Position numbers and translations under genes: made by a program. A model generated the notes under the pieces. The model ran no database searches. It was not told where the DNA came from and saw nothing but the letters and a program-made list of their open reading frames with translations. From the NCBI GenBank assembly GCA_947474995.1, contig CANJNJ010000003.1, positions 1 to 64,000 on the forward strand: 64,000 nucleotides of DNA, written 5' to 3'. Each line of letters opens with the position of its first letter. The first letter of the stretch is position 1. This DNA is from Opitutaceae bacterium. GTDB lineage: Bacteria > Verrucomicrobiota > Verrucomicrobiia > Opitutales > Opitutaceae. This document shows, one piece after another, positions 1-64,000 of the stretch.

Positions 1-559
1 CGTAGGAGATGATTTTGGCCAACGGGTAATCGGCAGCGGCGAAGCCTTCGGCCGAACTGCCTTTGGTTACGCCGATCTTCGCGCTGGGGTGATTGAGAAT
101 GCTGCGATGATCGTAGCCGCGACGCGCGGCCCCGGCGAGGGCGCGATTGATGAGCACGGCAGGTTTTACCTGCACGTAAGGACGGGTGAAGCGTACGAGC
201 TTGGCGCGATCGAGCGTGTCGCTGAGGTAGGAAACGGCAATGTCGGCCCGGCGCTCGAGAACCATGGTGACGATCTCATCGAAGGTCTTGGCCTCGCGGA
301 CGAACCGCACGCGCACCCCAAGGCGGCGGGCGATCTCCATGGCGATCTCGACATCGAGGCCGGCAAGTTCCTGGTTCTTTTTAAGATAAAAGAAAGGCGG
401 CCAGAGATCGGCGGTCATCGCGATGCGCAACTCGCCGGCGGCCATGATGCGCGCGATGTCTGGGGGTTGGCCGTCTTGCGCCCGGCCCGAGCCAAAGCTA
501 CCGGCCAACACCCAGGCGAAAAGAATCCGACGGATAAATGACAAACGGGTTATCACCAT
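1..559 (-). CDS. Family-3 solute-binding protein (partial, runs off window start)
   Basis: My own translation from the ATG at 559 gives 186 residues with no stop before the window edge, so the ORF track missed it. A basic and hydrophobic N-terminus (FIRRILFAWVLAGSFGSGRA) looks like a signal peptide. It is followed by the SBP_bac_3 pattern: GELRIAMTADLWPPFFYL, GLDVEIAMEIARRLGV and ADIAVSYLSDTLDRAKLVRF. Such proteins bind amino acids or similar small solutes in the periplasm, for ABC transporters or as sensor-like domains. The ATG overlaps the stop of the upstream gene (ATGGTGA), which suggests translational coupling. No permease or ATPase gene is visible here; the ligand cannot be told. Confidence 0.85.
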   Translation of the reverse strand, partial: MVITRLSFIRRILFAWVLAGSFGSGRAQDGQPPDIARIMAAGELRIAMTADLWPPFFYLKKNQELAGLDVEIAMEIARRLGVRVRFVREAKTFDEIVTMVLERRADIAVSYLSDTLDRAKLVRFTRPYVQVKPAVLINRALAGAARRGYDHRSILNHPSAKIGVTKGSSAEGFAAADYPLAKIISY

Positions 560-1404
560 TTGGTCGCTCCTGGGCTGCTGTCGCCGAGATACTTGCCCGC
601 GAGCGACTGAAGGGTTCCATCGAGAACGCTCTTTTCGATGCAAAGGTTTAGCCACGCTTGCAGATCGTCGGATTTCCAGTTCAGCGCCATAGCTAGGTTT
701 GACCGGCGATCCTCGCGCCTGACGATTTCGAGTCGAAGACCGGCGTCCGGATGCGCTCCGAGCCAACGCGTGACGGCAATTTCGTCAGCGATTACGGCGA
801 TTGCTTTGCGGGTGAGAACCGCGTCGACGGCGTCCTCGAGCGTGGGCAGGACCGTCAATCGATCGCCGAACTCCTCCTTGACCGCCGGGAGCACGACGCT
901 GCCGGTTACGGCGGTGACGTGCGAAGTCTTGTCGGCGAGGAGCAGCGCGGGACCGCCAGAGCGGGTCGCCGCGAGACGATCGACCAGACGGATTTCCTGA
1001 AGCTTTAGGTAGGCGCGGCTAAAACGAACGGATTTGGCCCAGTCTAGTGAGTCGGTGAGCTGGCCGATGCCAACGTCGATCTGCGAGCTTACGACCTGCG
1101 CGATCAATTCCTCGGGGGTTTGGGCGGTGCGGACGAACGTAATCTTTACCTCCATGCGACGGGCGACTTCGGCGATGAAGTCTCCCTCGAGGCCGCTCGG
1201 CTCGCCGCTGGGCCCTTTTTGTACGAGGGGCGGACCATCCTTCGCCAGCAGGCCGACCCGTAGCAGCTTGGCGGTGAGGACCTCTTCGAGGTCGGCGGCG
1301 GCGAGACGCGTGAGCCCCGCGAATGCGACGCAGCCGAGGACGAGAGAAAGCATCCGGCGCGCGAGCCGAAATAATCCGGCGCGGGAAATGAAGTTAAGGC
1401 ACAT
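553..1404 (-). CDS. Family-3 extracellular solute-binding protein
   Basis: About 283 residues. The track start at 1422 is a TTG; the ATG at 1404 is the more likely start. The N-terminus has a hydrophobic stretch ending LTRLAAA, consistent with export. The mature part carries the SBP_bac_3 fold signatures: LLRVGLLAKDGPPLVQ, EGDFIAEVARRMEV, IDVGIGQLTDSLDWAKSVRF, and a late segment resembling the second lobe (LTVLPTLEDAVDAVLTRKAIAVIADE). It is a paralogue of the downstream partial gene, whose start codon overlaps this stop by 7 nt. It is probably a periplasmic binding protein for a polar amino acid or a related organic acid; specificity is unknown. The tandem arrangement without a permease in view is unusual. 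Confidence 0.85.
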   Translation of the reverse strand: MCLNFISRAGLFRLARRMLSLVLGCVAFAGLTRLAAADLEEVLTAKLLRVGLLAKDGPPLVQKGPSGEPSGLEGDFIAEVARRMEVKITFVRTAQTPEELIAQVVSSQIDVGIGQLTDSLDWAKSVRFSRAYLKLQEIRLVDRLAATRSGGPALLLADKTSHVTAVTGSVVLPAVKEEFGDRLTVLPTLEDAVDAVLTRKAIAVIADEIAVTRWLGAHPDAGLRLEIVRREDRRSNLAMALNWKSDDLQAWLNLCIEKSVLDGTLQSLAGKYLGDSSPGATKW

Positions 1405-1517
1405 GGCAGGGTGGAAATTCAAAGTGATCGAGGAAGAGGGAGCGGCCCGGCATTTAGAAAAGACACGGCGCGCGATCTGCCGAGGGTGCGATCAGAAGGA
1501 GTTGGAAGGAGGAAAAA

Positions 1518-2210
1518 TTAGGACGCCGCAGCGGTAAGGAGGAAGACGCGACTGCGATGTTGATGTGATTCGGCGCGAAAGCCCGGATGGGCCGCCTCGG
1601 TCCAGGTCATGGTTTCGGCGCGCGTGGCCTGCCAGCCCGTCTCCGCGAGCAGGGCTGCAATCTCATGATCGCTGAAGAATCGAAAGAAGTAGCGGCCGCG
1701 ATAGAGAAACCCCTCCTGCCCGACCTCGGTCATGTCGATGCCGGCGACGTCTCCTTCGGGTCCGGGAATGTTGCATATGAGCGCCCCACCCGGAGCTAGA
1801 ATCCGCCGCATCTCGCGCAAAACCGGCGCGGCGTCAGGGAGCGTTTCCACCGTATCGCAGAGTAAAATGAGATCGAAGGAAGCCCCGTCAAACGGGGTTT
1901 TAGCGAGGTCACAATGCGCGAGGCGCACGTCCCGCTTGACCTCGGAGGGCATTTTCGCGAGCGCAGCTTCCGAGGCATCGCACGCGGTGAGCGCGCCGGC
2001 GATTTTGAGGAGAAGCGGAAGATTGCGGCCTTCTCCGGTGCCCGCGTCGAGTACCTTGCCGAAGGAGCGTCCACGAGCAATCTCGGGCCGCAGGAATTCC
2101 TCTAGGAAACCGACGGCGCCCGAACCCCAAACCAGGTTCGGGGTAGAAGCATAGAGCTGGTCCCAAGCCTCTTTGTTAGCTTGATTTTGCTGTTGAGTAT
2201 TGAACGGCAT
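1518..2210 (-). CDS. Class I SAM-dependent methyltransferase
   Basis: 230 residues from an ATG. Motif I (VLDAGTGEGRNLPLLL) binds S-adenosylmethionine. It is followed by LTACDASEAALAKM (motif II region), FDLILLCDTVETLPD (motif IV) and LREMRRILAPGGALICNIPG (post-motif), which is the Methyltransf_11/25 layout. The substrate is unknown; a small molecule or lipid is as likely as a macromolecule. The gene stands alone, with three identical 18-bp direct repeats beginning 11 bp upstream of the start, in the position where a leader or promoter would lie. Confidence 0.85.
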   Translation of the reverse strand: MPFNTQQQNQANKEAWDQLYASTPNLVWGSGAVGFLEEFLRPEIARGRSFGKVLDAGTGEGRNLPLLLKIAGALTACDASEAALAKMPSEVKRDVRLAHCDLAKTPFDGASFDLILLCDTVETLPDAAPVLREMRRILAPGGALICNIPGPEGDVAGIDMTEVGQEGFLYRGRYFFRFFSDHEIAALLAETGWQATRAETMTWTEAAHPGFRAESHQHRSRVFLLTAAAS

Positions 2211-2220
2211 CGAAAGAGTC

Positions 2221-2274
2221 GGGAGCGGGAGGTTAAGCGGGAGCGGGAGGTTAAGCGGGAGCGGGAGGTTAAGC
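2221..2274. repeat. Three perfect 18-bp tandem repeats
   Basis: The unit gggagcgggaggttaagc occurs three times without a mismatch, immediately upstream (minus-strand sense) of the methyltransferase start at 2210. Its position makes it a candidate leader or regulatory repeat whose copy number could vary by replication slippage. Confidence 0.95.
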
Positions 2275-2633
2275 TCTAGGTAGCGGGGGATCGGGAAAGT
2301 ATATTGGCTCCGTCCAAGGGTGCCGAAGTCGCCATTGATCCGCGTTCGATCGGCGCCAAAGTAGCGCGATAAAAAAGCACAGGGCTAATCTTATTAGGCC
2401 TGTGCGACCGGAAATTTCCCCGACTTAGTGGTTGAGATCATCGAGCCTGCTCATCCTCGTAATTACTCGAAGGGGCAAAGTCGACGAAAGGCTCGGACAC
2501 CAAGCTTTAGATCCTACGCCAATATTTTTTCCTGTATCATTGCGTTCACTGCGGACCGCCTGAGACCTAGCTGATACTACTCCAGCGTAGGTTCCTCAAG
2601 CGGTCTGAGGGCAACGATCGTTCCCTGGGGGGG
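2275..2633. other. Intergenic stretch with structured 3' region, no gene seen
   Basis: No ORF of substance is present. Besides the terminator at 2371-2405 there is a long imperfect inverted repeat at 2554-2605, with arms GACCGCCTGAG / CTCAAGCGGTC that continue inward with partial pairing. The unusually long stretch between the hydrolase stop and its terminator could carry a 3'-UTR-derived RNA; this is inference only. Confidence 0.5.
2371..2405 (-). terminator. Rho-independent terminator
   Basis: Read on the minus strand, GCACAGGCCTAAT-AAG-ATTAGCCCTGTGC forms a 13-bp stem with one mismatch and a 3-nt loop, directly followed by six T. It lies about 230 nt downstream of the serine hydrolase stop and is the clearest intrinsic terminator in the window. 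Confidence 0.9.
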
Positions 2634-4442
2634 TCAATACTCCGAGAGAGGAAGATTGAGTTTCTTCCGCTGCGACATGACACGTGTCCGATTAGGCGAC
2701 TCCGCGTTCACGCTGTCCTCAGACCCTTCGCTTTTGACAATTTCGGTTTTGACCGGGGCGGTCTTATTGTCGGTGATGAGCTTCGGGTACAGAATATTCA
2801 CCATGCCATTGAGCGCAACGGCTGCCGCGTTGGTGGGAAAACCGGGCGCGTTTTTCAGGGAACGCGTGCAGGCCACCACGATGGCACAGTCGTAATCGGG
2901 TAGATACATCATGGCGGTGTCGTAGCCAGAGAGCTGACCGCGGTGACCGACGATCCAGTAGTCGGCATTGTTGGTGCTGTCCGCCTCGTGGGCCATATGC
3001 CCGGAGTAACTGTTCTGAGGAGCGCTCGCGGTATTTAGCGTGGAGCCGAAGCCGGTGAAGAACTTCCAATCGAGGTGGCCGCGGCGATACGTGGCGCTGC
3101 CGTCGTCTTGCTGCGCGATCGACTCCATCCACTTGGCGAGGTCGCCGACGGTGGAGATGATTGCACCGGCGCCACCCACACCCGACGGGTCATATTGACT
3201 GACATCGCGATCGTTGCCGGGCAGCGAGGGCTCGTTGACGTAGTTGGCCCAGTTCATATAGCCATGCGCGAAAGGCTCGGGCATGACGCTTTGGCCGGGA
3301 GCGGGATAAATTGTCTTGGTGAGGCCGAGGGGAGTGATGAACCACTCTTGGATGAGGTCGCGGATCGGCTTTTTGTAAATCTGCTCGAGAATCTGGCCGA
3401 GGAGGAGGGTGTTGGTATTGGAGTAATTCCACACGACGCCAGGCGTTTCCCACGGCCCGAGTTCAGCGTCACTGAACTTGGAATTCACCATTTGAATCAG
3501 CTCGAGATCGCTCCAGACGCGGGTGCGGTTAATGATATAGGGCATGAACCAGGCATCGAGAAAGTCGGTGTAGCTGACGATCGCCGAGGTGTGGTTCAGG
3601 AGCATGCGCACCGTGATCCGACTCTTCGGGTAGTTGCTCAGGACGGCAGCGGGGAGCAATTTGTCGATCGTGGTGTCGAGCTTCAGGCGTTTATCCTCGA
3701 TGGCCTTAAAGATCGCCATGCCGGTGAACGTCTTGGAGGCGCTGCCAATGCGGATGTAGTCATCGGCCTGGAGCGACGCTTTGGTCGCCAGATCGCGCAC
3801 GCCGCGACCCTGAGACCAAGCCTGCTCGCCGACGAACTTTACCGAGTAAAGGATGCCCGGGATATCGTAATCACGAAGGGCTTTGTCGACGAGTTGCTGG
3901 ATCTTGGCCTGATTCTCGGGGGTGAGCACCGAACTGGAACCAGCGGGCAACTGATAGACTTCAAGGAGGGCGATACCGCGATTCCCGTCGGCGGAGGAGA
4001 CGACGACGCTATAGGCTCCCGGGTCCAGAGAAACGAGCAAGCAGGCGTTGAGCCCGTTGGCCGGGAAGGGGAAAGCTCCAAGCTTGCCCATGGCGACTTG
4101 GATTTCGGCAGAGTTCGCCGAAGTGCCGCCGGAATTGTTCGCGACCTCGCGCGTGCCGGAGTAAAGAGTAATCTTGGTGGCGGTGAGGACGGGCGACACG
4201 CCGAAGGGCGCGAGCGCAGGTCCCGCAACGCGGATGAGCATCTGCTTCGGGGAGTTACCCTCGAGCACGAACCCTCCGACCAGCACGTCTTGACCGGTGC
4301 CGACTTGGGCGCGCGCCGATAGATTGACGAACTGCGGCCGTTCGGCGACGCGGGCGGTGAGCTGGTTAGCAGCTACGCAGCACATTAAGCCGGCGAGGGC
4401 GAGGATGCTACGGATATAGCGATTTTCGAATATGTTATTCAT
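2634..4442 (-). CDS. Secreted class C beta-lactamase-like serine hydrolase with N-terminal accessory domain
   Basis: 602 residues. An N-terminal hydrophobic segment (SILALAGLMCCVAANQL) suggests export. Residues about 35-165 form a beta-rich domain (VGTGQDVLVGGFVLEG, MLIRVAGPALAPFGV, LDPGAYSVVVSSADGN) of a type I associate with large secreted Opitutaceae proteins. From about 180 on is a beta-lactamase family (serine beta-lactamase/DD-peptidase/esterase) domain, with the catalytic SxxK as SASK at 234-237, YSN (Tyr-x-Asn) and a terminal HRGQLSG triad in place of KTG. Likely activities are D-aminopeptidase, carboxypeptidase or esterase rather than antibiotic hydrolysis. Its transcript appears to end at the hairpin at 2371-2405. 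Confidence 0.85.
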   Translation of the reverse strand: MNNIFENRYIRSILALAGLMCCVAANQLTARVAERPQFVNLSARAQVGTGQDVLVGGFVLEGNSPKQMLIRVAGPALAPFGVSPVLTATKITLYSGTREVANNSGGTSANSAEIQVAMGKLGAFPFPANGLNACLLVSLDPGAYSVVVSSADGNRGIALLEVYQLPAGSSSVLTPENQAKIQQLVDKALRDYDIPGILYSVKFVGEQAWSQGRGVRDLATKASLQADDYIRIGSASKTFTGMAIFKAIEDKRLKLDTTIDKLLPAAVLSNYPKSRITVRMLLNHTSAIVSYTDFLDAWFMPYIINRTRVWSDLELIQMVNSKFSDAELGPWETPGVVWNYSNTNTLLLGQILEQIYKKPIRDLIQEWFITPLGLTKTIYPAPGQSVMPEPFAHGYMNWANYVNEPSLPGNDRDVSQYDPSGVGGAGAIISTVGDLAKWMESIAQQDDGSATYRRGHLDWKFFTGFGSTLNTASAPQNSYSGHMAHEADSTNNADYWIVGHRGQLSGYDTAMMYLPDYDCAIVVACTRSLKNAPGFPTNAAAVALNGMVNILYPKLITDNKTAPVKTEIVKSEGSEDSVNAESPNRTRVMSQRKKLNLPLSEY

Positions 4443-4689
4443 GTAAGAAGAAAAAAACGTTGGAAGGGGTAGTGTTTATACGTAGAAGTCAACTTATTTA
4501 TATAAGAAGTTTTGTGCGCTCGACCCGGAGACATCGGCTTTGGCGGAAGCAGCCCGTGGTCTTCGGCCGGCGCAGCTCCTCCGTCGCCCCCGGTGCCCCA
4601 AAGGCTGGTAATGCCAACAGCAGTACCGTCAGCCAAAAATAAGAGCCCATCGGCGCATCCTGTCAGGCCCACGTGCCGATTGCGCGTCG

Positions 4690-5127
4690 ATCAGGTCAAA
4701 ACGACGTGAACCCGCTCCCCGAGGCCCGTGCGCCCGCATATCCGCACCCGATACGCGGCAACGCCGCCGCCCCTGTCTTCGGCCAGCCGAAAATCTCTTC
4801 GATTTTCGGCCGGCCTGCTTGACTGAGCTGATGCGCCTTCGAACCCACCCTTAAGCAGAGTAGACGCCGATCTTTCATCGGTGCTGAATGGGGCACGAAG
4901 CTCTGGCTTCGCTGGCCCTCGATATACTGGCTTGAGCAATAGGCGCGATCCGCTCCGACCGGGCGCGGAGTGATGCCGTGCTCCTGCAACTCGACCATCT
5001 GCCGCACGGCCACTCCAGCGTCGGAACCGGCGCAGGTGGTGTTGCTCACGCAGCTTGGTTGGACCCTACCCTCGCAACCGCCGCCACGCGTCCAGGCCAA
5101 GGGCATCGCGGCGTCAGGGTGAACCAC
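4690..5127 (-). pseudogene. Decayed IS5-type transposase remnant
   Basis: The minus-strand ORF here contains HGITPRPVGADRAY, QSFVPHSAP and LSQAGRPKIEEIFGWPKTG. These match the order of conserved blocks in the C-terminal half of IS5-group DDE transposases (VGADKAY...TPHVA...ISQRKRKRVEEIFGWMKT). The start, the N-terminal catalytic part and an intact C-terminus are missing, and the match shifts frame after the GWPKT block. No terminal inverted repeats were found. This is a fossil rather than a mobile element. The remaining 4443-4689 and 5128-5304 hold no recognisable gene. Confidence 0.6.
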
Positions 5128-5240
5128 GGTTTTGTGTGGCCGGCCTGAGGTCCTCCCGCCCCGTACGTATCTGACCCGGCGAAAGCGATTCTCCCGACGT
5201 GCGAAAATCCGGCTAATCCATAGGGGCGGATGTCACGAAC

Positions 5241-5272
5241 GCGTGGATTCTTCGCTGGCGATCAGAATGACA
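5241..5272. repeat. Interspersed repeat, CATTCTGA family (single arm)
   Basis: GCGTGGATTCTTCGCTGGCG followed by ATCAGAATGACA. It resembles one arm of the inverted repeat at 41379-41456 and the partial copy at 44088-44113, so it belongs to a dispersed family. Confidence 0.65.
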
Positions 5273-5304
5273 ATTCAGTGGCCCTTTTTTCGACTCCCGC
5301 TCCA

Positions 5305-6063
5305 TTACCCCCGCCCGATGTACGGCATCTTCGTCGCCATCACCATCAGGCTCGGCACATTCACGTCCAAGGGCAGCGATGCCATGTAGAGCAGGGCCTG
5401 CACGACGTGCGTCAGCTCCATCGTCGGCTCCACGGCGATCGAGCCATCGGCCTGCGCCACGCCCCGTTTCATCCGGCCGGCCATCGCGGTGTCGGCATTG
5501 CCGATGTCGATCTGGCCGCACGCGATGTCGTAGGGCCGCCCATCGAGCGCCGTCGACTTGGTGAGCCCGGTGATGGCATGCTTCGCCGCGGTGTACGCCG
5601 CGCCATGCGGTCGCGGCACGTGCGCGGAGACGGACCCGTTGTTGATGATCCGACCGCCGCGCGGCGACTGGTTCTTCATCATCCGGAACGCCTCCTGCGT
5701 GCAGAGAAAACTTCCCGTGAGAATGGAGTCGACGACCGACCGCCAGTTTTCGAGGGACAAATCCTCCACCGACACGCCCGGGACGTTCATCCCGGCATTG
5801 TTGAACAGCAGATCAAGCCGGCCAAATTTTTCCCGCGTCCGGGCAAAAAGCGTTCGCACGTCTTCGAGCTGCGTGACGTCGGTGGGCACCACCAACACCT
5901 GCGATGCCGGCGCCCCGGATTCACGGGCGGTGACCTCCAACGCTTCCCCGCGGCGCCCCGCGAGCACCACGGCGTAGCCGGCGCCCAGCAGCCCTTTGGC
6001 TGATTCGCGGCCGATGCCCGACCCAGCTCCGGTGACCAGGGCAACTTTACGTGGCGATTCCAT
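5305..6063 (-). CDS. SDR family NAD(P)-dependent oxidoreductase
   Basis: 252 residues from an ATG. This is a classical short-chain dehydrogenase: the cofactor motif [12 protein letters not shown] near the N-terminus, NNAG at about residue 90, a catalytic Ser region (IINNGSVSA) and the YTAAKHA catalytic Tyr-Lys motif. The residue after the glycine motif (AGRR) favours NADP(H). Substrate unknown. It stands alone between a transposase remnant and a minus-strand enolase-superfamily gene about 220 bp away; that spacing argues against tight coupling. Confidence 0.9.
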
Positions 6064-6236
6064 GACCCCAAGTTTGCCAGCACGCTTTCGAACATGCCGA
6101 GATTATTTCGTGGGTGCGCGGGAGTGGCCCGCTTCGGGAGAAGCGGGATACTTCGACGGTTAAGTCGCGATCCTTCCCTGCCCTCCCGGCCCGGGCTACA
6201 CTACGCCGCTCCCGCGGGTTGTTCGCCCGGGATTGG

Positions 6237-6270
6237 ATCTGAGATCTGAAATCTGTGATCTGAAATTCCC
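6237..6270. repeat. ATCTGAGATCTGAAAT short repeat, copy 1
   Basis: atctgagatctgaaatctgtgatctgaaat is built of imperfect 10-bp gatctgaaat units. A close copy lies at 9013-9046. Both sit just outside gene ends. Confidence 0.7.
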
Positions 6271-6283
6271 CGCCCCCCCTCCA

Positions 6284-7520
6284 TCACCAGTTTGTGATGG
6301 ATCCGTCGGGGCGCCGGTACGTTTGAATCGGCTGGCTGCGCGTCGTGAACTCTGCCGTGACCGGAAGCTTCGTCGCATCGAACGTCACGCCGAGGCCGGG
6401 ACGCTCGTTGGGCCAGAGTTTGCCGTCCTTGTAGTCGAAATGCTGCGGCAGGTACGGCTGCTCCAGTTTGTACGAGCCGGCCAGCTCCATCAGCACCGGA
6501 CCCGAGAAGGCCGTGCACACGTGCACGAGCGCCGCCTCGGAAATCGGACCCGTGAAATGCGGCGTGAGCCCGACGTAGTGCGTCTCGCACATCGCGGCCT
6601 GCTTCACGTATTCCGTGATGCCGCCGCAGTTCGGAATGCTGGTGCGATTGTAGTCGATCAGGTGCTGCTCGATCAGCTCGTTGATGTCCCACCGCGCACC
6701 AAATTGCTCGCCCACGGCGATCGGCACCTTCACCTGCCGCCGCAATTCGCGGTAGACCGCCGCGTTTTCCGAGCGAATCAGGTCCTCGCAAAAATACGGC
6801 TCCAAGGGCTCGAGCAGCGTGCTGAGCCGCACCGCATCCGCGAAGTCGACGCGCGTGTGATAATCGATGCACCAGTCGGCATTCGGGCCGATCGCCTGGC
6901 GGATCTCCGCGCAATCTTCCGCCGTCTTGCGGACCATCCGCTGCGAGTTGAACACGTCACTTCCACCGGTGGGGCCGGACAAGGAAGTGCGAAACGCGCG
7001 AAAGCCCGCGGCGATGGTCGCTTTGGCCGTGGCCCCCAGGCTGCCCTGGTTCGGGATGAAACCCGTCGAATAGCATTCGCAGTGATTGCGCGACTTGCCG
7101 CCGAGCAACTGCCAGACCGGCACGCCCAGCGCCTTGCCCTTGATATCCCACAGCGCCATGTCGAGCGCGCCGATCGCATCCAGCTTTTCGCGTCCCGCCG
7201 GATAAAACCGCCCGCGGAACATGAGCTGCCAGCAATGATCGATCCGCGTCGGGTCCTCGCCGATGATCATCTCGGCGCATTCGCGCACGGTGTCGCGCGA
7301 GCCGCCCTCGCCGATGCCGATGAGCCCCGCGTCGGTCTCAACCGTGACGACGTTGAAGCTCTGGTTGAACATCGGCCGGCTGATCGGCGATTCGTAAAAA
7401 ACGAACCTTGGTAATTTTCATCGCCGGCATGGGCGCGGCGAGGGCATCGAGCCATGACGCGCCGAGCGCGCTGGCGGCCAGGCCTTGAACGGACGTTTTG
7501 ATGAAATCGCGACGGTGCAT
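6284..7520 (-). pseudogene. Tat-exported enolase-superfamily dehydratase/racemase, interrupted by a +1 frameshift
   Basis: Two overlapping ORFs make up one gene. The N-terminal piece starts at 7520 (ATG, with GAAGGA upstream) as MHRRDFIKTSVQGLAASALG, a twin-arginine signal, and reads on through MKITKVRF. The rest of the enzyme (362 aa, from MFNQSF at 7372) is in another frame. Deleting one T from the T6 run at 7396-7401 would join them as KVRFYESPISRPMFNQSF. The body is a mandelate racemase/muconate lactonizing enzyme: ALWDIKGKALGVPVWQLLGG, CIDYHTRVDF, YFCEDLI and VAVGEQF-like metal ligands, and a C-terminal HFTGPISEAA. Typical substrates are sugar acids such as galactonate. The shift may be a sequencing error, a real mutation, or be bypassed by slippage on the homopolymer. 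Confidence 0.8.
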
Positions 7521-7890
7521 GATGAAATCCTTCGCTGGGGGTTGGAGACGGGGAGGAGGGAAAGTACGCGGCAGCGTTCCAAGGGTGAATTGACGTGGCA
7601 AGGAATTTGGGGCGCGGGAGTCTTGGATTTCAGTTTCGCCGAGGCTCAAGGACGCGCGACGCCAAAAGCCGCCATGAACTTTTTCTCCATGCGGCGCTGC
7701 TGGGTCAGCCCACGCCGGTCGGAGACCGGCGTCAGGCGATGCGAGGGACCGCGTTCCAAATGCTCGGCTTCCTAACTGCCCGGCACCCACCCGCAAACTG
7801 AACTCGCCTCAGCGGGTCGCGCGGCCAATCTCGTGCAACCCGATTCCCTTTTTTGGAAGACCTGCGTTCGGGACCAAGCCTTACCCTGCC
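7521..7890. other. Divergent intergenic region with repeat remnants
   Basis: 370 bp between the minus-strand enolase-family gene and the plus-strand SGNH-like gene. It holds a copy of the GGTCGGAGACCGGCG repeat (about 7717-7735) and no coding sequence I can support. Promoters for both flanking genes must lie here, but none is clear. Confidence 0.5.
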
Positions 7891-8862
7891 ATGAAAATTC
7901 CCTGCTCCTCCGTCCGCTGGCTGCACCGCGTTCTGCCGTGGGCGTTGCTGCCCCTGCTCGTTGCTGCACTCCTCTCGGGATCGGCCAATCGGGCCGCGGC
8001 CGCCGAACAAGCCGGAACTCCGTCCGGCACCATTCTGTTTATCGGCAACAGTTTCATGTTTGGCTCCGGATCACCGGTGCGATTCTACCGCGCGCAAACG
8101 GTGACCGATCTCAACGGCGAAGGCACCGGTGGCGTGCCGGCGTTGTTCAAATCCTTTACGACTCAGGCCGGGCTGAATTTCACCGTGAGCCTGGAGACGG
8201 TCGGCGGCGCGGGCATCGACCTCCATCTCGCCACCAAGAAAGACCTGGTCGTCCGCCCGTGGGACCACGTGGTCATGTATGGTTATAGTACGTTGAATCG
8301 CGACAAACCGGGCGATCCCGCGTTGCTGGTCAGTTCCGCGAAGGAGATGGCGGAGTTGCTGCACGCGAAGAATTCGAAAGCGGACATCCGGCTGATGGCG
8401 ACGTGGTCGCGCGCCGACCAGACTTATCCGGAGACGGGACATTGGCACGGGAAGGCCATCGACGTCATGGCGAAGGACGTCCGCGCCGCCTACGACCTGG
8501 CGGCCGCGGGTTCGCCGTACATTCACGGTGTCATTCCCGTCGGCGAAGCCTGGAATCGCGCGATTCAAACCGGCCTGGCGGATCCGAATCCCTACGACGG
8601 CATCGGCGCCGGCCAGATCGATCTGTGGACGTACGATCATTACCACGGCAGCACCTTTGGCTATTACCTCGAGGCGCTGATGCTCTTTGGCGACCTGACC
8701 GGGCTTGATCCCCGCGCGCTCGGCAAGGGCGAACGCTCCGCGCTTGAACTCGGGCTGTCGGGGACCCAGGCGACCGCGCTGCAGCAGATCGCCTACGATG
8801 AATTGTCCGCGCGGAAAAATCAGCCGGCCTTGAAGGTGTTTACGCCGGTCGCGCTGAAATAG
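7891..8862 (+). CDS. Secreted SGNH/GDSL-like hydrolase
   Basis: 323 residues. The N-terminal WLHRVLPWALLPLLVAALLSG followed by an Ala-rich cleavage region is a signal peptide. The mature part begins GTILFIGNSFMFGSG, matching SGNH block I with the nucleophile in GNSF; VGGAGIDLH resembles block II; and TYDHYHGSTFGYYLEALM near residue 250 fits the block V Asp-x-x-His pair. These are usually esterases or deacetylases acting on carbohydrates or lipids. The gene is isolated and plus-strand, flanked by repeat-bearing gaps. Confidence 0.65.
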   Translation: MKIPCSSVRWLHRVLPWALLPLLVAALLSGSANRAAAAEQAGTPSGTILFIGNSFMFGSGSPVRFYRAQTVTDLNGEGTGGVPALFKSFTTQAGLNFTVSLETVGGAGIDLHLATKKDLVVRPWDHVVMYGYSTLNRDKPGDPALLVSSAKEMAELLHAKNSKADIRLMATWSRADQTYPETGHWHGKAIDVMAKDVRAAYDLAAAGSPYIHGVIPVGEAWNRAIQTGLADPNPYDGIGAGQIDLWTYDHYHGSTFGYYLEALMLFGDLTGLDPRALGKGERSALELGLSGTQATALQQIAYDELSARKNQPALKVFTPVALK

Positions 8863-8935
8863 CGCGCCCAGGGCGGCTCCGTGAAATTAAGATTTCAGGG
8901 GACACCCCAGAACTTGGGAATTGGGCTATCTCAAG

Positions 8936-8987
8936 GTAGGGACCGCTCTCCGAGCGGTCCGCGGACGTCTCGGAGAGACGTCCCTAC
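8936..8987. repeat. Compound palindrome, GTAGGGAC family
   Basis: GTAGGGACCGCTCTCCGAGCGGTCC is followed by GGACGTCTCGGAGAGACGTCCCTAC: two local hairpins whose outer arms GTAGGGAC / GTCCCTAC also pair. Related copies occur at 12593-12616 and 31395-31450. Confidence 0.85.
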
Positions 8988-9012
8988 CCGCCAAAACCGA
9001 TTCCTTTCCCAA

Positions 9013-9046
9013 TCTGAGATCTGAAATTTGAGATCTAAAATCCCGC
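9013..9046. repeat. ATCTGAGATCTGAAAT short repeat, copy 2
   Basis: aatctgagatctgaaatttgagatctaaaat, the second copy of the repeat at 6237-6270, placed just beyond the stop of the PhoD-type gene. Confidence 0.7.
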
Positions 9047-9066
9047 TCCGCCGCCAGCGACCCGGC

Positions 9067-10626
9067 CTATGCCCGATTCAAAACCGACCGGCCCGACTCC
9101 ACCACGAACGACGCCCGCGTGTTCAACGGCGCGCCGGGACGCGACACGTACGGCACGGTCCGATAATCGGTGCGCCACGTCTGCGGCGTAACCTCGCAAC
9201 GCACATAGCCGCGCTCGTCGTTGTAGAATTTCACGAACGGATTTTCCGCCCGAACCACGGCCGCGGTCTCCTTCTCCTCCTTGCCGTCGCCCTTCGAGGT
9301 GATCGAGGTGCCGACAAATTCGACGCCGACACTGCGCGCATCGAGATCATCAAAATCGGCGATCAACTCGTTGGCCCAGTTGCAGTGAATATCGCCGGCC
9401 AGTACGACCGGATTCACAATCTTGCGCGCATCGAGGTGACGCAGCAACCGGCGGCGCTCGAATTCGTAGCCGCTCCACTTGTCCATGCTGTAACCGATCT
9501 CCGGACCCGCGATCCGATCCACACGGGCCAGGATCACCTGCTGGGCGATGGGATTCCACCGGGCCGGCGATTGTGCCAACCCGTCGAACAGCCACTCGCG
9601 CTGCCGATCGCCCATAAGGGTGCCCTTCGGATCCAGCAGGACGGGATCCGCGGGCTTGAGTCCGCCGCCGAGCGGTTGCTTGGTGCGAAACTGGCGGGTA
9701 TCGAGCACGTGAAACGACGCGAGCCGGCCAAAATTCAGCCGGCGGTAGAGCAACGCATCCGGTCCCGACGGCTGCGCCGCACGCCGCAGCGGCATGTGCT
9801 CGAAATACGCCTGATACCCCGCCGCGCGCCGGCGCAGGAAATCGGCCTTCGAAATTTTCTCCGGATGCTCGGGGGAATCACCCGCGTAGTCATTGCTCAC
9901 TTCGTGGTCGTCCCAGGTGACGATCCACGGCGCCATCGCGTGCGCCGCCTGCAGCGCCGGATCTGATTTATACACCGCGTAGCGCGCCCGATAGTCGTCG
10001 ACCGTGAAAATTTCCGGCGTGCCATGCTTGCGCGCGTCCACCGCTCCCGCGCCGTCGTCCTTTTCGTAAATGTAGTCGCCGAGATGAACGACGAGATCGA
10101 GGTCCTCGCGCGCCATGTGCTCGAACGCCGTGTAGTAACCCATCTCGTATTTCTGGCACGAGGCGAACGCGAACCGCAGCCGGCTGGCCAGCGCACCCGC
10201 CGGCGGCATCGTGCGCGTCCGACCCTTCGGGCTGACCTCGGTGCCGGCCTTGAATTGATACCAATACCAGCGCTCCGGGCGAAGGCCCCCGACCTCGACA
10301 TGCACCGAATGCGCCCACGCGGGGTTCGCCGTCGCGACGCCGCGCTGCACGACCCGCGACATGCCCTCGTCCTCCGCCACCTGCCAGGAAACCTCCACCG
10401 GTTCGGGCACCATGCCGCCGCCGTTCTCGCGCGGCTTGGGCGCGAGCCGCGTCCACAGCACGACGCCATCCGGCAGCGGATCGCCCGACGCCACGCCGAG
10501 CGAAAACGGATAGGCGGAAAACGCCGGAGTCCGCGCCACGGCGCCCCGCGCGCGATTCGAGAGCATGGCGGCAGCGGCAAAGGAAGCGCTGCCGATCAAA
10601 AACGAACGCCGGCTCAGCGGAGCCAT
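9067..10626 (-). CDS. PhoD-type alkaline phosphatase/phosphodiesterase, Tat-exported
   Basis: The track start at 10689 is a GTG; the ATG at 10626 begins MAPLSRRSFLIGSASFAAAA, a textbook twin-arginine signal, giving 519 residues. An N-terminal PhoD_N domain (FSLGVASGDPLPDGVVLWTRL) precedes the metallophosphatase core: FAFASCQKYEMGYY, HLGDYIYE, WDDHEVSNDYAGD and VVLAGDIHCNWANEL carry the Asp, Asn and His metal ligands. PhoD enzymes hydrolyse phosphomono- and diesters outside the cytoplasm and use Ca/Fe. No Pho box is recognised. It is not next to transport genes. Confidence 0.92.
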   Translation of the reverse strand: MAPLSRRSFLIGSASFAAAAMLSNRARGAVARTPAFSAYPFSLGVASGDPLPDGVVLWTRLAPKPRENGGGMVPEPVEVSWQVAEDEGMSRVVQRGVATANPAWAHSVHVEVGGLRPERWYWYQFKAGTEVSPKGRTRTMPPAGALASRLRFAFASCQKYEMGYYTAFEHMAREDLDLVVHLGDYIYEKDDGAGAVDARKHGTPEIFTVDDYRARYAVYKSDPALQAAHAMAPWIVTWDDHEVSNDYAGDSPEHPEKISKADFLRRRAAGYQAYFEHMPLRRAAQPSGPDALLYRRLNFGRLASFHVLDTRQFRTKQPLGGGLKPADPVLLDPKGTLMGDRQREWLFDGLAQSPARWNPIAQQVILARVDRIAGPEIGYSMDKWSGYEFERRRLLRHLDARKIVNPVVLAGDIHCNWANELIADFDDLDARSVGVEFVGTSITSKGDGKEEKETAAVVRAENPFVKFYNDERGYVRCEVTPQTWRTDYRTVPYVSRPGAPLNTRASFVVESGRSVLNRA

Positions 10627-10962
10627 GGCACCCGGCAAGGGGTAAAGGGGAGGCGGCATCCCATCCGGGTACCAGTCGCCGGTAAGCACTGCACGCCAAA
10701 AACCCGGGGTCTCTTATTCGTAACGAGGGCAAAGTGTCACGCGGAGGCGCGGAGTGGGACAAACAACAATCGCTTGGCTAGTTTTCCTCCGCGCCTCCTC
10801 GTCTTGAGCGAAGCGGGCGGGTGAGATTGGTTTGTTCCTGGCAGCTTAATTCGCGCAGAGGCGCAGAGCCGCGAAGGAAAATGCCTCCGGCATCTGTGCC
10901 ATCTGTCTGACTATTCGAATGAAGAGACCAAGATGTTTGCCTTGCTGCTTGGAGCGGATTTT

Positions 10963-11031
10963 TCACGCGGAGCCGTCGAGAGAAATGACGTCGATTAGCG
11001 ATTCTCACTCGCTCCGCGATCTCCGCGTGAG
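10963..11031. repeat. CACGCGGAG-family hairpin
   Basis: TCACGCGGAG at one end and CTCCGCGTGA at the other form an inverted repeat with a partly paired middle. The same arms recur at 10738-10801, 11167-11280, 21875-21959 and, less perfectly, 14834-14863. Confidence 0.8.
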
Positions 11032-11166
11032 CCGGCTTGCAGCGGATGGTTTCCTCATCCGGGTCTTCATGGGGCTCTTTCGTTTTCACCCAAACCCGTG
11101 TCCGTCAAATCAGGGCAACCCGAAGTGCATACTTCCCGGCTGGCGGCCGGCGGCCGAACCAGAGCT

Positions 11167-11280
11167 TCACGCGGAGTCGCGGCCCTGCGGAGAAAGCGAG
11201 GATACAATGGAGGGCCGCGGTAGGATGTGTCCGGGTTGGCGATGCCCACCCCCTCCGCGCTCTCCGCGACTCCGCGTGAG
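11167..11280. repeat. CACGCGGAG-family hairpin
   Basis: CACGCGGAGTCGCGG and CCGCGACTCCGCGTG make a perfect 15-bp inverted repeat about 80 bp apart; the copy is closest to recA. Confidence 0.85.
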
Positions 11281-11322
11281 TCCGGTTTGAAGCGGTTGGT
11301 TACCACCCAGCCCACGAAAGCT

Positions 11323-11346
11323 TGACGTGTTCACTTGAACACGTCA
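11323..11346. promoter_or_regulatory. Putative LexA operator (SOS box) of recA
   Basis: TGACGTGTTCA-CT-TGAACACGTCA is a perfect palindrome with 11-bp arms, 138 bp upstream of recA. Its core TGTTC-ACTT-GAACA fits the TGTTC-N4-GAACA form I recall as the Verrucomicrobia LexA motif. A TTGACG that could serve as a -35 element overlaps its left arm (11322-11327), so bound repressor would cover the promoter. Confidence 0.75.
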
Positions 11347-11483
11347 TGCGTTTCATCACCCTGAAATCGGGGGCGGAGGGAGCTTGCCTCCCGGCGCGTC
11401 GCGGCTTCCCGTGATTCGCCCTCGCCCATTTCGGACTCTCCCACTCTCAACACAAACCAAACAGCCCTCAAACGTCCGCCGCC

Positions 11484-12587
11484 ATGTCCAAAGCCGCCAC
11501 CGCCGAACCCAAGAACAACGCCCACGTCGTCGCCAAAGGCCGCGCCGAAGCGCCCGCCGCCGTCACCCACGTCCGCGAAAAGAACATCGAGCTCGCCCTC
11601 TCCTCCATCACCAAGCAGTTCGGCGAGGGTTCGATCATGCGGCTCGGCAGCAACGCCAAGATGAAGGTCGAGGTTCTCTCGACCGGTTCGCTCGCGGTCG
11701 ACCTCGCCCTCGGCGTCGGCGGCCTGCCCAAGGGCCGCATCATCGAAATCTACGGCCCGGAATCGTCCGGTAAAACCACCTTCTGTCTCAGCGTCATCGC
11801 CGAAGCGCAGAAAAAGGGCGGTCTCGCCGCGTTTATCGACGTCGAGCACGCCCTCGACCCGAAATACGCCCGCGTCGTCGGCGTAAACCTCGACGACCTC
11901 CTCGTTTCCCAGCCCGACAGCGGCGAAGACGCGCTCAATATCATGGAGACGCTGATTCGCTCCAACAGCATCGACGTCATCGTCCTCGACTCCGTCGCCG
12001 CCCTCACCACCCGGGCGGAACTCGACGGCCAGATGGGCGACATGACCATGGGCGCCCAGGCGCGGTTGATGAGCCAGGCGATGCGCCGGCTGACGGCCGT
12101 CGTCAGCAAGACGAAGTGCGTGTGCATTTTTACCAATCAAATCCGCGAGAAAATTGGCGTCATGTTCGGCAATCCCGAGACCACCTCCGGCGGCCGCGCG
12201 CTGAAGTTCTTCTCGTCCATCCGCATCGACATCCGCCGCAAGGACCAAATCAAGACCCCCGAGGGCAAGGTCGTCGGCAACCGCACGAAGATCAAAGTCG
12301 TGAAGAACAAGGTCGCCCCGCCGTTCACCGAGGTGGAGTTCGACATCATGTACGACGAAGGCATCTCGAAGATCGGCTCCCTCCTCGACCTCGGCCTCGA
12401 GCACAAAATTCTCGAAAAGAAGGGCGCCTGGATCGCCTACGAGGGCAACCTCGTCGGTCAAGGCCGCGACGCCGCCAAGCTCGCGCTGAAGGAAAAGCCC
12501 GAGCTGGCCGACAAGATTGCCAAGGCGATCTTGGAGAAGGTCAACGTTGTCGGCGGCGCGGTCATAACCGGCGACGCCGCAGTGTGA
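11484..12587 (+). CDS. recA: Recombinase RecA
   Basis: 367 residues from ATG. The N-terminus is a basic, Ala-rich leader. The core has Walker [10 protein letters not shown], Walker [11 protein letters not shown], the DNA-binding loop regions ([15 protein letters not shown], and [15 protein letters not shown]), and the conserved [17 protein letters not shown]. RecA polymerises on single-stranded DNA, catalyses strand exchange and triggers LexA self-cleavage. A LexA-type palindrome lies upstream, which fits SOS autoregulation. The stop is followed by a perfect 21-bp palindrome of a dispersed repeat family at 12596-12616, without a T-tract. Confidence 0.99.
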
Positions 12588-12592
12588 TGTGG

Positions 12593-12616
12593 TAGGGACG
12601 GCTCGCCGAGCCGTCC
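12593..12616. repeat. GTAGGGAC-family palindrome downstream of recA
   Basis: GGACGGCTCG-C-CGAGCCGTCC, 10-bp perfect arms. It shares its core with copies at 8936-8987 and 31395-31450. It could fold as a hairpin at the recA mRNA end but lacks a U-run. Confidence 0.8.
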
Positions 12617-12730
12617 GCCAAGTCCCTCGGTAGAAGCGGTGCTTTTCCCGTACGCCCGGCAGGCAAAACCGCCCTGGCCGGGCACATTTTCCGTGTGTTC
12701 GTCCGCCCCCGCTGACACCTTCCGCCCTGC

Positions 12731-13972
12731 GTGACACCCGCTGAATTTATCGACCGCCATCCCTCGGATCTCCTCAAACGGCTGCAAAGGCTTGTACGTC
12801 TTTCCACCGTAAATCCGCCGGGCGAGAACTACGACGGGATCACCGCGATGTTGGTCGGCGAACTCAAGGACCTCGGGCTCAACGCCCGCCGTTTCCCCAT
12901 TGCCAAGGCCTTGCTGAAGAAGTCACTGCCGCCCGACCAGCATGTTAATCCCCGGTTCAACGTGCTGGGAAAACTGCCCGCGCGGGGGGCAAAGAAGACG
13001 GTCCACATCAACGCCCACTACGACGTCGTACCCGTTTCGGGGCAGTGGAAGCACGGCAGCCCGTTCAGCGGCACGATCGACGGCGGTTGGATTTATGGCC
13101 GGGGCACGGCCGACATGAAGGGCTCGATCGCCAGCCTGTTGATGGCGATCCAGGCCTTGCGCGCCACCCGGACCGAGCCGCGGATGAATCTCGAAGTCTC
13201 GTTCACCGCCGACGAAGAAACCGATTCCTTCCTCGGCACGGGCTGGCTCGTGCAAAACGCCCCCATCCGCCCCGACTACGCCATCGTCATGGAGGGCGGC
13301 GACGGCCATCGGGTGTGCTGTGGCCACAACGGGACCGCCTGGCTCGAAGTGATCGTGCACGGCCGGGCCGCCCACGGTTCGCTGCCGGAACGCGGGATCA
13401 ACGCGCTCGAAAAGATGGCCGCCCTGGTGCGCGCGCTCGAAGACTACAAAAAAATTCTGGCCCGGCGCACCTGGCGGACGCCCGAGGGCATCACGATGCG
13501 CCCCACCATCAACGTCGGCGGCGTCTTTTCCTGCGGCGAAGGCGCGAAAATCAACACCGTGCCGGCCTACGCGAGCTTCACGATCGATCGGCGCGTGCTC
13601 GCCATCGAGAATCACGCGACAGCCGACCGCGAACTGCGGAGCTTTCTTGAGGCCGCCGCGCGCAAAATCCCCCAGTGCCAAATTACGGTCCGGAGCGTTT
13701 CGGAGAACTACTCGTGCTTCTCGGAGCCCAAGCATCCGTTCTTTGCCGCGATGGCCGACTGCGTGACCCGGGTCCGGAAGGAAAAGACCGTGTTCAACGT
13801 GTCGACCGGGTTCAACGACATGCACTTCTTCTCCCATTACCTTAAGATTCCCACGCTCGGCTACGGCCCGGGTGGCGAAAAGGAACACGCCGTCGACGAA
13901 CGGGCGCAAGTGAACGAGCTGCTCGCCAGCGCCAAGATCTACGCCGAGTTGCTAACGACGTTTGCGGGTTAG
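12731..13972 (+). CDS. M20 family metallopeptidase (ArgE/DapE/CPG2-like)
   Basis: 413 residues from a GTG start. The zinc peptidase signatures are in order: HINAHYDVVPVSGQW (first His-x-Asp ligand), GRGTADMKGSIASLLMAI (bridging Asp), FTADEETDS (catalytic Glu pair), VMEGGDG and a C-terminal GYGPGGEKEHAVDE with the final His ligand. A dimerisation/lid domain lies between. The family removes N-acyl or C-terminal groups from amino acids or peptides; substrate unknown. It follows recA by about 140 bp in the same direction but is probably independent. Confidence 0.92.
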   Translation: MTPAEFIDRHPSDLLKRLQRLVRLSTVNPPGENYDGITAMLVGELKDLGLNARRFPIAKALLKKSLPPDQHVNPRFNVLGKLPARGAKKTVHINAHYDVVPVSGQWKHGSPFSGTIDGGWIYGRGTADMKGSIASLLMAIQALRATRTEPRMNLEVSFTADEETDSFLGTGWLVQNAPIRPDYAIVMEGGDGHRVCCGHNGTAWLEVIVHGRAAHGSLPERGINALEKMAALVRALEDYKKILARRTWRTPEGITMRPTINVGGVFSCGEGAKINTVPAYASFTIDRRVLAIENHATADRELRSFLEAAARKIPQCQITVRSVSENYSCFSEPKHPFFAAMADCVTRVRKEKTVFNVSTGFNDMHFFSHYLKIPTLGYGPGGEKEHAVDERAQVNELLASAKIYAELLTTFAG

Positions 13973-14024
13973 CTCGACGGGCCACGTGACCCACGGCGGC
14001 GCGGAATGGTCCAAGGCCAATTTG

Positions 14025-14106
14025 GGCCACAGATTTCACGGATGGGCACAGATACAAACCCAGAGCGTTGGATTTTTATTTGTGCCCATTGGTGTAATTT
14101 GTGGCC
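14025..14106. repeat. Long inverted repeat (GGCCACAGATT...AATTTGTGGCC)
   Basis: GGCCACAGATTTCACGGATGGGCACAGAT pairs with ATTTGTGCCCATTGGTGTAATTTGTGGCC across a loop of about 24 nt. It lies between the convergent peptidase and marC genes. Confidence 0.85.
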
Positions 14107-14198
14107 AACAGTTTGGGTGTTTATTCCAGCTAGATAGAATAGCACCAAGCATCCGCCCGCCGAACGGTTTGAACCTTGGTCCTTCCGCGTAGCGCCCG

Positions 14199-14777
14199 CT
14201 ACGCGGCGAACCCCTGCCGAATCATGTGGACCGCGATCGCCGCCAGCAGCATCGCGATGATTTTCGAAATCGCGCGCAGTCCCGTCGCGCCAATCAGCCG
14301 CCCCAGTTGATCGCTGAACGCGAACGCGAGCACGACGAGCACCAGATTGGTCACCAAGGCCGCCAGGGTCACCGCGACTCCCAGCGTCTGGTCCAACAAG
14401 AGCAGGGTGGTGATGAGCGCGGGACCTGCGATCAGCGGCATGCCGAGCGGCACGATCCCAAAGTCCACCGGCATTTTTTCCAGGGCGGAGGGAGACTGCA
14501 CCAAGTCCCGTGCCGCGAGAATGAAGAGGATGAGCCCGCCCGCGATTTGGAAATCGCTCACGGTTACCCCGACGGCGGCAAAGACATTGGATCCGAGAAA
14601 AAGAAAACCCAGCGCCACGGCCCCGCCGGTGAGCGTCGCCTGCCGCGCCACCTTTTGCCGCTGCGCCCGGGCCAGCCCCTGCCCCAGCCCGAGGAAAATC
14701 GCGGCCAAACCGACGGGATCGATCGCGACAAAAAGAGGAATAAAGGCCTGCAGGAATTTTTCGGCAAACGCGGCCAT
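14199..14777 (-). CDS. MarC family integral membrane protein
   Basis: 192 residues from an ATG. Six predicted hydrophobic helices; signatures FIPLFVAIDPVGLAAIFLGL at the N-terminus, FQIAGGLILFILAARDLV, and VPLGMPLIAGPALITTLLLL match the MarC/UPF0056 family, including the conserved Asp-Pro and Gly-Pro motifs. It sits in the cytoplasmic membrane. Function is poorly known; older links to multiple antibiotic resistance are not supported. It is a single gene, convergent with the M20 peptidase. Confidence 0.88.
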   Translation of the reverse strand: MAAFAEKFLQAFIPLFVAIDPVGLAAIFLGLGQGLARAQRQKVARQATLTGGAVALGFLFLGSNVFAAVGVTVSDFQIAGGLILFILAARDLVQSPSALEKMPVDFGIVPLGMPLIAGPALITTLLLLDQTLGVAVTLAALVTNLVLVVLAFAFSDQLGRLIGATGLRAISKIIAMLLAAIAVHMIRQGFAA

Positions 14778-14833
14778 GACCCAAACCTAGGCCCACCGCC
14801 CCTTGGCGTCGAGCCACCGCTGGCCCAAGCTGG

Positions 14834-14863
14834 TTCACGCGGAGCAGCGGAGGCCGCGGAGCA
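14834..14863. repeat. CACGCGGAG-family repeat (partial)
   Basis: TTCACGCGGAGCAGCGGAGGCCGCGGAGC, a further member of the dispersed CACGCGGAG family. A loosely matching CGCAGAGACGCAGAG lies at about 14960-14975. Confidence 0.6.
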
Positions 14864-14994
14864 AATCGACCAGGCCTGTTGCTCGGGCCTCTCTCAGCAT
14901 TCGCCGCGCAAGATCTCCTGCCTTTCCTCAAACCAATTATCCCGCCCGCTTCGCTCAAGGCGCAGAGACGCAGAGTCTGGGTAAATCACCCCTT

Positions 14995-15256
14995 CACACT
15001 AATTTTTCGCCCCGCCATGGCGGCGGCGATGGGCGCTCGCCGCAAACGCGGCTCCGTATGGGGTCTCGAAAAGAGGTAACAAGCCTCATCGGTGGGCCGG
15101 GCACTCCGTGCGCGGCCATTTACCCAGTACGATGATCGGAAAAAACCGGCGCAAAGCGCTGGCCACGGCTGGCTCGGCAGCCGGCGAGCCCCCGGCTTGC
15201 GGCGTCCCGCCGCCAGTACTCATCGCCCCGCCATTGCGGGGCGAAACATTAGTGTG
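14995..15256. mobile_element. MITE-like element with about 36-bp terminal inverted repeats
   Basis: The left end CACACTAATTTTTCGCCCCG (continuing CCATGGCGGCGGCGATG) and the reverse complement of the right end, CACACTAATGTTTCGCCCCG (continuing CAATGGCGGGGCGATG), match over about 36 bp with only a few differences. They enclose roughly 190 bp without coding potential. Each end can also fold by itself (CGCCCCGC-CATT-GCGGGGCG at the right). I see no clear target duplication and no transposase. This looks like a non-autonomous miniature element or a large structured repeat. The whole gap 14778-15398 has no gene. Confidence 0.65.
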
Positions 15257-15398
15257 CATCAGCGGTTAAAACCGCCTTGGCCGGGAATTCGAACGACCCA
15301 CACCACGTCCACCGACCTCGACGGAGCTCGGCCTTCCCTTTCGCCCTTGTTTCGGTTTCTCCAGCACGGCAAGGTTACGCCCACTTTTTCCCGTCGCC

Positions 15399-16820
15399 AT
15401 GAAGATCAATTCCCGCCTCACGCCGCAACGGCTCCGCAAAAAAACCAACCGCGTGTTCGAACTCGCCGGCCAAAAAATCCGCGCGGTCGATTCGGCCTGG
15501 GACTCCGCCCGCGGTACCCCCGTGTTCACGGTCAAGGGCCGCTATACTTCGCGCGGCTGGACGGAGTGGACGCAGGGTTTCCAGTTCGGCATGGCGCTGC
15601 TGCAGTACGACGCGACGGGCGACGACGCCATGCTCAAGCTCGGCCGCGAAAAGACCGTGCGCTACATGGCCTCCCACGTCTCGCATGTCGGGGTCCACGA
15701 CCACGGCTTCAACAATGTCTCCACCTACGGGAATCTTCGCCGGCTGATGCTCGAAGGCCGCATTCCCTACAACCCGGACGAGCTCAATTTCACCGAAATC
15801 GCTCTCAAGGTCTCCGGCGCCGTACAGGCCGCCCGTTATTCGAGCACCGCTTATCGCACCCCATGGTCACCCGTCGCAGGCGCACGATCCGGAGCCGGCG
15901 TCGTGCCCGGCGGCTATCTCTATTCCTTCAATGGCCCGCACTCGCTTTTCGCCGATACGATTCGGTCGCTGCGCGCCCTCGCGGTCGCGCACCAGCTCGG
16001 CCACGTGCTGATGGGCGAAGGCGACAAACCGATCAACCTGCTCCATCGCGCGGTCGAACACGCGGCCACCACGGCCCGCTTCAACGTCTTCTTCGGCCAG
16101 GAACGCGACACCTACGACGTCCGCGGCCGCGTGGCCCACGAATCGATCTTCAATCGCAACGACGGCCAGTTCCGCTGCCCGAGTTCGCAACAGGGCTATT
16201 CACCCTTCACGACCTGGACGCGCGGGGCGGCGTGGGTCATCGCCGGCTACGCCGAGCAACTCGAGTTCCTCGACGCCGTGAAGGGTTCCGACCTCGACGC
16301 CGTCGGCGGCCGGCGCGCCGTGACGGATCTCTATCTCGAGACCGCCCGGGCCGCGTGCGACTATTACATCGAAGGCTATTCGGCGAAGGACGGCATACCG
16401 TATTGGGACAGCGCGGCGCTGAACTCACACAAGCTCGGCGACATCACCAAGCGACCGGCGGATCCGTTCAATGCGCACGAGCCCGTCGACAGCTCGGCCG
16501 CCGCGATTGCCGCCCAGGGACTCATTCGCCTGGGAGTTTATCTCACCGCCCGTGGCGAAAAGGCGGCGGGGGCAAAATATTTTGGCGCCGGTCTCACCAT
16601 CGCCGACACGTTATTCGACGAACCGTATCTCTCGACCGATCAAAAACACCAGGGCCTCCTGCTGCACAGCGTCTATCACCGGCCGAACGGATGGGACTAC
16701 GTCCCGCCGGGTCGCAAGGTGCCGTGCGGCGAGTCCTCGATGTGGGGCGATTATCACGCGCTTGAACTCGCGCTGCTGGTTTCACGTTTGGCCGAGGGAA
16801 AGTACTACACGTTTTTCTAG
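15399..16820 (+). CDS. GH88-like glycoside hydrolase
   Basis: 473 residues from an ATG, no evident signal peptide. An (alpha/alpha)6-barrel hydrolase pattern: FQFGMALLQYDATGDDAML, HDHGFNNVSTYGNLRRL, TTWTRGAAWVIAGYAEQLEF (the GH88 Trp-Ala/Thr-Arg-Gly-x-Ala-Trp block), GIPYWDSAALN, PVDSSAAAIAAQGLIRLG and SSMWGDYHALE. GH88/GH105 enzymes hydrate and cleave unsaturated uronyl residues left by polysaccharide lyases. That suggests a role in degrading acidic polysaccharides, but no lyase lies near and the exact substrate is unknown. A MITE-like element lies 140 bp upstream. Confidence 0.75.
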   Translation: MKINSRLTPQRLRKKTNRVFELAGQKIRAVDSAWDSARGTPVFTVKGRYTSRGWTEWTQGFQFGMALLQYDATGDDAMLKLGREKTVRYMASHVSHVGVHDHGFNNVSTYGNLRRLMLEGRIPYNPDELNFTEIALKVSGAVQAARYSSTAYRTPWSPVAGARSGAGVVPGGYLYSFNGPHSLFADTIRSLRALAVAHQLGHVLMGEGDKPINLLHRAVEHAATTARFNVFFGQERDTYDVRGRVAHESIFNRNDGQFRCPSSQQGYSPFTTWTRGAAWVIAGYAEQLEFLDAVKGSDLDAVGGRRAVTDLYLETARAACDYYIEGYSAKDGIPYWDSAALNSHKLGDITKRPADPFNAHEPVDSSAAAIAAQGLIRLGVYLTARGEKAAGAKYFGAGLTIADTLFDEPYLSTDQKHQGLLLHSVYHRPNGWDYVPPGRKVPCGESSMWGDYHALELALLVSRLAEGKYYTFF

Positions 16821-16840
16821 ACCGTGTGGCGACCGCCGGG

Positions 16841-16917
16841 GTGGAGCCCGTTGTCCCCAACGGGCTGACTTGAAAGCATACGTTCCAAGGCCCGATGAGG
16901 ACATCGGGCTCCACCAT
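16841..16917. repeat. GGAGCCCG inverted repeat
   Basis: GTGGAGCCCGTTGTCCCCAACGGGCT near one end and AGGCCCGATGAGGACATCGGGCTCCAC at the other pair through TGGAGCCCG / CGGGCTCCA; each end also contains its own small hairpin. Confidence 0.75.
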
Positions 16918-16956
16918 TGCGGCCCGCCCGACGCCTCCCTAGCCTAACGCCTTCAC

Positions 16957-18042
16957 ATGCGCGCCGCCCGCCTCAATCTCTACGACCTCACGCGCACCGA
17001 CCTGCAGGCACTCTTCTTGCGGTGGGAGTTTTCGCCAGTGCATGCGGTCCGGCTGTGGAATTACCTCTATCTCGCGCTGGCCGCTTCGTTCGACGAAATG
17101 CCCGAATTACCTGCGAAGGTGCGGGCGCGGTTGTCGGCGGAGACCAGCATCGGCACCTTGGCCGTCGCGTTGGAAACCGACTCGTCAGACGGCTTCACGC
17201 GCAAGTATCTCCTGACTTTGGCTGACGGGGAGAAGATCGAGACGGTCCTGATGCGGTTTTCCGGCCGCGTGACCGCCTGCGTCAGCTCGCAGGTCGGTTG
17301 CGCGATGGGTTGCGTGTTCTGCGCGACCGGGCAGATGGGCTACACTCGTCACCTCACGCCCGGCGAAATCGTCGCCCAAGCCGTCCACGTCGCCCGTGCC
17401 CTCAAGCTCGTCACACCTCACCCGTCACACGTCACACCGCGCCGCGAGGCGCCGCCGCCTCGGCTGCGCAATGTGGTGCTCATGGGCATGGGCGAACCGC
17501 TGCACAACTACGACGCGGTGATGCACGCCATCGACATCCTGCGCGATTCCAGCGGACTCGCCGTGGCCGCGGAGCGCATCACGTTGAGCACCGTCGGTGT
17601 CGTGCCGGGGATCCTGCGCCTCGCCGCCGAACAGCGCCCGTCCCACCTAGCCGTTTCCCTCCACGCCGCCACCCAGGAGGAGCGCGTCGCCCTGGTGCCG
17701 GTCGCAAAGAAGTGGCCGCTCGATGAGCTCATGGCCGCCTGCCGGACCTACAGCGAACAGACCGGCCGAAAGATTTTCTACGAGTGGACGCTCATCGAAG
17801 GAAAGAACGACACGCCCGAGCACGCCCGGGCGGTCGGACGGCTTTTGCGCGGACTGCCGGCGCAGGTGAATCTCATCCCGCTCAATCCGACCGTCGGTTA
17901 CGCCGGAACGCCCACCCACACCGAGGCGGCGAAACGATTCCAAAAAATTCTCGCGGACGAATTCCAACTCCCGAGCACCGTTAGGCAGCGCCGCGGCATC
18001 GATATCGCCGCCGGCTGCGGACAACTCGCCGTGGCGAACTGA
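16957..18042 (+). CDS. rlmN: 23S rRNA (adenine-2503-C2)-methyltransferase RlmN
   Basis: 361 residues. Radical SAM cluster motif CAMGCVFCATG in the block VSSQVGCAMGCVFCATGQMG, then NVVLMGMGEPLHNYDAV, ITLSTVGVVPGI, LAVSLHAATQEERVALVP and YEWTLIEGKNDT, all typical of RlmN, which also modifies A37 of some tRNAs. An odd stretch LVTPHPSHVTPRREAPPP between the HVARALK helix and the NVVLMGMGE strand is absent from ordinary family members. It is encoded by a tcacacctcacccgtcacac repeat like those near 39.5 and 23.5 kb, so an intergenic-type repeat seems to have been inserted in frame. Confidence 0.95.
   Translation: MRAARLNLYDLTRTDLQALFLRWEFSPVHAVRLWNYLYLALAASFDEMPELPAKVRARLSAETSIGTLAVALETDSSDGFTRKYLLTLADGEKIETVLMRFSGRVTACVSSQVGCAMGCVFCATGQMGYTRHLTPGEIVAQAVHVARALKLVTPHPSHVTPRREAPPPRLRNVVLMGMGEPLHNYDAVMHAIDILRDSSGLAVAAERITLSTVGVVPGILRLAAEQRPSHLAVSLHAATQEERVALVPVAKKWPLDELMAACRTYSEQTGRKIFYEWTLIEGKNDTPEHARAVGRLLRGLPAQVNLIPLNPTVGYAGTPTHTEAAKRFQKILADEFQLPSTVRQRRGIDIAAGCGQLAVAN
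17411..17438. repeat. TCAC-rich repeat inside rlmN
   Basis: Imperfect repeats of gtcacac that resemble the sequences at 39556-39587, 39611-39632 and 23459-23487. It keeps the rlmN reading frame open. Confidence 0.6.
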
Positions 18043-18078
18043 GTCTTAGCAGAGTCACCGATCGGGCGAACATGAAGC

Positions 18079-19428
18079 CTACCCGCCGATCTTCTGCGCC
18101 TGCGTAACCAGCGCTGATCGCGCAAGGACCACGTCCGCCGGCGGCTCCGCGAGCTGCAGCTTCAGCGCCCGCATTTGCAGCGTGAGATAGCCGAACGACG
18201 CCGCTTCGCCCGCAGTCGCATTTTTCGCCGCCTCCTGCAGGTCGGCCTCGACCGGCATGAGCTGGGTCGCCGGCAAAATGGCTTTCTCCACGAGGAAAAG
18301 CCCCAGCGATGCGGCCAGCGTATCGATCCAGGCCCGTGGTTTCGCCGGCACGGTGTAGGCAAAAGCCGCGCTGGCGGGCGACCATTCCATGTAGCTGCGA
18401 ACCTGCGCATGCAGGGCCAGCAACGCGGCATCCGCCGTGGCCGGCGTCCAGCGCGCGCTGAACGTCTTCCGCTCGCGAAAGGTCTTCACTTCCCAAACGC
18501 GCAGCAGGACCTCGTAGTCACTGTTCAAGGCGCGAAGCGAGCCGGTGACGATGTAATCGAGCCCGCCTTCGGTCGTCTCGACGAGCTGCCGCAAGTTATC
18601 CGTCGTCCATTCCGTCGGAAAAATCACGTAATGTGCCGGCTCCTGCGGGGGACTCATCAGGCCGACGGCCGCCGCCGGCGCATAGGACGGCGAAAAATAA
18701 AATGTCTCCGCCAACCACAACGGCAGGCCGCGCGAAAGCCGGCCAAGTTCATCCTCGGGTTTCTTCATCGCGTTGCCGAAGTCGGCATAACCCGACAGCG
18801 AGAGCTGGGCGAAGGCGATGCTGCGCAACCGCTTTTCCTTCGGCGGCAGGATCTGCGCCGCGAGCGGTTCGAGGCCATAGAACCAAATCGGCTTGCTGAT
18901 CGTAATCAGGCCAATCTTCGAACCATCCGCCGGCAATCCGACCGCGGCCGGGGCCAGGGGCGAGTGGCCGCTGTGGATCAGTTCCGCGATCGCATTGGAA
19001 AACCCATGGAGCTGCTCCTCAAGCTCAGGACGGTTGAGCTCAAAGAGCAGGTCGAGCACATGCTGCGCCGCGTCGGCATTGCGCGCGGCCAAATAAGCCT
19101 GGAGCAGATTCAGTCCCGTCGCCGGGCCATGGCGGTCGGCATCGTAACGGGGCGCGACCAGTTCGACGATTTCCGCCACGTGACCGTGGGTTCCGAGGTC
19201 GCCGGAAATCGCCACCAGCACATCGGCCCGGTCACCGGCCGTCGCGAGCAGTTCCTCATAAATGGCGAGCGCACCGGGAAGATCCTTCGCCTCCAGTCGC
19301 TCGCGCGCCGCCACCAACCGCGGTTTGACAATTCCGCCGGCCGGCGCGGCCGCCGCGGACTCGGCCGCAGCAGCGTTGGCCGGTGTTGCTGCCGGTTTCT
19401 TCCCGGCCAGTCGGTCGAAAAATCCCAT
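18079..19428 (-). CDS. Uncharacterised protein with TPR-like N-terminal region
   Basis: Start placed at the ATG 19428 (MGFFDRLAGKKP, with AGGG just upstream), 449 residues; the track start would overlap the upstream gene. After an Ala-rich linker, residues about 35-130 show helical pairs (ARERLEAKDLPGALAIYEEL, GLNLLQAYLAARNADAAQHVLDLLF) like tetratricopeptide repeats. The C-terminal 300 residues contain IGLITISKPIWFYGLEPLAA and GGLDYIVTGSLRALNSDYEVLLRVWEV, which I do not recognise; no catalytic motif is visible. No signal peptide, so probably cytoplasmic. It follows a lytic transglycosylase and a metallophosphatase in the same direction, hinting at an envelope-related role. Confidence 0.7.
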   Translation of the reverse strand: MGFFDRLAGKKPAATPANAAAAESAAAAPAGGIVKPRLVAARERLEAKDLPGALAIYEELLATAGDRADVLVAISGDLGTHGHVAEIVELVAPRYDADRHGPATGLNLLQAYLAARNADAAQHVLDLLFELNRPELEEQLHGFSNAIAELIHSGHSPLAPAAVGLPADGSKIGLITISKPIWFYGLEPLAAQILPPKEKRLRSIAFAQLSLSGYADFGNAMKKPEDELGRLSRGLPLWLAETFYFSPSYAPAAAVGLMSPPQEPAHYVIFPTEWTTDNLRQLVETTEGGLDYIVTGSLRALNSDYEVLLRVWEVKTFRERKTFSARWTPATADAALLALHAQVRSYMEWSPASAAFAYTVPAKPRAWIDTLAASLGLFLVEKAILPATQLMPVEADLQEAAKNATAGEAASFGYLTLQMRALKLQLAEPPADVVLARSALVTQAQKIGG

Positions 19429-19477
19429 GCGCCCTGTGAAAGCCGCGCTCCGGCCAAAAAGCGACGCGAAATCGAAT

Positions 19478-20422
19478 TCAAGTCCGCCGAGGGTTGGCAA
19501 TCTTGTCCGGCGTCACCCCCGTGCGCGCCGCCACCAACGCCAAAACCTTCGGCACATACATTCGCGTTTCCGCCGGAAGCGATGACGCGACACCGGCAAA
19601 ATCGGTGAAACGACCGGCGGCCATCGCCCGGCTAACGCGCCCTTCCCCGGCGTTATAGGCTGCCAGCGCCAGCGGCCAACTACCGAACCGGCCGTGCAAA
19701 CTCTTGAGATAACGCGCCGCGGCGTGGGCCGCTTTTTCCGGGTTGGTCCGGTCGTCGGGCATGAATGTCCCCAGTCCCATGCTATGCGCCGTGTCGGGCA
19801 TGAATTGAAAAAGTCCCTTGGCCCCGGCCGGGCTCCGCGCCGCCGGATTGAGCGACGACTCGGCCTCGGCAAGCCAGGCGAGCTCGGGCGGTACGCCTTC
19901 CGCCACGAACGCCGCCCGCAATCGCGGGATCAGGTCGGCCGCCCGCGCAGGCGTCGGACGGGAACGGACGCGCGCGAGCCAAAGATCGTAATGCGGCAGC
20001 ACCGGTCCGACCGCGGGCGGCGGCTTGACGCCAGGCGCAGGCGGCTGGGGCGGAATCACCGACTGCTTGGCGCCTTCGATTTCGTCGATCCGTTGCTCGA
20101 GCCAGTCCGCGTCGTCTTCGTAACCCGGCAACGCGCGCAACGCGGTGAGCGCCGCGCGGGCCTCGGGTTCGTAGGCCGCGAGTTCCTCGAGCGAATTGTT
20201 CTCCAGCGCCCGCTGCAGCCGCGCGGCGAAATCGTCCCATTGTTCCTTCGAGGGAAAATCGAACTGGGCCTTGACCTCGGGCGTCGCCAACTGGTCGAAG
20301 AGCTGCTGCCCGAGCTTGAAAAGTTCATCGGTGCTCGGCGCCGGGTTGGGCGCCGGCGTCTGCGCGGTGACCGTCACCGCGATCACGCCAAGGAGCCAAC
20401 GGGCCGGGCGGAGCGGGTTCAC
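19478..20422 (-). CDS. Lytic transglycosylase (SLT domain)
   Basis: The likely start is the GTG at 20422, which overlaps the upstream stop as GTGA and begins a signal-like segment (NPLRPARWLLGVIAVTVTAQ); 314 residues. Residues about 25-130 are helical and Pro-rich. The C-terminal half is an SLT/GH23 domain: LAWLAEAESSLNPAARS with the catalytic Glu, GAKGLFQFMPDTAHSMGL, and LALAAYNAGEGRV. These enzymes cleave the peptidoglycan glycan strand with formation of 1,6-anhydroMurNAc. The N-terminal extension before the signal in the ORF track is not real coding sequence. Confidence 0.88.
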   Translation of the reverse strand: MNPLRPARWLLGVIAVTVTAQTPAPNPAPSTDELFKLGQQLFDQLATPEVKAQFDFPSKEQWDDFAARLQRALENNSLEELAAYEPEARAALTALRALPGYEDDADWLEQRIDEIEGAKQSVIPPQPPAPGVKPPPAVGPVLPHYDLWLARVRSRPTPARAADLIPRLRAAFVAEGVPPELAWLAEAESSLNPAARSPAGAKGLFQFMPDTAHSMGLGTFMPDDRTNPEKAAHAAARYLKSLHGRFGSWPLALAAYNAGEGRVSRAMAAGRFTDFAGVASSLPAETRMYVPKVLALVAARTGVTPDKIANPRRT

Positions 20423-21771
20423 GGCTTCATGGCCGCCGTCACCATGGTCTTTAACTTTGGTTCGGGCAGTTCGGTAAAGGTAATGGCGTCGGTGCCGAGG
20501 TACTTGCCGGCATTTTTGGCCACCCAGTCGCTGACGGCGACCCGGTAGCGCTTGCCCGGGTCCGGCGCCGCCGGGCCGTCGGCCACCAGAAATTCGCCGC
20601 GGCGCTCCGCCCACGGCGTATCCGGACCCTGGTTGGAGCCGGCGAGCCAGTCGTGGAGCTGAGTTCCATCCACCTCGGCCGTCATGACCGTACCGTCGAA
20701 GCGAACACAGGCGTCGAAGGCAATCCGACTGACGTCGCCCGCCGGCAACCCCGCGCCAAACGTCGTATGGGCAATGAAAGCGGCGTCGACTTTGGCCGCG
20801 ACGCGCACGGCCCGGGCGGCGAACTGGGCCGCTTCGGCGGGCGACAGCGCTTTTGGCAAGCGTCCCACGATCGCGGCATCCTCGGGTGCAAGATATTTGG
20901 CCTGAGTCTCGCGAATGATCCCAGCGAGTTTCGGATCCGCGGCATCATCGGTCGACAGCAGCACTTGCTCGATTTCCCAGGTGACGTGGGGGCCTTCGTG
21001 CCGCATCCAAGCCAGCGTATAAACCTCGTTCCAACTCCCCGAGTGCACATAGACGGTGCGGTCTTCGCGATGGACGAAACGCAGGTGATCGTGCGCCCCG
21101 GCAAACAGGGTGCCATCGGGCACGAGCGGAAGCATTTCCCGATCGTCACGGACCCCGGTGTGCGTGAGCACGATCTTCACCGGGGCCTCGGCCAGCAGAC
21201 GGGGAAAATTCTTCCGCGCCCAGACGACCGGGTTGGCGAGGTCCAATGACGGCCGCACCGCGAGGCGAAACGTCGCGAGATTGTCCGTCGTCACCCCCAC
21301 CACCACGGCCTCAATCGCGCCAAGGCTGAGCTTCATCGACGCCGGGCCAAAGGGATGGTTGGTGGCGCGATTGGTGATGTTGGTGACAACCTTCACCCCG
21401 GTCGCCGCGATGCGCTTGATCGTGTTCTCCAGATCGAAGAACTCCGGTTCGTGATTACCCACGTTGAGGATGGTCGGGGCGCGTTGCGCCAGCGCCGTGA
21501 ACAGGGCGAAATCAATCGCGCCAGAGCTGCGGCGCGCGACGACGTTGCCGTATTCCAACGTGTCGCCGTTGAGCAGAATCGCCATCGGCAGCGCGGGGTT
21601 TTCAGCCCGCAGCCGATCGACGCGGGCAACGAACTGTGCCGTCCGCTCGTAGGCCGAGTGTTGATCGCCGACCACCAATAACAGGGCCTCGGCCCCGGCG
21701 GGAGCGGCGGCCCGGGAATTCCAGCCACCCGCGCACAATAACACCGAGCCGAGAAGAATACGTGGGAACAC
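20419..21771 (-). CDS. 5'-nucleotidase/metallophosphatase family protein
   Basis: 450 residues from a GTG start. Signal peptide FPRILLGSVLLCAGGWNSRAAA. The calcineurin-like core has LVVGDQHSAY (an atypical variant of the usual DxH start), LLNGDTLEYGN, LNVGNHEPEFF (GNHE) and VLTHTG...AGAHDHL. A C-terminal 5_nucleotid_C-like region includes FDGTVMTAEVDGTQLHDWL. Family members hydrolyse nucleotides in the periplasm. It is the first gene of a run with a lytic transglycosylase (4-nt overlap) and a TPR-like protein. Confidence 0.85.
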   Translation of the reverse strand: MFPRILLGSVLLCAGGWNSRAAAPAGAEALLLVVGDQHSAYERTAQFVARVDRLRAENPALPMAILLNGDTLEYGNVVARRSSGAIDFALFTALAQRAPTILNVGNHEPEFFDLENTIKRIAATGVKVVTNITNRATNHPFGPASMKLSLGAIEAVVVGVTTDNLATFRLAVRPSLDLANPVVWARKNFPRLLAEAPVKIVLTHTGVRDDREMLPLVPDGTLFAGAHDHLRFVHREDRTVYVHSGSWNEVYTLAWMRHEGPHVTWEIEQVLLSTDDAADPKLAGIIRETQAKYLAPEDAAIVGRLPKALSPAEAAQFAARAVRVAAKVDAAFIAHTTFGAGLPAGDVSRIAFDACVRFDGTVMTAEVDGTQLHDWLAGSNQGPDTPWAERRGEFLVADGPAAPDPGKRYRVAVSDWVAKNAGKYLGTDAITFTELPEPKLKTMVTAAMKP

Positions 21772-21874
21772 GACGGAAATGGGTTACTGGCAGCGTGCGA
21801 GCAACCGGCGTGGCGGCAAGCCCGGGCGCCGACCCGCCAAAATGGTGATTCCACGCCATCAAACTAGACCAGCC

Positions 21875-21959
21875 TCACGCGGAGCCGCGGAGAACGCGGA
21901 GCAGGCTTGGAATCAGCGCCTTGCCCCCTTTTTCTCCGCGTCCCCGCGTCTCCGCGTGC
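21875..21959. repeat. CACGCGGAG-family hairpin upstream of miaB
   Basis: CACGCGGAGCCGCGGAGAACGCGGAG and CTCCGCGTCCCCGCGTCTCCGCGTG form an inverted repeat with extended arms; a clear copy of the family seen upstream of recA. It lies between divergently transcribed genes. Confidence 0.85.
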
Positions 21960-22031
21960 AACCCTCTCTGCTCCGCCCGGTTTCCCGCGTTGACCCCCGC
22001 TCCGCGCCAGCTAGTTAGATCCTTCCACCAT

Positions 22032-23420
22032 ATGAACCGCGTTCATATCAAGACCTACGGGTGCCAGATGAACGAACGTGACAGCGAGGCTGTCGCGGCG
22101 ATGTTGCGCGCCCGGGGCTATCGGATCGTCGCGGACGAGGACAATTGTGACGTGCTCCTGCTCAACACCTGCAGCGTGCGCGACGCGGCCGAGCAAAAGG
22201 CCATCGGCAAGGCTGGTTATCTCCAGCAGCGGAAGAAAAAACAGCCGGATTTCGTCCTCGGGATTCTCGGCTGCATGGCCCAGAACCGGGGCGCCTCGCT
22301 GCTCGATCAGTTGCCCGACGTCGATCTGATCGTCGGCACCCAGAAATTTCACCAGGTCCCCGGCTACCTCGACAATCTCCGCGCGGCGCGCGACGCGGGT
22401 GTGCCGATTGCCGAGGCCATCGTCGACATCGGCGAGGAGGCCGGTTCCCAAAACACGATCAAGGATCACCTCACGCCCGAAGCGGCGGATGGCGCCGTCG
22501 ACCGCCAGGTCAGCGCGTTCGTCTCGATTCAGCAGGGCTGCAACATGGACTGTTCCTTCTGCATCGTGCCCAAGACGCGCGGTGATGAGCGCTCGCGACC
22601 AATGGACGAAATCGTCGCCGAGTGCCGGACGCTTGCGGACCGCGGTGTCCGCGAAATCACCCTGCTCGGCCAAATCGTCACGAGCTACGGCCGGCGCGAC
22701 TACGTCCACACCGGCGGCGTGACACCGTTCGTGCAACTGCTCGAACGCGTCCACGCCATCGAGGGCATCGAGCGGATCCGGTTCACCTCACCCCACCCGC
22801 GCGGATTCAAGGACGATCTCGTCGCCGCGTACGGCCGGTTGCCCAAACTCTGCGGCTACGTGCACCTGCCGATGCAGAGCGGGAGTAATCGGATCCTCCG
22901 GGCGATGAACCGCCCCTACACCCGCGAGCGCTATCTGGAAATCGTGCAGGCGCTCCGCGCCGTGCGGGTCGACATGTATTTTTCGACGGATGTGATCGTC
23001 GGATTTCCTGGTGAGACCGAGGAGGATTTCGCGCAGACGCGCGAAATCTTCGAGACGGCCAACTTCGACATGGCGTACATCTTCAAGTACTCGATCCGCA
23101 CTGGAACACCGGCGGCGGAGATGGCGGAGCAGGTGCCGGAAGAGGCCAAGGAGGCCCGCAACCAGACTTTACTGGGAATCTTGCAGCAAAATTCCCTGCG
23201 ACGGACGGCGGCGATGGTCGGCACCGTTGAGGAAGTGCTGGTCGAAGGCCGCGACAAGAGCGGCGAACGCTTTACGGGACGCACCCGCGGCAACCGGGTG
23301 TGCGTCTTTGAAGCCGACCCGCGTCTCATCGGTTCCCTGGTCCCGCTCCAGATCGAGCGGGCCAGCGTCAGCACGCTTTACGGCCAGCTGGTGCTGGCCG
23401 GGGTGAACGGCGACGTGTGA
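22032..23420 (+). CDS. miaB: tRNA-2-methylthio-N6-dimethylallyladenosine synthase MiaB
   Basis: Start at the ATG 22032 (MNRVHIKTYGCQMNERDSE), 462 residues; the track's N-terminal extension is non-coding. UPF0004 domain cysteines occur in TYGCQMN, LNTCSVRD and ILGCMAQ; the radical SAM motif is CNMDCSFCIVP; a TRAM domain ends the protein (VEEVLVEGRDKSGERFTGRT). MiaB adds a methylthio group to i6A37 of tRNAs reading UNN codons, using two 4Fe-4S clusters. Followed in the same direction by a membrane protein gene and gmk. Confidence 0.97.
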   Translation: MNRVHIKTYGCQMNERDSEAVAAMLRARGYRIVADEDNCDVLLLNTCSVRDAAEQKAIGKAGYLQQRKKKQPDFVLGILGCMAQNRGASLLDQLPDVDLIVGTQKFHQVPGYLDNLRAARDAGVPIAEAIVDIGEEAGSQNTIKDHLTPEAADGAVDRQVSAFVSIQQGCNMDCSFCIVPKTRGDERSRPMDEIVAECRTLADRGVREITLLGQIVTSYGRRDYVHTGGVTPFVQLLERVHAIEGIERIRFTSPHPRGFKDDLVAAYGRLPKLCGYVHLPMQSGSNRILRAMNRPYTRERYLEIVQALRAVRVDMYFSTDVIVGFPGETEEDFAQTREIFETANFDMAYIFKYSIRTGTPAAEMAEQVPEEAKEARNQTLLGILQQNSLRRTAAMVGTVEEVLVEGRDKSGERFTGRTRGNRVCVFEADPRLIGSLVPLQIERASVSTLYGQLVLAGVNGDV

Positions 23421-23492
23421 CCCGTGATGAGTCCAAACCAGCGGAGCCCAATTTTTCTCGTCACTCGCCACTAATCACTCGTCACTTTCCCC

Positions 23493-24032
23493 GTGTCCCT
23501 CTTCCTCGCCACCTTCATTCCCGGCATGATACTGCTGGTGCTCGGCGTGCCGCTGCTCGCAGGCAACTCGGGGTTTGCGGCGGCCCTGCGGGCGATGCCC
23601 CGTTCGCCGACGGCCGCCTATATCTTTTTCGGCGGGGGCGCGGCTTGGTTCCTTTACGCGCTCTGGCATTTGTCGCCGGCAGACTTTGGTGAGTACCGCC
23701 TCTGGCTCTTTGCGGGATTCGGCTTCGTCGCGGTGATGGCGTTCAAGAGTGTACCCGACTTCCTCGCGGTCCGCGGCCTTTGCACGCTGGTCCTGATGGG
23801 CGCGATGCCGCTCCTCGACGCCGCCTACATGGAGTACGATAAGCCGCAACGACTGCTGATGGTGTCGCTCGTCTACGCCGCCCTGACCCTGGCCATCTGG
23901 CTCAGTGCCCAACCGTGGCGGCTGCGCGATTTCATCGGCTGGCTCTATGCCCGCCCGATCCGGGCGCGGGGACTCGGCGCCGGCTTGTTGGGCTACGGCT
24001 TGCTCCTCGCCATCGCGGCGTTCACCTACTGA
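23493..24032 (+). CDS. Uncharacterised integral membrane protein
   Basis: 179 residues from a GTG. Five or six hydrophobic segments: ATFIPGMILLVLGVPLLAG, AYIFFGGGAAWFLYALWHL, YRLWLFAGFGFVAVMAF, GLCTLVLMGAMPLLDAAYM, LMVSLVYAALTLAIWLSAQPW and GLGAGLLGYGLLLAIAAFTY. No enzymatic motif. It lies 72 bp after miaB, with tcac-type repeats in the gap, and its stop is 11 bp before the gmk start, so it is probably cotranscribed with gmk. I do not recognise the family. Confidence 0.75.
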   Translation: MSLFLATFIPGMILLVLGVPLLAGNSGFAAALRAMPRSPTAAYIFFGGGAAWFLYALWHLSPADFGEYRLWLFAGFGFVAVMAFKSVPDFLAVRGLCTLVLMGAMPLLDAAYMEYDKPQRLLMVSLVYAALTLAIWLSAQPWRLRDFIGWLYARPIRARGLGAGLLGYGLLLAIAAFTY

Positions 24033-24043
24033 AATCGCCCCGC

Positions 24044-24667
24044 ATGCCCGCGCCCGTTCCCGCCTCGAATTCATCGCCCGTACTCCTCGTCATCGCGGGG
24101 CCGGCCGGCTCGGGCAAGAGCACACTCTGTGACCGCCTTGTCCATGAGCGGCCGGATTTTTCCCGCGTCGTGACGAGCACAACCCGCGCGCCCCGGACTG
24201 GCGAGGTCAACGGGGTACACTATCATTTTTTCGCCCCGGCGGACTTCGATGCCAAGATTGCCGCGGATGAATTTCTCGAGTGGGCGTGGGTCCACGGCGA
24301 GCGTCGCTACGGCACCTTGAAAGCGAGTGTCTTCGAACCCCTCGCGCGGGGCCAGGATCTCGTGATGAGCATCGACGTGCAAGGCGTCGAAAGCCTGCGT
24401 CGGATCGCGGCGACCAACCCGGATTTTCACCGCTCCATGACGACGATCTTCATTGTCGTGGATCACGAGCGGCTGATTGCCCGGATGCGGGAGCGGGCCA
24501 AAGACCACGAAGAGGAAATTGTCCGCCGCCTCACGACCGCCGAGGCCGAGCTGCGGGAGGCGTCAAAGTTCGACTTCGTGATCGACAGCATGACCCGCGA
24601 CGACGATTTCGCCGCGCTCCTGAATATTCTCGAACAAGCCCGCACCAAAAGCCGCGCGGGAAGCTGA
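24044..24667 (+). CDS. gmk: Guanylate kinase
   Basis: Start at the ATG 24044 (MPAPVPASNSSPVLLVIAGP), 207 residues, the usual size. P-loop AGPAGSGKST; the GMP-binding block VVTSTTRAPRTGEVNGVHYHF; EWAWVHGERRYGT; DVQGVESLR; and the lid helix region RLIARMRERAKDHEEEIVRRL. It phosphorylates GMP to GDP with ATP. The position next to miaB and a membrane protein gene suggests a short plus-strand operon. Confidence 0.95.
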   Translation: MPAPVPASNSSPVLLVIAGPAGSGKSTLCDRLVHERPDFSRVVTSTTRAPRTGEVNGVHYHFFAPADFDAKIAADEFLEWAWVHGERRYGTLKASVFEPLARGQDLVMSIDVQGVESLRRIAATNPDFHRSMTTIFIVVDHERLIARMRERAKDHEEEIVRRLTTAEAELREASKFDFVIDSMTRDDDFAALLNILEQARTKSRAGS

Positions 24668-24764
24668 GCCGGTTTTCACGGAGGGCGGGCCGAGCTCCGA
24701 CGAGACCGTTACGTTCGGCCGGCCGCGACGGAGCCCGCACCATTGTGGCAGGGGCGGCCTGCGC

Positions 24765-26324
24765 TCACGGCTCCTCGACCACGAAGTGGCACCCGCAACT
24801 CCGCGGATTGAGCGAAGCGGCGTGGACGATCAGCAGCGCGCTCTGGATCGCGTTGCGCAGCTCGACGAGCTCGCGGGTCAGCCGGCAGCCCCGGTAGAAA
24901 CTTTGGATTTCCTCGCGCAGCTCCAGGAGAATGCGCCGCGCGCGCGTCAGCCGCTTCGGCGAACGAACCACACCCGCGTAATTCCACATCGTGTGCTGGA
25001 TTTGCAGCATATCCTGCCGGATGAGCACGGGATCGGCCTCGCGGGTCGGACTTGCCCACTCGCGCGGATTGGGCAGGCGGAACGAAGCGCCCGCGGCGAT
25101 TTCCGCGGCATCCGCCAGCGCCGTGAATTTCGCGCTGACGAGGCACTCGAGCAGTGACGTGCTGGCCAGCCGATTGGCGCCATGGAGTCCCGTGCAGCCC
25201 GTTTCGCCGATGGCGTTGAGATGCCGGACGCTCGTGCGCCCCTGCAAATCGGTGTGCACGCCTCCGCACGCAAAATGCGCCGCCGGCACAACCGGGATGG
25301 GCGCCCGCGTGATGTCGACGCCGTGTTCGAGACAGCGCTCGTGGATGGTCGGGAAACGCTCGCGAATGAACGCGGGCTTCATCGCCGAAAGATCGAGGAA
25401 CACGCACGATTCGCCGCTGGTCGCCAGTTCCTGGGTGATGGTCCGGGCGACGACGTCGCGGGGCGCGAGTGAGCCGCGGGCATCGATCGCATCCATGAAC
25501 GCCTCGCCCCGGGCGTTGCGCAGCACGGCGCCCTCGCCGCGCAGCGCCTCGGTGACGAGGAAACGAGGCGCGTTTTTTTTCGCGAAGACGGTCGGGTGAA
25601 ACTGGACGTATTCCAGATCGATCAGGCGGGCGCCAACCCGGTACGCCATGGCCACCCCGTGTCCCACGCTGCCCGGCTGGTTGGTGGTATGCAGGAAGAT
25701 CTGCCCCAGTCCGCCGGTCGCGAGAATCGTCTTCTTCGCGACCAGGGCGACCGTTTCGCCGGTCTGCGTGTCGAGCACGTAGGCGCCGAAGCACGTCAAC
25801 GGCTGGTAGCGATCCACCAGGTCGTCGGAGTTGTGTGAAAGCGTCAGCAAATCGATCGCCACCCAGCCGGACCGCCGCGAAATTCCGGGCGTCGCATCCA
25901 CGCGCTGCACCGCCGCCGCAAGGATCGCGTGGCCGGTGGCGTCTTTCGCGTGGATAATCCGCCTTTCGGCATGGCCGCCCTCGCGGGTGAAATCGAGCGT
26001 GCCGGCGGCATCGCGGTCAAAGCCGACGTGGAGCTCGTCCAGCAGCATTTCCTTTACGGCCGCCGGTCCCTCGCGCACGAGGTGCTGGATCGCCTCCGGA
26101 TTTGCGCTGCGATCGCTCGCCTCGAAGATATCGCGCGCCAGAGACTCCGAATCCGGCGTCGTGTCGTAAATGATTCCGCCCTGCGCCCAGTCGCTGTTGG
26201 CCGCCAGCGGGCCGGCCAGTGAAAGCAGCTCCACCTTCAAGCCGAGTTTCGCGGCGCGCAGGGCATAGGCGGACCCGGCCAGTCCCCCTCCGATGACCAG
26301 GCAATCTGTCCGCAGCGTCTGCAT
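24765..26324 (-). CDS. nadB: L-aspartate oxidase NadB
   Basis: 519 residues. The FAD-binding dinucleotide fold CLVIGGGLAGSAYALRAAKLG, the substrate loop ANSDWAQGGI, LATGGLGQIF, GVAMAYRVGARLIDLEYVQFHPT, and FACGGVHTDLQGRTSVRHLNAIGE with GLHGANRLASTSLLEC are all characteristic. It oxidises aspartate to iminoaspartate, the first step of de novo NAD synthesis. The start codon overlaps the nadC stop by one base (TAATG). The C-terminal helical domain is present. The gene is last in the operon nadA-nadC-nadB. Confidence 0.97.
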   Translation of the reverse strand: MQTLRTDCLVIGGGLAGSAYALRAAKLGLKVELLSLAGPLAANSDWAQGGIIYDTTPDSESLARDIFEASDRSANPEAIQHLVREGPAAVKEMLLDELHVGFDRDAAGTLDFTREGGHAERRIIHAKDATGHAILAAAVQRVDATPGISRRSGWVAIDLLTLSHNSDDLVDRYQPLTCFGAYVLDTQTGETVALVAKKTILATGGLGQIFLHTTNQPGSVGHGVAMAYRVGARLIDLEYVQFHPTVFAKKNAPRFLVTEALRGEGAVLRNARGEAFMDAIDARGSLAPRDVVARTITQELATSGESCVFLDLSAMKPAFIRERFPTIHERCLEHGVDITRAPIPVVPAAHFACGGVHTDLQGRTSVRHLNAIGETGCTGLHGANRLASTSLLECLVSAKFTALADAAEIAAGASFRLPNPREWASPTREADPVLIRQDMLQIQHTMWNYAGVVRSPKRLTRARRILLELREEIQSFYRGCRLTRELVELRNAIQSALLIVHAASLNPRSCGCHFVVEEP

Positions 26325-27208
26325 TAACGGCGCGTTCTCCGTTCGCCACTTCGCCGGGCCGGCGGCACGCGGGTCGTCCCGATCACCGTGAGGCTCAAAT
26401 CCGCCGCTGGAGCCGAATGGGTCAGCGCGCCAATGCTAATGACGTCGACGCCCGGGAGCGCATAGTCGCGCAACGTCTCGAAACGTATACCGCCCGAGAC
26501 CTCGACGATCGCCGCGCCGGCGATGCGCGCCACCGCCTGCTGCACCATGACGGGAGACATGTTGTCGAGCAGAATGACCTCCGCGCCCGCGCGCAGGGCC
26601 TCGCTTACTTCCGCCAGGGTCTTGGCCTCGACTTCAATTTTCGCCAGGTGCGGAGCAGCGGCCCGTGCCCGCGCCACCGCTTTGGTCAGCGAGCCGGCGG
26701 CGGCGATGTGGTTGTCCTTAATCAGGACGTGTTCGCCCAGGGACGATCGGTGGTTGAAGCAGCCGCCGCAGCGCACCGCGTACTTTTCCAGCGCGCGAAA
26801 TCCGGGCGTCGTCTTGCGCGTGTCAACGATGCGCACGCCGGTTCCCGCCACGGCCTCGGCAAATTTCCGCGCCAGCGTCGCAATGCCGGAAAGCCGCTGC
26901 ACAAAATTGAGCGCCGTGCGTTCCGCGGTCAGGAGGGACGCGGTCGGTCCGGCGACCGTGAGAATCTTTTCTCCGGCCTTCACCCGCTCGCCCTCGCGGC
27001 CCGTGACCGTGACGACCAGTCCGGGGTCGACGCGGGTGAAAACCCGCGCCGCCACTTCGAGCCCGCACCCGACCAAGTCGTGGCCGGCCGAGATGAACGC
27101 CCGCGACCGATGGCTTGCGGAAAAGATCGCGCGACTCGTCACATCCCCCAGCCCGGCGTCTTCGTCGAGCGCGAGATCAATGAGGTGGTCGGTGCGGGGA
27201 GTAAGCAT
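26324..27208 (-). CDS. nadC: Nicotinate-nucleotide pyrophosphorylase (carboxylating) NadC
   Basis: Start at ATG 27208 (MLTPRTDHLIDLALDEDAG) gives 294 residues; a longer ATG start at 27247 is possible. Motifs: DEDAGLGDVTS, LLTAERTALNFVQRLSGIATLA, VDTRKTTPGFRALEKYAVRCGG, HRSSLGEHVLIKDNH, IEVEAKT, ILLDNMSP and VEVSGGI. It converts quinolinate and PRPP to nicotinate mononucleotide. It is the middle gene of the NAD operon: 1-nt overlap with nadB downstream, and about 80 bp after nadA. Confidence 0.97.
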   Translation of the reverse strand: MLTPRTDHLIDLALDEDAGLGDVTSRAIFSASHRSRAFISAGHDLVGCGLEVAARVFTRVDPGLVVTVTGREGERVKAGEKILTVAGPTASLLTAERTALNFVQRLSGIATLARKFAEAVAGTGVRIVDTRKTTPGFRALEKYAVRCGGCFNHRSSLGEHVLIKDNHIAAAGSLTKAVARARAAAPHLAKIEVEAKTLAEVSEALRAGAEVILLDNMSPVMVQQAVARIAGAAIVEVSGGIRFETLRDYALPGVDVISIGALTHSAPAADLSLTVIGTTRVPPARRSGERRTRR

Positions 27209-27286
27209 GAGGGGGAGGGTTGGGAGCGCGACCGCCCTCGGTCGCATTTTCCGGATTCGCAGCCGAGGACGGTCGCGTTCCCGGCG

Positions 27287-28330
27287 TTAATCGGTCGGCG
27301 ACAACGCAAACATTCTTTCAATGCTGTGCGCCGCGCGGCGCCGCAGGCCCTCGTCGAGGGTGATGATTTGATCCGGCCGGGGTGCCAGCAGCGCCTCCCG
27401 AATTTTTTCCAGCGAGTTCAGCTTCATGTACGGACAGAGCCGGCAGCCGCCGATGAAGGCCTTTTCGGGTGACTCGACCTGCAACCGGCCCACGAGGCCG
27501 CACTCGGTGAGCATCAGATAATACGGCGCGCCCGTGGTCTTGACGTACTTCATCATCGCGCCGGTGCTGCCCACGAAGTCTGACACCGCGGCGACCTCGG
27601 GCGTGCATTCCGGATGGACGACCACTTTCAAACCCGGATAGCGCACGCGCGCCGCGGCAATGTCGGCGGGCTCGAACCGATCGTGCACCATGCACGTGCC
27701 GTCCGACGTGATGATCTCCTTGTCCACGCCGCGCCGTTTCAACTCGTCGCGGAGATTCTGGCCCATGAGGCGATCGGGGACGAAGAGGATGCGCCGGGCC
27801 GGCAGATGGGCGACGATGTGGTAGACATTGCCCGAGGTCACGCAGACGTCGGACTCGGCTTTCACCTCCGCGGTGCTGTTGATGTAGCAAACGACCGTGG
27901 CCTCGGGATGCAGGGCCTTGAGCTGGCGCAGCTGCGCGCCGGTCAGTGAATCCGCCAGCGAACAACCGGAGGCGCGATCCGGCACGACCACGGTGGCGGC
28001 GGGCGAAAGGATCTTGGCGGTTTCGGCCATGAAGACAACGCCCGCGAAAACGATCATCTTCGCCTGCGCCTTTTTTGCCTGCAGGCTCAGAAAATAGGAA
28101 TCGCCGCGAAAATCCGCCACGCCGTAGATGATCTCCGGCTCGACGTAGGAATGCGCGAGGATGACCGCGTCTTTTTCGGCCTTCAGCCGGTTGATCTCGA
28201 GCGTCAGCGGTGCGATTTGCCGGCAGGTCTCGTAGTTCCACCGCTTGCCGCCCGGATCACAATCCACATGCAGGAGCGCGCGGAGCAGACGATCGGCTTC
28301 GGCGTCGATGGCGTGGTCAACAGTGAGCAT
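27287..28330 (-). CDS. nadA: Quinolinate synthase NadA
   Basis: Start taken at ATG 28330 (MLTVDHAIDAEADRLL), 347 residues. Three-fold pseudo-symmetric quinolinate synthase: NRLKAEKDAVILAHSYVEPEI, VFAGVVFMAETAKILSP, VPDRASGCSLADS, VVCYINSTAEVKAESDVCVTS, ILFVPDRLMGQNL and VVHPECTPEV; the cluster-ligating cysteines include those of SGCSLAD, HPECTPEV and GGCRLCPYMKLN. It condenses iminoaspartate with dihydroxyacetone phosphate. First gene of the nad operon; no NAD riboswitch or recognisable NrtR/NadQ site seen upstream. Confidence 0.97.
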   Translation of the reverse strand: MLTVDHAIDAEADRLLRALLHVDCDPGGKRWNYETCRQIAPLTLEINRLKAEKDAVILAHSYVEPEIIYGVADFRGDSYFLSLQAKKAQAKMIVFAGVVFMAETAKILSPAATVVVPDRASGCSLADSLTGAQLRQLKALHPEATVVCYINSTAEVKAESDVCVTSGNVYHIVAHLPARRILFVPDRLMGQNLRDELKRRGVDKEIITSDGTCMVHDRFEPADIAAARVRYPGLKVVVHPECTPEVAAVSDFVGSTGAMMKYVKTTGAPYYLMLTECGLVGRLQVESPEKAFIGGCRLCPYMKLNSLEKIREALLAPRPDQIITLDEGLRRRAAHSIERMFALSPTD

Positions 28331-28531
28331 GGTCGAACATGATTGAGGGATGCGACGCCGCCAAAACTCCGGCACCTAATGCGGCGAACGGTCACGATGG
28401 GAATTGGTTTAAGACGGGTAAAGCGTTTTACCACGGCGTGGCCTGACACCACCCGGGTATTTGTGAATGCGGCTGGCCTTCCTGCTCTCTTGGGTTCGAA
28501 TCGGCTTGCCGGCCCTCTGGGCCGGTGCGAA

Positions 28532-28882
28532 ATGGACTTCGCCGTGCACTTCCTGAATTCGTTCACGCTCCTGGCGGACCAGCCGTCGGTCGGCGACAGG
28601 GTTCGTGTCATACCCGGCCAAGTCTGGCTCAATCTCGGCATCTGTGTCGTGGCGTTGATTGTCCTCGTCCGCGTGTGGCGGGGCCTGAAGCAGCTCAACG
28701 AATTCGCCCCCTACTTCGCGACAGCGTTTGCCGGCTTCATGATTCTTTTTTTCTGGGTCTACCATCGAAGCGAGCCGCGATTCCTCACGCCAGTGGTGGA
28801 AAAGCTCACTTATTTTTTCCCCACGAAATCGAAGTCCGAACAGGATCTCGAAAGAATACGGCGCTCGCTCAAGGAACCGTAG
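28532..28882 (+). CDS. Small uncharacterised membrane protein
   Basis: Start placed at the ATG 28532 (MDFAVHFLNSFTLLADQP), 116 residues; the longer track start runs into the nadA promoter region. Two transmembrane helices, VWLNLGICVVALIVLVRVW and YFATAFAGFMILFFWVYH, then a C-terminal charged tail (SKSEQDLERIRRSLKEP). No known family is recognised. The stop codon TAG lies in a GTAGCGCC sequence, as at several other gene ends in this window. It is followed by a hairpin repeat and pdxH in the same direction. Confidence 0.6.
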   Translation: MDFAVHFLNSFTLLADQPSVGDRVRVIPGQVWLNLGICVVALIVLVRVWRGLKQLNEFAPYFATAFAGFMILFFWVYHRSEPRFLTPVVEKLTYFFPTKSKSEQDLERIRRSLKEP

Positions 28883-28906
28883 CGCCGTCGCGGAGGCCAT
28901 CATCGG

Positions 28907-28943
28907 GGTTGGTCGTTCCACCTTTTGGCGGAACGACCAAACC
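28907..28943. repeat. GTTCCGCC-family hairpin
   Basis: GGTTGGTCGTTCC and GGAACGACCAAACC pair around ACCTTTTGGC. It is related in sequence to the longer copy at 33812-33886. Confidence 0.8.
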
Positions 28944-29001
28944 GGCCGCCGCCCCACCAGTTGACTTTTGACAGCGCGACCCGAACACCTAGGTTCAAGC
29001 C

Positions 29002-29637
29002 GTGGCTCTGGCTGATCTTCGCAAAGACTATTCGCTCGCGGGACTAACGGAAAAGGACCTCGCGCGGGATCCTTTTCGACAGTTCGAAAAATGGTTTCAG
29101 GAGGCCGAGGCTTCCAAGCTCGTCGAGCCCAATGCCATGGTCCTCGCGACAGCGGGGCGCGACGGCCGGCCCTCGTCCCGCACGGTGCTCTTGAAGGGGG
29201 TCGACGGGCGCGGCTTTGTGTTTTTCTCGAACTACGAAAGCCGCAAGGGCCGGGAACTGGACGCGAATCCGCACGCGTCGCTCGTGTTTCCCTGGTTCCC
29301 GTTCGAGCGTCAGGTAATTGTCGAGGGCCGCGTGACCCAGGTCGCGCGGGAAGAGAGCGAGGCCTATTTTCACTCCCGGCCGCGCGCGAGCCAGCTGGCC
29401 GCGTGGGTCTCGCAGCAGAGTTCGATTATTTCCGGGCGCGCCGTGCTCGAAGAAGGGATGAAGGCCGTCGACGCGAAGTACCTCGGCCGGGAAGTGCCGG
29501 CCCCCCCCCACTGGGGCGGTTGGCGGCTCGCGCCGGCGACGGTGGAATTCTGGCAGGGTCGGCGCAGCCGGCTCCACGATCGCCTGCGCTATCGCCGGGT
29601 GAAAGATGAATGGATTGTTGAACGGCTGGCTCCTTAG
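29002..29637 (+). CDS. pdxH: Pyridoxamine 5'-phosphate oxidase
   Basis: 211 residues from a GTG. The N-terminal LRKDYSLAGLTEKDLARDPFRQFEKWF, the FMN and substrate-binding blocks MVLATAGRDGRPSSRTVLLKGVDGRGFVFFSNYESRKG, HSRPRASQLAAWVSQQSSII, and a C-terminal GWRLAPATVEFWQGRRSRLHDRLRY are all diagnostic. It oxidises PNP and PMP to pyridoxal phosphate in the cytoplasm. The gene stands alone with repeats on its 5' side. The start codon is inferred from alignment-like comparison with the usual N-terminus. Confidence 0.97.
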   Translation: MALADLRKDYSLAGLTEKDLARDPFRQFEKWFQEAEASKLVEPNAMVLATAGRDGRPSSRTVLLKGVDGRGFVFFSNYESRKGRELDANPHASLVFPWFPFERQVIVEGRVTQVAREESEAYFHSRPRASQLAAWVSQQSSIISGRAVLEEGMKAVDAKYLGREVPAPPHWGGWRLAPATVEFWQGRRSRLHDRLRYRRVKDEWIVERLAP

Positions 29638-29781
29638 CGGTGCCGTTGAAGGTTGAAAGCGAACGATGTCGTTTCTTGCGGGTTAAATTCAAGCCACCCT
29701 GCTCAGTGACCCTACTGTCGCGATATCCAACCCCATTTTTTTGCTGTTTCCTGTCGCCTGTCTCCTGACTCCATTCCCCAC

Positions 29782-31350
29782 GTGCCCGCCGCGAAAAAGC
29801 AATCCCGCCCCGCCCGCGCTCGGGTGACGGATAGAATTCCCGTCGCCCTGCTGGCCGCGGCCCTGCGGGCGCAAAGCGAGGGCGTGTTTATCGCCGAGCG
29901 CCGCGCAGGCCCGAAGGGGCTGAAAATCTTGTTCGTCAACCATAGCTTCTGCGCGATGACCGGCCACGCGGAAAGCGACCTCGTCGGCCAGCCGCATGGC
30001 CTGCTTCATACCGAACGTGCCGAACTCGATCGCTTGCGGCTTTGGTTGACCAAGGCTCATCCCGGGGAGCCGCTCGTCGGCGAGGGGTTTCTCGTTCGGG
30101 CGGACCGCAGCACGATCGGTGTCGCGTGGAGCTACGATCCGCTGTGCGACGCCCGGGGTCGGGTCACCCACGTCGTCGCCACCTATCGCGATCAGACGGA
30201 AAAGCGCCGGCTCCAGGAGGCCCTGGTCCATTCGCAGCGGCTCGACGCCGTCGGCCGGCTTGCCGGCGGGGTGGCCCATGATTTCAATAATTTGATCTCC
30301 GTGATCAACGGCTACTGCGAGATGCTCGCGGCGCACGTCGCCATGAATCCCCAGGCGCTGCGCGAGGTCGCCGAGATTCATAATGCCGGACGCAAAGCCG
30401 CCGCGCTCACCCAGCAGCTCCTGGCATTCAGCCGGCGGCAGCCGCTGAACTCGCGCGTCATCAATCTCAACGAGCTCGTGCAGGAGAACAGCGAAATCCT
30501 GCGCCGGCTGGTCGGCCAGGCCGGGATCATCGAGTTGGAACTCGCGGAAGGGCTGGCCAACGTCCGCACCGATCCCGCGCAATTTCAGCAGGTGCTGCTC
30601 AACCTCGTCCTAAACTCGCGCGACGCGCTCCGCGACCGCGGGCGCATCGTCGTGCGCACCGCAAACTACACTGTGTCGCAGGGACAGAACCGGCGCACGA
30701 CCGACACTCCGCCCGGGCGCTATGTCGCGATGACCGTGGCGGATAATGGCACAGGGATGGACGCCGAGACGCAGAAACATCTCTTCGAACCGTTCTTCAC
30801 CACCAAGCCCGCCGGCAAGGGCACCGGTCTCGGGCTGGCCCTGGTCTACGGTGTCGTGCAGCAATGCGGCGGTTACGTCTCGGCCCGCAGTGCGGTGCTC
30901 GTCGGTTCGACGTTCGAGGTGCTCTTGCCCGCCGTGAATGCGCCGGTGGAGAAGCCGCCGCCCCTGATCGCTTCGCTACCCTCGATGCGTGGCAGCGAAG
31001 CGGTGCTCTTGGTCGAAGACGACGAAGTCGTGCGCAAGATGGTCGCCGGGATTCTGACCGCCGACGGATATCATGTCACGGCCGTCAGTTCGTTCGGCGA
31101 TTTCAAGCCCGAAGCGGGTTCGTTGCCGCCGACTCAGCTGTTGATCGCCAATCTCGCGGGGGAAGGCGAAAAATTCGCCCGGGGAATGCACGCGCGGCAT
31201 CCGGGACTGCGCGTGATTTGCACGAGCAATTACGACGTGAAATTTCCGCTGCGGTGGCTGCCCGAGAGTCATCAGGTCTGCCTGAACAAACCCTATGCGT
31301 TGAGCGAGCTGCTGCGCGCGGTCCGGGCGTTGCTGGATGTGAAGGGGTAG
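29782..31350 (+). CDS. Cytoplasmic hybrid histidine kinase (PAS-HisKA-HATPase-pseudo-receiver)
   Basis: 522 residues from a GTG; no transmembrane segment. Residues about 15-130 form a PAS domain ([19 protein letters not shown], with a PAC-like [21 protein letters not shown]). HisKA follows with [19 protein letters not shown] (phospho-His). The HATPase has [14 protein letters not shown] (N box), [21 protein letters not shown] and [15 protein letters not shown]. The C-terminal receiver keeps the acidic pair (LLVEDDEVV) and the Lys (LNKPYA), but where the phospho-acceptor Asp should stand it reads [11 protein letters not shown], so it probably cannot be phosphorylated. The phosphohistidine phosphatase sixA is the next gene. 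Confidence 0.92.
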
Positions 31351-31394
31351 GAGCGGGTACCGGGTTATTCCAATCTTTCGGCGCAACGACCCAA

Positions 31395-31450
31395 GTAGGG
31401 ATGCCTCTCCGCCGGCGTCAGCGGACGGCTCGGCGAGCCGCCCCTGCCTC
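31395..31450. repeat. GTAGGGA-family palindromic repeat
   Basis: GTAGGGATGCCTCTCCGCCGGCG ... GCGGACGGCTCGGCGAGCCGCCCCTGC, a degenerate compound palindrome related to those at 8936-8987 and 12593-12616. Confidence 0.6.
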
Positions 31451-31507
31451 AACCCCCCATTTGTAGCTCGGCGGCGCGACCCCGAGCTTCCTAGTGTCTC
31501 CTCCCGC

Positions 31508-31972
31508 ATGGACCTTTATTTAATTCGTCACGCCCACGCGGTCGACGCGGAAGAAGATCCCGCCCGACCGCTGAGTGACCGCGGCCGGAAGCAAGTTAGG
31601 GTCGTGACGAACTTTCTCGACCAAAGCGAAGCGTTTGAACCGGCGGAAATCTGGCACAGCGCCCTCGCGCGCTCGCGGGAGACCGCCCAAATGCTCGCCC
31701 ACGCGCTCGCTCGCGATGCGGTGCTGACTTCCACGCCCGGCCTCGAACCCAACGATGATCCCGACGCCATCGTCCGGCGCCTCAAGAAATTCGATCGCGC
31801 CCTCGCCATCGTCGGGCACGAGCCCCACCTCAGCGCGCTCGCCACGTTGCTCGTCGCCGGGCCGGACAAGACGCCGCTCTTTCTGCTGAAAAAATGCTCC
31901 GTCCTGCGCCTCGAGGGCACCGGTGCCCACTGGCAGGTGCGGTGGCAGGTCTCCCCGGAGCTGCTGCCGTGA
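31508..31972 (+). CDS. sixA: Phosphohistidine phosphatase SixA-like
   Basis: 154 residues, histidine phosphatase superfamily. The catalytic RHG-type motif is YLIRHAHA at the N-terminus; IWHSALARSRETAQML and VGHEPHLSALATLL supply the further Arg and His residues. SixA removes phosphate from phosphohistidine in signalling or phosphotransfer proteins. The neighbour just upstream is a hybrid histidine kinase, so the two may act in one pathway; this is inference. The stop overlaps the GTG of the next gene (GTGA). Confidence 0.88.
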   Translation: MDLYLIRHAHAVDAEEDPARPLSDRGRKQVRVVTNFLDQSEAFEPAEIWHSALARSRETAQMLAHALARDAVLTSTPGLEPNDDPDAIVRRLKKFDRALAIVGHEPHLSALATLLVAGPDKTPLFLLKKCSVLRLEGTGAHWQVRWQVSPELLP

Positions 31973-32898
31973 TTGTCTTTCTCACGGGAGCATCCGGTCT
32001 GGTCGGTTCGGCGTACGCCCGGGCCGCGGCCCGCCGCGGCCATCACGTGGTCGGAGTGGTCGGGGGCTACACCGGGAAAATCGCGGGCGTCAGTGAGACG
32101 GTGAAAGTGGATTTGGCCGACTTGGACGCCACGACCTCCGCGCTCCTCGACGCCTTCCCCGAAGCCATCGTGAATTGCGCGGCCGTGGCGTCGCCCGAAG
32201 CCTGCGAAACGGATCCGGCCCGGGCTCAGGCGTTGAACGTGGCCCTGCCGGCGCAACTCGCCCTGCTCGCGCGGCATGTGAGTGCCCGCTTCGTGCACCT
32301 CTCGTCCGAGCAGGTGTTCGATGGGGCGCAAACGACGCCTTATCGGCTGAGTGACCCCACCGCCCCGATCAATCTCTATGGCCGGCAAAAGCTGGAGAGT
32401 GAAAAAGTGGTGCACGCGAAGGCTGCCGACCACGCCGTCACATTGCGTGCTCCCCTCTTGATGGGCAACAGCCTCACTGGCCAGCGCAGCACCCATGAGC
32501 GCTTGTTTCTCGACTGGTCGGCGGGACGTGCGCCCCGGCTCTTCACCGACGAGCTCCGGCAAACGTGCACCGCGGAGAACCTCGCGGAGGTAATGCTCGA
32601 GCTGACCGAGCGGGAAGACATTCTCGGCGTGAGACACTGGGCCGGAGCGGAGCTTTTGTCGCGACACGCCCTCGGCGGGCGCATCCGCGAACACTTCAAG
32701 CTGACCGAGAGGCAGGCGCCCCTCTTGGCGGTGAGCCGTCAGGATGTCCCGGAAGTGGCGCGAAAGCGGCAGCCCTGCCTCGCCCTGGATTTCACCCCGC
32801 TCGCCGGAAAACTGAAGACCCGCCCACAAAGCCTGGAAGAGCAGCTCGAGGAATTGAAAGTCCCCGTGCCGGCAAGGGAGTGGTATCTGAAGTTGTAG
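31969..32898 (+). CDS. RmlD-like SDR sugar-nucleotide reductase
   Basis: Start inferred at the GTG 31969, which overlaps the sixA stop by 4 nt; 309 residues. Rossmann start VIVFLTGASGLVGSAYARAAA, IVNCAAVASPEACETDP, NVALPAQLALLA, FVHLSSEQVFDG (a typical RmlD strand) and INLYGRQKLESEK with the YxxxK catalytic pair. The family reduces dTDP-4-keto sugars or acts as a regulatory subunit of methionine adenosyltransferase in eukaryotes. No rml operon is near, so the substrate is uncertain. Confidence 0.82.
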   Translation: MIVFLTGASGLVGSAYARAAARRGHHVVGVVGGYTGKIAGVSETVKVDLADLDATTSALLDAFPEAIVNCAAVASPEACETDPARAQALNVALPAQLALLARHVSARFVHLSSEQVFDGAQTTPYRLSDPTAPINLYGRQKLESEKVVHAKAADHAVTLRAPLLMGNSLTGQRSTHERLFLDWSAGRAPRLFTDELRQTCTAENLAEVMLELTEREDILGVRHWAGAELLSRHALGGRIREHFKLTERQAPLLAVSRQDVPEVARKRQPCLALDFTPLAGKLKTRPQSLEEQLEELKVPVPAREWYLKL

Positions 32899-33056
32899 CG
32901 ACTCACCCCGCGAAGATTCGTCGGCACGGAGGCCGAAAAATCCAGTAAGTTCCCCAGCCAGGAAACCGTGAACCCCTTCCTGGCTTCCTAGCTGCGGAAT
33001 TTATTGGCCGGGTGAGTTTGGTTGCGGCACCGCTTCGCCATGTTTTCTTACGTCCC

Positions 33057-33779
33057 ATGACACTCGAAGTTTTGCCGGTGCGGCACGGCGGGGCGGCGGA
33101 GAACATGGCGATCGATTTTCTGCTGCTGCAGCGGTACCCGCGCGCCACCGCGGTCCGGTTTCGCCACTACGAGTGGAGGAAACCCGCGTTCACCTTTGGC
33201 TACTCCCAAAAGATCACCTTTGTGCGCGCCCAGCTGCCCGCGGGGGCGGAACCGTTTGATCTTTGCCGACGGCCGACCGGCGGAGGGCTGGTCGATCATC
33301 GGGAGGATTGGACCTACTCTCTGGTCATTCCCCGCGGTCATCCGCTCGAGGAACAGCGCGCAACCCAAAGCTACCGGGCGATCCACGAGGCGCTGGCCAC
33401 GGCGTTACGAGCCGAGGGCGTGGACGCGATGACCAAGCCCGTGGCGCAAGCCAGCGACGATGCCGCGCCCGGGCCGGAAGGCATCTGCTTTCAACGCGCC
33501 GAACTCTACGACGTCGTACACCGCTCCCGTGGCGAAAAAATCGCGGGCGGGGCGCAAAAGCGAAACAAGCACGGCCTGCTCTTCCAGGGTTCCCTTTGGC
33601 GACCGGCCGTCGGCCGCACGGCGGTGAACTGGGATAAATTTGCCGAAGGGTTTGTCGAACAGCTCGCGACGGCCCTCAAGGTGCCGGCCGTTCCAACGCC
33701 TTGGCCGGAAATCAGCGATGACGAAGTCGAGGGACTGACCGAGCGCTACGCTTCGCCCGAGTGGAACGAGCAGCGATAG
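33057..33779 (+). CDS. Lipoate-protein ligase A-like (BPL/LplA/LipB family) protein
   Basis: Start at the ATG 33057 (MTLEVLPVRHGGAAENMAID), 240 residues. Family blocks: AENMAIDFLLLQRY, RFRHYEWRKPAFTFGYSQ, CRRPTGGGLVDHREDWTYSLVIP (the RRxTGGG-V-H motif binding lipoyl-AMP) and KIAGGAQKRNKHGLLFQGSL with the conserved Lys. Usual roles are lipoate ligation or octanoyl transfer to E2 and GcvH proteins in the cytoplasm. The protein is shorter than E. coli LplA, lacking its C-terminal domain, so it may be an octanoyltransferase (LipM-like). Isolated gene. Confidence 0.83.
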   Translation: MTLEVLPVRHGGAAENMAIDFLLLQRYPRATAVRFRHYEWRKPAFTFGYSQKITFVRAQLPAGAEPFDLCRRPTGGGLVDHREDWTYSLVIPRGHPLEEQRATQSYRAIHEALATALRAEGVDAMTKPVAQASDDAAPGPEGICFQRAELYDVVHRSRGEKIAGGAQKRNKHGLLFQGSLWRPAVGRTAVNWDKFAEGFVEQLATALKVPAVPTPWPEISDDEVEGLTERYASPEWNEQR

Positions 33780-33811
33780 CGCAGCTGAGCCCTTCGAGCG
33801 TTCAAAGACCG

Positions 33812-33886
33812 AGTCGTTCGTCTTTCCGCCTGCAGGCGGAAAGATTGACCCGCCAAATTCCGCCTGAAGGCGGGACGACGAACCCG
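33812..33886. repeat. GTTCCGCC-family compound palindrome
   Basis: GTCGTTCGTCTTTCCGCCTGCAGGCGGAAAG followed by TTCCGCCTGAAGGCGGGACGACGAAC. Two inner palindromes are enclosed by outer arms. It occupies the gap between convergent genes, as a terminator-like structure. Confidence 0.8.
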
Positions 33887-33889
33887 ACC

Positions 33890-36052
33890 CTATCCTTTCG
33901 CCGCCGCCGCCGCTGGCTCCCAAAAGTACCGCCCCCGACGATTGTGGTCCCAACGGACGAACACCGCCGCGCCCGCCAGCAGGAGGACGACAAAAAGGAA
34001 GAGCGCCCGGCGCTTCTGTCGGGCCGCTTCCTTGTCCTCATACGGATCCTCGAGCGACCGGTGCGCGCCCGCCGGGAGTGACGCAATGTCCGTGAGGGCC
34101 GTGCCGAACGGAATATTGATCCGCACGCGACCGTTCACCGCCCAGCCGTTTCCTTCGAGAATGGGTCCCAGCGTACGTTGCCGCAGCTTGAGCGCCGCGA
34201 TCAGCATCGAGGGCAGCGAAATCACCAGCATCAAGCCGACGATAATCAGCGGAAATTGCCAGCCGGGGACTTCGACAAACTTGGCGAACACGGTCGCCAG
34301 AAAGGTGCCGATTGATCCGATGGCGACGCCGATCCCGGTGATGAGCGCGAGGTCGAGTTTCTTGGGTTCGGGTTTGGCCTTGTCCACGTTGGCCGTCTTT
34401 TCCGCCACGGCAGCGAGCTTGCCCGCCGCTTCGGCATCGGCGGCCGCCGCGCGCTTGGCGACCTGTTCCTCAATGAAGCGCAGAAATTTTTTGTAGGGCG
34501 ACCAGAACGCCTGCCGGATGCTAATCGGGTTATCGGCAATGCTCGTAATGACGGCATCCCAGTCCCGCCCCAGCCGGTCGTAAAAGACGCCGTGGCGCCC
34601 GACGAAAAGGTAGTCGCTGTCACCCTGCGTGAAACAGGCCGCAATCGCCATGGGCGGCGAGCCGGCCCGGGTGCAGGCGCAATAAGCGATGTAGGCCTTG
34701 CTCATGGCCGCCAGCGGATTTGGCCCGTCCACGCGCAGACAAAGTTCGGTAGAGCGGCTGTCGAGGAAGAGCGTGCCGGCTTGGAAGACCGCGGAGCGAT
34801 CGCGGGAATAAAAGTCGGCGAAGTTGACGAAATTATGCAGCAGGGCCCGCAGGTCGCGGTAATAACGGGCCAACCGTTCCACGTCGGAGATGGCCTTGAA
34901 CTCGGGTTCGAGCGCATTGTCCTTCGCCACCAAGCCGGCCAGCGCGTCCCGGCCCGGGCCGGCGAGAATCTCCTTCACGCGGGCCAGCCCGAGTTTTTCC
35001 ACCGCGCTGCCCGCTTTCCCGCTCAGCCAGGTTTCGTAGGGTGCGAACTGGGTGTTGAGCATCGACCATTCTTCGGGAGTCAAAGTGACCTGGCCGGCGC
35101 CGAATATGGGTTGAACAACTTTGTGCTGCAGCGCGGCCAACGCCGCGGCCCAGGCCGGATTCACCCCCTCGCGGAGGGGCAGCGGCTTGCCGGCCTCGAT
35201 CCGGGCCAGGGGAAAACCTGCGACTTCCTCGGCGGAAATCTTCAAATCCTTCGCGGCGAGCGCGAGGTAGTCCGTCTCGCTGCGGTTGAGGGCGGCGAGC
35301 GCCCGACCGTCGAACGCGGCAAGCCGCGTGCGGGCAAAGTAATCCTCGACCTTGACCCGCACCGCCTTGATGGCCGAACCGGCGTCCTCCGTGGCGGCCC
35401 CGAGAATCGCGATCTCCTTGGTCGCGCTCTTCTCGACCCAGGCGACGTAGGCCGCGAGATCGGCAAAAAACGCTTCGATTTTCTCGGCGGTTACGCCCAT
35501 TGAGCCAGTCCGGTCAGCACTGCCGCCGAGGCACGCGATGATGTCGCGAATGAGCGCCTGAACCGCAAGGTCGTCCGTCGCTTCCGGCGGAATCACGCCG
35601 TCGCCGTTGAGCGGACTGGCCGAAAAAATCTTCGCGGTGTTGGCCGTTTCATCGACCGAGATGGCTGCCGCGTCTTTCCTGCCAAGGTTCGCAAGGATTT
35701 GGCGGGAGGACGCCAGCAGAATTTTGCCGTCGTCGGTCGTCGGATTGATGGCCGCCAGCGGAAGGGCAGCTGCGCCTTCGAGCAAACCACCTGTGTCCAC
35801 GAGCCGGGCGGCGGCCCACTTGACCGCGGCGAGCAGTTCCGGCACCCGAATCCGGCCGTCGCCGTCCGTGTCAATCAGCGCGAGCGTTTTTTCGTCGAGT
35901 TCAAGCCCCTTGACCGGACACGAAAGCGCCACCCAGAGCTTCTGGTCGAGTTGGTCGAGCGCGAGCAGGTCAGCGCCAGTTGACAGTGCAACTTGATCAA
36001 GCCCGCCGGTCCGAAAAAACGTCCAATTGTGAGGCGCCGCTGGTTTCGTCAT
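33890..36052 (-). CDS. Large uncharacterised membrane-anchored protein with an EF-hand motif
   Basis: 720 residues from an ATG. No signal peptide. Near residue 60, ALIDTDGDGRIRVPELLAAVKW is a good EF-hand calcium loop (D-x-D-x-D-G...E). A second acidic stretch, ASPLNGDGVIPPEATDD, may be a degenerate one. Most of the middle is helical and Ala-rich. After a Lys/Pro-rich linker come hydrophobic segments LALITGIGVAIGSIGTFLATVF and WQFPLIIVGLMLVISLPSMLI, and a last one, ALFLFVVLLLAGAAVFV, near the C-terminus. I do not recognise a named family. The bulk is probably cytoplasmic. A promoter-like palindrome lies upstream. Confidence 0.75.
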   Translation of the reverse strand: MTKPAAPHNWTFFRTGGLDQVALSTGADLLALDQLDQKLWVALSCPVKGLELDEKTLALIDTDGDGRIRVPELLAAVKWAAARLVDTGGLLEGAAALPLAAINPTTDDGKILLASSRQILANLGRKDAAAISVDETANTAKIFSASPLNGDGVIPPEATDDLAVQALIRDIIACLGGSADRTGSMGVTAEKIEAFFADLAAYVAWVEKSATKEIAILGAATEDAGSAIKAVRVKVEDYFARTRLAAFDGRALAALNRSETDYLALAAKDLKISAEEVAGFPLARIEAGKPLPLREGVNPAWAAALAALQHKVVQPIFGAGQVTLTPEEWSMLNTQFAPYETWLSGKAGSAVEKLGLARVKEILAGPGRDALAGLVAKDNALEPEFKAISDVERLARYYRDLRALLHNFVNFADFYSRDRSAVFQAGTLFLDSRSTELCLRVDGPNPLAAMSKAYIAYCACTRAGSPPMAIAACFTQGDSDYLFVGRHGVFYDRLGRDWDAVITSIADNPISIRQAFWSPYKKFLRFIEEQVAKRAAAADAEAAGKLAAVAEKTANVDKAKPEPKKLDLALITGIGVAIGSIGTFLATVFAKFVEVPGWQFPLIIVGLMLVISLPSMLIAALKLRQRTLGPILEGNGWAVNGRVRINIPFGTALTDIASLPAGAHRSLEDPYEDKEAARQKRRALFLFVVLLLAGAAVFVRWDHNRRGRYFWEPAAAAAKG

Positions 36053-36077
36053 AGAACTTAGGGAATCAGAGATTTCG

Positions 36078-36106
36078 TATAGGTAATATACCCTATATTA
36101 TTGCAA
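36078..36106 (-). promoter_or_regulatory. Putative promoter/operator of the EF-hand protein gene
   Basis: On the minus strand TTGCAA is followed after 17 nt by CCTATA, a fair -35/-10 pair, 26 bp upstream of the ATG. The AT-rich region holds a palindrome TATAGG-N8-CCTATA overlapping the -10, in a window where such AT-rich stretches are rare. Confidence 0.4.
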
Positions 36107-36188
36107 GCCTATTCTCCCTCCGCCTCCCGAATCCACACAATGCCCGTCGGCTTGCTCTGTCTGATTTTTCGCCGCCGGCCCGCTCGCC

Positions 36189-37544
36189 TCACTTATCAGC
36201 GCGGCGCGAAAGGGTAATAACGCACTCGAGATGCCGGGTCTGGGGAAAGAGATCGAACGGTTGAGCCGCCGTCAGCGTATAACCCGCGGCGAGGAAGTGA
36301 GTGAGATCGCGCATCTGCGTGGCCGGATCGCAGGACACGTAAACTACCGCCCGCGGGCCAAACGCGAAGAGCTGCCCGAGGAACGATTCGTCACACCCTT
36401 TCCGCGGTGGATCGATGATCACGACGGTGTCGGCCGCAGGAAATTCCAATCCGGAAAAAATCTTCGCCGCATCGCCGGCCTGAAACATCGCGTTCGTGAT
36501 GCCGTTGGCCGCCGCGTTTTCGCGGGCGAAGCGCACACTGCTTTCGCTGATTTCGATGCCCGCCACCCGCTCAAAGGCGGACGCGGCGGAGAGCGCGAAA
36601 AGCCCGCTCCCGCAATAGGCATCGACCAGAAACCGGGCCCCGCTGGCGGCCGCCTGCTCCCGCACGTGGCGCGTGAACGCAGGCAGGATGAAGGGATTGT
36701 TCTGGAAAAAATCCCGGGCGAGAAAATGGAGCCGCAGGGTCGGCGAAGCCGCGCTCGGCTGTGAGCTGAGGGTTGAGGTCGGAGAGTCGATCCCGGCAAT
36801 GGTTTCCGTGACCACGGCATCGAAATCGGTGGTGACCACGCCGCTGGCCTCGCGCAGCAGCAGCGTGGCACCGCGCAGATAGGTCGCGGCCCGCGCCTGC
36901 ACCGAAGCCCGCACTTCGGTGAGCCGTTGATTGATTCCTTCGGTGGCGATCGGGCAGTTCGGCACGTCGACGAGGTCGAAACGGGTGCCTTGGCGAAGAA
37001 ACCCGATCGGAAACGGCCTCGCCGTTTCCGCCTCCTTTGCGGCGCCCGGCGCCGCAAAGTGTGGCGTGATCTTCGACCGATAGCCGAATTGCCGCGGCGA
37101 AGGAATCACCGGGGCCACGGGAAACGTAATGCCCGCCATGTGCTGCAACAGCTCGGCCACCTGGCGCTGCTTCCACGCGAGCTGGGCGGGATAAGCCAGG
37201 TGCTGGTATTGGCAGCCGCCGCAGCGCCCAAAGAGCGGACACGTCGGCGCCGTGCGCTCCGGCGAAGGCGTGAGGACCTCGAGCAAGTCGGCTTCGGAGT
37301 AATTCTTGTGATTCCGAAACACCCGGACCCGCACCCGTTCGCCCGGCAGCGTAAAAGGCACCATGATCACCCATTTTCCCGCCGCGCCCAAAGGCGTCGT
37401 GTCACCTATTGGGTGACCCGGGGCGTTTGGCACGGGTTCGAGGTCGACGCGCGCGAGGCCGGAACCGAGGTTCGTAAGCGTCACGATGTCCAGTTCGAGT
37501 TCCTGGTGATAGGCGAACGGGTAATCGTTGCGTTGCTTTTTCAT
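36189..37544 (-). CDS. RumA/TrmA-type RNA (uracil-5-)-methyltransferase
   Basis: Start placed at the ATG 37544 (MKKQRNDYPFAYHQELELD); 451 residues. A TRAM-like N-terminus leads to the Fe-S cysteines CPLFGRCGGCQYQHL, with FGYRSKITPHF, RFLVDAYCGSGLFALSAA (SAM motif), VVIIDPPRKGCDESFL (catalytic region) and YVSCDPATQMRDL. It makes m5U in 23S rRNA or tRNA. Two stretches look like late insertions: NAPGHPIGDTTPLGAA near residue 35, encoded by a palindromic repeat, and DSPTSTLSSQPSAASP near residue 265. The ORF extension upstream overlaps the divergent SpoU gene and is not coding. Confidence 0.92.
   Translation of the reverse strand: MKKQRNDYPFAYHQELELDIVTLTNLGSGLARVDLEPVPNAPGHPIGDTTPLGAAGKWVIMVPFTLPGERVRVRVFRNHKNYSEADLLEVLTPSPERTAPTCPLFGRCGGCQYQHLAYPAQLAWKQRQVAELLQHMAGITFPVAPVIPSPRQFGYRSKITPHFAAPGAAKEAETARPFPIGFLRQGTRFDLVDVPNCPIATEGINQRLTEVRASVQARAATYLRGATLLLREASGVVTTDFDAVVTETIAGIDSPTSTLSSQPSAASPTLRLHFLARDFFQNNPFILPAFTRHVREQAAASGARFLVDAYCGSGLFALSAASAFERVAGIEISESSVRFARENAAANGITNAMFQAGDAAKIFSGLEFPAADTVVIIDPPRKGCDESFLGQLFAFGPRAVVYVSCDPATQMRDLTHFLAAGYTLTAAQPFDLFPQTRHLECVITLSRRADK
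37401..37417. repeat. GTCAYCYATTRGRTGAC palindrome inside the RumA homologue
   Basis: GTCACCTATTGGGTGAC. It resembles the perfect palindrome at 38882-38906 inside oleD, and both are read in the same frame (HPIGD versus HLLDD). Confidence 0.6.
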
Positions 37545-37631
37545 TTTGCCCACAGACCACACCAAACACACGAATGCGCCGGAGACGAAGAGGATTTTCT
37601 TTCGCGGGATTAATGTGTTTGGTCGACTTCG

Positions 37632-38453
37632 ATGCCGACTGAGAAGATCTCCAGCCTTCAGAACCCGCGGGTGAAGCACCTCGTGAAGCTGCGCGACCGG
37701 CGGCCGCGCGATGAGGCCGGCGTCTTTTTGGTCGAGGGCTACCGCGAAATCCGCCGCGCGTTGGAAAAAGGCATCGTCCTGCGAGAACTTTATTTTTCGC
37801 CTGAATGGTTTCTCGGCGAGAACGAGCCCGCGTTGCTCCAGCAAGCCGAAATGGCCGGAGCGCAGTTGTTCGAACTCACCAAAGAAGCCTTCGCCAAGGT
37901 GGCCTATCGCGAGCGGCCCGACGGCCTGCTTGCCCTGGCGCCGCAGTGGAAACGCACGCTGGACGATCTGGCGGTCGGGGGCCCGGGCGCGCCGAAGTCC
38001 GATTCTTTCCTTCTCGTGGTCGAAGCGATCGAAAAGCCGGGCAATCTCGGCACGTTACTCCGCGGGGCCGATGCCGCTGGCTGCGATGCGGTTATCGTCT
38101 GTGATCCCGTCACGGATATCTTCAATCCCAACGTCGTGCGGGCCTCGACCGGGGTGTTGTTTTCCGTGCCGCTGGTCGTCGAGGAAAGCGCCAAGGTACT
38201 CGCGTGGTTGCGGCAGAAGAACATTCGTTCGGTCGCGACGACGCCGGGCGCGGAGGCGCTTTATACCACGGTGGATTTGCGCGGACCTCTCGCCGTGGTG
38301 ATGGGCAGCGAGCAATACGGGTTGAGCGAATTCTGGCTCAAGCACGCGGACGCTTTGGTGCGTATCCCGATGGCCGGCCAGGCCGACTCGCTCAATGTGG
38401 CCATGGCGGGGATCATCACGCTGTTCGAGGCCGTCCGGCAGCGCGGCAAGTAG
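37632..38453 (+). CDS. SpoU/TrmH-family RNA 2'-O-methyltransferase
   Basis: 273 residues. N-terminal substrate-binding domain MPTEKISSLQNPRVKHLVKLRDRRPRDEAGVFLVEGYREIRRA, then the SPOUT knot: VVEAIEKPGNLGTLLRGADAAG (motif 1), MGSEQYGLSEFW (motif 2) and RIPMAGQADSLNVAMAGIITLFEA (motif 3). It methylates a ribose 2'-OH in rRNA or tRNA; the target position cannot be assigned. Divergent from the RumA homologue with 87 bp between starts. The TAG stop is part of a GTAGCGCC repeat arm. Confidence 0.93.
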   Translation: MPTEKISSLQNPRVKHLVKLRDRRPRDEAGVFLVEGYREIRRALEKGIVLRELYFSPEWFLGENEPALLQQAEMAGAQLFELTKEAFAKVAYRERPDGLLALAPQWKRTLDDLAVGGPGAPKSDSFLLVVEAIEKPGNLGTLLRGADAAGCDAVIVCDPVTDIFNPNVVRASTGVLFSVPLVVEESAKVLAWLRQKNIRSVATTPGAEALYTTVDLRGPLAVVMGSEQYGLSEFWLKHADALVRIPMAGQADSLNVAMAGIITLFEAVRQRGK

Positions 38454-38536
38454 CGCCGATCTCCGACCGGCGGACTCCCTTCGGACCCGGAAAAGTTGCC
38501 GGCCTTCACCATCGCCCATCGGAGACGGGCGCTACT
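38450..38536. repeat. GTAGCGCC inverted repeat supplying two stop codons
   Basis: GTAGCGCCGATCTCCGACCGG at the left and CCATCGGAGACGGGCGCTAC at the right are the arms. The TAG in the left arm ends the SpoU-family gene, and the TAG on the minus strand in the right arm ends oleD. Confidence 0.85.
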
Positions 38537-39587
38537 TTCCGCCCCGCCGCAAGTGCTCGATTAATTCCGCCGTGCCTGCGGCCATCGTCACGCGCGGCAC
38601 ATATCCGAGGTCGCGGCGCGCCGCGGTGAGATCAAACCAATGTTCCTTGGCGAGCTCCGCCGCGATAAACCGGGTCATCGGCGGCTCGCCCCGCAGCGGC
38701 AGGAGGCGCCACGCCCCCTCGCACACAGCGCCCAACGTCGAAGCGGCCCGGAGCGAAATCCTTTTCGTCACGCGCGGTTCCCCCAGGGCGTTTAGCAAGC
38801 CATTAATCCAATCCCACAGGACGACCGGCTCGCCGTTCGTAATGAAAAAAGCCCGCCCCCCCGCCGCGCGCGGCCCGGTCGGTTTGTCATCTAATAGATG
38901 ACAAACTTCCAAGGCCCGTTCGGCGAGGAGATGGGCGTCGACGGCGTTTTCGACGTGAACCAGGTCCACGCGATTTTTCCCGGCGCCCACGATCCGGAGC
39001 CGGCCGGCGCGGGCGCGCGCCAGGATTCGCGGGACCAAATGGGGATCGCCCACGCCCCAGATGAGATGCGGGCGAAGCGCCACGGTCTGCAGCGCGGAAG
39101 AATGGGCAGCGAGCACTTCTCGCTCGGCGATCGCTTTCGTCAGGGGATAGGGACTGGGGCAGGCCGATGTCCGGGGCAGCGACTCATCCGCTCCCGCCAG
39201 GTCGAGGCCATTGTAAACGACACTCGGGGTGCTCGTGTAGATCAGCCGCCGGACGCCATGCGCGCGACAACCGTCGAGCACGGCGCGGGTGCCTTCCACA
39301 TTGGTGCGAAAGAACTCCTCGTACCGACCCCAGACGCCGACCCGGGCCGCCACGTGAAAGACCGTTTCCATCCCGGCACAGGCCGCGCGAACCAAATCGG
39401 GCTGGTCCAGCGAGGCCCGGATAAACCGAACGCCACGCGATTCAAGATCCGGCGCCGGCGTGCGGCCCAAGAGAGTCACGGCGCGACCAGCTGCCAGCAA
39501 TCGCTCCACCAGCCGACGGCCGAGGAAGCCCGTGCCGCCGGTCACGAGAACCTTGCCGTGTGATGTGTGACTCGTGACGTGTGACAA
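38532..39587 (-). CDS. oleD: OleD-like 2-alkyl-3-oxoalkanoate reductase (olefin biosynthesis)
   Basis: 351 residues; the only workable start is a TTG at 39587. NAD-binding VLVTGGTGFLGRRLVERLL, VFHVAARVGVWGRYEEFFRTN, RRLIYTSTPSVVYNG, SPYPLTKAIAEREVL (YxxxK), VALRPHLIWGVGDPHLVPR and ITNGEPV match OleD of the head-to-head olefin pathway, which reduces the beta-keto acid to a beta-hydroxy acid. The start MSHVTSHTSH is encoded by a tcac repeat, and CHLLDDKPTGPRAAGG before AFFITNGEP appears as an insertion encoded by a perfect palindrome. It follows oleC by about 50 bp. Confidence 0.88.
   Translation of the reverse strand: MSHVTSHTSHGKVLVTGGTGFLGRRLVERLLAAGRAVTLLGRTPAPDLESRGVRFIRASLDQPDLVRAACAGMETVFHVAARVGVWGRYEEFFRTNVEGTRAVLDGCRAHGVRRLIYTSTPSVVYNGLDLAGADESLPRTSACPSPYPLTKAIAEREVLAAHSSALQTVALRPHLIWGVGDPHLVPRILARARAGRLRIVGAGKNRVDLVHVENAVDAHLLAERALEVCHLLDDKPTGPRAAGGRAFFITNGEPVVLWDWINGLLNALGEPRVTKRISLRAASTLGAVCEGAWRLLPLRGEPPMTRFIAAELAKEHWFDLTAARRDLGYVPRVTMAAGTAELIEHLRRGGK
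38882..38906. repeat. Perfect 25-bp palindrome inside oleD
   Basis: GTTTGTCATCTA-A-TAGATGACAAAC: 12-bp perfect arms around one base, inside the oleD coding sequence at a position where comparable proteins seem to have a short loop. Confidence 0.9.
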
Positions 39588-39632
39588 GCAGGGAAAGAAA
39601 ACTTAAATCTCGTCACATGTCACATGTCACAC
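39556..39632. repeat. TCAC-rich repeats between oleC and oleD
   Basis: gtgtgatgtgtgactcgtgacgtgtgac and cgtcacatgtcacatgtcacacc are inverted relative to each other, on either side of the oleD start. Similar stretches occur at 17411-17438 and 23459-23487. Confidence 0.65.
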
Positions 39633-39640
39633 CGATACGC

Positions 39641-41383
39641 TCACCGCTTGGGATCGCTTTCGAAGCCCTTCGCCGTGGCGGCCCATTTTGCGAGCGTGAG
39701 CCGATGAATCTTGGCGTTGTGCCGGACGTCGACGGGAAACGCCGGATGAAAATAAAAGAATTTTATGTCGGCCGTGTGCGGATGCTGCTGGGCAAGGGCC
39801 CGCAATTCCCGAGCAAAGCGCCGGGCCTCGGTCGAGTCCGCCACCTTCGCCTCGATGACCATCGCCGGACGCTGGCGTCCGGATTCACCCAGCCCGATCA
39901 ACGCGCAGCGGCCCACGCGGGCGTGCAACCGAAAAACCTGTTCGCATGGTTCCGTGTGCAAGGTGCCATGCGCCGTCTCGACGCGTTCGGCCTTCCGGCC
40001 GCAAAACCAAATTCGTCCGTCGACATCAACATAGCCGCAGTCACCCATCCGGTGCCAGACCGGCGCCGCGTTCGCGGCGCCAGAAACGGCAAGTGACAAG
40101 GGCGAAGTAACAAGAGAAACCACGTTCGGGCTGGCTTCTTGGAACTTGGGACTTGCCCCTTGGATTTTTGCCAGACGCGTCGCTTCTGGCAGTGCGTCGT
40201 AGATCTTGGTCACGACCGGCCCTCGCACAATGATCTCGCCGATTTCGCCCTGGGGCAGTTCACGCGCATCCGCCAGGGTGGCGATGGGTGCGTCGCTGAC
40301 CGCGATGATCTTGATTTCCATCTCGGGCAGCGCCCGGCCCACGCAGGCGCCTCGGACTGAGCTTGAATCAACTTCGGGCCCGGAGACGGTCGCGACCGGC
40401 AGCGCCTCCGTTGCGCCATAGGGGCTGTGCAGAAGTCCAGCGGGCAGAAACACGCGGGAGTCCTGCCAAAGTGCCGCCGGGACCGGCGCACCTGCACATA
40501 GAACGCGGCGCAGCGTCGGCAGGGTGAGGTTGTGCGCGCGGCAATGGGCGCCGATCTTCCGCCAAAGGGTCGGTGAGCCGAACGAGTTCGTCACTTTTTC
40601 CTGCTGGATGGCCTGGACAATCCGGGAGGGATCGACGTCGGCCGGGCGCCGTGGATTGATTTCCGGCACAATGGTCGTCATGCCGAGCGCCGGATTGAAC
40701 AGCGCAAAAATTGGCAGCATGGGCAGGTCGATTTCGCCAGGCTCGATGGCATAGGCTTCACGGATGAGCCGCACCTGCGCCTCGAACATCCCGTGCTCAA
40801 AGCAAACTCCTTTGGGCGCTCCGGTGGAACCCGACGTGAAGAGAATCGCGGCAAGGTCGCCGGCCTCGTTCGCGGCGATTTCCGACGGACGAGCAGCGCC
40901 GACCGAAACTCCACCCGCCGTTAGCCGCGAGGTCAGCGAACTGCCGGCGGCCACCCGCACCTTGACCGAGCGAAACGCCCCGCGAAACACCCGGCTGATG
41001 ATGCGGGCCGAAGGAATTCCCACGAGGGCGCGCGGCCGCGATCGGGTGACGCAGGTGAGGAAGTTCTTCAGCCCCATGCCCGGGTCGATGACCACCGGTA
41101 CCGCGCCATGGCGGAAGAGCGCAAAGACCGCGGCGATCAGCGGCAAACCCGGCCGGACCATCACCAGAGTGCGATCGCCGCGATTCACGCCTGCCGCCTT
41201 CAGCCGGGTGCACCAGACTGCGACTTCTTGATCGAGCTCGGAAAAAGTCAGGGCAAGATAATCGATATCACCCGCACGAGTCCGGCCCCGCGGAACTTTC
41301 AGGGCGACGCTCTGGGGCTGTCGCTCGGCCATCGCGCGAAGATGCCGGGCGATATTGGCGTTGGTCTGGTCGTTTGCCGTCAT
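39641..41383 (-). CDS. oleC: OleC-like AMP-dependent beta-lactone synthetase (olefin biosynthesis)
   Basis: 580 residues from an ATG. AMP-binding family: RTLVMVRPGLPLIAAVFALFRHGAVPVVIDPGMG, the P-loop ILFTSGSTGAPKGVCFEH, LPIFALFNPALGMTTIVPEI, SPYGATEALPV, WHRMGDCGYVDVDGRIWFCGRK and a C-terminal lysine domain. These match OleC, which activates beta-hydroxy acids to beta-lactones, better than acyl-CoA ligases. A stretch of about 30 residues, QGASPKFQEASPNVVSLVTS and on, before WHRMGD has no counterpart in the family and is encoded by intergenic-type sequence, apparently an in-frame insertion. oleD is next; oleA and oleB are not in view. Confidence 0.85.
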   Translation of the reverse strand: MTANDQTNANIARHLRAMAERQPQSVALKVPRGRTRAGDIDYLALTFSELDQEVAVWCTRLKAAGVNRGDRTLVMVRPGLPLIAAVFALFRHGAVPVVIDPGMGLKNFLTCVTRSRPRALVGIPSARIISRVFRGAFRSVKVRVAAGSSLTSRLTAGGVSVGAARPSEIAANEAGDLAAILFTSGSTGAPKGVCFEHGMFEAQVRLIREAYAIEPGEIDLPMLPIFALFNPALGMTTIVPEINPRRPADVDPSRIVQAIQQEKVTNSFGSPTLWRKIGAHCRAHNLTLPTLRRVLCAGAPVPAALWQDSRVFLPAGLLHSPYGATEALPVATVSGPEVDSSSVRGACVGRALPEMEIKIIAVSDAPIATLADARELPQGEIGEIIVRGPVVTKIYDALPEATRLAKIQGASPKFQEASPNVVSLVTSPLSLAVSGAANAAPVWHRMGDCGYVDVDGRIWFCGRKAERVETAHGTLHTEPCEQVFRLHARVGRCALIGLGESGRQRPAMVIEAKVADSTEARRFARELRALAQQHPHTADIKFFYFHPAFPVDVRHNAKIHRLTLAKWAATAKGFESDPKR

Positions 41384-41456
41384 TCTGAACGAAGCGAGAA
41401 ATCCATACGATATGCCGCCATGTTTGCGTGGATGCTTCGCTAACGCTCAGAATGAC
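41379..41456. repeat. CATTCTGA inverted repeat overlapping the oleC start
   Basis: GTCATTCTGAACGAAGCGAG and the partner CTTCGCTAACGCTCAGAATGAC form a hairpin of about 78 nt. The oleC ATG lies in the left arm. Related arms occur at 5241-5272 and 44088-44113. Confidence 0.8.
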
Positions 41457-41569
41457 AAAAGAGAAGTAGGTTCATCCGACCTAACCCACCCAACACTGCG
41501 CCGGCTTTGGCCAGCCTCCCTTCCAGGGCGCGGCGCCGGAGGCGACTCAATCGCGTCGTTCGCGGGGGC

Positions 41570-41851
41570 TCAATAATCGTGGAGATTGATCAATCCCCAC
41601 AGGATGGAAATCTTGCGACCGCTCGGGTCGCCCTTGCCCACCAATTTGCTGGTGTCGACATCCACGGCCGCATTGGGCGTGGGCGGCTGGAAGGAATCAC
41701 TCGAGACCGAGACCGCGCCGCCGAGGACCGTGGTTTCGCGCCCACCGCTGCCCGTGACATGCGTGGCACATCCACTGGCGAACCAAAGCGTCCCGAGGAC
41801 CATCGGGAGCAAAAGCCACTGGGTGGGAGTCGAACGATTGGGTGCGCTCAT
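41570..41851 (-). CDS. Small putative lipoprotein
   Basis: Start at the ATG 41851 (MSAPNRSTPTQWLLLPMVLG), 93 residues. The hydrophobic segment ends LWFASGC, a usable lipobox, followed by ATHVTGSGGRETTVLGGAVSVSSD and a C-terminal KISILWGLINLHDY. It is probably acylated and anchored to a membrane facing the periplasm. Function unknown. It lies between oleC and the RNase D gene, all on the minus strand, but gaps of more than 100 bp on both sides argue for separate transcription. Confidence 0.6.
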   Translation of the reverse strand: MSAPNRSTPTQWLLLPMVLGTLWFASGCATHVTGSGGRETTVLGGAVSVSSDSFQPPTPNAAVDVDTSKLVGKGDPSGRKISILWGLINLHDY

Positions 41852-41972
41852 CGGAAAAACATTCAAGGTGGACTGGGCAGGAGTGACGTGAGGGGAGGAC
41901 GCTGAGTGAACAGGGAAAGTTTCGCGAATCGGGAGAATGTCAGGCAAAGCCGCCGGCGACACCCGGGTCTCT

Positions 41973-43151
41973 TTAGAAGCTGCTGAGTGCAGGTTGGGCG
42001 AGGAGCAGCCCGGCCTGCCACGGCAGGAGAATCTCGTCTAACTTGTTCGGAGCACGGGCGATTTGGGCGAGCTGGGAACGGTTGGCAATCAAGGTCGCTT
42101 CGATTTCCAACTCCTTCGCCACGCGGTCGCGATCGCCCTTGATGCGATCCTGCAATTCGATCTCGGCTTGGGAAAGTGACACGTGGTTGGGATCGCGGCC
42201 TGGACGTCGCGGGAGGGTCTTCGGGTCGCGTGCTAAACCGGCTTTCACCGCCGCGACCAGTGACGGAAAAATGCGTTCGTGACGCTTACCGAGATGAACG
42301 CTGGCGAGGATGTCCGCCTCGGTCCCGCCCGCTTCGGCGGTTTCGGCCACTTTCAACAACAGCGAATTGCCGCAAACCTTGAACGGCGGGGTGTCTAGCC
42401 GCTGGGCCTGGGCCTCGCGCCAATGCCAGGCCTCGTGCAACACAGTGAGACCCGCGTCACGAAAGCGCTCGCTGCGCCCGATGCGCCAGTCGTTTTCCGT
42501 CGCGGGCGAAAACCCTTCGAAGCCCGACGCGATTTGGGCCCGGCACTGTTCCTCGAGCCAGCCAGTCCGGCCGCGCTTGGCGAGCTCACGGGAGAGAATA
42601 TCTCGCAGCGCGGGCAGGTGCCAGACATCGAGCGAGGCGTAATCGAGCAGTTTGGGCGTGATCGGTCGCTTGGACCAGTTGGCCTTCTGGCCGTCCTTGT
42701 CGAGAGTAACGCCAAAGTGATCCTGCAGGAGCGACGCCAGCCCAATACGCGCGCGACCAAGCAGTTGCGCGGCCAGCATCGTGTCGAAGAGGCTGTGCGG
42801 CTTGAACCGGCAAAAATCGTGCAACAGCCGCAAATCGAAATCGCTGCCATGCATCACGAGATGCTTTCGGGCCAGGGCCTTCCAAAGGGGGTCGAGCTTG
42901 AGGCCCGGCGCCAAGACATCGACGAGGAAAACATCTCGCTCCACCAAGAACTGCAGGAGGCAGACCCTCGTCTTGTAGTGATACATGTTGTCCGCCTCGG
43001 TATCGAGGGAGACCTCCTCCACGCGCTCCAGGGCCGTGAGCAGGGGCGTGAGCGACGACGGCTGATCGAGGAGCTGATAAGACGGAGGGCGCGTGGTCAC
43101 TTTCTCGCCGAGAAACCGGCGGAGCCGCGACGGAAGGAAGCGTGAAATCAT
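41973..43151 (-). CDS. rnd: Ribonuclease D
   Basis: The ATG at 43151 overlaps the upstream stop (ATGA), giving 392 residues. DEDD exonuclease motifs: VEEVSLDTEADNMYHYKTRVCLLQFL (Exo I), KHLVMHGSDFDLRLL (Exo II) and YASLDVWHLPALRDILSREL (Exo III with Tyr and Asp). An HRDC-like helical domain with RDAGLTVLHEAWHWREAQAQ follows. RNase D trims 3' ends of tRNA precursors and other small RNAs. It is translationally coupled to the histone-deacetylase-like gene. Confidence 0.92.
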   Translation of the reverse strand: MISRFLPSRLRRFLGEKVTTRPPSYQLLDQPSSLTPLLTALERVEEVSLDTEADNMYHYKTRVCLLQFLVERDVFLVDVLAPGLKLDPLWKALARKHLVMHGSDFDLRLLHDFCRFKPHSLFDTMLAAQLLGRARIGLASLLQDHFGVTLDKDGQKANWSKRPITPKLLDYASLDVWHLPALRDILSRELAKRGRTGWLEEQCRAQIASGFEGFSPATENDWRIGRSERFRDAGLTVLHEAWHWREAQAQRLDTPPFKVCGNSLLLKVAETAEAGGTEADILASVHLGKRHERIFPSLVAAVKAGLARDPKTLPRRPGRDPNHVSLSQAEIELQDRIKGDRDRVAKELEIEATLIANRSQLAQIARAPNKLDEILLPWQAGLLLAQPALSSF

Positions 43152-44053
43152 GCGTTGCGTTGGGCGTTCTCCCACGCGGATAGGAAGGCGGCAATCAACA
43201 AAGGAAGATCTTCGCTGTATCCGCCTTCGAGCAGGGCGGCCGCCGGCCGGCCGGTTTCCCCAAGCCAGCGTCCCAGCGTGGCAAAGTCCTCGATTTCGAG
43301 TGTCATTTCAGTAATGGGGTCCCGGGCATAGGCATCAAAGCCGGCCGACACGAGGATGAGATCCGGGGCAAAGGCCTGAACCGTGTCCAGTGACGCCCGC
43401 AGGGCCGCCATATGGCTATCGCGTGACAAGTGCGGAGCCACGGACCAGTTACGCACATTTGGGCCGAGATCCCGGGTTCCGGTACCGGGGTACCCGGGAT
43501 ATTGGTGAACCGAGGCAAACAACACGTGGGGCTGGCCCAGAAGGATGGCCTCGGTACCGTTGCCGTGGTGCGCGTCAAAGTCCCACACGGCCACGCGACA
43601 AACCGTGGGCTTGGGCGTACTTGTGGACTCGAAATCGCGCTGCGCCGCGAGGGTCGCAACGGCGATTTGGTTCAGGTAGCAAAATCCCATGGCCTGATCC
43701 CGCGTCGCGTGATGGCCCGGCGGGCGCATCAGTGAGAATACGGGTTCGCCGGTGACCAACGCATGCCGCTTCGCTTCGAGGGCCGCCCCGACGGAGCGTC
43801 GGGCATGGTCGGCAATGCCAGGGAGAAAAGGCGTGTCCGCATCGAAATCCCGGGTTTGGCCCAGGCGTTTCAGATGGGCCGGCGAATGGGCGAGAAGCAA
43901 CGTGGCGTCGTCAACCGCCGTCGCCGGGATCCGCCAGGTCCAATCCGGATAAGTGGCGCGAAGATACTTGGCCGAGCGCAAGACCCGCGCCGGCTGCTCA
44001 GGACGCATCGAAGAGCCGAACTCGGCGCATTGCGGATCGTAAAAGATGAGCAT
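43148..44053 (-). CDS. Histone deacetylase/acetylpolyamine amidohydrolase family protein
   Basis: 301 residues. Class II HDAC-like fold: YDPQCAEFGSSMRPEQPARV, SLMRPPGHHATRDQAMGFCYLNQIAVA (catalytic His pair), VAVWDFDAHHGNGTEAIL (zinc ligands Asp and His), HQYPGYPGTG and LILVSAGFDAYARDP (third ligand Asp). Bacterial members deacetylate polyamines or acetylated small molecules; an acetoin-utilisation AcuC role is also possible. Its stop overlaps the RNase D start by 4 nt. Function within that pair is unknown. Confidence 0.9.
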   Translation of the reverse strand: MLIFYDPQCAEFGSSMRPEQPARVLRSAKYLRATYPDWTWRIPATAVDDATLLLAHSPAHLKRLGQTRDFDADTPFLPGIADHARRSVGAALEAKRHALVTGEPVFSLMRPPGHHATRDQAMGFCYLNQIAVATLAAQRDFESTSTPKPTVCRVAVWDFDAHHGNGTEAILLGQPHVLFASVHQYPGYPGTGTRDLGPNVRNWSVAPHLSRDSHMAALRASLDTVQAFAPDLILVSAGFDAYARDPITEMTLEIEDFATLGRWLGETGRPAAALLEGGYSEDLPLLIAAFLSAWENAQRNA

Positions 44054-44087
44054 CGAAGAGGTTGTCCCAAAAAGTTCACTGGTTTGC

Positions 44088-44113
44088 CATTCTGAGCGCC
44101 AGCGAAGAATCGC
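44088..44113. repeat. CATTCTGA-family arm
   Basis: CATTCTGAGCGCCAGCGAAGAATCGC, a single arm of the family represented by the hairpin at 41379-41456. Confidence 0.6.
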
Positions 44114-44162
44114 GGCGAACCGGGCCGCGGATCGGGTGGAATCCGGGAAGCGGCGGCTCGAA

Positions 44163-44243
44163 GTAGCGCCGGTCTCCGACCGGTGTTTGGTCGAATCGCT
44201 TTCTTTTTTAGGATCTTCGCCGGTCAGAGACCGGCGCTACGGT
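44163..44243. repeat. GTAGCGCCGGTC inverted repeat
   Basis: GTAGCGCCGGTCTCCGACCGG pairs with CCGGTCAGAGACCGGCGCTAC over about 18 bp; each arm also contains a local CCGGTC-GACCGG palindrome. Same family as 38450-38536 and single arms at about 7717 and 47929. Confidence 0.88.
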
Positions 44244-44320
44244 GCAATCGGCCCTCGCGTACCAAATGAATTCGTGTCGTTAAGATTGGCAGGGCCACGA
44301 TTTCGGGCAAATTGTCCGGC

Positions 44321-45022
44321 ATGAACGTGGTCGTACTTTGCTCGGGTGGAATGGATTCGGTCGCCGCTCTTTATTGGGCGCGCCGGGAGCATCGTATCAC
44401 GGCAGTGGCCAGTTTCGACTACGGCGCGAAGCACAACCATCGGGAAATTCCCTTCGCGGCGGAACACGCGGCCCGGCTCGGCGCCCGCCACGAAATTATC
44501 ACGCTGGACTTCGTCAACCGGCTATTTGCCTCCGATTTGCTGAAAAGCGGGGGTGACGTCCCCGAAGGCCACTACGAGGCGGCGAACATGAAGCAGACCG
44601 TCGTGCCCTTTCGGAACGCGATCATGCTCTCGATTGCGTGCGGTCTCGCGGAAAGCCTCGGCGCCGAGGGACTCGTGATTGCGGCCCACGGCGGGGACCA
44701 CGCGATCTATCCGGACTGCCGCCAGGATTTCATGCGGGCGATGGGTGACGCGATGCGCCTCGGCACCTACGCTGGCGTGCAGTTGCTGCGACCGTTCATC
44801 GCGATGAACAAAGCGCAAATCGCCGCGACCGGCGCGGAACTTGGGCTGGACTTCGGCCGCACCTGGTCCTGCTACAAGGGCGGGGGCGTCCATTGCGGCA
44901 CGTGCGGCACGTGCGTGGAGCGGCGCGAAGCGTTTCTGACCGCGGGGCTCACCGATCCCACTCCTTACGAGTCGCTGGCTCCTCTGCCAGCCAAGCCTCA
45001 GGCCACCGCTCCTCTTTCCTAA
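44321..45022 (+). CDS. queC: 7-cyano-7-deazaguanine synthase QueC
   Basis: Start at the ATG 44321 (the track start is a TTG three codons earlier), 233 residues. PP-loop ATPase motif VVLCSGGMDSVAALYWA; ASFDYGAKHNHREIPFA; VPFRNAIMLSIACGLAESLG; AAHGGDHAIYPDCRQDFM; and a zinc cluster CYKGGGVHCGTCGTCVERREAF. It converts 7-carboxy-7-deazaguanine to preQ0 with ammonia and ATP, for queuosine in tRNA. queE follows 52 bp later. No preQ1 riboswitch was recognised upstream. Confidence 0.97.
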   Translation: MNVVVLCSGGMDSVAALYWARREHRITAVASFDYGAKHNHREIPFAAEHAARLGARHEIITLDFVNRLFASDLLKSGGDVPEGHYEAANMKQTVVPFRNAIMLSIACGLAESLGAEGLVIAAHGGDHAIYPDCRQDFMRAMGDAMRLGTYAGVQLLRPFIAMNKAQIAATGAELGLDFGRTWSCYKGGGVHCGTCGTCVERREAFLTAGLTDPTPYESLAPLPAKPQATAPLS

Positions 45023-45074
45023 CCACCACCGATTTTGGAATGCTAAGCGAAAATTAAGGTTCCAAAATAACCCG

Positions 45075-45770
45075 ATGCTGATTTCCGAGATATTCTATTC
45101 GATTCAGGGCGAAGGTGAATTGACGGGGGTGCCGTCGGTCTTCGTGCGGACGAGCGGTTGTAATTTGCGCTGCGCCTGGTGCGACACGCCCTATGCCTCG
45201 TGGAATCCCGAAGGCGAAACGCTGGGCGTGAAACAGATCCTCGGCCGGATCGAAAGCCACCCGGTCGCGGGGCATGTGGTTCTGACCGGTGGCGAACCCA
45301 TGATCGCCCCGGAGATCCGCGCGCTCGCGGACGAAATCCGCCAAATTGGCCGACACATCACGATCGAAACCGCCGCGACGATTGCGCCGCAAGGCATCGC
45401 GTGTGACCTGGCCTCCCTTTCGCCGAAGCTATTGAATTCGGCGCCCCACCCGCTCGAACACACCACGTGGCGAAAAAAACACGAGGCCACGCGGTGGCAA
45501 CCGGACGTGGTTCGCGCGTGGTTGGACGCCGGACCTTATCAATTCAAGTTTGTTGTCGCCCGTCCGGAGGACATCGACGAACTGGAACACATGCTCGCGG
45601 CGTTGCGCCGCGACATTCCCCGCCACAAGGTGCTCTTGATGCCCGAGGCCACGACGCTGGAAAAAATGCGGGACCGGGCCACGTGGCTCGGTGAGCTCTG
45701 CAAATCCCGCGGCTATCGCTACGCCCACCGGCTCCACATCGAACTTTATGGCAACCGACGCGGCACCTGA
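45075..45770 (+). CDS. queE: 7-carboxy-7-deazaguanine synthase QueE
   Basis: 231 residues. Opens ISEIFYSIQGEGELTGVPSVFVRTSGCNLRCAWCDTPYASW, with the radical SAM cysteines as CNLRCAWC; VVLTGGEPMI is the SAM-binding GGE block; a C-terminal HIELYGNRRGT closes the family pattern. It rearranges carboxytetrahydropterin to 7-carboxy-7-deazaguanine, the step before QueC, whose gene is directly upstream. queD and queF are not in the window. Its 3' end overlaps the next start by 23 nt. Confidence 0.97.
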   Translation: MLISEIFYSIQGEGELTGVPSVFVRTSGCNLRCAWCDTPYASWNPEGETLGVKQILGRIESHPVAGHVVLTGGEPMIAPEIRALADEIRQIGRHITIETAATIAPQGIACDLASLSPKLLNSAPHPLEHTTWRKKHEATRWQPDVVRAWLDAGPYQFKFVVARPEDIDELEHMLAALRRDIPRHKVLLMPEATTLEKMRDRATWLGELCKSRGYRYAHRLHIELYGNRRGT

Positions 45771-46458
45771 AGCGGCGCCCCAGCCGGCCGTGGGACCGCG
45801 TCACTCGGTGATCATTCCGCCGGACCCGGCCCGCCCGCGAAAACTGTCGGAGGAGTTCGCGATGATCCTGCGCGAGTTCGAAGTGGAAACCGTGACGCTG
45901 CGCGAAGTGATCCTCCTCCTGCATGGGCGGGGCTTTGTCCTGTTGATCATGTTGCTCGCGTTGCCATTTTGCACCCCGGTGCCGCTGCCCGGAGTGTCGA
46001 CCCCGTTCGGCTTGATCATCGCCGTAATCGGTGCGCGTTTGGCTCTTGGTCAAAGGCCGTGGCTGCCGGCCCGGTTGCTCGATACCCGGCTGTCTCCAGC
46101 AATTTTCACCAAGGTTTTCGCCGTGACGCGGCGCATCCTGCTGGCCTTCGAACGGCTCCTGCGACCGCGCCTGCGTTGGATTACGGGCTCCCCTCTCCTC
46201 CTCCAGTGTCACGCCGTGCCGATCGTCATTTGTGCGCTGCTCCTTCTGCTGCCCCTGCCGGTACCGTTCAGCAACGCGATTCCGGCTTGGGCCATCATGC
46301 TCATCTCGGCCGGACTACTGGAGCGGGACGGCGGTTTTATCGTCGCCGGTTATATCATGACGGCGCTCGCGGCGGCCTTCTTTACGGTGATCGGCTTGGC
46401 AGGGGAAGAAGCGGTCCAGGCCATTTGGAAATGGGCCGCGGGTTTGTTTGGCGGCTGA
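45748..46458 (+). CDS. ExoD-like exopolysaccharide synthesis membrane protein
   Basis: Start at ATG 45748 (MATDAAPEAAPQPAVG), inside the queE 3' end; 236 residues. The region LREVILLLHGRGFVLLIMLLALPFCTPVPLPGVSTPFGLII is the ExoD family signature, followed by LGQRPWLPARLLDTRL and two further hydrophobic hairpins, including FSNAIPAWAIMLISAGLLERDG. It is a cytoplasmic-membrane protein whose homologue affects exopolysaccharide production in rhizobia; biochemical role unknown. The overlap implies cotranslation with queE, although no functional link is evident. Confidence 0.87.
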   Translation: MATDAAPEAAPQPAVGPRHSVIIPPDPARPRKLSEEFAMILREFEVETVTLREVILLLHGRGFVLLIMLLALPFCTPVPLPGVSTPFGLIIAVIGARLALGQRPWLPARLLDTRLSPAIFTKVFAVTRRILLAFERLLRPRLRWITGSPLLLQCHAVPIVICALLLLLPLPVPFSNAIPAWAIMLISAGLLERDGGFIVAGYIMTALAAAFFTVIGLAGEEAVQAIWKWAAGLFGG

Positions 46459-46605
46459 GTCAAAGCGTGGCCCGGGAGGAAACGTAGCTGAGCGAAGTCG
46501 AGGAGTAATACCGTCTGGAAGGAGGCCCGGGCTCCGACCGGAGTCGTCCACTCTGGCAGTAGCTTTCATATTCCCAAAGACACTCGGGAGAAACTTGCGG
46601 GCCGA

Positions 46606-47919
46606 ATGATCCTGCCCAGCGTTTTCGCCACCATGAAAGCTGTGTCGCCGCCCTCCACCTCACGATTTCACTACGCCTGGGTCGTGGCCGGCGTGACCTT
46701 CTTGACGCTCCTCGCGGCCGCCGGCGCCCGCGCGACGCCCGGCGTAATCCTGCTTCCCTTCGGAAACGAGTTCCAATGGAGCCGGGCCAAAGTCTCTTCG
46801 ATCGTGGCCCTGAATATCGCGCTCTTTGGACTCATCGGTCCCTTTGCCGCTGCGTTGTATCAGCACTTCGGCCTGCGACGGACCATGGTCCTCGCGATGA
46901 TCCTGTTGAGCGGCGGCTACGGGCTCTCGACTCTCGCCACCCATTATTGGCAGTTCCTGCTGCTCTGGGGTTTCGTCGTGGGCGCCGGCTCGGGCATGGC
47001 CGCCACCGTGTTGGGCGCGGCGGTCGCCAATCGTTGGTTCACGCAACGGCGCGGTCTCGTCATGGGCGTGCTCACGGCCAGCACCGCGACGGGACAGCTG
47101 ATTTTTCTGCCCACCCTGGCGCGCTTTGTTACGGCGGACGGCTGGCGCGCGGCCCCGTTGATTGTGGCCGGCGCCACGCTCGCGGTCGCGCCGGTGATCT
47201 GGTTCTTGATGCGCGACGATCCCCGCGATGTCGGCCGGCGTCCCTATGGCGAAGTCGGCGAGCCGGAGGCTCCCGTGAAATCATCCTCCCAACTCGGGAA
47301 TCCGGCCAAGCGGGCGCTCGCCGTGCTGGCTGAAGCGTCTCGCGTGCGCGACTTCTGGTTACTGGCGGGATCCTTCTTTGTCTGTGGTGCGAGCACCAAT
47401 GGACTGATTGGCACCCATCTGATCGCTGCCGCCTTCGACTGCGGCATCCCGGAGGTTCGAACGGCCAGCCTGCTCGCCATGATGGGACTGTTCGACCTGG
47501 TCGGCACCACGGCCTCGGGGTGGCTGAGCGATCGCTTCAACTGTCGCTACCTGCTCTTTGGATACTATGGGCTCCGCGGCTTGTCGCTGATGTTCCTCCC
47601 CCAGGCGCTGCTCGGACCGGCCACGGGGCTCGGCGTCTTCGCCGTGTTCTATGGACTTGATTGGATTGCGACCGTCCCGCCAACGGTACGACTAACGGGC
47701 GACGTTTTCGGCCGGGAAAAGGCGAGTATTGTCTTCGGCTGGGTGGCCGCCAGTCACCAGCTGGGCGCAGCCTTCGCGGCCTTTTCCGCCGGGGCGCTGC
47801 GAACGAGCTTCGGCAGTTATTCGCCAGCGTTCCTTGCCGCCGGTTCGCTCTGTGTGATCGCGGCCTTTATCGTCCTGCCGATCGCGCGCCCGCGAGTCCC
47901 CGCGATGGCAGCCGCTTAG
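46606..47919 (+). CDS. Major facilitator superfamily transporter
   Basis: 437 residues; an alternative ATG at 46633 (MKAVSPPSTS) may be the true start. Twelve hydrophobic segments, starting FHYAWVVAGVTFLTLLAAAGA. The MFS loop 2-3 signature is degenerate (YQHFGLRRTM), the helix 5 region is GAGSGMAATVLGAAVANRWFTQRRGLVMG, and the second half has TTASGWLSDRFNCRYLLFGYYGLRGL. The pattern resembles monocarboxylate/oxalate-type MFS carriers (MFS_1, OFA-like). Substrate unknown. Isolated gene with repeat-like sequence on both sides. Confidence 0.88.
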   Translation: MILPSVFATMKAVSPPSTSRFHYAWVVAGVTFLTLLAAAGARATPGVILLPFGNEFQWSRAKVSSIVALNIALFGLIGPFAAALYQHFGLRRTMVLAMILLSGGYGLSTLATHYWQFLLLWGFVVGAGSGMAATVLGAAVANRWFTQRRGLVMGVLTASTATGQLIFLPTLARFVTADGWRAAPLIVAGATLAVAPVIWFLMRDDPRDVGRRPYGEVGEPEAPVKSSSQLGNPAKRALAVLAEASRVRDFWLLAGSFFVCGASTNGLIGTHLIAAAFDCGIPEVRTASLLAMMGLFDLVGTTASGWLSDRFNCRYLLFGYYGLRGLSLMFLPQALLGPATGLGVFAVFYGLDWIATVPPTVRLTGDVFGREKASIVFGWVAASHQLGAAFAAFSAGALRTSFGSYSPAFLAAGSLCVIAAFIVLPIARPRVPAMAAA

Positions 47920-47952
47920 GGCTTCACCGACGCCGGTCGGAGACGCGTGCGA

Positions 47953-48738
47953 CTAATCGTACCTTTGCCACGGCAGCTTGTGGCTGTCGATCCAACGGTA
48001 ATGGTCGGCGTAGTGCAGCCCGGCGGCGGCGGCTTCGTCGACAATCACGATGGCGCGCGGATGGAGTTGCAGCGCGGACGCGGGGCACATCGCCGAAAGC
48101 GGGCCCTCAATCATTTGTTCAACCGCGCGCGCTTTCGGGGGACCAAACGCCAGCAGCACGCAGCGGCGGGCATCGAGAATCGTACCGATGCCCATCGTCA
48201 GCGCGTGCTTCGGCATCGCTGCCACCGAACCAAAGACATCGCTGTTATCCCGCAGGGTTTGTTCGGAGAGAATCTTCAGCCAAGTCCGCGAGCGCAGGGA
48301 GCCCGTGGGCTCGTTGAACCCGATGTGGCCGTTGCGGCCGAGACCGAGCAACTGGAGATCGATTCCACCCGCCGCGATAATCTTTTCCTCATAGGCGCGG
48401 CACTCCGCGTGGAGGTTGGCCGCCGTGCCGTCGGGAATATAGGTTCGGGCGGGGTCGATATTGAGATGCCGGAAAAGATTTTCCTGCATGAAATACCGGA
48501 ACGACTGCGGATGGTCGGCCGCCAGACCGACGTACTCGTCGAGGTTGAAGGCCGTGACCCGGCTGAAGTCGAGCCCCTCGTCCCGGTGCAGGCGGACGAG
48601 CTCCTGATACAGCCGCTGCGGGGTGCGCCCGGTCGCGAGGCCCAGCACCGCGGTGGGATTTTCGCGAACGACGCGGGCGATGATTTTGGCTCCGAGCACG
48701 CAACCGGCTTCGGCATGGGGGCGGATGATAACTTCCAT
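47953..48738 (-). CDS. nagB: Glucosamine-6-phosphate deaminase
   Basis: 261 residues. VLGLATGRTPQRLYQELVRLH (substrate phosphate loop), FNLDEYVGLAADHPQSFRYFM (catalytic Asp region), LLGLGRNGHIGFNEPTGSL (catalytic His and Glu), and LTMGIGTILDARRCVLLAFG are standard NagB blocks. It converts glucosamine-6-phosphate to fructose-6-phosphate and ammonia. No nagA is beside it. Immediately upstream, 8 bp away, is the small Cys-rich gene of the feo cluster. Confidence 0.96.
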   Translation of the reverse strand: MEVIIRPHAEAGCVLGAKIIARVVRENPTAVLGLATGRTPQRLYQELVRLHRDEGLDFSRVTAFNLDEYVGLAADHPQSFRYFMQENLFRHLNIDPARTYIPDGTAANLHAECRAYEEKIIAAGGIDLQLLGLGRNGHIGFNEPTGSLRSRTWLKILSEQTLRDNSDVFGSVAAMPKHALTMGIGTILDARRCVLLAFGPPKARAVEQMIEGPLSAMCPASALQLHPRAIVIVDEAAAAGLHYADHYRWIDSHKLPWQRYD

Positions 48739-48746
48739 CGGAGTTC

Positions 48747-48923
48747 TTAACTCGAAGGCCCGCGACCGAGTTTGGCCAGATCTGTTTTTATCTCAGACGA
48801 CGGACAGCCGCATTCGCCGCCGCAACCGGGGTTCTTCCGTTTCTCCAGCATCCGCCAGACGAGCCAGATCGCCGCCACGGCAACGACGACGAGAGCGGCG
48901 ATGGTTTGAAAGGTGGAGGACAT
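48747..48923 (-). CDS. FeoB-associated Cys-rich membrane protein (58 aa)
   Basis: Below the ORF-track cutoff in this frame; translated by me from ATG 48923 to TAA 48747. One transmembrane helix (TIAALVVVAVAAIWLVWRML) is followed by a basic EKRKNPG and a cysteine motif CGGECGCP, then a short tail. Small proteins of exactly this layout are encoded beside feoB in many bacteria. The cysteines may bind iron or another metal near the transporter. It lies 118 bp downstream of feoB in the same direction, which supports the assignment. Confidence 0.85.
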   Translation of the reverse strand: MSSTFQTIAALVVVAVAAIWLVWRMLEKRKNPGCGGECGCPSSEIKTDLAKLGRGPSS

Positions 48924-49041
48924 GGGAAAAGCGAGAAAGGGGGAAAGCGGAAAAATGAAAAACGGGGCAAGGGGGGGGAAATTCGGGACGCGGTCGTCGG
49001 ATGTTTTTCAATTTTCCGCTTTCAGCTGTTTTTTCGGTTTC

Positions 49042-51165
49042 TCAAAACCCCAGCGCCCGGCCGGCTTGAAACACAATGAACGAGAGAATCCACGCGGTGC
49101 CAGTCATGTAGAGCGTTTGGAAGATCGGCCACTTCCAGCCGTTCGTCTCCCGCTTCACCACCGCGATGGTGCTCATGCACTGCATCGCAAAAACATAAAA
49201 AATCATCAGCGTAAGACACACGAGCGGCGTGAACAGCGCCCGGCCATCGGGCCATTTCGCGGCCAGCATGGCGGTGCGCAACGGCGCGGTATTCTCCTTG
49301 TCCGACTCCGCGTTGAAGACGACCCCCATCGTCGAGACAAACACCTCACGCGCCGCGAAGGAACTAATGAGGCCGATGCCGATCTGCCAGTCGAAGCCCA
49401 GCGGCTTGATCACCGGCTCAAGCAGGTGACCGGCCCGGCCCGCAAAACTCTGCGCCAGTTGGTCGGCGGGTGTCACGTGGCCCGAGGCCTTGGGGTAGGC
49501 GGAGAGAAACCACAGGATAATACTGATCCCGAGAATAACGGTGCCGGCGCGACGCAGGAAAATCCAGGCGCGCTCGAACATCTGCAGCAACACATCACGG
49601 ACCTTGGGCAGCCGGTAAGGCGGCAGTTCCATGATCATGAGCGGCGGTGTGCCTTTGAGCAGCGTGCGCTTGAAGAGCCAGGCGAAACCAAAGGCCCCGA
49701 ACGTACCGAGCGCGTACATCAAGAGCATCAATCCGACTTTTGCGCCAAGGGACACACTTTCGCCGGGCATCAGCGCGGCGATCATCAGGAGATATACCGG
49801 CAGACGCGCCGAGCAGCTCATCAGCGGCGCGACGAGGATGGTCACGAGCCGGTCCTTGGGATCCTCGATCGTACGGGTGGCCATGATACCGGGAATGGCA
49901 CAGGCGTAGGAACTGAGAAGCGGAATAAAGCTTTTCCCATTGAGTCCAACCCGGCTCATCAGCCGATCCATGATGAAGGCGGCCCGCGCCATGTAGCCGG
50001 TGCTTTCGAGCAGGCCGATGAAAAAAAACAGGATCAGGATTTGCGGGAGAAATTTAACGACGCCGCCCACTCCGGCGACCGCGCCGTCGGTGAGCAGATT
50101 GCGGAGATCTCCCGCGGACATCGCGCTCTTGACCAACTCGGCAAGCAGCGCCGCGCGATCGTCGATCCAATTCATCGGTCCCTCGGCCAGCGTAAAAATG
50201 CTGACCAAGAGCAGGGTCATCACGACGCCGAGCACGAGCCAGCCCCAGATCGGATGCGTAACCACGGCGTCGATCTTGTCTGAAACCGTCGGTCCGGTTT
50301 CGCCCACGTGGACGACAACGTCGGCGGCGATCCGGCCGATGGCATCGTAGCGTGAGTTGACGAGCGCGGCCGACCAATCGGTCCCCTGCCCTTCCCAACG
50401 CGTCTGCCAGGTGCGCAAAATTTCGTTGGTACGCGGCGAAAGCGGCGTGGATCCGGCCACGCGCAGGCTGTCCAAATCCGTCAGCAGCAAAAGCGCCTCG
50501 GCGCGGGCGCTCAGCGGCGACTTGCCGTCGTTGAGGGTGAGCGAAGCCTGCAAATCAGCCACCGCCGGCGCAATCGGTCCCGGCACATCCCACGCATGCC
50601 GTGAAAGCGGAAGATCGTGACGGCTCATCGCAACGCGAAGCTCAACCAGGCCGCGTCCCGCGACGGCTTCGCACGGAATGACCGGAACGCCGAGCGCCTG
50701 CTCGAGACGGGACGCGCGAATTTCCAGGCCCGCTTCCGCCACGAGGTCCATCATGTTGAGAACAACGATTACCGGGCGGCCGAGATCGAGAATCTGGTGA
50801 ACGAGGTAAAGGTTTCGCTCCAGGTTGGTCGCATCCACAATGCAAAGAATGCGGTCGGGCTGGGGCGTATCGCCTCGTCGACCCAGCAGGACGTCGCGGG
50901 TCACCGCTTCATCAGGCGAGCGGGCGGCCAGCGAATAAGCGCCGGGGAGATCGATGATGGTGATCGGCTGACCGTGCTGGGAGAACGTGGTCCCGATTTT
51001 TTTTTCAACGGTGACGCCCGGGTAATTGCCGACCTTCTGTTTAAGGCCGGTGAGCGCATTGAAGAGCGTGCTCTTGCCGCAATTGGGATTGCCGACCAGC
51101 GCGTAGGTCGGAAGCCGGGAGGTCGAGAAGGCTGGTTTGGCGGAAATATGCGGGGGCAACGACAT
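49042..51165 (-). CDS. feoB: Ferrous iron transporter FeoB
   Basis: Start at ATG 51165 (MSLPPHISAKPAF), 707 residues. G domain: ALVGNPNCGKSTLFNALTG (G1), GNYPGVTVEKK (G2), IIDLPGAYSL (G3), VVLNMMDLV (G4); then a GDI region and a polytopic membrane domain with ILILFFFIGLLESTGYMARAAFIMDRLMSRVGLNGKSF and PLLSSYACAIPGIMATRT, holding the conserved Cys. It imports Fe(II) across the inner membrane. It comes 13 bp after feoA; two feoA copies precede it. Confidence 0.97.
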   Translation of the reverse strand: MSLPPHISAKPAFSTSRLPTYALVGNPNCGKSTLFNALTGLKQKVGNYPGVTVEKKIGTTFSQHGQPITIIDLPGAYSLAARSPDEAVTRDVLLGRRGDTPQPDRILCIVDATNLERNLYLVHQILDLGRPVIVVLNMMDLVAEAGLEIRASRLEQALGVPVIPCEAVAGRGLVELRVAMSRHDLPLSRHAWDVPGPIAPAVADLQASLTLNDGKSPLSARAEALLLLTDLDSLRVAGSTPLSPRTNEILRTWQTRWEGQGTDWSAALVNSRYDAIGRIAADVVVHVGETGPTVSDKIDAVVTHPIWGWLVLGVVMTLLLVSIFTLAEGPMNWIDDRAALLAELVKSAMSAGDLRNLLTDGAVAGVGGVVKFLPQILILFFFIGLLESTGYMARAAFIMDRLMSRVGLNGKSFIPLLSSYACAIPGIMATRTIEDPKDRLVTILVAPLMSCSARLPVYLLMIAALMPGESVSLGAKVGLMLLMYALGTFGAFGFAWLFKRTLLKGTPPLMIMELPPYRLPKVRDVLLQMFERAWIFLRRAGTVILGISIILWFLSAYPKASGHVTPADQLAQSFAGRAGHLLEPVIKPLGFDWQIGIGLISSFAAREVFVSTMGVVFNAESDKENTAPLRTAMLAAKWPDGRALFTPLVCLTLMIFYVFAMQCMSTIAVVKRETNGWKWPIFQTLYMTGTAWILSFIVFQAGRALGF

Positions 51166-51178
51166 GGCAGAGCGCAAT

Positions 51179-51442
51179 CTAAGCGGGAGGACTTGCCTTG
51201 GGTTGGTCGGTCGGTTCGACGAGGACGTGCTCCGCTTCACTCTTTCGCAAGGTCAGGTTATAACCGCGAAATTTTATTTCCAAAGGGTCCCCGAATGGTG
51301 CGGTGCGAATGAGCTTGAGGGACGTGCCGGCGGTAAGCCCCATTTCGCGCAGCCGTTGGAAGGCGGAGCCGGACTTGGGAAACTCGCGAACGACTGCCGA
51401 CGCGCCAATCGGCAACTCCGAGAGTTTGATCGTGACGGGCAT
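51179..51442 (-). CDS. feoA: FeoA domain protein, copy nearest feoB
   Basis: Start at ATG 51442 (MPVTIKLSELPIGASAVV), 87 residues. SH3-like FeoA fold: LSELPIGASAVVREF, LREMGLTAGTSLKLIRTAPFGDPLEIKFRGYNLTLRKSEAEHVLVE, the standard family pattern. It is cytoplasmic and thought to interact with FeoB. It sits 8 bp after a second feoA and 13 bp before feoB. Confidence 0.93.
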   Translation of the reverse strand: MPVTIKLSELPIGASAVVREFPKSGSAFQRLREMGLTAGTSLKLIRTAPFGDPLEIKFRGYNLTLRKSEAEHVLVEPTDQPKASPPA

Positions 51443-51450
51443 CGCGGCGG

Positions 51451-51702
51451 TCAGCGCCGGGCGATGTGCTCGACGATAATGTTGTTGGCCGCGTCGTGGC
51501 TGAGCGCGATGCGCGTTCCGGCAACCTGGCACAGGATGGTGCCATTACCGGAAACTTTGGTGACGAAGGCAGATTCACCGAATCCCATTTCCCGCACCCG
51601 CTGACAAAATGCAGCATCCCCTGAGAGCTTCCGCACCTGACCCACACCGCCCGCAGGAAGCTGGCAAAGGGGAACTAGGAAATTGGCGTTTGGGTGACTC
51701 AT
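51451..51702 (-). CDS. feoA: FeoA domain protein, second divergent copy
   Basis: Start at ATG 51702 (MSHPNANFLVPLCQLPAGG), 83 residues, with AGGTGG 9 nt upstream; the track start is a GTG five codons earlier. FeoA pattern: LCQLPAGGVGQVRKLSG, CQRVREMGFGESAFVTKV, ILCQVAGTRIALSHDAANNIIVE. It differs clearly from the other copy, including two extra cysteines (LCQL, FCQR). The first gene of the feo operon, following the atp terminator. Confidence 0.9.
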   Translation of the reverse strand: MSHPNANFLVPLCQLPAGGVGQVRKLSGDAAFCQRVREMGFGESAFVTKVSGNGTILCQVAGTRIALSHDAANNIIVEHIARR

Positions 51703-51721
51703 ACCGGCAGGCACCACCTAC

Positions 51722-51736
51722 TGAGACTGAGTTTCA
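51722..51736 (-). promoter_or_regulatory. Possible metal-repressor operator upstream of feo operon
   Basis: TGAGACT-G-AGTTTCA is a 15-bp near-palindrome in the 7-1-7 form of Fur-type operators, 20 bp upstream of the first feoA start. It departs a good deal from the classical Fur box, so the call rests mainly on position. Confidence 0.35.
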
Positions 51737-51762
51737 TTACCTGTGCAAGTAAAAGGGCCCAT

Positions 51763-51790
51763 AAAGAACCCCTGCTATCTATGCGGGGGG
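51763..51790 (-). terminator. Putative terminator of the atp operon
   Basis: On the minus strand CCCCGCATAGATAGCAGGGG, followed by TTCTTT, forms a short hairpin with a bulge between atpC and feoA. It would separate the two operons, which run in the same direction. Confidence 0.5.
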
Positions 51791-51834
51791 TAGCCTACAG
51801 ACGAATCTCTGGCAAGGGTCCAAACACCACCCAC

Positions 51835-52242
51835 TTAGCGCCGCCGGCGCTTGACCGCTAGCTGGACGCCAGAGTACCTAACCAAGCTCTGAAGGTGTTC
51901 GTACTGTTGAGGATCCATATGCTTTGCCTCACGAAGCTCCTCCTCGGCCCGCTTAAGCGCAGCCTCGACGGCCTTTTCGTCAATTTTTTCCTCGGTAATG
52001 GCGTGTTCAGCCAGAATACGCACACGGTCGCCTTCGACCTCGGCAAACCCTCCGCTAACGGCGAGTACAAAACTTTGTCCGCCTTTGGTCACTCTCAATT
52101 CGCCGTGTTCCACTTGAGTGAGAAGCGGAATATGGCCAGGGAGTATGCCCACCTCCCCTTCCGTCGTCGGAATAACAACGGTGTCAATCGTGTCGGAAAA
52201 CACGCGGGATTCCGGGGTGACGATTTCAAGGGTTAACGGCAT
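51835..52242 (-). CDS. atpC: ATP synthase epsilon subunit
   Basis: 135 residues. MPLTLEIVTPESRVFSDTIDTVVIPTTEGEVGILPGHIPLLTQVEHGELRV is the beta-sandwich domain; a two-helix C-terminal domain (ITEEKIDEKAVEAALKRAEEELRE) follows. It is part of the central stalk of the F1 motor and can inhibit ATP hydrolysis. It is the last gene of atpBEFHAGDC, 63 bp after atpD, followed by a putative terminator. Confidence 0.96.
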   Translation of the reverse strand: MPLTLEIVTPESRVFSDTIDTVVIPTTEGEVGILPGHIPLLTQVEHGELRVTKGGQSFVLAVSGGFAEVEGDRVRILAEHAITEEKIDEKAVEAALKRAEEELREAKHMDPQQYEHLQSLVRYSGVQLAVKRRRR

Positions 52243-52305
52243 GGTGGGGAAGTCGCGAGACTGTGGTTGGGACGTTGCGGAATGCTCGCTGCTTGATGTT
52301 CAGTC

Positions 52306-53727
<1,422 letters not shown>

Positions 53728-53750
53728 TTAAAAGATCGGAAAATAGCGGA

Positions 53751-54629
53751 TTAAGCGGCGAATTGGGCCGCCGCGATTTCAAGAATTTCCTGGGTAATGG
53801 CCGCCTGGCGCGCCTTGTTGTACTCCAGCGTGAGATCGCCGAGCAGCTTGGTCGCATTGTCCTTGGCGGTCTTCATCGCGACCATGCGCGCGCTGTGTTC
53901 GGAGGCCTTCGCGTCCAGGACATGCTGATAAATTTCCCGGTTCACGTAGAGCGGGAGCAGCGCTTGTAATACGACGCCGGCATCCGGCTCAAAAATCATC
54001 TGGCTCTCCACCCCTTTGATCGCCGGAGCGGAATGTCCCGCATCGGATCGCAAATCCGCGATCACATCCTTCACGCTCGTCAGGGGCAGCAGCGGCATCA
54101 GGGTCGCCTCCTGCACGAGGGTGTTCTTGAATCGCGGCCAAAGGATTTCGACGGTGTCCACCACGCCCTCGAGATACTGTTGGACCATGAATTCGGCGAC
54201 CACCTTGACCTCCGCGAATCCGACGCGGTCAGAGATACTAAAATCCGCCAAGAGATCCCGCTGCGTCCGGGCGATGAATTGCGTCCCCTTGCGGCCCATC
54301 ACGACGTATTTTGCCGGGCCCTTAATCTCCAGGACCATCTTAAAAAGATTGGCATTGAGCGGACCGGCGAGGCCCTTGTCGGTCGTGACGAGCACGATGC
54401 CGCGGGTTTTCACTTCGCGCCGGACAAGGAAAGGGTGTTGGGTTTCCTCCACGCGATCGGCGAGCGCGGCCAGCATGCGCGCCATGAGTTCGGCGTAGGG
54501 CCGGCCCGCCAGCGCCGCCTGCTGCGCCTTCTTCATCTTCGACGCCGCCACCAACTCCATCGCCTTGGTGATCTGGCGGGTATTCTTGACCGACTTGATG
54601 CGCCGGCGGATATCGCGAGTGGAAGCCAT
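53751..54629 (-). CDS. atpG: ATP synthase gamma subunit
   Basis: 292 residues. N-terminal coil MASTRDIRRRIKSVKNTRQITKAMELVAASKMKKAQ and C-terminal SEHSARMVAMKTAKDNATKLLGDLTLEYNKARQAAITQEILEI are the paired helices of the rotor shaft; the C-terminal ITQEI-EI is the PROSITE gamma signature. It lies 88 bp after atpA, a slightly larger gap than its neighbours. Confidence 0.98.
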   Translation of the reverse strand: MASTRDIRRRIKSVKNTRQITKAMELVAASKMKKAQQAALAGRPYAELMARMLAALADRVEETQHPFLVRREVKTRGIVLVTTDKGLAGPLNANLFKMVLEIKGPAKYVVMGRKGTQFIARTQRDLLADFSISDRVGFAEVKVVAEFMVQQYLEGVVDTVEILWPRFKNTLVQEATLMPLLPLTSVKDVIADLRSDAGHSAPAIKGVESQMIFEPDAGVVLQALLPLYVNREIYQHVLDAKASEHSARMVAMKTAKDNATKLLGDLTLEYNKARQAAITQEILEIAAAQFAA

Positions 54630-54717
54630 GATTCGGAATTAACGAGCGGTGGGTGACAGAGGCGTAGAGTTTGGCGCAGTCTGGGCTGGGGCCGCAGTGC
54701 TCTCTTCGCCGGGTCTC

Positions 54718-56244
54718 TTAGCCGGTGTATCCAGCCTTCCACTCGTCGCACGCGGTCTGGAGCTTGGCCTCGAGCTCCTTGTCGAGCGCCGCCTTGTTGC
54801 GAATTTCCGTCAGCAGCGCGTCTTTGCGGGTCGTAAAAAATTCCTTCATCGAAGCGGAGGCGGCCACGATTTTTTTGGCATCGATCGGATCGAAGTACCC
54901 CCGCTGCATCGCGAAGAGAACGGCCACCTGCAGCTCGATCGGAAGCGGATTGAAAGCCGGCTGTTTGAACAGCTCGACGATGCGGGCCCCGCGTTCCAGT
55001 TGGGCCTTCGTCTTGGCGTCGAGGTCGGAACCGAATTGGGCGAAGGCCGCAAGTTCCCGGAATTGCGCCAGCTCGCCCTTGAGTTTTCCCCCGACCTGTT
55101 TCGTCGCCTTGATCTGTGCCGCCGAACCCACGCGGGAAACGGAGAGACCGACCGAAACCGCGGGACGGATGCCTTGATTGAAAAGATCCGTCTCCAGGAA
55201 GATCTGGCCGTCCGTGATCGAGATGACGTTGGTCGGAATGTACGCCGAGACGTCACCCGCCTGCGTTTCGATGATCGGCAGTCCCGTCAGGGAACCCTTG
55301 CCATCCAGCCGCGCACTGCGCTCGAGGAGGCGACTGTGCAGATAAAAAACATCGCCCGGGTAGGCCTCGCGGCCAGAGGGGCGTTTGAGAATCAGGGAAA
55401 TCTGGCGATACGCTACGGCGTGCTTGGAAAGATCGTCGTACACAATCAGCGCATCCATCCCGTTTTCCATGAACCATTCGCCCATGGCGGCGCCGGAGAA
55501 GGGAGCCAAGTATTGATTGGCGGGATTGTCCGCGGCGGGCGCGGCGACGATGATGGTATATTCCAGCGCCCCGGCGGACTCGAGCGCCGCCATGGTGCGA
55601 ACGATATTGGAATTTTTTTGCCCGATGGCGACGTAGATGGAATAGACGGGGCGGAACTTCGGGTCACCGCTGGCGAGGCCAACCTTGTTGATCTTCGCCT
55701 GATTGATGATCGTATCGATGCAGATCGTGGTCTTGCCCGTCCCACGGTCACCGATGATCAGCTCGCGCTGACCGCGACCGATCGGGATCATGGAATCGAT
55801 CGCCATAATGCCGGTGAAGAGCGGCTGGGAGACGGATTTGCGTACAATGATGCCGGGCGCGATTTTTTCGACCGGGTTGGTTTCGGTCGCGGCGATGGGT
55901 CCCTTGCCGTCGACCGGACGGCCAAGGGCATCGACGGCACGACCCAGCAGCCCCTTGCCGACGGGCACGGATAAAAGACGGCCTGTCGTCTGGACTTCGT
56001 CACCTTCCTTGAGCTTCGAGATATCGCCGAGAATGACGCAGCCGACTTCGTCCTCTTCGAGATTGAGCGCGATGCCGATGGCGTCGCCCGGGAACTGTAC
56101 CATCTCATTGTACATCACGGCCGACAGGCCGTCGATCTTGGCCACGCCATCGGCGACGGACCGGATGTTGCCCGTGTTTTTTTTGACCGCCTTGGTCGAA
56201 AGTTTGGCGATCTGCTGTTCAATTTGTTCGAGAACGTTGCTCAT
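54718..56244 (-). CDS. atpA: ATP synthase alpha subunit
   Basis: 508 residues. The P-loop reads [20 protein letters not shown], where Gly replaces the usual Gln of GDRQTGKT; alpha is non-catalytic, so this may be tolerated. [38 protein letters not shown] is the alpha/beta signature. The N-terminus ([14 protein letters not shown]) contacts the delta subunit. Placed 33 bp after atpH. Confidence 0.99.
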
Positions 56245-56277
56245 CGGAAAGTGGGTTTTTAAGTCGGACGAAATCGA

Positions 56278-56673
56278 TTAAAGGGCGCTGCCGAGGGCCG
56301 CGAGTTGGGCGACGACGGACGACTCGTAGGTATCGTCACCGACGCGGACCCGCAGCCCGGCGAGGAGGGAGGGATTGGGCCGTGCGACCGCCGCAATGGG
56401 CCGCCGGTATTTCTGGCTCATCGCGGCGCCGATGGATTCCAGGGCCGCGGGCGTAATGGCGCCGGCATGTTCCACCACCGCGCGACCGCGCGCGAATTCC
56501 GCGGTCACGAGCCGCTCGTAGGCCTTGAGGACGGCGAGGGTTTGGGGCGGTCGGTGCAACTCGATGTATTCGAGCACCCCGGACACGCGCTCGGCGGACA
56601 GCACGCCGTCAACGACGCTCAGTTTGAAAAACTGGCGGGCGAGTTGCTGAGTCTGTTTTTTTCCGGAGGCCAT
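56278..56673 (-). CDS. atpH: ATP synthase delta subunit (short form)
   Basis: 131 residues, clearly shorter than the usual about 180. LARQFFKLSVVDGVLSAERVSGVLEYIELHRPPQTLAVLKAYERLVTAEFARG corresponds to the N-terminal helical bundle and its link, and AITPAALESIGAAMSQKY ... LLAGLRVRVGDDTYESSVVAQLAALGSAL to the C-terminal family motif. It joins F1 alpha to the peripheral stalk b subunit. Identity rests on the C-terminal motif and on position between atpF and atpA; some of the N-terminal bundle seems reduced. Confidence 0.9.
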   Translation of the reverse strand: MASGKKQTQQLARQFFKLSVVDGVLSAERVSGVLEYIELHRPPQTLAVLKAYERLVTAEFARGRAVVEHAGAITPAALESIGAAMSQKYRRPIAAVARPNPSLLAGLRVRVGDDTYESSVVAQLAALGSAL

Positions 56674-56691
56674 CGGGCGGGGAAAGTACGA

Positions 56692-57276
56692 TTAGGCGCT
56701 GGTGAGCTCGCGCGCGGCCGATTCGTTGTAGCCGGCGCGATCGACGTCGGAAAGTTTCTTGGCGAGAACGCGCTCGGTGGTCACGACCACGAGACGGGCG
56801 ATTTCGCCGCGGGCATCGGCGAGCATTTTCTTGTGCTCCAGTTCGATGGACTGCTGCGCTTTGGCCATGAGGTCGGCAGACTTCGCCGCGGCTTCCTGCG
56901 TCTGACGGTCAAGATAATCCTTGGCGGACTTCCGCGCCTCTTCGACCAGGCGCGACGCATCGACAGATGCCTTCCGGAGGATGGCGGCACTCTCCTGCTG
57001 GGTCGCCTCCAGCTTGGCTTTCATCTCCTCAGCGTAGTGGAGTCCGTCGGCGATCTTCTTCTGGCGCTCGTCGAGTGTCGCAAGGACGGGCTTGAACGCA
57101 AATTTCCAGAGGACAAAGGCGACGATCGAAAAATTCAGGATCTGCGCGAGAATGAACGGCAGGCTGATCCCGAAGTCCTGAAAGATTTTCGTGATCCCGC
57201 TGGCGGATTCGCCATGCGCGGCGGCCTCGGCGGCATGACCAGCAGCTTCAGCGAGAATGAGCACAGGAGAGAGCAT
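56692..57276 (-). CDS. atpF: ATP synthase b subunit
   Basis: 194 residues. An N-terminal stretch with [26 protein letters not shown] is the membrane anchor; the rest is a long charged, Ala-rich coiled coil ([35 protein letters not shown]) forming the peripheral stalk. About 30 residues precede the membrane helix, slightly longer than usual. It lies between atpE and atpH. Confidence 0.97.
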
Positions 57277-57342
57277 GGCGGTGAACGGTGAAAGAGGCCG
57301 TGCCAGTACCCGGAGGCACTGGCACGGAGAGAGCGAGTGAGC

Positions 57343-57552
57343 TTACTTGCCGAGGAACAGGGCGTAGAACGCAACGGCTTCGGCGAGCGCCATGCCGATG
57401 ATGCCCTGGACGAGAATCTTCGTCGCGGCGCCGGGATTGCGGCCGACCGCTTCCGCGGCCTTGAAGCCGACGAGACCCACGCCAATGGCGGCGCCGAGAC
57501 AGCCGAGACCGCCTTGGATGCTGCCTGTGATTTCAGCGATAGTGTTGATCAT
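57343..57552 (-). CDS. atpE: ATP synthase c subunit
   Basis: Start at ATG 57552 (MINTIAEITGSIQGG), 69 residues. Two helices: GLGCLGAAIGVGLVGFKAAEAVGRNPGAA with the polar-loop Arg-Asn-Pro, and ILVQGIIGMALAEAVAFYALFLGK with the ion-carrying Glu. The residue after that Glu is Ala, not Ser/Thr, and no helix-1 Gln accompanies it, so proton rather than sodium coupling is more likely (inference). Confidence 0.98.
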   Translation of the reverse strand: MINTIAEITGSIQGGLGCLGAAIGVGLVGFKAAEAVGRNPGAATKILVQGIIGMALAEAVAFYALFLGK

Positions 57553-57623
57553 GATGGTTTCTGATTTTGGTTGGTTGGAGAGCCGCTGTCCGCACGCGTG
57601 GCACGGTCCCAGCGGGAAAGTCA

Positions 57624-58514
57624 TTAATGGGCCGATTCCTTCGCGCCCGCGGGTGCGTGATCGTCGTGGTGCTCGTCGCCGTGATTACAAATCAAGCCGA
57701 TATAGACGCTCACCAAAAGGGTGAAAACAAACGCTTGGACGAATCCGATGAGCAGTTCGAGGAAGTAGAATGGCATCGGCAGGCCCCACTTCTGGATTCC
57801 GCTCATAGCGTGCATGAGGTTTTCGCCTCCGAAAATATTGCCGAAGAGTCGGAAAGAGAGCGAAACCGGCCGGAAACAAATCGAAATTACTTCAATTAAA
57901 CCGGCGGCAAAGAAGATGATAAAGAGAGGATAGTAGATGATCGCCGGAGTCTCTTTTTTGTCGGCCTTGTTGCCAAAGATATCCTTGAGGATAAAAATCG
58001 GCCCCGCGTACCGGAGGATGAAGTAAAGCCAACCTAGGAACGCGACCACGGCGATGGCGATGGTCCCGTTCATATCGGCATTGGCCGGACGAATCAGCTC
58101 CATCCATCCGCCGGTTTTGTGATCAAGCATGTAGATCGTCCCGACGCCCGGGAACAGGCCGCTCCAGTTCTGAATGAGAATAAAAGTAAAAAGCGCGATC
58201 AGCAGGGGAAACGTTGGCTTGGCCACTTTGGAGCCAACAATCGGCCCGGTCAGGTCGAGAATACCTTCCACCAAACTCTCCACGATGGCCTGACCGCGGG
58301 ACGGAACCAACTGCGGTCGCTTGATGGCGACGCGTATTGCGATGATCAGCAATATCGCCACCACCCAGCTCATCACCATGCTATTCGTGACGGGCAGCGG
58401 TCCGTGAAAAAGGGCTTCCGCCGAGGCCGAAACGCCATGCGATTCTGCCGCAATTGCCGACACGCCGGTGGCAAGAGACAGAAAGAAAAAGGCGAGTTTA
58501 GGGACTCGTGACAT
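57624..58514 (-). CDS. atpB: ATP synthase a subunit
   Basis: 296 residues. The N-terminal hydrophobic AFFFLSLATGVSAIAAESHG may be a cleaved signal, as reported for some a subunits. Core: VAILLIIAIRVAIK, TFPLLIALFTFILIQNWSGLFPGVG, and ISICFRPVSLSFRLFGNIFGGENLMH carrying the essential Arg; the last helices are YFLELLIGFVQAFVFTLLVSVYIGLI. The His/Asp-rich C-terminal tail (NHGDEHHDDHAPAG) is common in this phylum's relatives. First gene of the operon; no atpI upstream. Confidence 0.97.
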   Translation of the reverse strand: MSRVPKLAFFFLSLATGVSAIAAESHGVSASAEALFHGPLPVTNSMVMSWVVAILLIIAIRVAIKRPQLVPSRGQAIVESLVEGILDLTGPIVGSKVAKPTFPLLIALFTFILIQNWSGLFPGVGTIYMLDHKTGGWMELIRPANADMNGTIAIAVVAFLGWLYFILRYAGPIFILKDIFGNKADKKETPAIIYYPLFIIFFAAGLIEVISICFRPVSLSFRLFGNIFGGENLMHAMSGIQKWGLPMPFYFLELLIGFVQAFVFTLLVSVYIGLICNHGDEHHDDHAPAGAKESAH

Positions 58515-58615
58515 GGTTTAAAATACGAGTGAAATCCAGAGAAACGAGCAGAAAGGCTAACGCTCATCTTTCCGTCAACCTCTGAAATAAATCCCTGGCC
58601 CGGAGTTCGGGCTAA

Positions 58616-59254
58616 TTAGCCGGAAATTCCTGGCGGGCTTGTTGGACTTATGGCGCCGGCACCGGTTGGGCGGGCGACGAGTGAATGATAATGTTCCGCG
58701 CGACTTTGAAAAACGGTCTCGAATTCAAAAGGCCAGGATTCCTTAACGACCTCCCAACCGGGATATCCCTCTAGGGTCTGGCTCACCTCGTCGAAATAGG
58801 GTCGGTAGTCCGTGCGAAAGAATAGGCGGGCGCCCTGCCCTGCCCGAGCGGAAATCGCCCTGAGGAAGTCCGTCTGCAAGAGCCGGTGTTTATGGTGGCG
58901 CGCCTTGGGCCAAGGATCGGGAAAGAGCACAAAGATATCTCCAAAAGTCGTTTCCGGCGACAATGACTCCAGAAATACCCGTGCTTCCGCCTGTAAAAAG
59001 TGCAGATTAGCCAGCTTCGCCCGGTCTCGCTTTCGGACCGCCCGGGCTATTCTGTCTTTGGCCAAGTCGATCCCAAGGCAAAGCCGCTCCGGATGCGCCT
59101 GCGCATAGGCGGTAAGAAAGTGCCCATGGCCACAGCCGATCTCCCAAACGAAATTTGGAGTAACAGGCAGGTTGTTTGCGAAGTACTGGCGCAGGTCGGC
59201 CCTTCGCTGGTGCACGATGGCAGCGTATTGGGCGGCAAGGGTCGGGCTCTCCAT
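58616..59254 (-). CDS. trmB: tRNA (guanine-N7-)-methyltransferase TrmB
   Basis: 212 residues. FVWEIGCGHGHFLTAYAQAHPERLCLGIDLAKDRIARAVRKRDRAKLANLHFLQAEA (SAM motifs I-III) and DIFVLFPDPWPKARHHKHRLLQTDFL (the PDPWPK-HxKRR signature of TrmB) are decisive. It makes m7G46 in the tRNA variable loop. It follows mnmG by 15 bp in the same direction, so these tRNA-modification genes are probably one unit ahead of the atp operon. Confidence 0.96.
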   Translation of the reverse strand: MESPTLAAQYAAIVHQRRADLRQYFANNLPVTPNFVWEIGCGHGHFLTAYAQAHPERLCLGIDLAKDRIARAVRKRDRAKLANLHFLQAEARVFLESLSPETTFGDIFVLFPDPWPKARHHKHRLLQTDFLRAISARAGQGARLFFRTDYRPYFDEVSQTLEGYPGWEVVKESWPFEFETVFQSRAEHYHSLVARPTGAGAISPTSPPGISG

Positions 59255-59269
59255 AGGATTAGTGTTCAG

Positions 59270-61147
59270 TTAGGATGGTTCGTCAGCTGCACCCACACCG
59301 GCATCTATCACGACCATCAATATGCTGATATCCGAAGGGTTAACTCCGCTTATGCGGCTGGCCTGGCCGAGGGTCATGGGTTTGATTTCCGCGAGTTTCA
59401 GTGCGCTTTCCCGGCGCAGTCCGCGGACGGCCAAGTAATCCATCTGGCTCGGGATTCGGATTTTTTCGATATGGGACAGCTTATGGACCTGTCGAACCTC
59501 GCGTTCCAGATAGCCTTTGTATAGAATACGATACATTATTTCTGCACGGATTTCGGCGGATTCTGCGGATAGTTCGTTGTTTAACGCAGCTTTGGAGGAA
59601 TCGCGGCGCAAGGTGTCTGCCCATGTCAGTCCACCCATCCGATTAGTTTCCAAATGACTCACCCATTTTTCGATACTCTCCTTCTTGCGCTTAACAGCTG
59701 TTATACGATTATCAGATAATAATTTATGTGATTCTGAGTGTCGTAGTAATCGCAGCTCGGCGCTCCCGTGATTGAAAAGTAGTCGATGCTCCGCCCGACT
59801 TGTGAACATCCGATAGGGCTCGTTCGTGCCCTTGGTAACTAGATCATCTATTAGGACCCCAATATATCCTTCCTGGCGCTGAATGAGCATCGGCGGAACT
59901 CCCCTCACCTTGTTGGTGGCATTTACTCCCGCGACCAATCCTTGCGCCGCCGCTTCCTCGTACCCGGACGTTCCGTTGATTTGGCCGGCCAAGAATAGTC
60001 CTTCAACTTTCTTAGATTCGAGCGATGCATATAACTGGGTGGGTGGTGCAAAATCGTACTCCACCGCGTAGGCTGGACGCAAAACCACCGCCCTCTCGAG
60101 GCCTGGAATACTATGGACCATCTGTAGCTGAACATCGAACGGCAGGCTTGTTGACAAGCCATTCACATAATATTCGTTGGTTCCCCTGCCCTCCGGTTCG
60201 AGAAAAAGAAGGTGCCGTGGCTTATCCGAAAATCGGACGAATTTGTCCTCAATACTTGGGCAATACCTTGGTCCGACGCCTTCTATACTTCCGCTATACA
60301 TGGCAGACTTAGTTAGGTTATTCCGAACCAAGTCTGCCGTCTCCGGGGATGTGTATGTCATCCAGCACGAAACTTGTTCACAACCTGGGACCCAACCAAT
60401 TCGTCGCTCTCCGGTATGTTCCACGTGGAACAAGTCTTCTTTCTCCCGCGTATCATAGAAGGCAAAGAGCGTCGGCTTTTCGTCGCCTTTTTGCTCCTGC
60501 ATTTTACTGAAATCCAAACTTCGCCCAAGTAACCTTGGCGGCGTGCCCGTCTTTAACCGTCGAAGTTCTATCCCAGCTTCGATCAGACTGGCAGAAAGCG
60601 TTTTCGCGCTGAAATCGCCCAATCGACCGCCTTCGTTCTTGTTCTGCCCAATATGCATCAAGCCCCGCAAGAAGGTTCCCGTCGTGACAATCACGGTTTG
60701 ACCTCGAAACTCGATATCGAGATTTGTTCGACAGCCCACAACCTTGCCGCCGGAAAAGACCAATCCAGTTACAGTTGCCTGAAATATCTGTAAGTTGGAC
60801 TGTAGCTCGAGCGTATGCTTCAGGCGAAACTGATAGGCCTTCTTGTCGCATTGCGCGCGGGGTGATTGAACAGCAGGGCCCTTGGACTCATTCAATAAAC
60901 GGAATTGAATCCCGGTGACGTCAGTGTTGATGGCCATTTCACCGCCCAGCGCATCGATCTCCCGGACCATCTGACCTTTAGCCTGGCCACCAATAGCCGG
61001 ATTGCAGCTCATCTGGGCAATCGTATCGATATTACCAGTGAGGAGTAGGGTGGAGGCTCCCATCCGAGAAGAGGCAAGCGCTGCCTCGACCCCGGCATGC
61101 CCGGCGCCACACACGATAACATCAAACTCTAAGTCGTTATATACCAA
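59270..61147 (-). CDS. mnmG: tRNA uridine-5-carboxymethylaminomethyl synthesis enzyme MnmG (GidA)
   Basis: 625 residues from a TTG start, with AGG about 8 nt upstream. FAD fold [122 protein letters not shown]-terminal helical domain. With MnmE it modifies U34 of tRNAs. Its base composition looks visibly more AT-rich than mnmE next to it. A parS-like palindrome is embedded where it encodes FHVEH. Confidence 0.98.
60417..60432. promoter_or_regulatory. parS-like ParB binding site within mnmG
   Basis: TGTTCCACGTGGAACA is a perfect 16-bp palindrome. It contains GTTCCACGTGGAAC, the parS sequence I know from Pseudomonas, and differs from the B. subtilis-type consensus TGTTTCACGTGAAACA only at symmetric positions. 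In the window I found no second site of this quality. Confidence 0.75.
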
Positions 61148-61196
61148 TTTTTTGCCTAATTTTACCCCGGGATATCCTACGGCTCACCACCCGAGG

Positions 61197-62582
61197 TTAC
61201 TTCCCGATGCAAAACGACGCGAACAACTGATCGAGCATTCGCTCGTTGTCCACTTTTCCCGTGATCTCGCCGAAAGCTGCGAGCGCAAACCTAAGATCGC
61301 TGGCGGTCAATTCCACTGCCTCGTTGGCCGAAAGCTTCGCCTTCGCCCGCTCCAAGCCTTCTTTCGCCTCTGTCAAAGCGCACGCATGCCGGGCGTTGAC
61401 GGCGATGGTTTCGCCTCCGGCTTCGCGCTGAAACGAATCAACACGCGCCGAAATCGCCTCCACCAAGGCGTCGAACCCGGCTCCCGTGAGCGCCGAAACC
61501 TGCAAAACCGGGATTCCGGGCGGACAGTCGGGCAGGGCACCCGACTCCGGGGCAAGATCCACCTTGTTGATGACCACGATAGCGGCGTCGGCGCGCATTC
61601 GAGCAACCACCTCAGCAGGAACCGGCAACTCGGGCTGGGTGGCGTCCAGCACCAGGAGGCACAGGTCGGCCTCGGCGGCCCGCAGCAGAGTCTGCTCGAT
61701 CCCCAACTTCTCCAACGCGGCCGTCGTCGCGCGCACTCCCGCGGTATCAATCAGCCGCAGGCAATGGGGACCCAAGATAATTCGCTCTTCAATAAAATCG
61801 CGGGTGGTACCCGGCTCCGCGCTCACGAGGGCCCGCTGGCGACCGACCAGCCGATTCAGCAGGCTGCTCTTACCCACATTCGGTGGTCCGAGGATAACCG
61901 TCTTGATGCCATCCCGCAGAAGTTCTCCGAAGTGACTGGTCGCCAGCAGACGTTTGGCCTCCTGCGCCACGCGCTCCACCTCAAGGATCACGACCGCGCG
62001 ATCTTCGGGCGGCAGATCCTCCTCCGGAAAATCGATGTACGCTTCAATCCGGGCCAGCACGCCCAATAAAGCCTCAATGAGCTCGTTGATGCGCCGCCCG
62101 AGCTCACCCCGCAACTGCTGCTGCGCCGCCGCCAGCGCCCGATCGCTGCGCGCCCGGATGAGATCCATAACAGCCTCCGCCTGGCTGAGATCCATCCGGC
62201 CATTCAGAAAAGCCCGTTGCGTGAATTCCCCCGGCTCGGCCGGACGGCAACCCCGCGCCAGCAAGTCCTCGAGGATTTTTTGCGCAATGAACGGGTTGCC
62301 GTGACACGAAACTTCCAGGGCGTCCTCACCAGTGTAACTATGCGGGCCGACGAAAACAGTGATCAGCACATCGTCGACCAGAGTTCCGGCGCCATCGCGA
62401 TAATCACAGTGCCGGGCGACCCGGGGTGGGGGAAGGCGGCCTACGAGCTCCCCCGCCAATCTCTGGGTATCCGGACCGCTTACACGCACGACGGCGATCG
62501 CCGCCGTCCCGGCGGGCGTGGCAAGAGCAGCGATGGTATCGGTCGTTCGCAGCATGGCGGAACCCGTCACGTTTCGCGCCAT
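61197..62582 (-). CDS. mnmE: tRNA modification GTPase MnmE (TrmE)
   Basis: 461 residues; ATG at 62582 has GAGG just upstream, and an internal ATG at 62555 (MLRTTDTIAALATPAG) is an alternative. Formyl-THF-binding N-domain (TIAALATPAGTAAIAVVRVSG, SYTGEDALEVSCHGNPFI), then the inserted G domain: GPPNVGKSSLLNRLVG (G1), GTTRDFIEE (G2), IDTAGVR (G3), INKVDLAP (G4), and the C-terminal FCIGK with the catalytic Cys. Acts with MnmG, encoded 49 bp downstream. Confidence 0.98.
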   Translation of the reverse strand: MARNVTGSAMLRTTDTIAALATPAGTAAIAVVRVSGPDTQRLAGELVGRLPPPRVARHCDYRDGAGTLVDDVLITVFVGPHSYTGEDALEVSCHGNPFIAQKILEDLLARGCRPAEPGEFTQRAFLNGRMDLSQAEAVMDLIRARSDRALAAAQQQLRGELGRRINELIEALLGVLARIEAYIDFPEEDLPPEDRAVVILEVERVAQEAKRLLATSHFGELLRDGIKTVILGPPNVGKSSLLNRLVGRQRALVSAEPGTTRDFIEERIILGPHCLRLIDTAGVRATTAALEKLGIEQTLLRAAEADLCLLVLDATQPELPVPAEVVARMRADAAIVVINKVDLAPESGALPDCPPGIPVLQVSALTGAGFDALVEAISARVDSFQREAGGETIAVNARHACALTEAKEGLERAKAKLSANEAVELTASDLRFALAAFGEITGKVDNERMLDQLFASFCIGK

Positions 62583-62677
62583 CGCGCCTCAAGTCAAATA
62601 CCAGCCGCGAACCGCCTCTCCGCGCAGCCACGCCCCGACCGCACCCGCACCGGGGCACGAAGCGCCGCGGACAGTGA

Positions 62678-63949
62678 TTATCTCAGTCCCACGACCAGCG
62701 GGGCAATCCGGCTGCCATCCATCACTTTGTCGCCCGGATAGACGACCACCCGGGTGCCCACGGACAGACCCTCGACGACTTCCGTTTCCACGCCATTGCT
62801 TTGGCCGACCTTCACGGGCCGCAGCCGCGCGCGCCCCCCATCAAGAACAAACGTCCACCATTCGCCCCGGCGCTGAAAGAGCGCCCCGGCGGGGACGCGC
62901 AGCGCGTTGGGATTCTCCCACGTGACAATCCGCGCCTCGACCCGGTAACTGTCGCCCAAGGTGGGCCGCTTCTCGATCGGATCGATGAAATCCGCGACCA
63001 CGTAAACCCGCTGTTCTTCGACCCCGAGTGCCGAGATTTTCGTAAACGCCGAGGGCTCGACGAGCCGCACGCGCGCCGCCAATGGTTCCGCGCCGCCCCA
63101 CTGCTCGAGCATCACCCGCGCCCCGGGCTTGATGGCGACCCCATCGCGCGACAACACTTCAATGCGCACTTCGAGATCCGTCGCGTCCCCGACTTCCATC
63201 AGGGAAAAACTGGCGGGCACGACCCGGGCACTTTCCTGAAACACACGCAGGATTTTCCCACTGACCGGCGAAGTGATGACGAGCGGTTCGACGGCACCCG
63301 CCTGACCGCCCAACGGCGTGGTTGTGGGCTGGCCGCGGGACAAAATCGCCCGCGCTTGTTCCAATTCGAAGTCGGCCACTTTCAACGCAAACTCAGCGGC
63401 GCGGGCGTCCTGCGCGGCGGTGGCGGCCCGCATTTCGGCGACGTCAAATTCCTGCGCCGACGAAACCTGCCGTTCCCGCAACTGCCTGGCCCGGTCCAAG
63501 TCCGCGGCGTACATCTTCGCCGCCACCATCGCCCGCGCCCGTTGCGCCAGGGTCGCTTCCCGCGCCGCCTCGGCCGCACGCACTCGCGCTTCGGCCTGAG
63601 CCTGGCTGCGCGCATCGAGAAAATCCGCTCCGCTGGTTTCGAGCACTGCCAGAACGGTCTTGCCGGCTTCAACGACCGCGCCGGCCTTCCAGTCGATGCG
63701 CCGGAGCTGGCCGGCCACCGGAGCAAAAACCACGTAACGGTTTCGCAGCCGGGTCATGCCTTCTTCATCGACTGTCACGACCAGCGGGCCGCGTGACACG
63801 GTTGCGACTTCGACCGGAATCGCCCGGGGCCAAAGCCCCAGCACAATCAAAGCCACGAGTGCGAGACCGCCCACCCATGGCAGGCGACGGCGCCAAGTAG
63901 GCGGATTTTTTACCCTTAGGGCAGGCGCGGGAGAAGCAGCGGGAGGCAT
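62678..63949 (-). CDS. Efflux periplasmic adaptor (HlyD/RND membrane fusion protein)
   Basis: ATG at 63949 (MPPAASPAPALRV) is preferred over the TTG at 63991; 423 residues. One N-terminal membrane helix (WVGGLALVALIVLGLWP), then a lipoyl/barrel-sandwich half (VVTVDEEGMTRLRNRYVVFAPVAGQLRRID), a long helical hairpin (ARSQAQAEARVRAAEAAREA), the second lipoyl half (VITSPVSGKILRV), and beta-barrel and membrane-proximal domains. It would link an inner membrane ABC or RND pump to the outer membrane. Partner genes would be expected to the left (downstream) but mnmE is there; none is seen. Confidence 0.88.
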   Translation of the reverse strand: MPPAASPAPALRVKNPPTWRRRLPWVGGLALVALIVLGLWPRAIPVEVATVSRGPLVVTVDEEGMTRLRNRYVVFAPVAGQLRRIDWKAGAVVEAGKTVLAVLETSGADFLDARSQAQAEARVRAAEAAREATLAQRARAMVAAKMYAADLDRARQLRERQVSSAQEFDVAEMRAATAAQDARAAEFALKVADFELEQARAILSRGQPTTTPLGGQAGAVEPLVITSPVSGKILRVFQESARVVPASFSLMEVGDATDLEVRIEVLSRDGVAIKPGARVMLEQWGGAEPLAARVRLVEPSAFTKISALGVEEQRVYVVADFIDPIEKRPTLGDSYRVEARIVTWENPNALRVPAGALFQRRGEWWTFVLDGGRARLRPVKVGQSNGVETEVVEGLSVGTRVVVYPGDKVMDGSRIAPLVVGLR

Positions 63950-64000
63950 GGGAACCGACCTAGGTGGACTATGCTGGGTGGAGGCAAGCAACGGAGTTGG

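Follow-up and report, generated by a model that had tools for sequence, protein, structure and literature searches.

A long palindrome before recA as a predicted LexA operator in an uncultured genus of Opitutaceae

TGTTC-N4-GAACA is reportedly the LexA-binding motif of the Verrucomicrobia and is said to occur there as overlapping tandem sites at lexA. The LexA box of Gram-positive bacteria (B. subtilis type) is GAAC-N4-GTTC, and the E. coli box is CTGT-N8-ACAG. We examined a palindrome upstream of recA in a 64,000-nt stretch of DNA (the window) from an uncultured member of the Opitutaceae (Verrucomicrobiota), whose genome of 5.24 Mb is assembled in 261 contigs and is 96% complete.

The site shares its core, spacing, phylum and genes (recA, lexA and a mutagenesis cassette) with the Verrucomicrobia motif, but this genus keeps a longer 16-bp form, GTGTTCA-NN-TGAACAC, the recA site overlaps a candidate −35 element, and the set of exact sites is minimal (two). 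The Gram-positive box has the same half-site (GAAC/GTTC), but with the half-sites in the opposite orientation; the E. coli box is also a LexA operator in the recA promoter but differs in sequence and spacing. In two relatives (G029, locus L268; G030, locus L265), LexA-type sites upstream of lexA overlap in tandem, matching the arrangement said to occur in the Verrucomicrobia, and their overlap forms GAAC-N4-GTTC. A more distant relative (G054) has GAAC-N4-GTTC at both recA and lexA. The Verrucomicrobia motif is attributed to Erill et al. (2016; Front Mol Biosci 3:33), a paper that PMC8565304 cites.

At the level of sequence, the comparison confirms a LexA-type SOS circuit in this uncultured genus of Opitutaceae and defines its operator more precisely, as 16 bp. 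Taken as a whole, the evidence is best explained if the palindrome is a LexA (SOS) operator of recA of the ordinary type, a reading that we consider very probably correct. A LexA dimer bound to positions 11327–11342 would abut the −35 hexamer TTGACG and block RNA polymerase; upon DNA damage the RecA filament would trigger LexA self-cleavage and so derepress recA. The same LexA would repress its own gene together with imuA, imuB and dnaE2 downstream. Binding, repression, LexA cleavage and induction are here presumed by analogy with the known LexA family.

The palindrome before recA

The palindrome is 24 bp long, its two perfect arms of 11 bp each flanking a 2-bp centre, and the recA start lies 142 nt downstream (Table 1). 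Apart from the copy that it encloses, the window has no TGTTC-N4-GAACA, even with one mismatch allowed. Counting arms from 11 bp upwards and loops of 0–8, the window has four inverted repeats, this one included, versus 0.3 per Markov-resampled 64 kb, and such a palindrome arose in the 200 bp before recA in one of 3000 resamplings. The palindrome had been picked out from the sequence alone as reaching well beyond the TGTTC-N4-GAACA core, and both the letters and the resampling bear this out. The overlapping −35 element proposed at the same time is supported by the invariance of TTGACG among congeners, though inspection of the recA promoter found no acceptable −10 element.

Table 1. Features of the recA upstream region, in window coordinates
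Feature	Position	Strand	Basis
24-bp palindrome	11323..11346	.	sequence TGACGTGTTCA-CT-TGAACACGTCA; chance test
LexA-binding core TGTTC-N4-GAACA (predicted)	11328..11341	.	kept in 24 congeners
Conserved 16-bp operator GTGTTCA-NN-TGAACAC (predicted)	11327..11342	.	found at both recA and lexA in the genus
TTGACG, candidate −35 hexamer	11322..11327	+	overlaps left end of the palindrome; invariant in 24/24 congeners
recA, 367 aa	11484..12587	+	Pfam RecA, E 7.3e-132; TIGR02012, 508 bits

Several other repeats lie in the window. An 18-nt repeat resembling TCACGCGGAGGCGCGGAG occurs before recA in several copies and in both orientations (10737–10754, 10851–10868, 10963–10980, 11167–11184 and 11262–11279). 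Directly after the recA stop codon, a perfect hairpin with 10-bp arms (12596–12616; GGACGGCTCGCCGAGCCGTCC) possibly marks the end of the recA transcript. Three further perfect inverted repeats with 12-bp arms are found at 33821–33844, 37035–37059 and 38882–38906, against an expectation of 0.3 for arms of 11 bp and longer.

The lexA cluster and the motif across the genome

Exact TGTTC-N4-GAACA occurs at only two places in the genome, recA and lexA. Because composition predicts 2.2 occurrences in 5.24 Mb, the count alone proves nothing. Both sites have the 16-bp form GTGTTCA-NN-TGAACAC, for which 0.007 occurrences are expected genome-wide. The non-random features are the location of the sites (recA and lexA), the longer 16-bp form and the conservation in congeners. 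With at most one mismatch there are 42 places, versus 22 for a reversed-pattern control; as additional LexA targets these one-mismatch sites were rejected, since long reading frames contain many of them and few precede a plausible start. Among the genes at the one-mismatch sites, no SOS gene, and in particular no uvr gene, was recognised.

The lexA site (C69:5546–5559) ends 2 nt before the lexA ATG, consistent with autoregulation. The lexA product has a LexA helix-turn-helix (HTH) and an S24 peptidase domain (143.8 bits versus a cut-off of 110.95). With the operator in the place of any Shine-Dalgarno sequence and TTGC(T/A/C)T ~13 nt ahead of the operator, the lexA mRNA may be leaderless. A second LexA-like HTH is encoded elsewhere in the genome by an 89-aa frame (L004; G000:C231:1172–1348) that is too short for a peptidase domain.

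The genes lexA, imuA, imuB and dnaE2 follow one another in this order on one strand, the imuB-like gene encoding a Y-family polymerase. Both lexA and imuA were located in 22 genomes; in 20 of these, imuA lies behind lexA on the same strand, at a distance of 106–2104 nt. In G006 and G008 imuA lies away from lexA and has its own TGTTC-N4-GAACA (TGTTCGTTTGAACA) ~40 nt upstream. That imuA has an operator of its own precisely where it is detached from the lexA cluster is good support for a genuine regulon. The mutagenesis cassette appears to be under LexA control, and its co-transcription with lexA would be as in the known family.

The sequence-only reading, which placed recA under LexA control, had named absence of the motif from lexA and other SOS genes as the observation that would count against it. 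The motif is present at lexA, the mutagenesis genes lie downstream, and the recA and lexA sites are kept across the genus, all of which supports the proposed control. Of the genes suggested for a genome search, lexA carries the motif and imuA and dnaE2 follow it; no uvr gene has an exact site, these being confined in this genome to recA and lexA.

A third site in this genome is the symmetric variant TGTGC-N4-GCACA (C15:12932–12945; AACG-TGTGCAGATGCACA-CGTC), between divergent fdhD and PA0069-family radical SAM genes. The same gene pair has an exact TGTTC-N4-GAACA in six congeners, and it is probably repressed by the same LexA. In G017, an exact LexA-type site (L216:1501–1514) lies 17 nt before a patatin-like gene, possibly an SOS-linked defence gene, that scores 330 bits against the DS2_1 anti-phage phospholipase family, under the cut-off of 400.

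Conservation in the genus and the meaning of the long symmetry

The recA site is present in 24 recA promoters of the genus, where it reads CTTGACGTGT[T/G]CA-NN-TGAACAC. Aligned in the orientation of recA, the sites conform to C-TTGACG-TGT[T/G]CA-NN-TGAACA-C. The outermost G..C pair of the 16-bp operator is kept at recA in 24/24 and at lexA in 25/25 genomes, the latter count including TGTCC-N4-GGACA variants. In congeners the position of the lexA operators is unchanged (2 to about 9 nt ahead of the ATG), and their flanks are free except for the G...C pair and what the neighbouring start codon imposes. Since the lexA operators keep only this one extra base pair, GTGTTCA-NN-TGAACAC is taken, from these alignments, as the conserved operator. 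The symmetric double change TGTCC-N4-GGACA is found at lexA of G019, G007, G010, G021, G009, G014 and G001 (L114–L119 and L109); where their recA promoter was read, these congeners keep TGTTC-N4-GAACA at recA.

The sequence-only reading suggested that the extra symmetry reflects tighter binding at recA, as would be expected if LexA, or two LexA dimers, contacted the outer bases of the full 24 bp. Two observations lean this way: positions +15 to +18 on the right of the recA sites carry 0.6–1.0 bit versus about 0.3 bit for most of the sequence beyond, and the fdhD/radical SAM variant site is also flanked by ACG...CGT. The two flanks, however, behave differently. Every base of TTGACG on the left is invariant, whereas the right side has a single invariant base, its first C, and CGTCA is found there in just 8/24 congeners, replaced in the others by CGTGC, CGTCC, CTCCA, CTTCA, CGCCA, CCTAA or CTATC. 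Beyond the first flanking pair the lexA operators share neither extension, and two relatives (L142, L144) keep TTGACG intact although the core of their recA operator has decayed. The left extension therefore behaves as a −35 hexamer, and a function for the full symmetry seems unlikely. The unusual length of the palindrome would mainly reflect overlap with the −35 element rather than a stronger repressor site, which illustrates how a long palindrome can arise at recA. The right extension appears to be kept weakly and irregularly, a little above background, and may make a small contribution to binding.

That the palindrome acts instead as an RNA hairpin in the 5′ region of recA, whether leader element or terminator, is very improbable. 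The strand does fold well (−27.9 kcal/mol, z −5.4), but so does any long palindrome, and the hairpin was rejected as a leader or terminator because it has no T tract and matches no Rfam family, and because its core is invariant at recA rather than covarying; the same core also stands before lexA. A coincidental palindrome, bound by no regulator, would agree with the exact 14-bp motif being no more frequent than composition predicts, but we give this almost no credence in view of the location at recA and lexA, the conservation in 24 congeners and the operator that accompanies relocated imuA. The LexA operator remains the preferred reading of the site.

Control of recA elsewhere in the Opitutaceae

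RecA matches place the window in the Opitutaceae, but the motif itself is only a partial guide to the family, being absent from most other Opitutaceae recA genes; several of these genomes have LexA. G022, assigned to the genus but remote from it in the RecA tree, carries the operator at lexA and lacks it at recA. An Opitutaceae recA on a contig filed under Rubrivivax (Pseudomonadota; L139, JAIYCN010000067.1) encodes a protein identical to that of G014 over the compared region; the contig is probably mis-binned.

Ten other Opitutaceae (G057–G066; L143, L153, L155, L156, L161, L163, L165, L167, L171 and L186) share before recA a block of the form CTCC-TGACATAACGC-TGTCA with a TAGGAT-like hexamer behind it. 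The box TGACATA-N4-TGTCA precedes recA in 10/10 and uvrA in 7/10 of these genomes, where it occurs one to six times per genome, versus none in the genome of the window. In several it is also found before glyoxalase-like or SnoaL-like genes, some of them directly behind a WYL gene. A LexA HTH match is absent from 9/10 box genomes and present in 9/10 comparison genomes, with the proviso that draft genomes may miss lexA. A single clade of the RecA tree holds seven of the ten, so the association of the box with loss of LexA does not represent ten independent events.

All ten box genomes encode WYL-domain proteins; the two that were scanned have an HTH-WYL-WCX architecture with PafC-type HTH matches. 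Similar WYL proteins are also found in some genomes that have no box. A mycobacterial promoter is given in PMC5656591 as tTGTCRgtg-8 nt-TannnT, and TGTCAGTG-N8-TAGGAT resembles this PafBC promoter, but the fit is close for just some of these genomes. Turnover of recA control within a single family emerges from this comparison; it includes a LexA-less clade that has a candidate damage response of WYL type. We regard as evenly balanced the proposal that recA control has been swapped across the family, such that LexA-less Opitutaceae with TGACATA-N4-TGTCA at recA and uvrA, PafBC-like geometry and a PafC-like HTH-WYL-WCX regulator would have a LexA-independent damage response. On this proposal the operator in the window would be one state of the swap. 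A literature search found no paper on a LexA-independent Opitutaceae box, which is not proof of novelty.

No single palindrome common to all other Opitutaceae recA promoters was found, several small groups having their own, and the RecA tree alone resolves the family too poorly for operator gains and losses to be counted. Upstream of recA, L145 (TTGATACGTGAGACA-TCATC-TGTCTCATGTATCAA) and L147 have a long, nearly perfect palindrome with a TTGA −35-like end. In L137 and L138 the recA upstream region contains an AGACA-N5-TGTCT palindrome, different from the LexA motif, near TTGACG.

Follow-up and report, generated by a model that had tools for sequence, protein, structure and literature searches.

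Two unrelated genes of an Opitutaceae bacterium carry short palindromes that are read in the same frame, which raises the question of what kind of repeat these palindromes are and how they came to lie within protein genes. The features concerned, in the window (the whole stretch of 64,000 nucleotides that was analysed), are:

36189..37544, minus strand: host gene, RumA/RlmD-like uracil-5-methyltransferase, 451 aa (PF05958, PF01938)
37401..37417, plus strand: 17-bp palindrome copy of the GTCACCTATTGGGTGAC sub-type, within the RumA homolog
38532..39587, minus strand: host gene, OleD-like, NAD-dependent epimerase/3-beta-HSD family, 351 aa (Pfam PF01073/PF01370)
38882..38906, minus strand: 25-bp palindrome copy of the TTTGTCATCTATTAGATGACAAA type, within oleD; sequence GTTTGTCATCTAATAGATGACAAAC

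Both palindromes were found where the original prediction had placed them, and the matching pentapeptides that it had named were read as predicted. The sense strand of oleD is TGT CAT CTA TTA GAT GAC AAA (CHLLDDK) at the palindrome, and that of the RumA homolog is CAC CCA ATA GGT GAC (HPIGD), so that the two genes share the frame CAT/CAC-xxx-xxx-GRT-GAC (HLLDD and HPIGD). The RumA copy is imperfect, with one T.G pair. A scan of the window detected five palindrome matches (0.55 expected), a number reached by none of 100 shuffles, and Rfam gave no match at the two sites.

The draft genome (5.24 Mb, 261 contigs) contained 70 forward and 67 reverse matches with at most two mismatches, compared to 1 and 1 for a reversed control. 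With the stricter pattern TGTCAYCN{3,9}GRTGAC there were 60/60 matches, compared to 0/2 for the control. The family therefore occupies about 60–70 places in the genome, against about one for the reversed pattern, and the enrichment for which a search had been proposed is present. Although a draft of 261 contigs might be suspected of assembly artefacts, the chance that artefact or coincidence accounts for the repeats is practically negligible, as the reversed control gave just 0–1 places and the same palindrome family was found in G045, whose genome is a single contig, as well as in independent records.

The general form of the family is TGTCA-NN-TATTA-NN-TGACA, in which the NN arms vary among genomes yet remain complementary. 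The repeat is about 23–35 bp long and fully self-complementary. The form seen most often in this genome is GTTTGTCATCTATTAGATGACAAAC, and its extension is rich in G+C and complementary in part; the GTCACCTATTGGGTGAC sub-type of the RumA copy is rarer. According to the genome, the bases around TATTA are TC..GA, CC..GG, CG..CG or AC..GT, and different sub-types coexist within single genomes. Arm positions 6 and 14 formed Watson-Crick pairs in 92 of 105 cases and positions 7 and 13 in 93 of 105 (37.5 and 64.8, respectively, expected from base frequencies), a complementarity that was not demanded by the search pattern.

Copy-specific outer arms in this genome included five runs of at least 5, where 1.4 were expected (p = 0.002). 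In other genomes, pooled with species mixed, two long runs were found at the same positions where 0.2 were expected (p = 0.016), but mean pairing was not raised (p = 0.68), and copy-specific outer arms were therefore rejected as a general feature. The flanks of 50 palindromes of this genome (L001–L056) were C-rich for about 100 bp before the palindrome and G-rich after it, the reverse of what this genome shows at its other convergent gaps. The idea that the C-rich and G-rich flanks form a long duplex was rejected, native pairs being just marginally above swapped ones (p = 0.046).

With just TGTCA, TGACA and three weak bases at the centre fixed in the pattern, 0–115 copies per genome were counted in congeners and confamilials within Opitutaceae, some congeners having none, and two copies at most in other families of the order. 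The stricter TGTCANNTATTANNTGACA, searched in 289 genomes of the phylum, was found in Opitutaceae alone, save for one single match. An exact 23-mer was searched in one genome per species (84,980 species) and was found in 55 stretches, solely in records titled Opitutaceae, Opitutae, Opitutia, Opitutus or Verrucomicrobia. Genome G029 holds one copy of the TGTCA-NN-TATTA-NN-TGACA family. Essentially, the palindrome family is patchy inside Opitutaceae and nearly absent elsewhere in the phylum.

Fifty copies of this genome were placed relative to genes using a home-made gene finder based on codon usage, for which the window served as training set. Of these, 43 were non-coding: 26 lay in tandem, 14 in convergent and 2 in divergent gaps, and 1 at a contig edge; the remaining 7 were in genes. 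The background, taken from 464 kb of this genome, is 87% coding, and its intergenic space is 51.9% tandem, 14.9% convergent and 33.2% divergent. Palindromes were thus over-represented between convergent genes (p = 0.003) and under-represented between divergent genes, i.e. at promoters (p = 2e-5), indicating that the copies shun genes and promoters and prefer 3' ends. The genes that flank intergenic copies are seldom common to different species.

Copies frequently occur in pairs. Thirty unique pairs were spaced at 53–58 bp, most commonly 54, with dissimilar spacers, and one genome contains triplets at 54–55 bp. Bigger arrays, with spacings of 66–67 and 89–91 bp and some similar spacers, were seen in freshwater Opitutia MAGs (L179 and L200). 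A longer repeat in G045 (L221:1721-2278) consists of three units that resemble one another, of about 270 bp and each with one CCCATTAGG-type palindrome.

The original prediction had described a repeat inserted in the same reading frame in two unrelated genes. The common frame is real. In-gene copies lie in one frame in 36 of 37 cases (the exception is a doubtful 85-aa frame) and encode a similar heptapeptide, C-H-x-x-x-D-K/T. However, TGTCATCTATTAGATGACA and its complement have two frames closed by stops, one by TAG or TAA and the other by TGA, leaving CHLLDD/CHLIDD as the sole open frame. Because the other two frames hold stops, the common frame of the in-gene copies represents survivorship, and the same applies to the RumA copy on the strand of its gene. 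A frame preference due to selection was rejected, since nearly all copies have just one stop-free frame.

In OleD, the palindrome encodes residues 228–234, at the end of a helix (212–229) and into the loop that leads to a strand (245–249). The AlphaFold2 model has a mean pLDDT of 52 in residues 231–240, with residues 234–236 below 50. Among about 30 species aligned, seven carry the palindrome in this same loop (G000, G003, G004, G005, G016 with three copies, G018 and G025), and one decayed trace was seen (G013). In a tree of OleD and RumA, whose deeper nodes are weakly supported, the carriers are not grouped as a single clade, and the sub-type of the oleD copy is abundant in its own genome wherever this was checked (G000, G004, G005, G016 and G025). 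The loop is filled in some species and empty in others, in sequences too diverged for boundaries to be drawn; at this position OleD of another genus (G034) reads WHLKGD and has no palindrome.

Both segments had been described as extra in comparison with ordinary family members. This holds for OleD, as most congeners have a loop of variable length there and no palindrome, and the orthologs with the residues CHLLDDK or CHLIDDK do carry a palindrome, contrary to the proposed refutation by orthologs that have these residues but no palindrome. In the RumA homolog, the palindrome is in the N-terminal TRAM part, within a loop that varies in all relatives aligned, and it occurs in this genome only. 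Repeated inverted TGTGACA/TGTCACA units were also observed in the region that separates oleD from the AMP-ligase-like gene upstream of it (window 39558-39632), and possibly form a long hairpin separate from the palindrome family.

The remaining in-gene hosts in this genome encode UvrA, RsmB/F, a methyltransferase and a bacterial sugar transferase. Five of the six in-gene host genes carry in-gene palindromes in other species too, in a set of loci chosen for holding palindromes, with some genomes partial and random genes of this genome as comparison. For OleD, UvrA, RsmB/F, the methyltransferase and the sugar transferase, the palindrome of the other species aligns with that of this genome or close to it. 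Third codon positions of the orthologous host genes are 42–62% identical between species, and the palindrome site was identical at 18–20 of 21 bases in six comparisons with the TC type in both species. In the sugar transferase, two species have different sub-types at the same place, with 14 of 21 bases identical. Persistence at host sites could reflect repeated hits on the same loop, homogenisation of copies or selection on the palindrome. That these old shared sites, palindromic and of the sub-type of the host genome, reflect concerted evolution of 25-bp repeats, or selection by a putative Opitutaceae-specific DNA-binding protein reading pairs about five helical turns apart, is possible but doubtful.

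REPs with a GTAG tag, and their dimers (REPINs/BIMEs), are associated with RAYT transposases, and GTAG families are known in Opitutus terrae (PMC3733652). The Opitutaceae palindromes resemble them in being palindromes of 20–40 bp with tens to hundreds of copies and a patchy distribution between species, in lying mainly in convergent and unidirectional gaps near 3' ends, in frequently forming pairs 20–100 bp apart, and in having sub-families with complementary stem changes. Such REPs likewise occur mostly 3' of genes, in convergent and unidirectional gaps (PMC3733652). Some in-gene copies are also shared, including uvrA, which hosts a REP in O. terrae (PMC3733652). Unlike GTAG REPs, the Opitutaceae palindrome has both ends paired and a conserved TATTA centre; an unpaired GTAG tag was absent from the aligned flanks of 50 copies, which contain TTT/AAA and further complementary bases instead.

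Mobilisation by a RAYT transposase was rejected. Y1_Tnp was searched in 95 genomes and the neighbourhoods were scanned, and none of the Y1_Tnp loci sampled was flanked by these palindromes. Three genomes with 32–46 copies each (G042, G048 and G054) had no Y1_Tnp match above the cut-off, and copy number correlated weakly with Y1_Tnp number across the family (rho 0.39). RAYT action in trans is nevertheless possible, because the sampled Y1 genes mostly had no neighbouring GTAG hairpins either. ORFs between palindromes 250–4000 bp apart were looked over by eye for an autonomous element, and no common gene stood out.

Canonical GTAG REPs (GTAGGGAC..CTCTCCGAG..GTCC) exist separately in this genome, with 28 exact copies of one form, and the window contains a pair of them:

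8935-8988: inverted pair of canonical GTAG-tagged REPs (GTAGGGACCGCTCTCCGAGCGGTCC / GTAGGGACGTCTCTCCGAGACGTCC), of the same 28-copy form

Thus both kinds of repeat occur side by side. A weaker GTAG REP copy was seen at window 12592-12615.

A second class, CGTC-tagged REPs, includes RPE-4 and RPE-6 of Rickettsia, and a dedicated transposase is not known for it; its members have an unpaired tag end, a stem of 8–9 bp and an unpaired tail, mostly CCA (PMC3733652). In-gene copies and the lack of a known dedicated transposase are common to this class and the Opitutaceae family, and the tag may be TGTC and the stem may start with AT, comparable to TGTCAT in the Opitutaceae palindrome. In the latter, however, TGTC pairs with GACA, there are a few more base pairs around the centre, and no tail is conserved. 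As an unpaired tag and a link to a transposase were looked for and neither was found, the family was classed neither as GTAG nor as CGTC REPs.

Taken together, the palindromes are probably a short (about 23–35 bp), self-complementary, REP-like repeat that spread in trans within Opitutaceae and survives mainly 3' of genes. New copies would be made when the hairpin disperses in the form of single-stranded DNA, or through a putative enzyme acting in trans; neither direct transposition nor a target duplication was seen. Within genes, the survivors would be those copies that landed in a loop tolerant of them and in the single frame without stops, and continuing insertion or conversion between copies may keep those of a genome alike and perfectly palindromic, even at oleD. 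The five of six host genes that are shared count against random insertion, which would not predict such sharing. The original prediction had instead compared the palindromes with the in-frame selfish elements of Rickettsia, and the similar heptapeptide in unrelated genes resembles such elements. This applies to an in-gene minority; the family as a whole is mainly an intergenic 3' repeat, as REPs are. Elements specialised for protein insertion are a very improbable explanation, given that Rickettsia palindromic elements are about 150 bp long (PMC10969869) and often lie in genes, that a genome with 87% coding sequence has just 7 of 50 copies inside genes, and that the frame is dictated by stop codons.

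On a rival reading, the palindromes are recognised by a DNA-binding protein particular to this lineage, with a nucleoid, chromosome-organising or regulatory role; selection would keep them palindromic, and many would serve as two operators separated by about five helical turns. The sharing of host genes, the near-constant spacing with unlike spacers, the compensatory arm changes, and palindromes identical at 20 of 21 bases in orthologous genes with third positions 42–49% identical are all consistent with this. It is nevertheless unlikely, because species of one genus have from 0 to 115 copies, flanking genes of intergenic copies are seldom shared, copies are scarce at promoters, and several sub-types occur together in one genome. 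Less likely still are RNA 3'-end hairpins, acting after genes as bidirectional transcript-end or mRNA-stability elements. The position 3' of genes with its convergent-gap excess, the hairpin stability (core, about -12 kcal/mol; 35-base consensus, about -28 kcal/mol) and the sign of the C-rich and G-rich flanks agree with such a role, but the stem is followed by AAAC and then G-rich sequence, with no U-run, and the palindromes are thus not intrinsic terminators. Copies also exist inside genes, the two window sites have no Rfam match, and many congeners that must end transcripts too have no copies.

The palindromes are an untagged REP-like family, which behaves as REPs do. The suggestion of a new family for the phylum is borne out in that the repeat is dispersed and enriched, and no mention of its core strings was found in the literature searched, but its REP-like kind is already known. 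The finding adds, to a phylum in which GTAG-tagged REPs have been reported (PMC3733652), an untagged REP-like family for which no partner transposase is visible. With the same in-gene site occupied by different sub-types according to species, in genes whose third positions are 42–62% identical, it also offers a naturally occurring test of REP spread and persistence.
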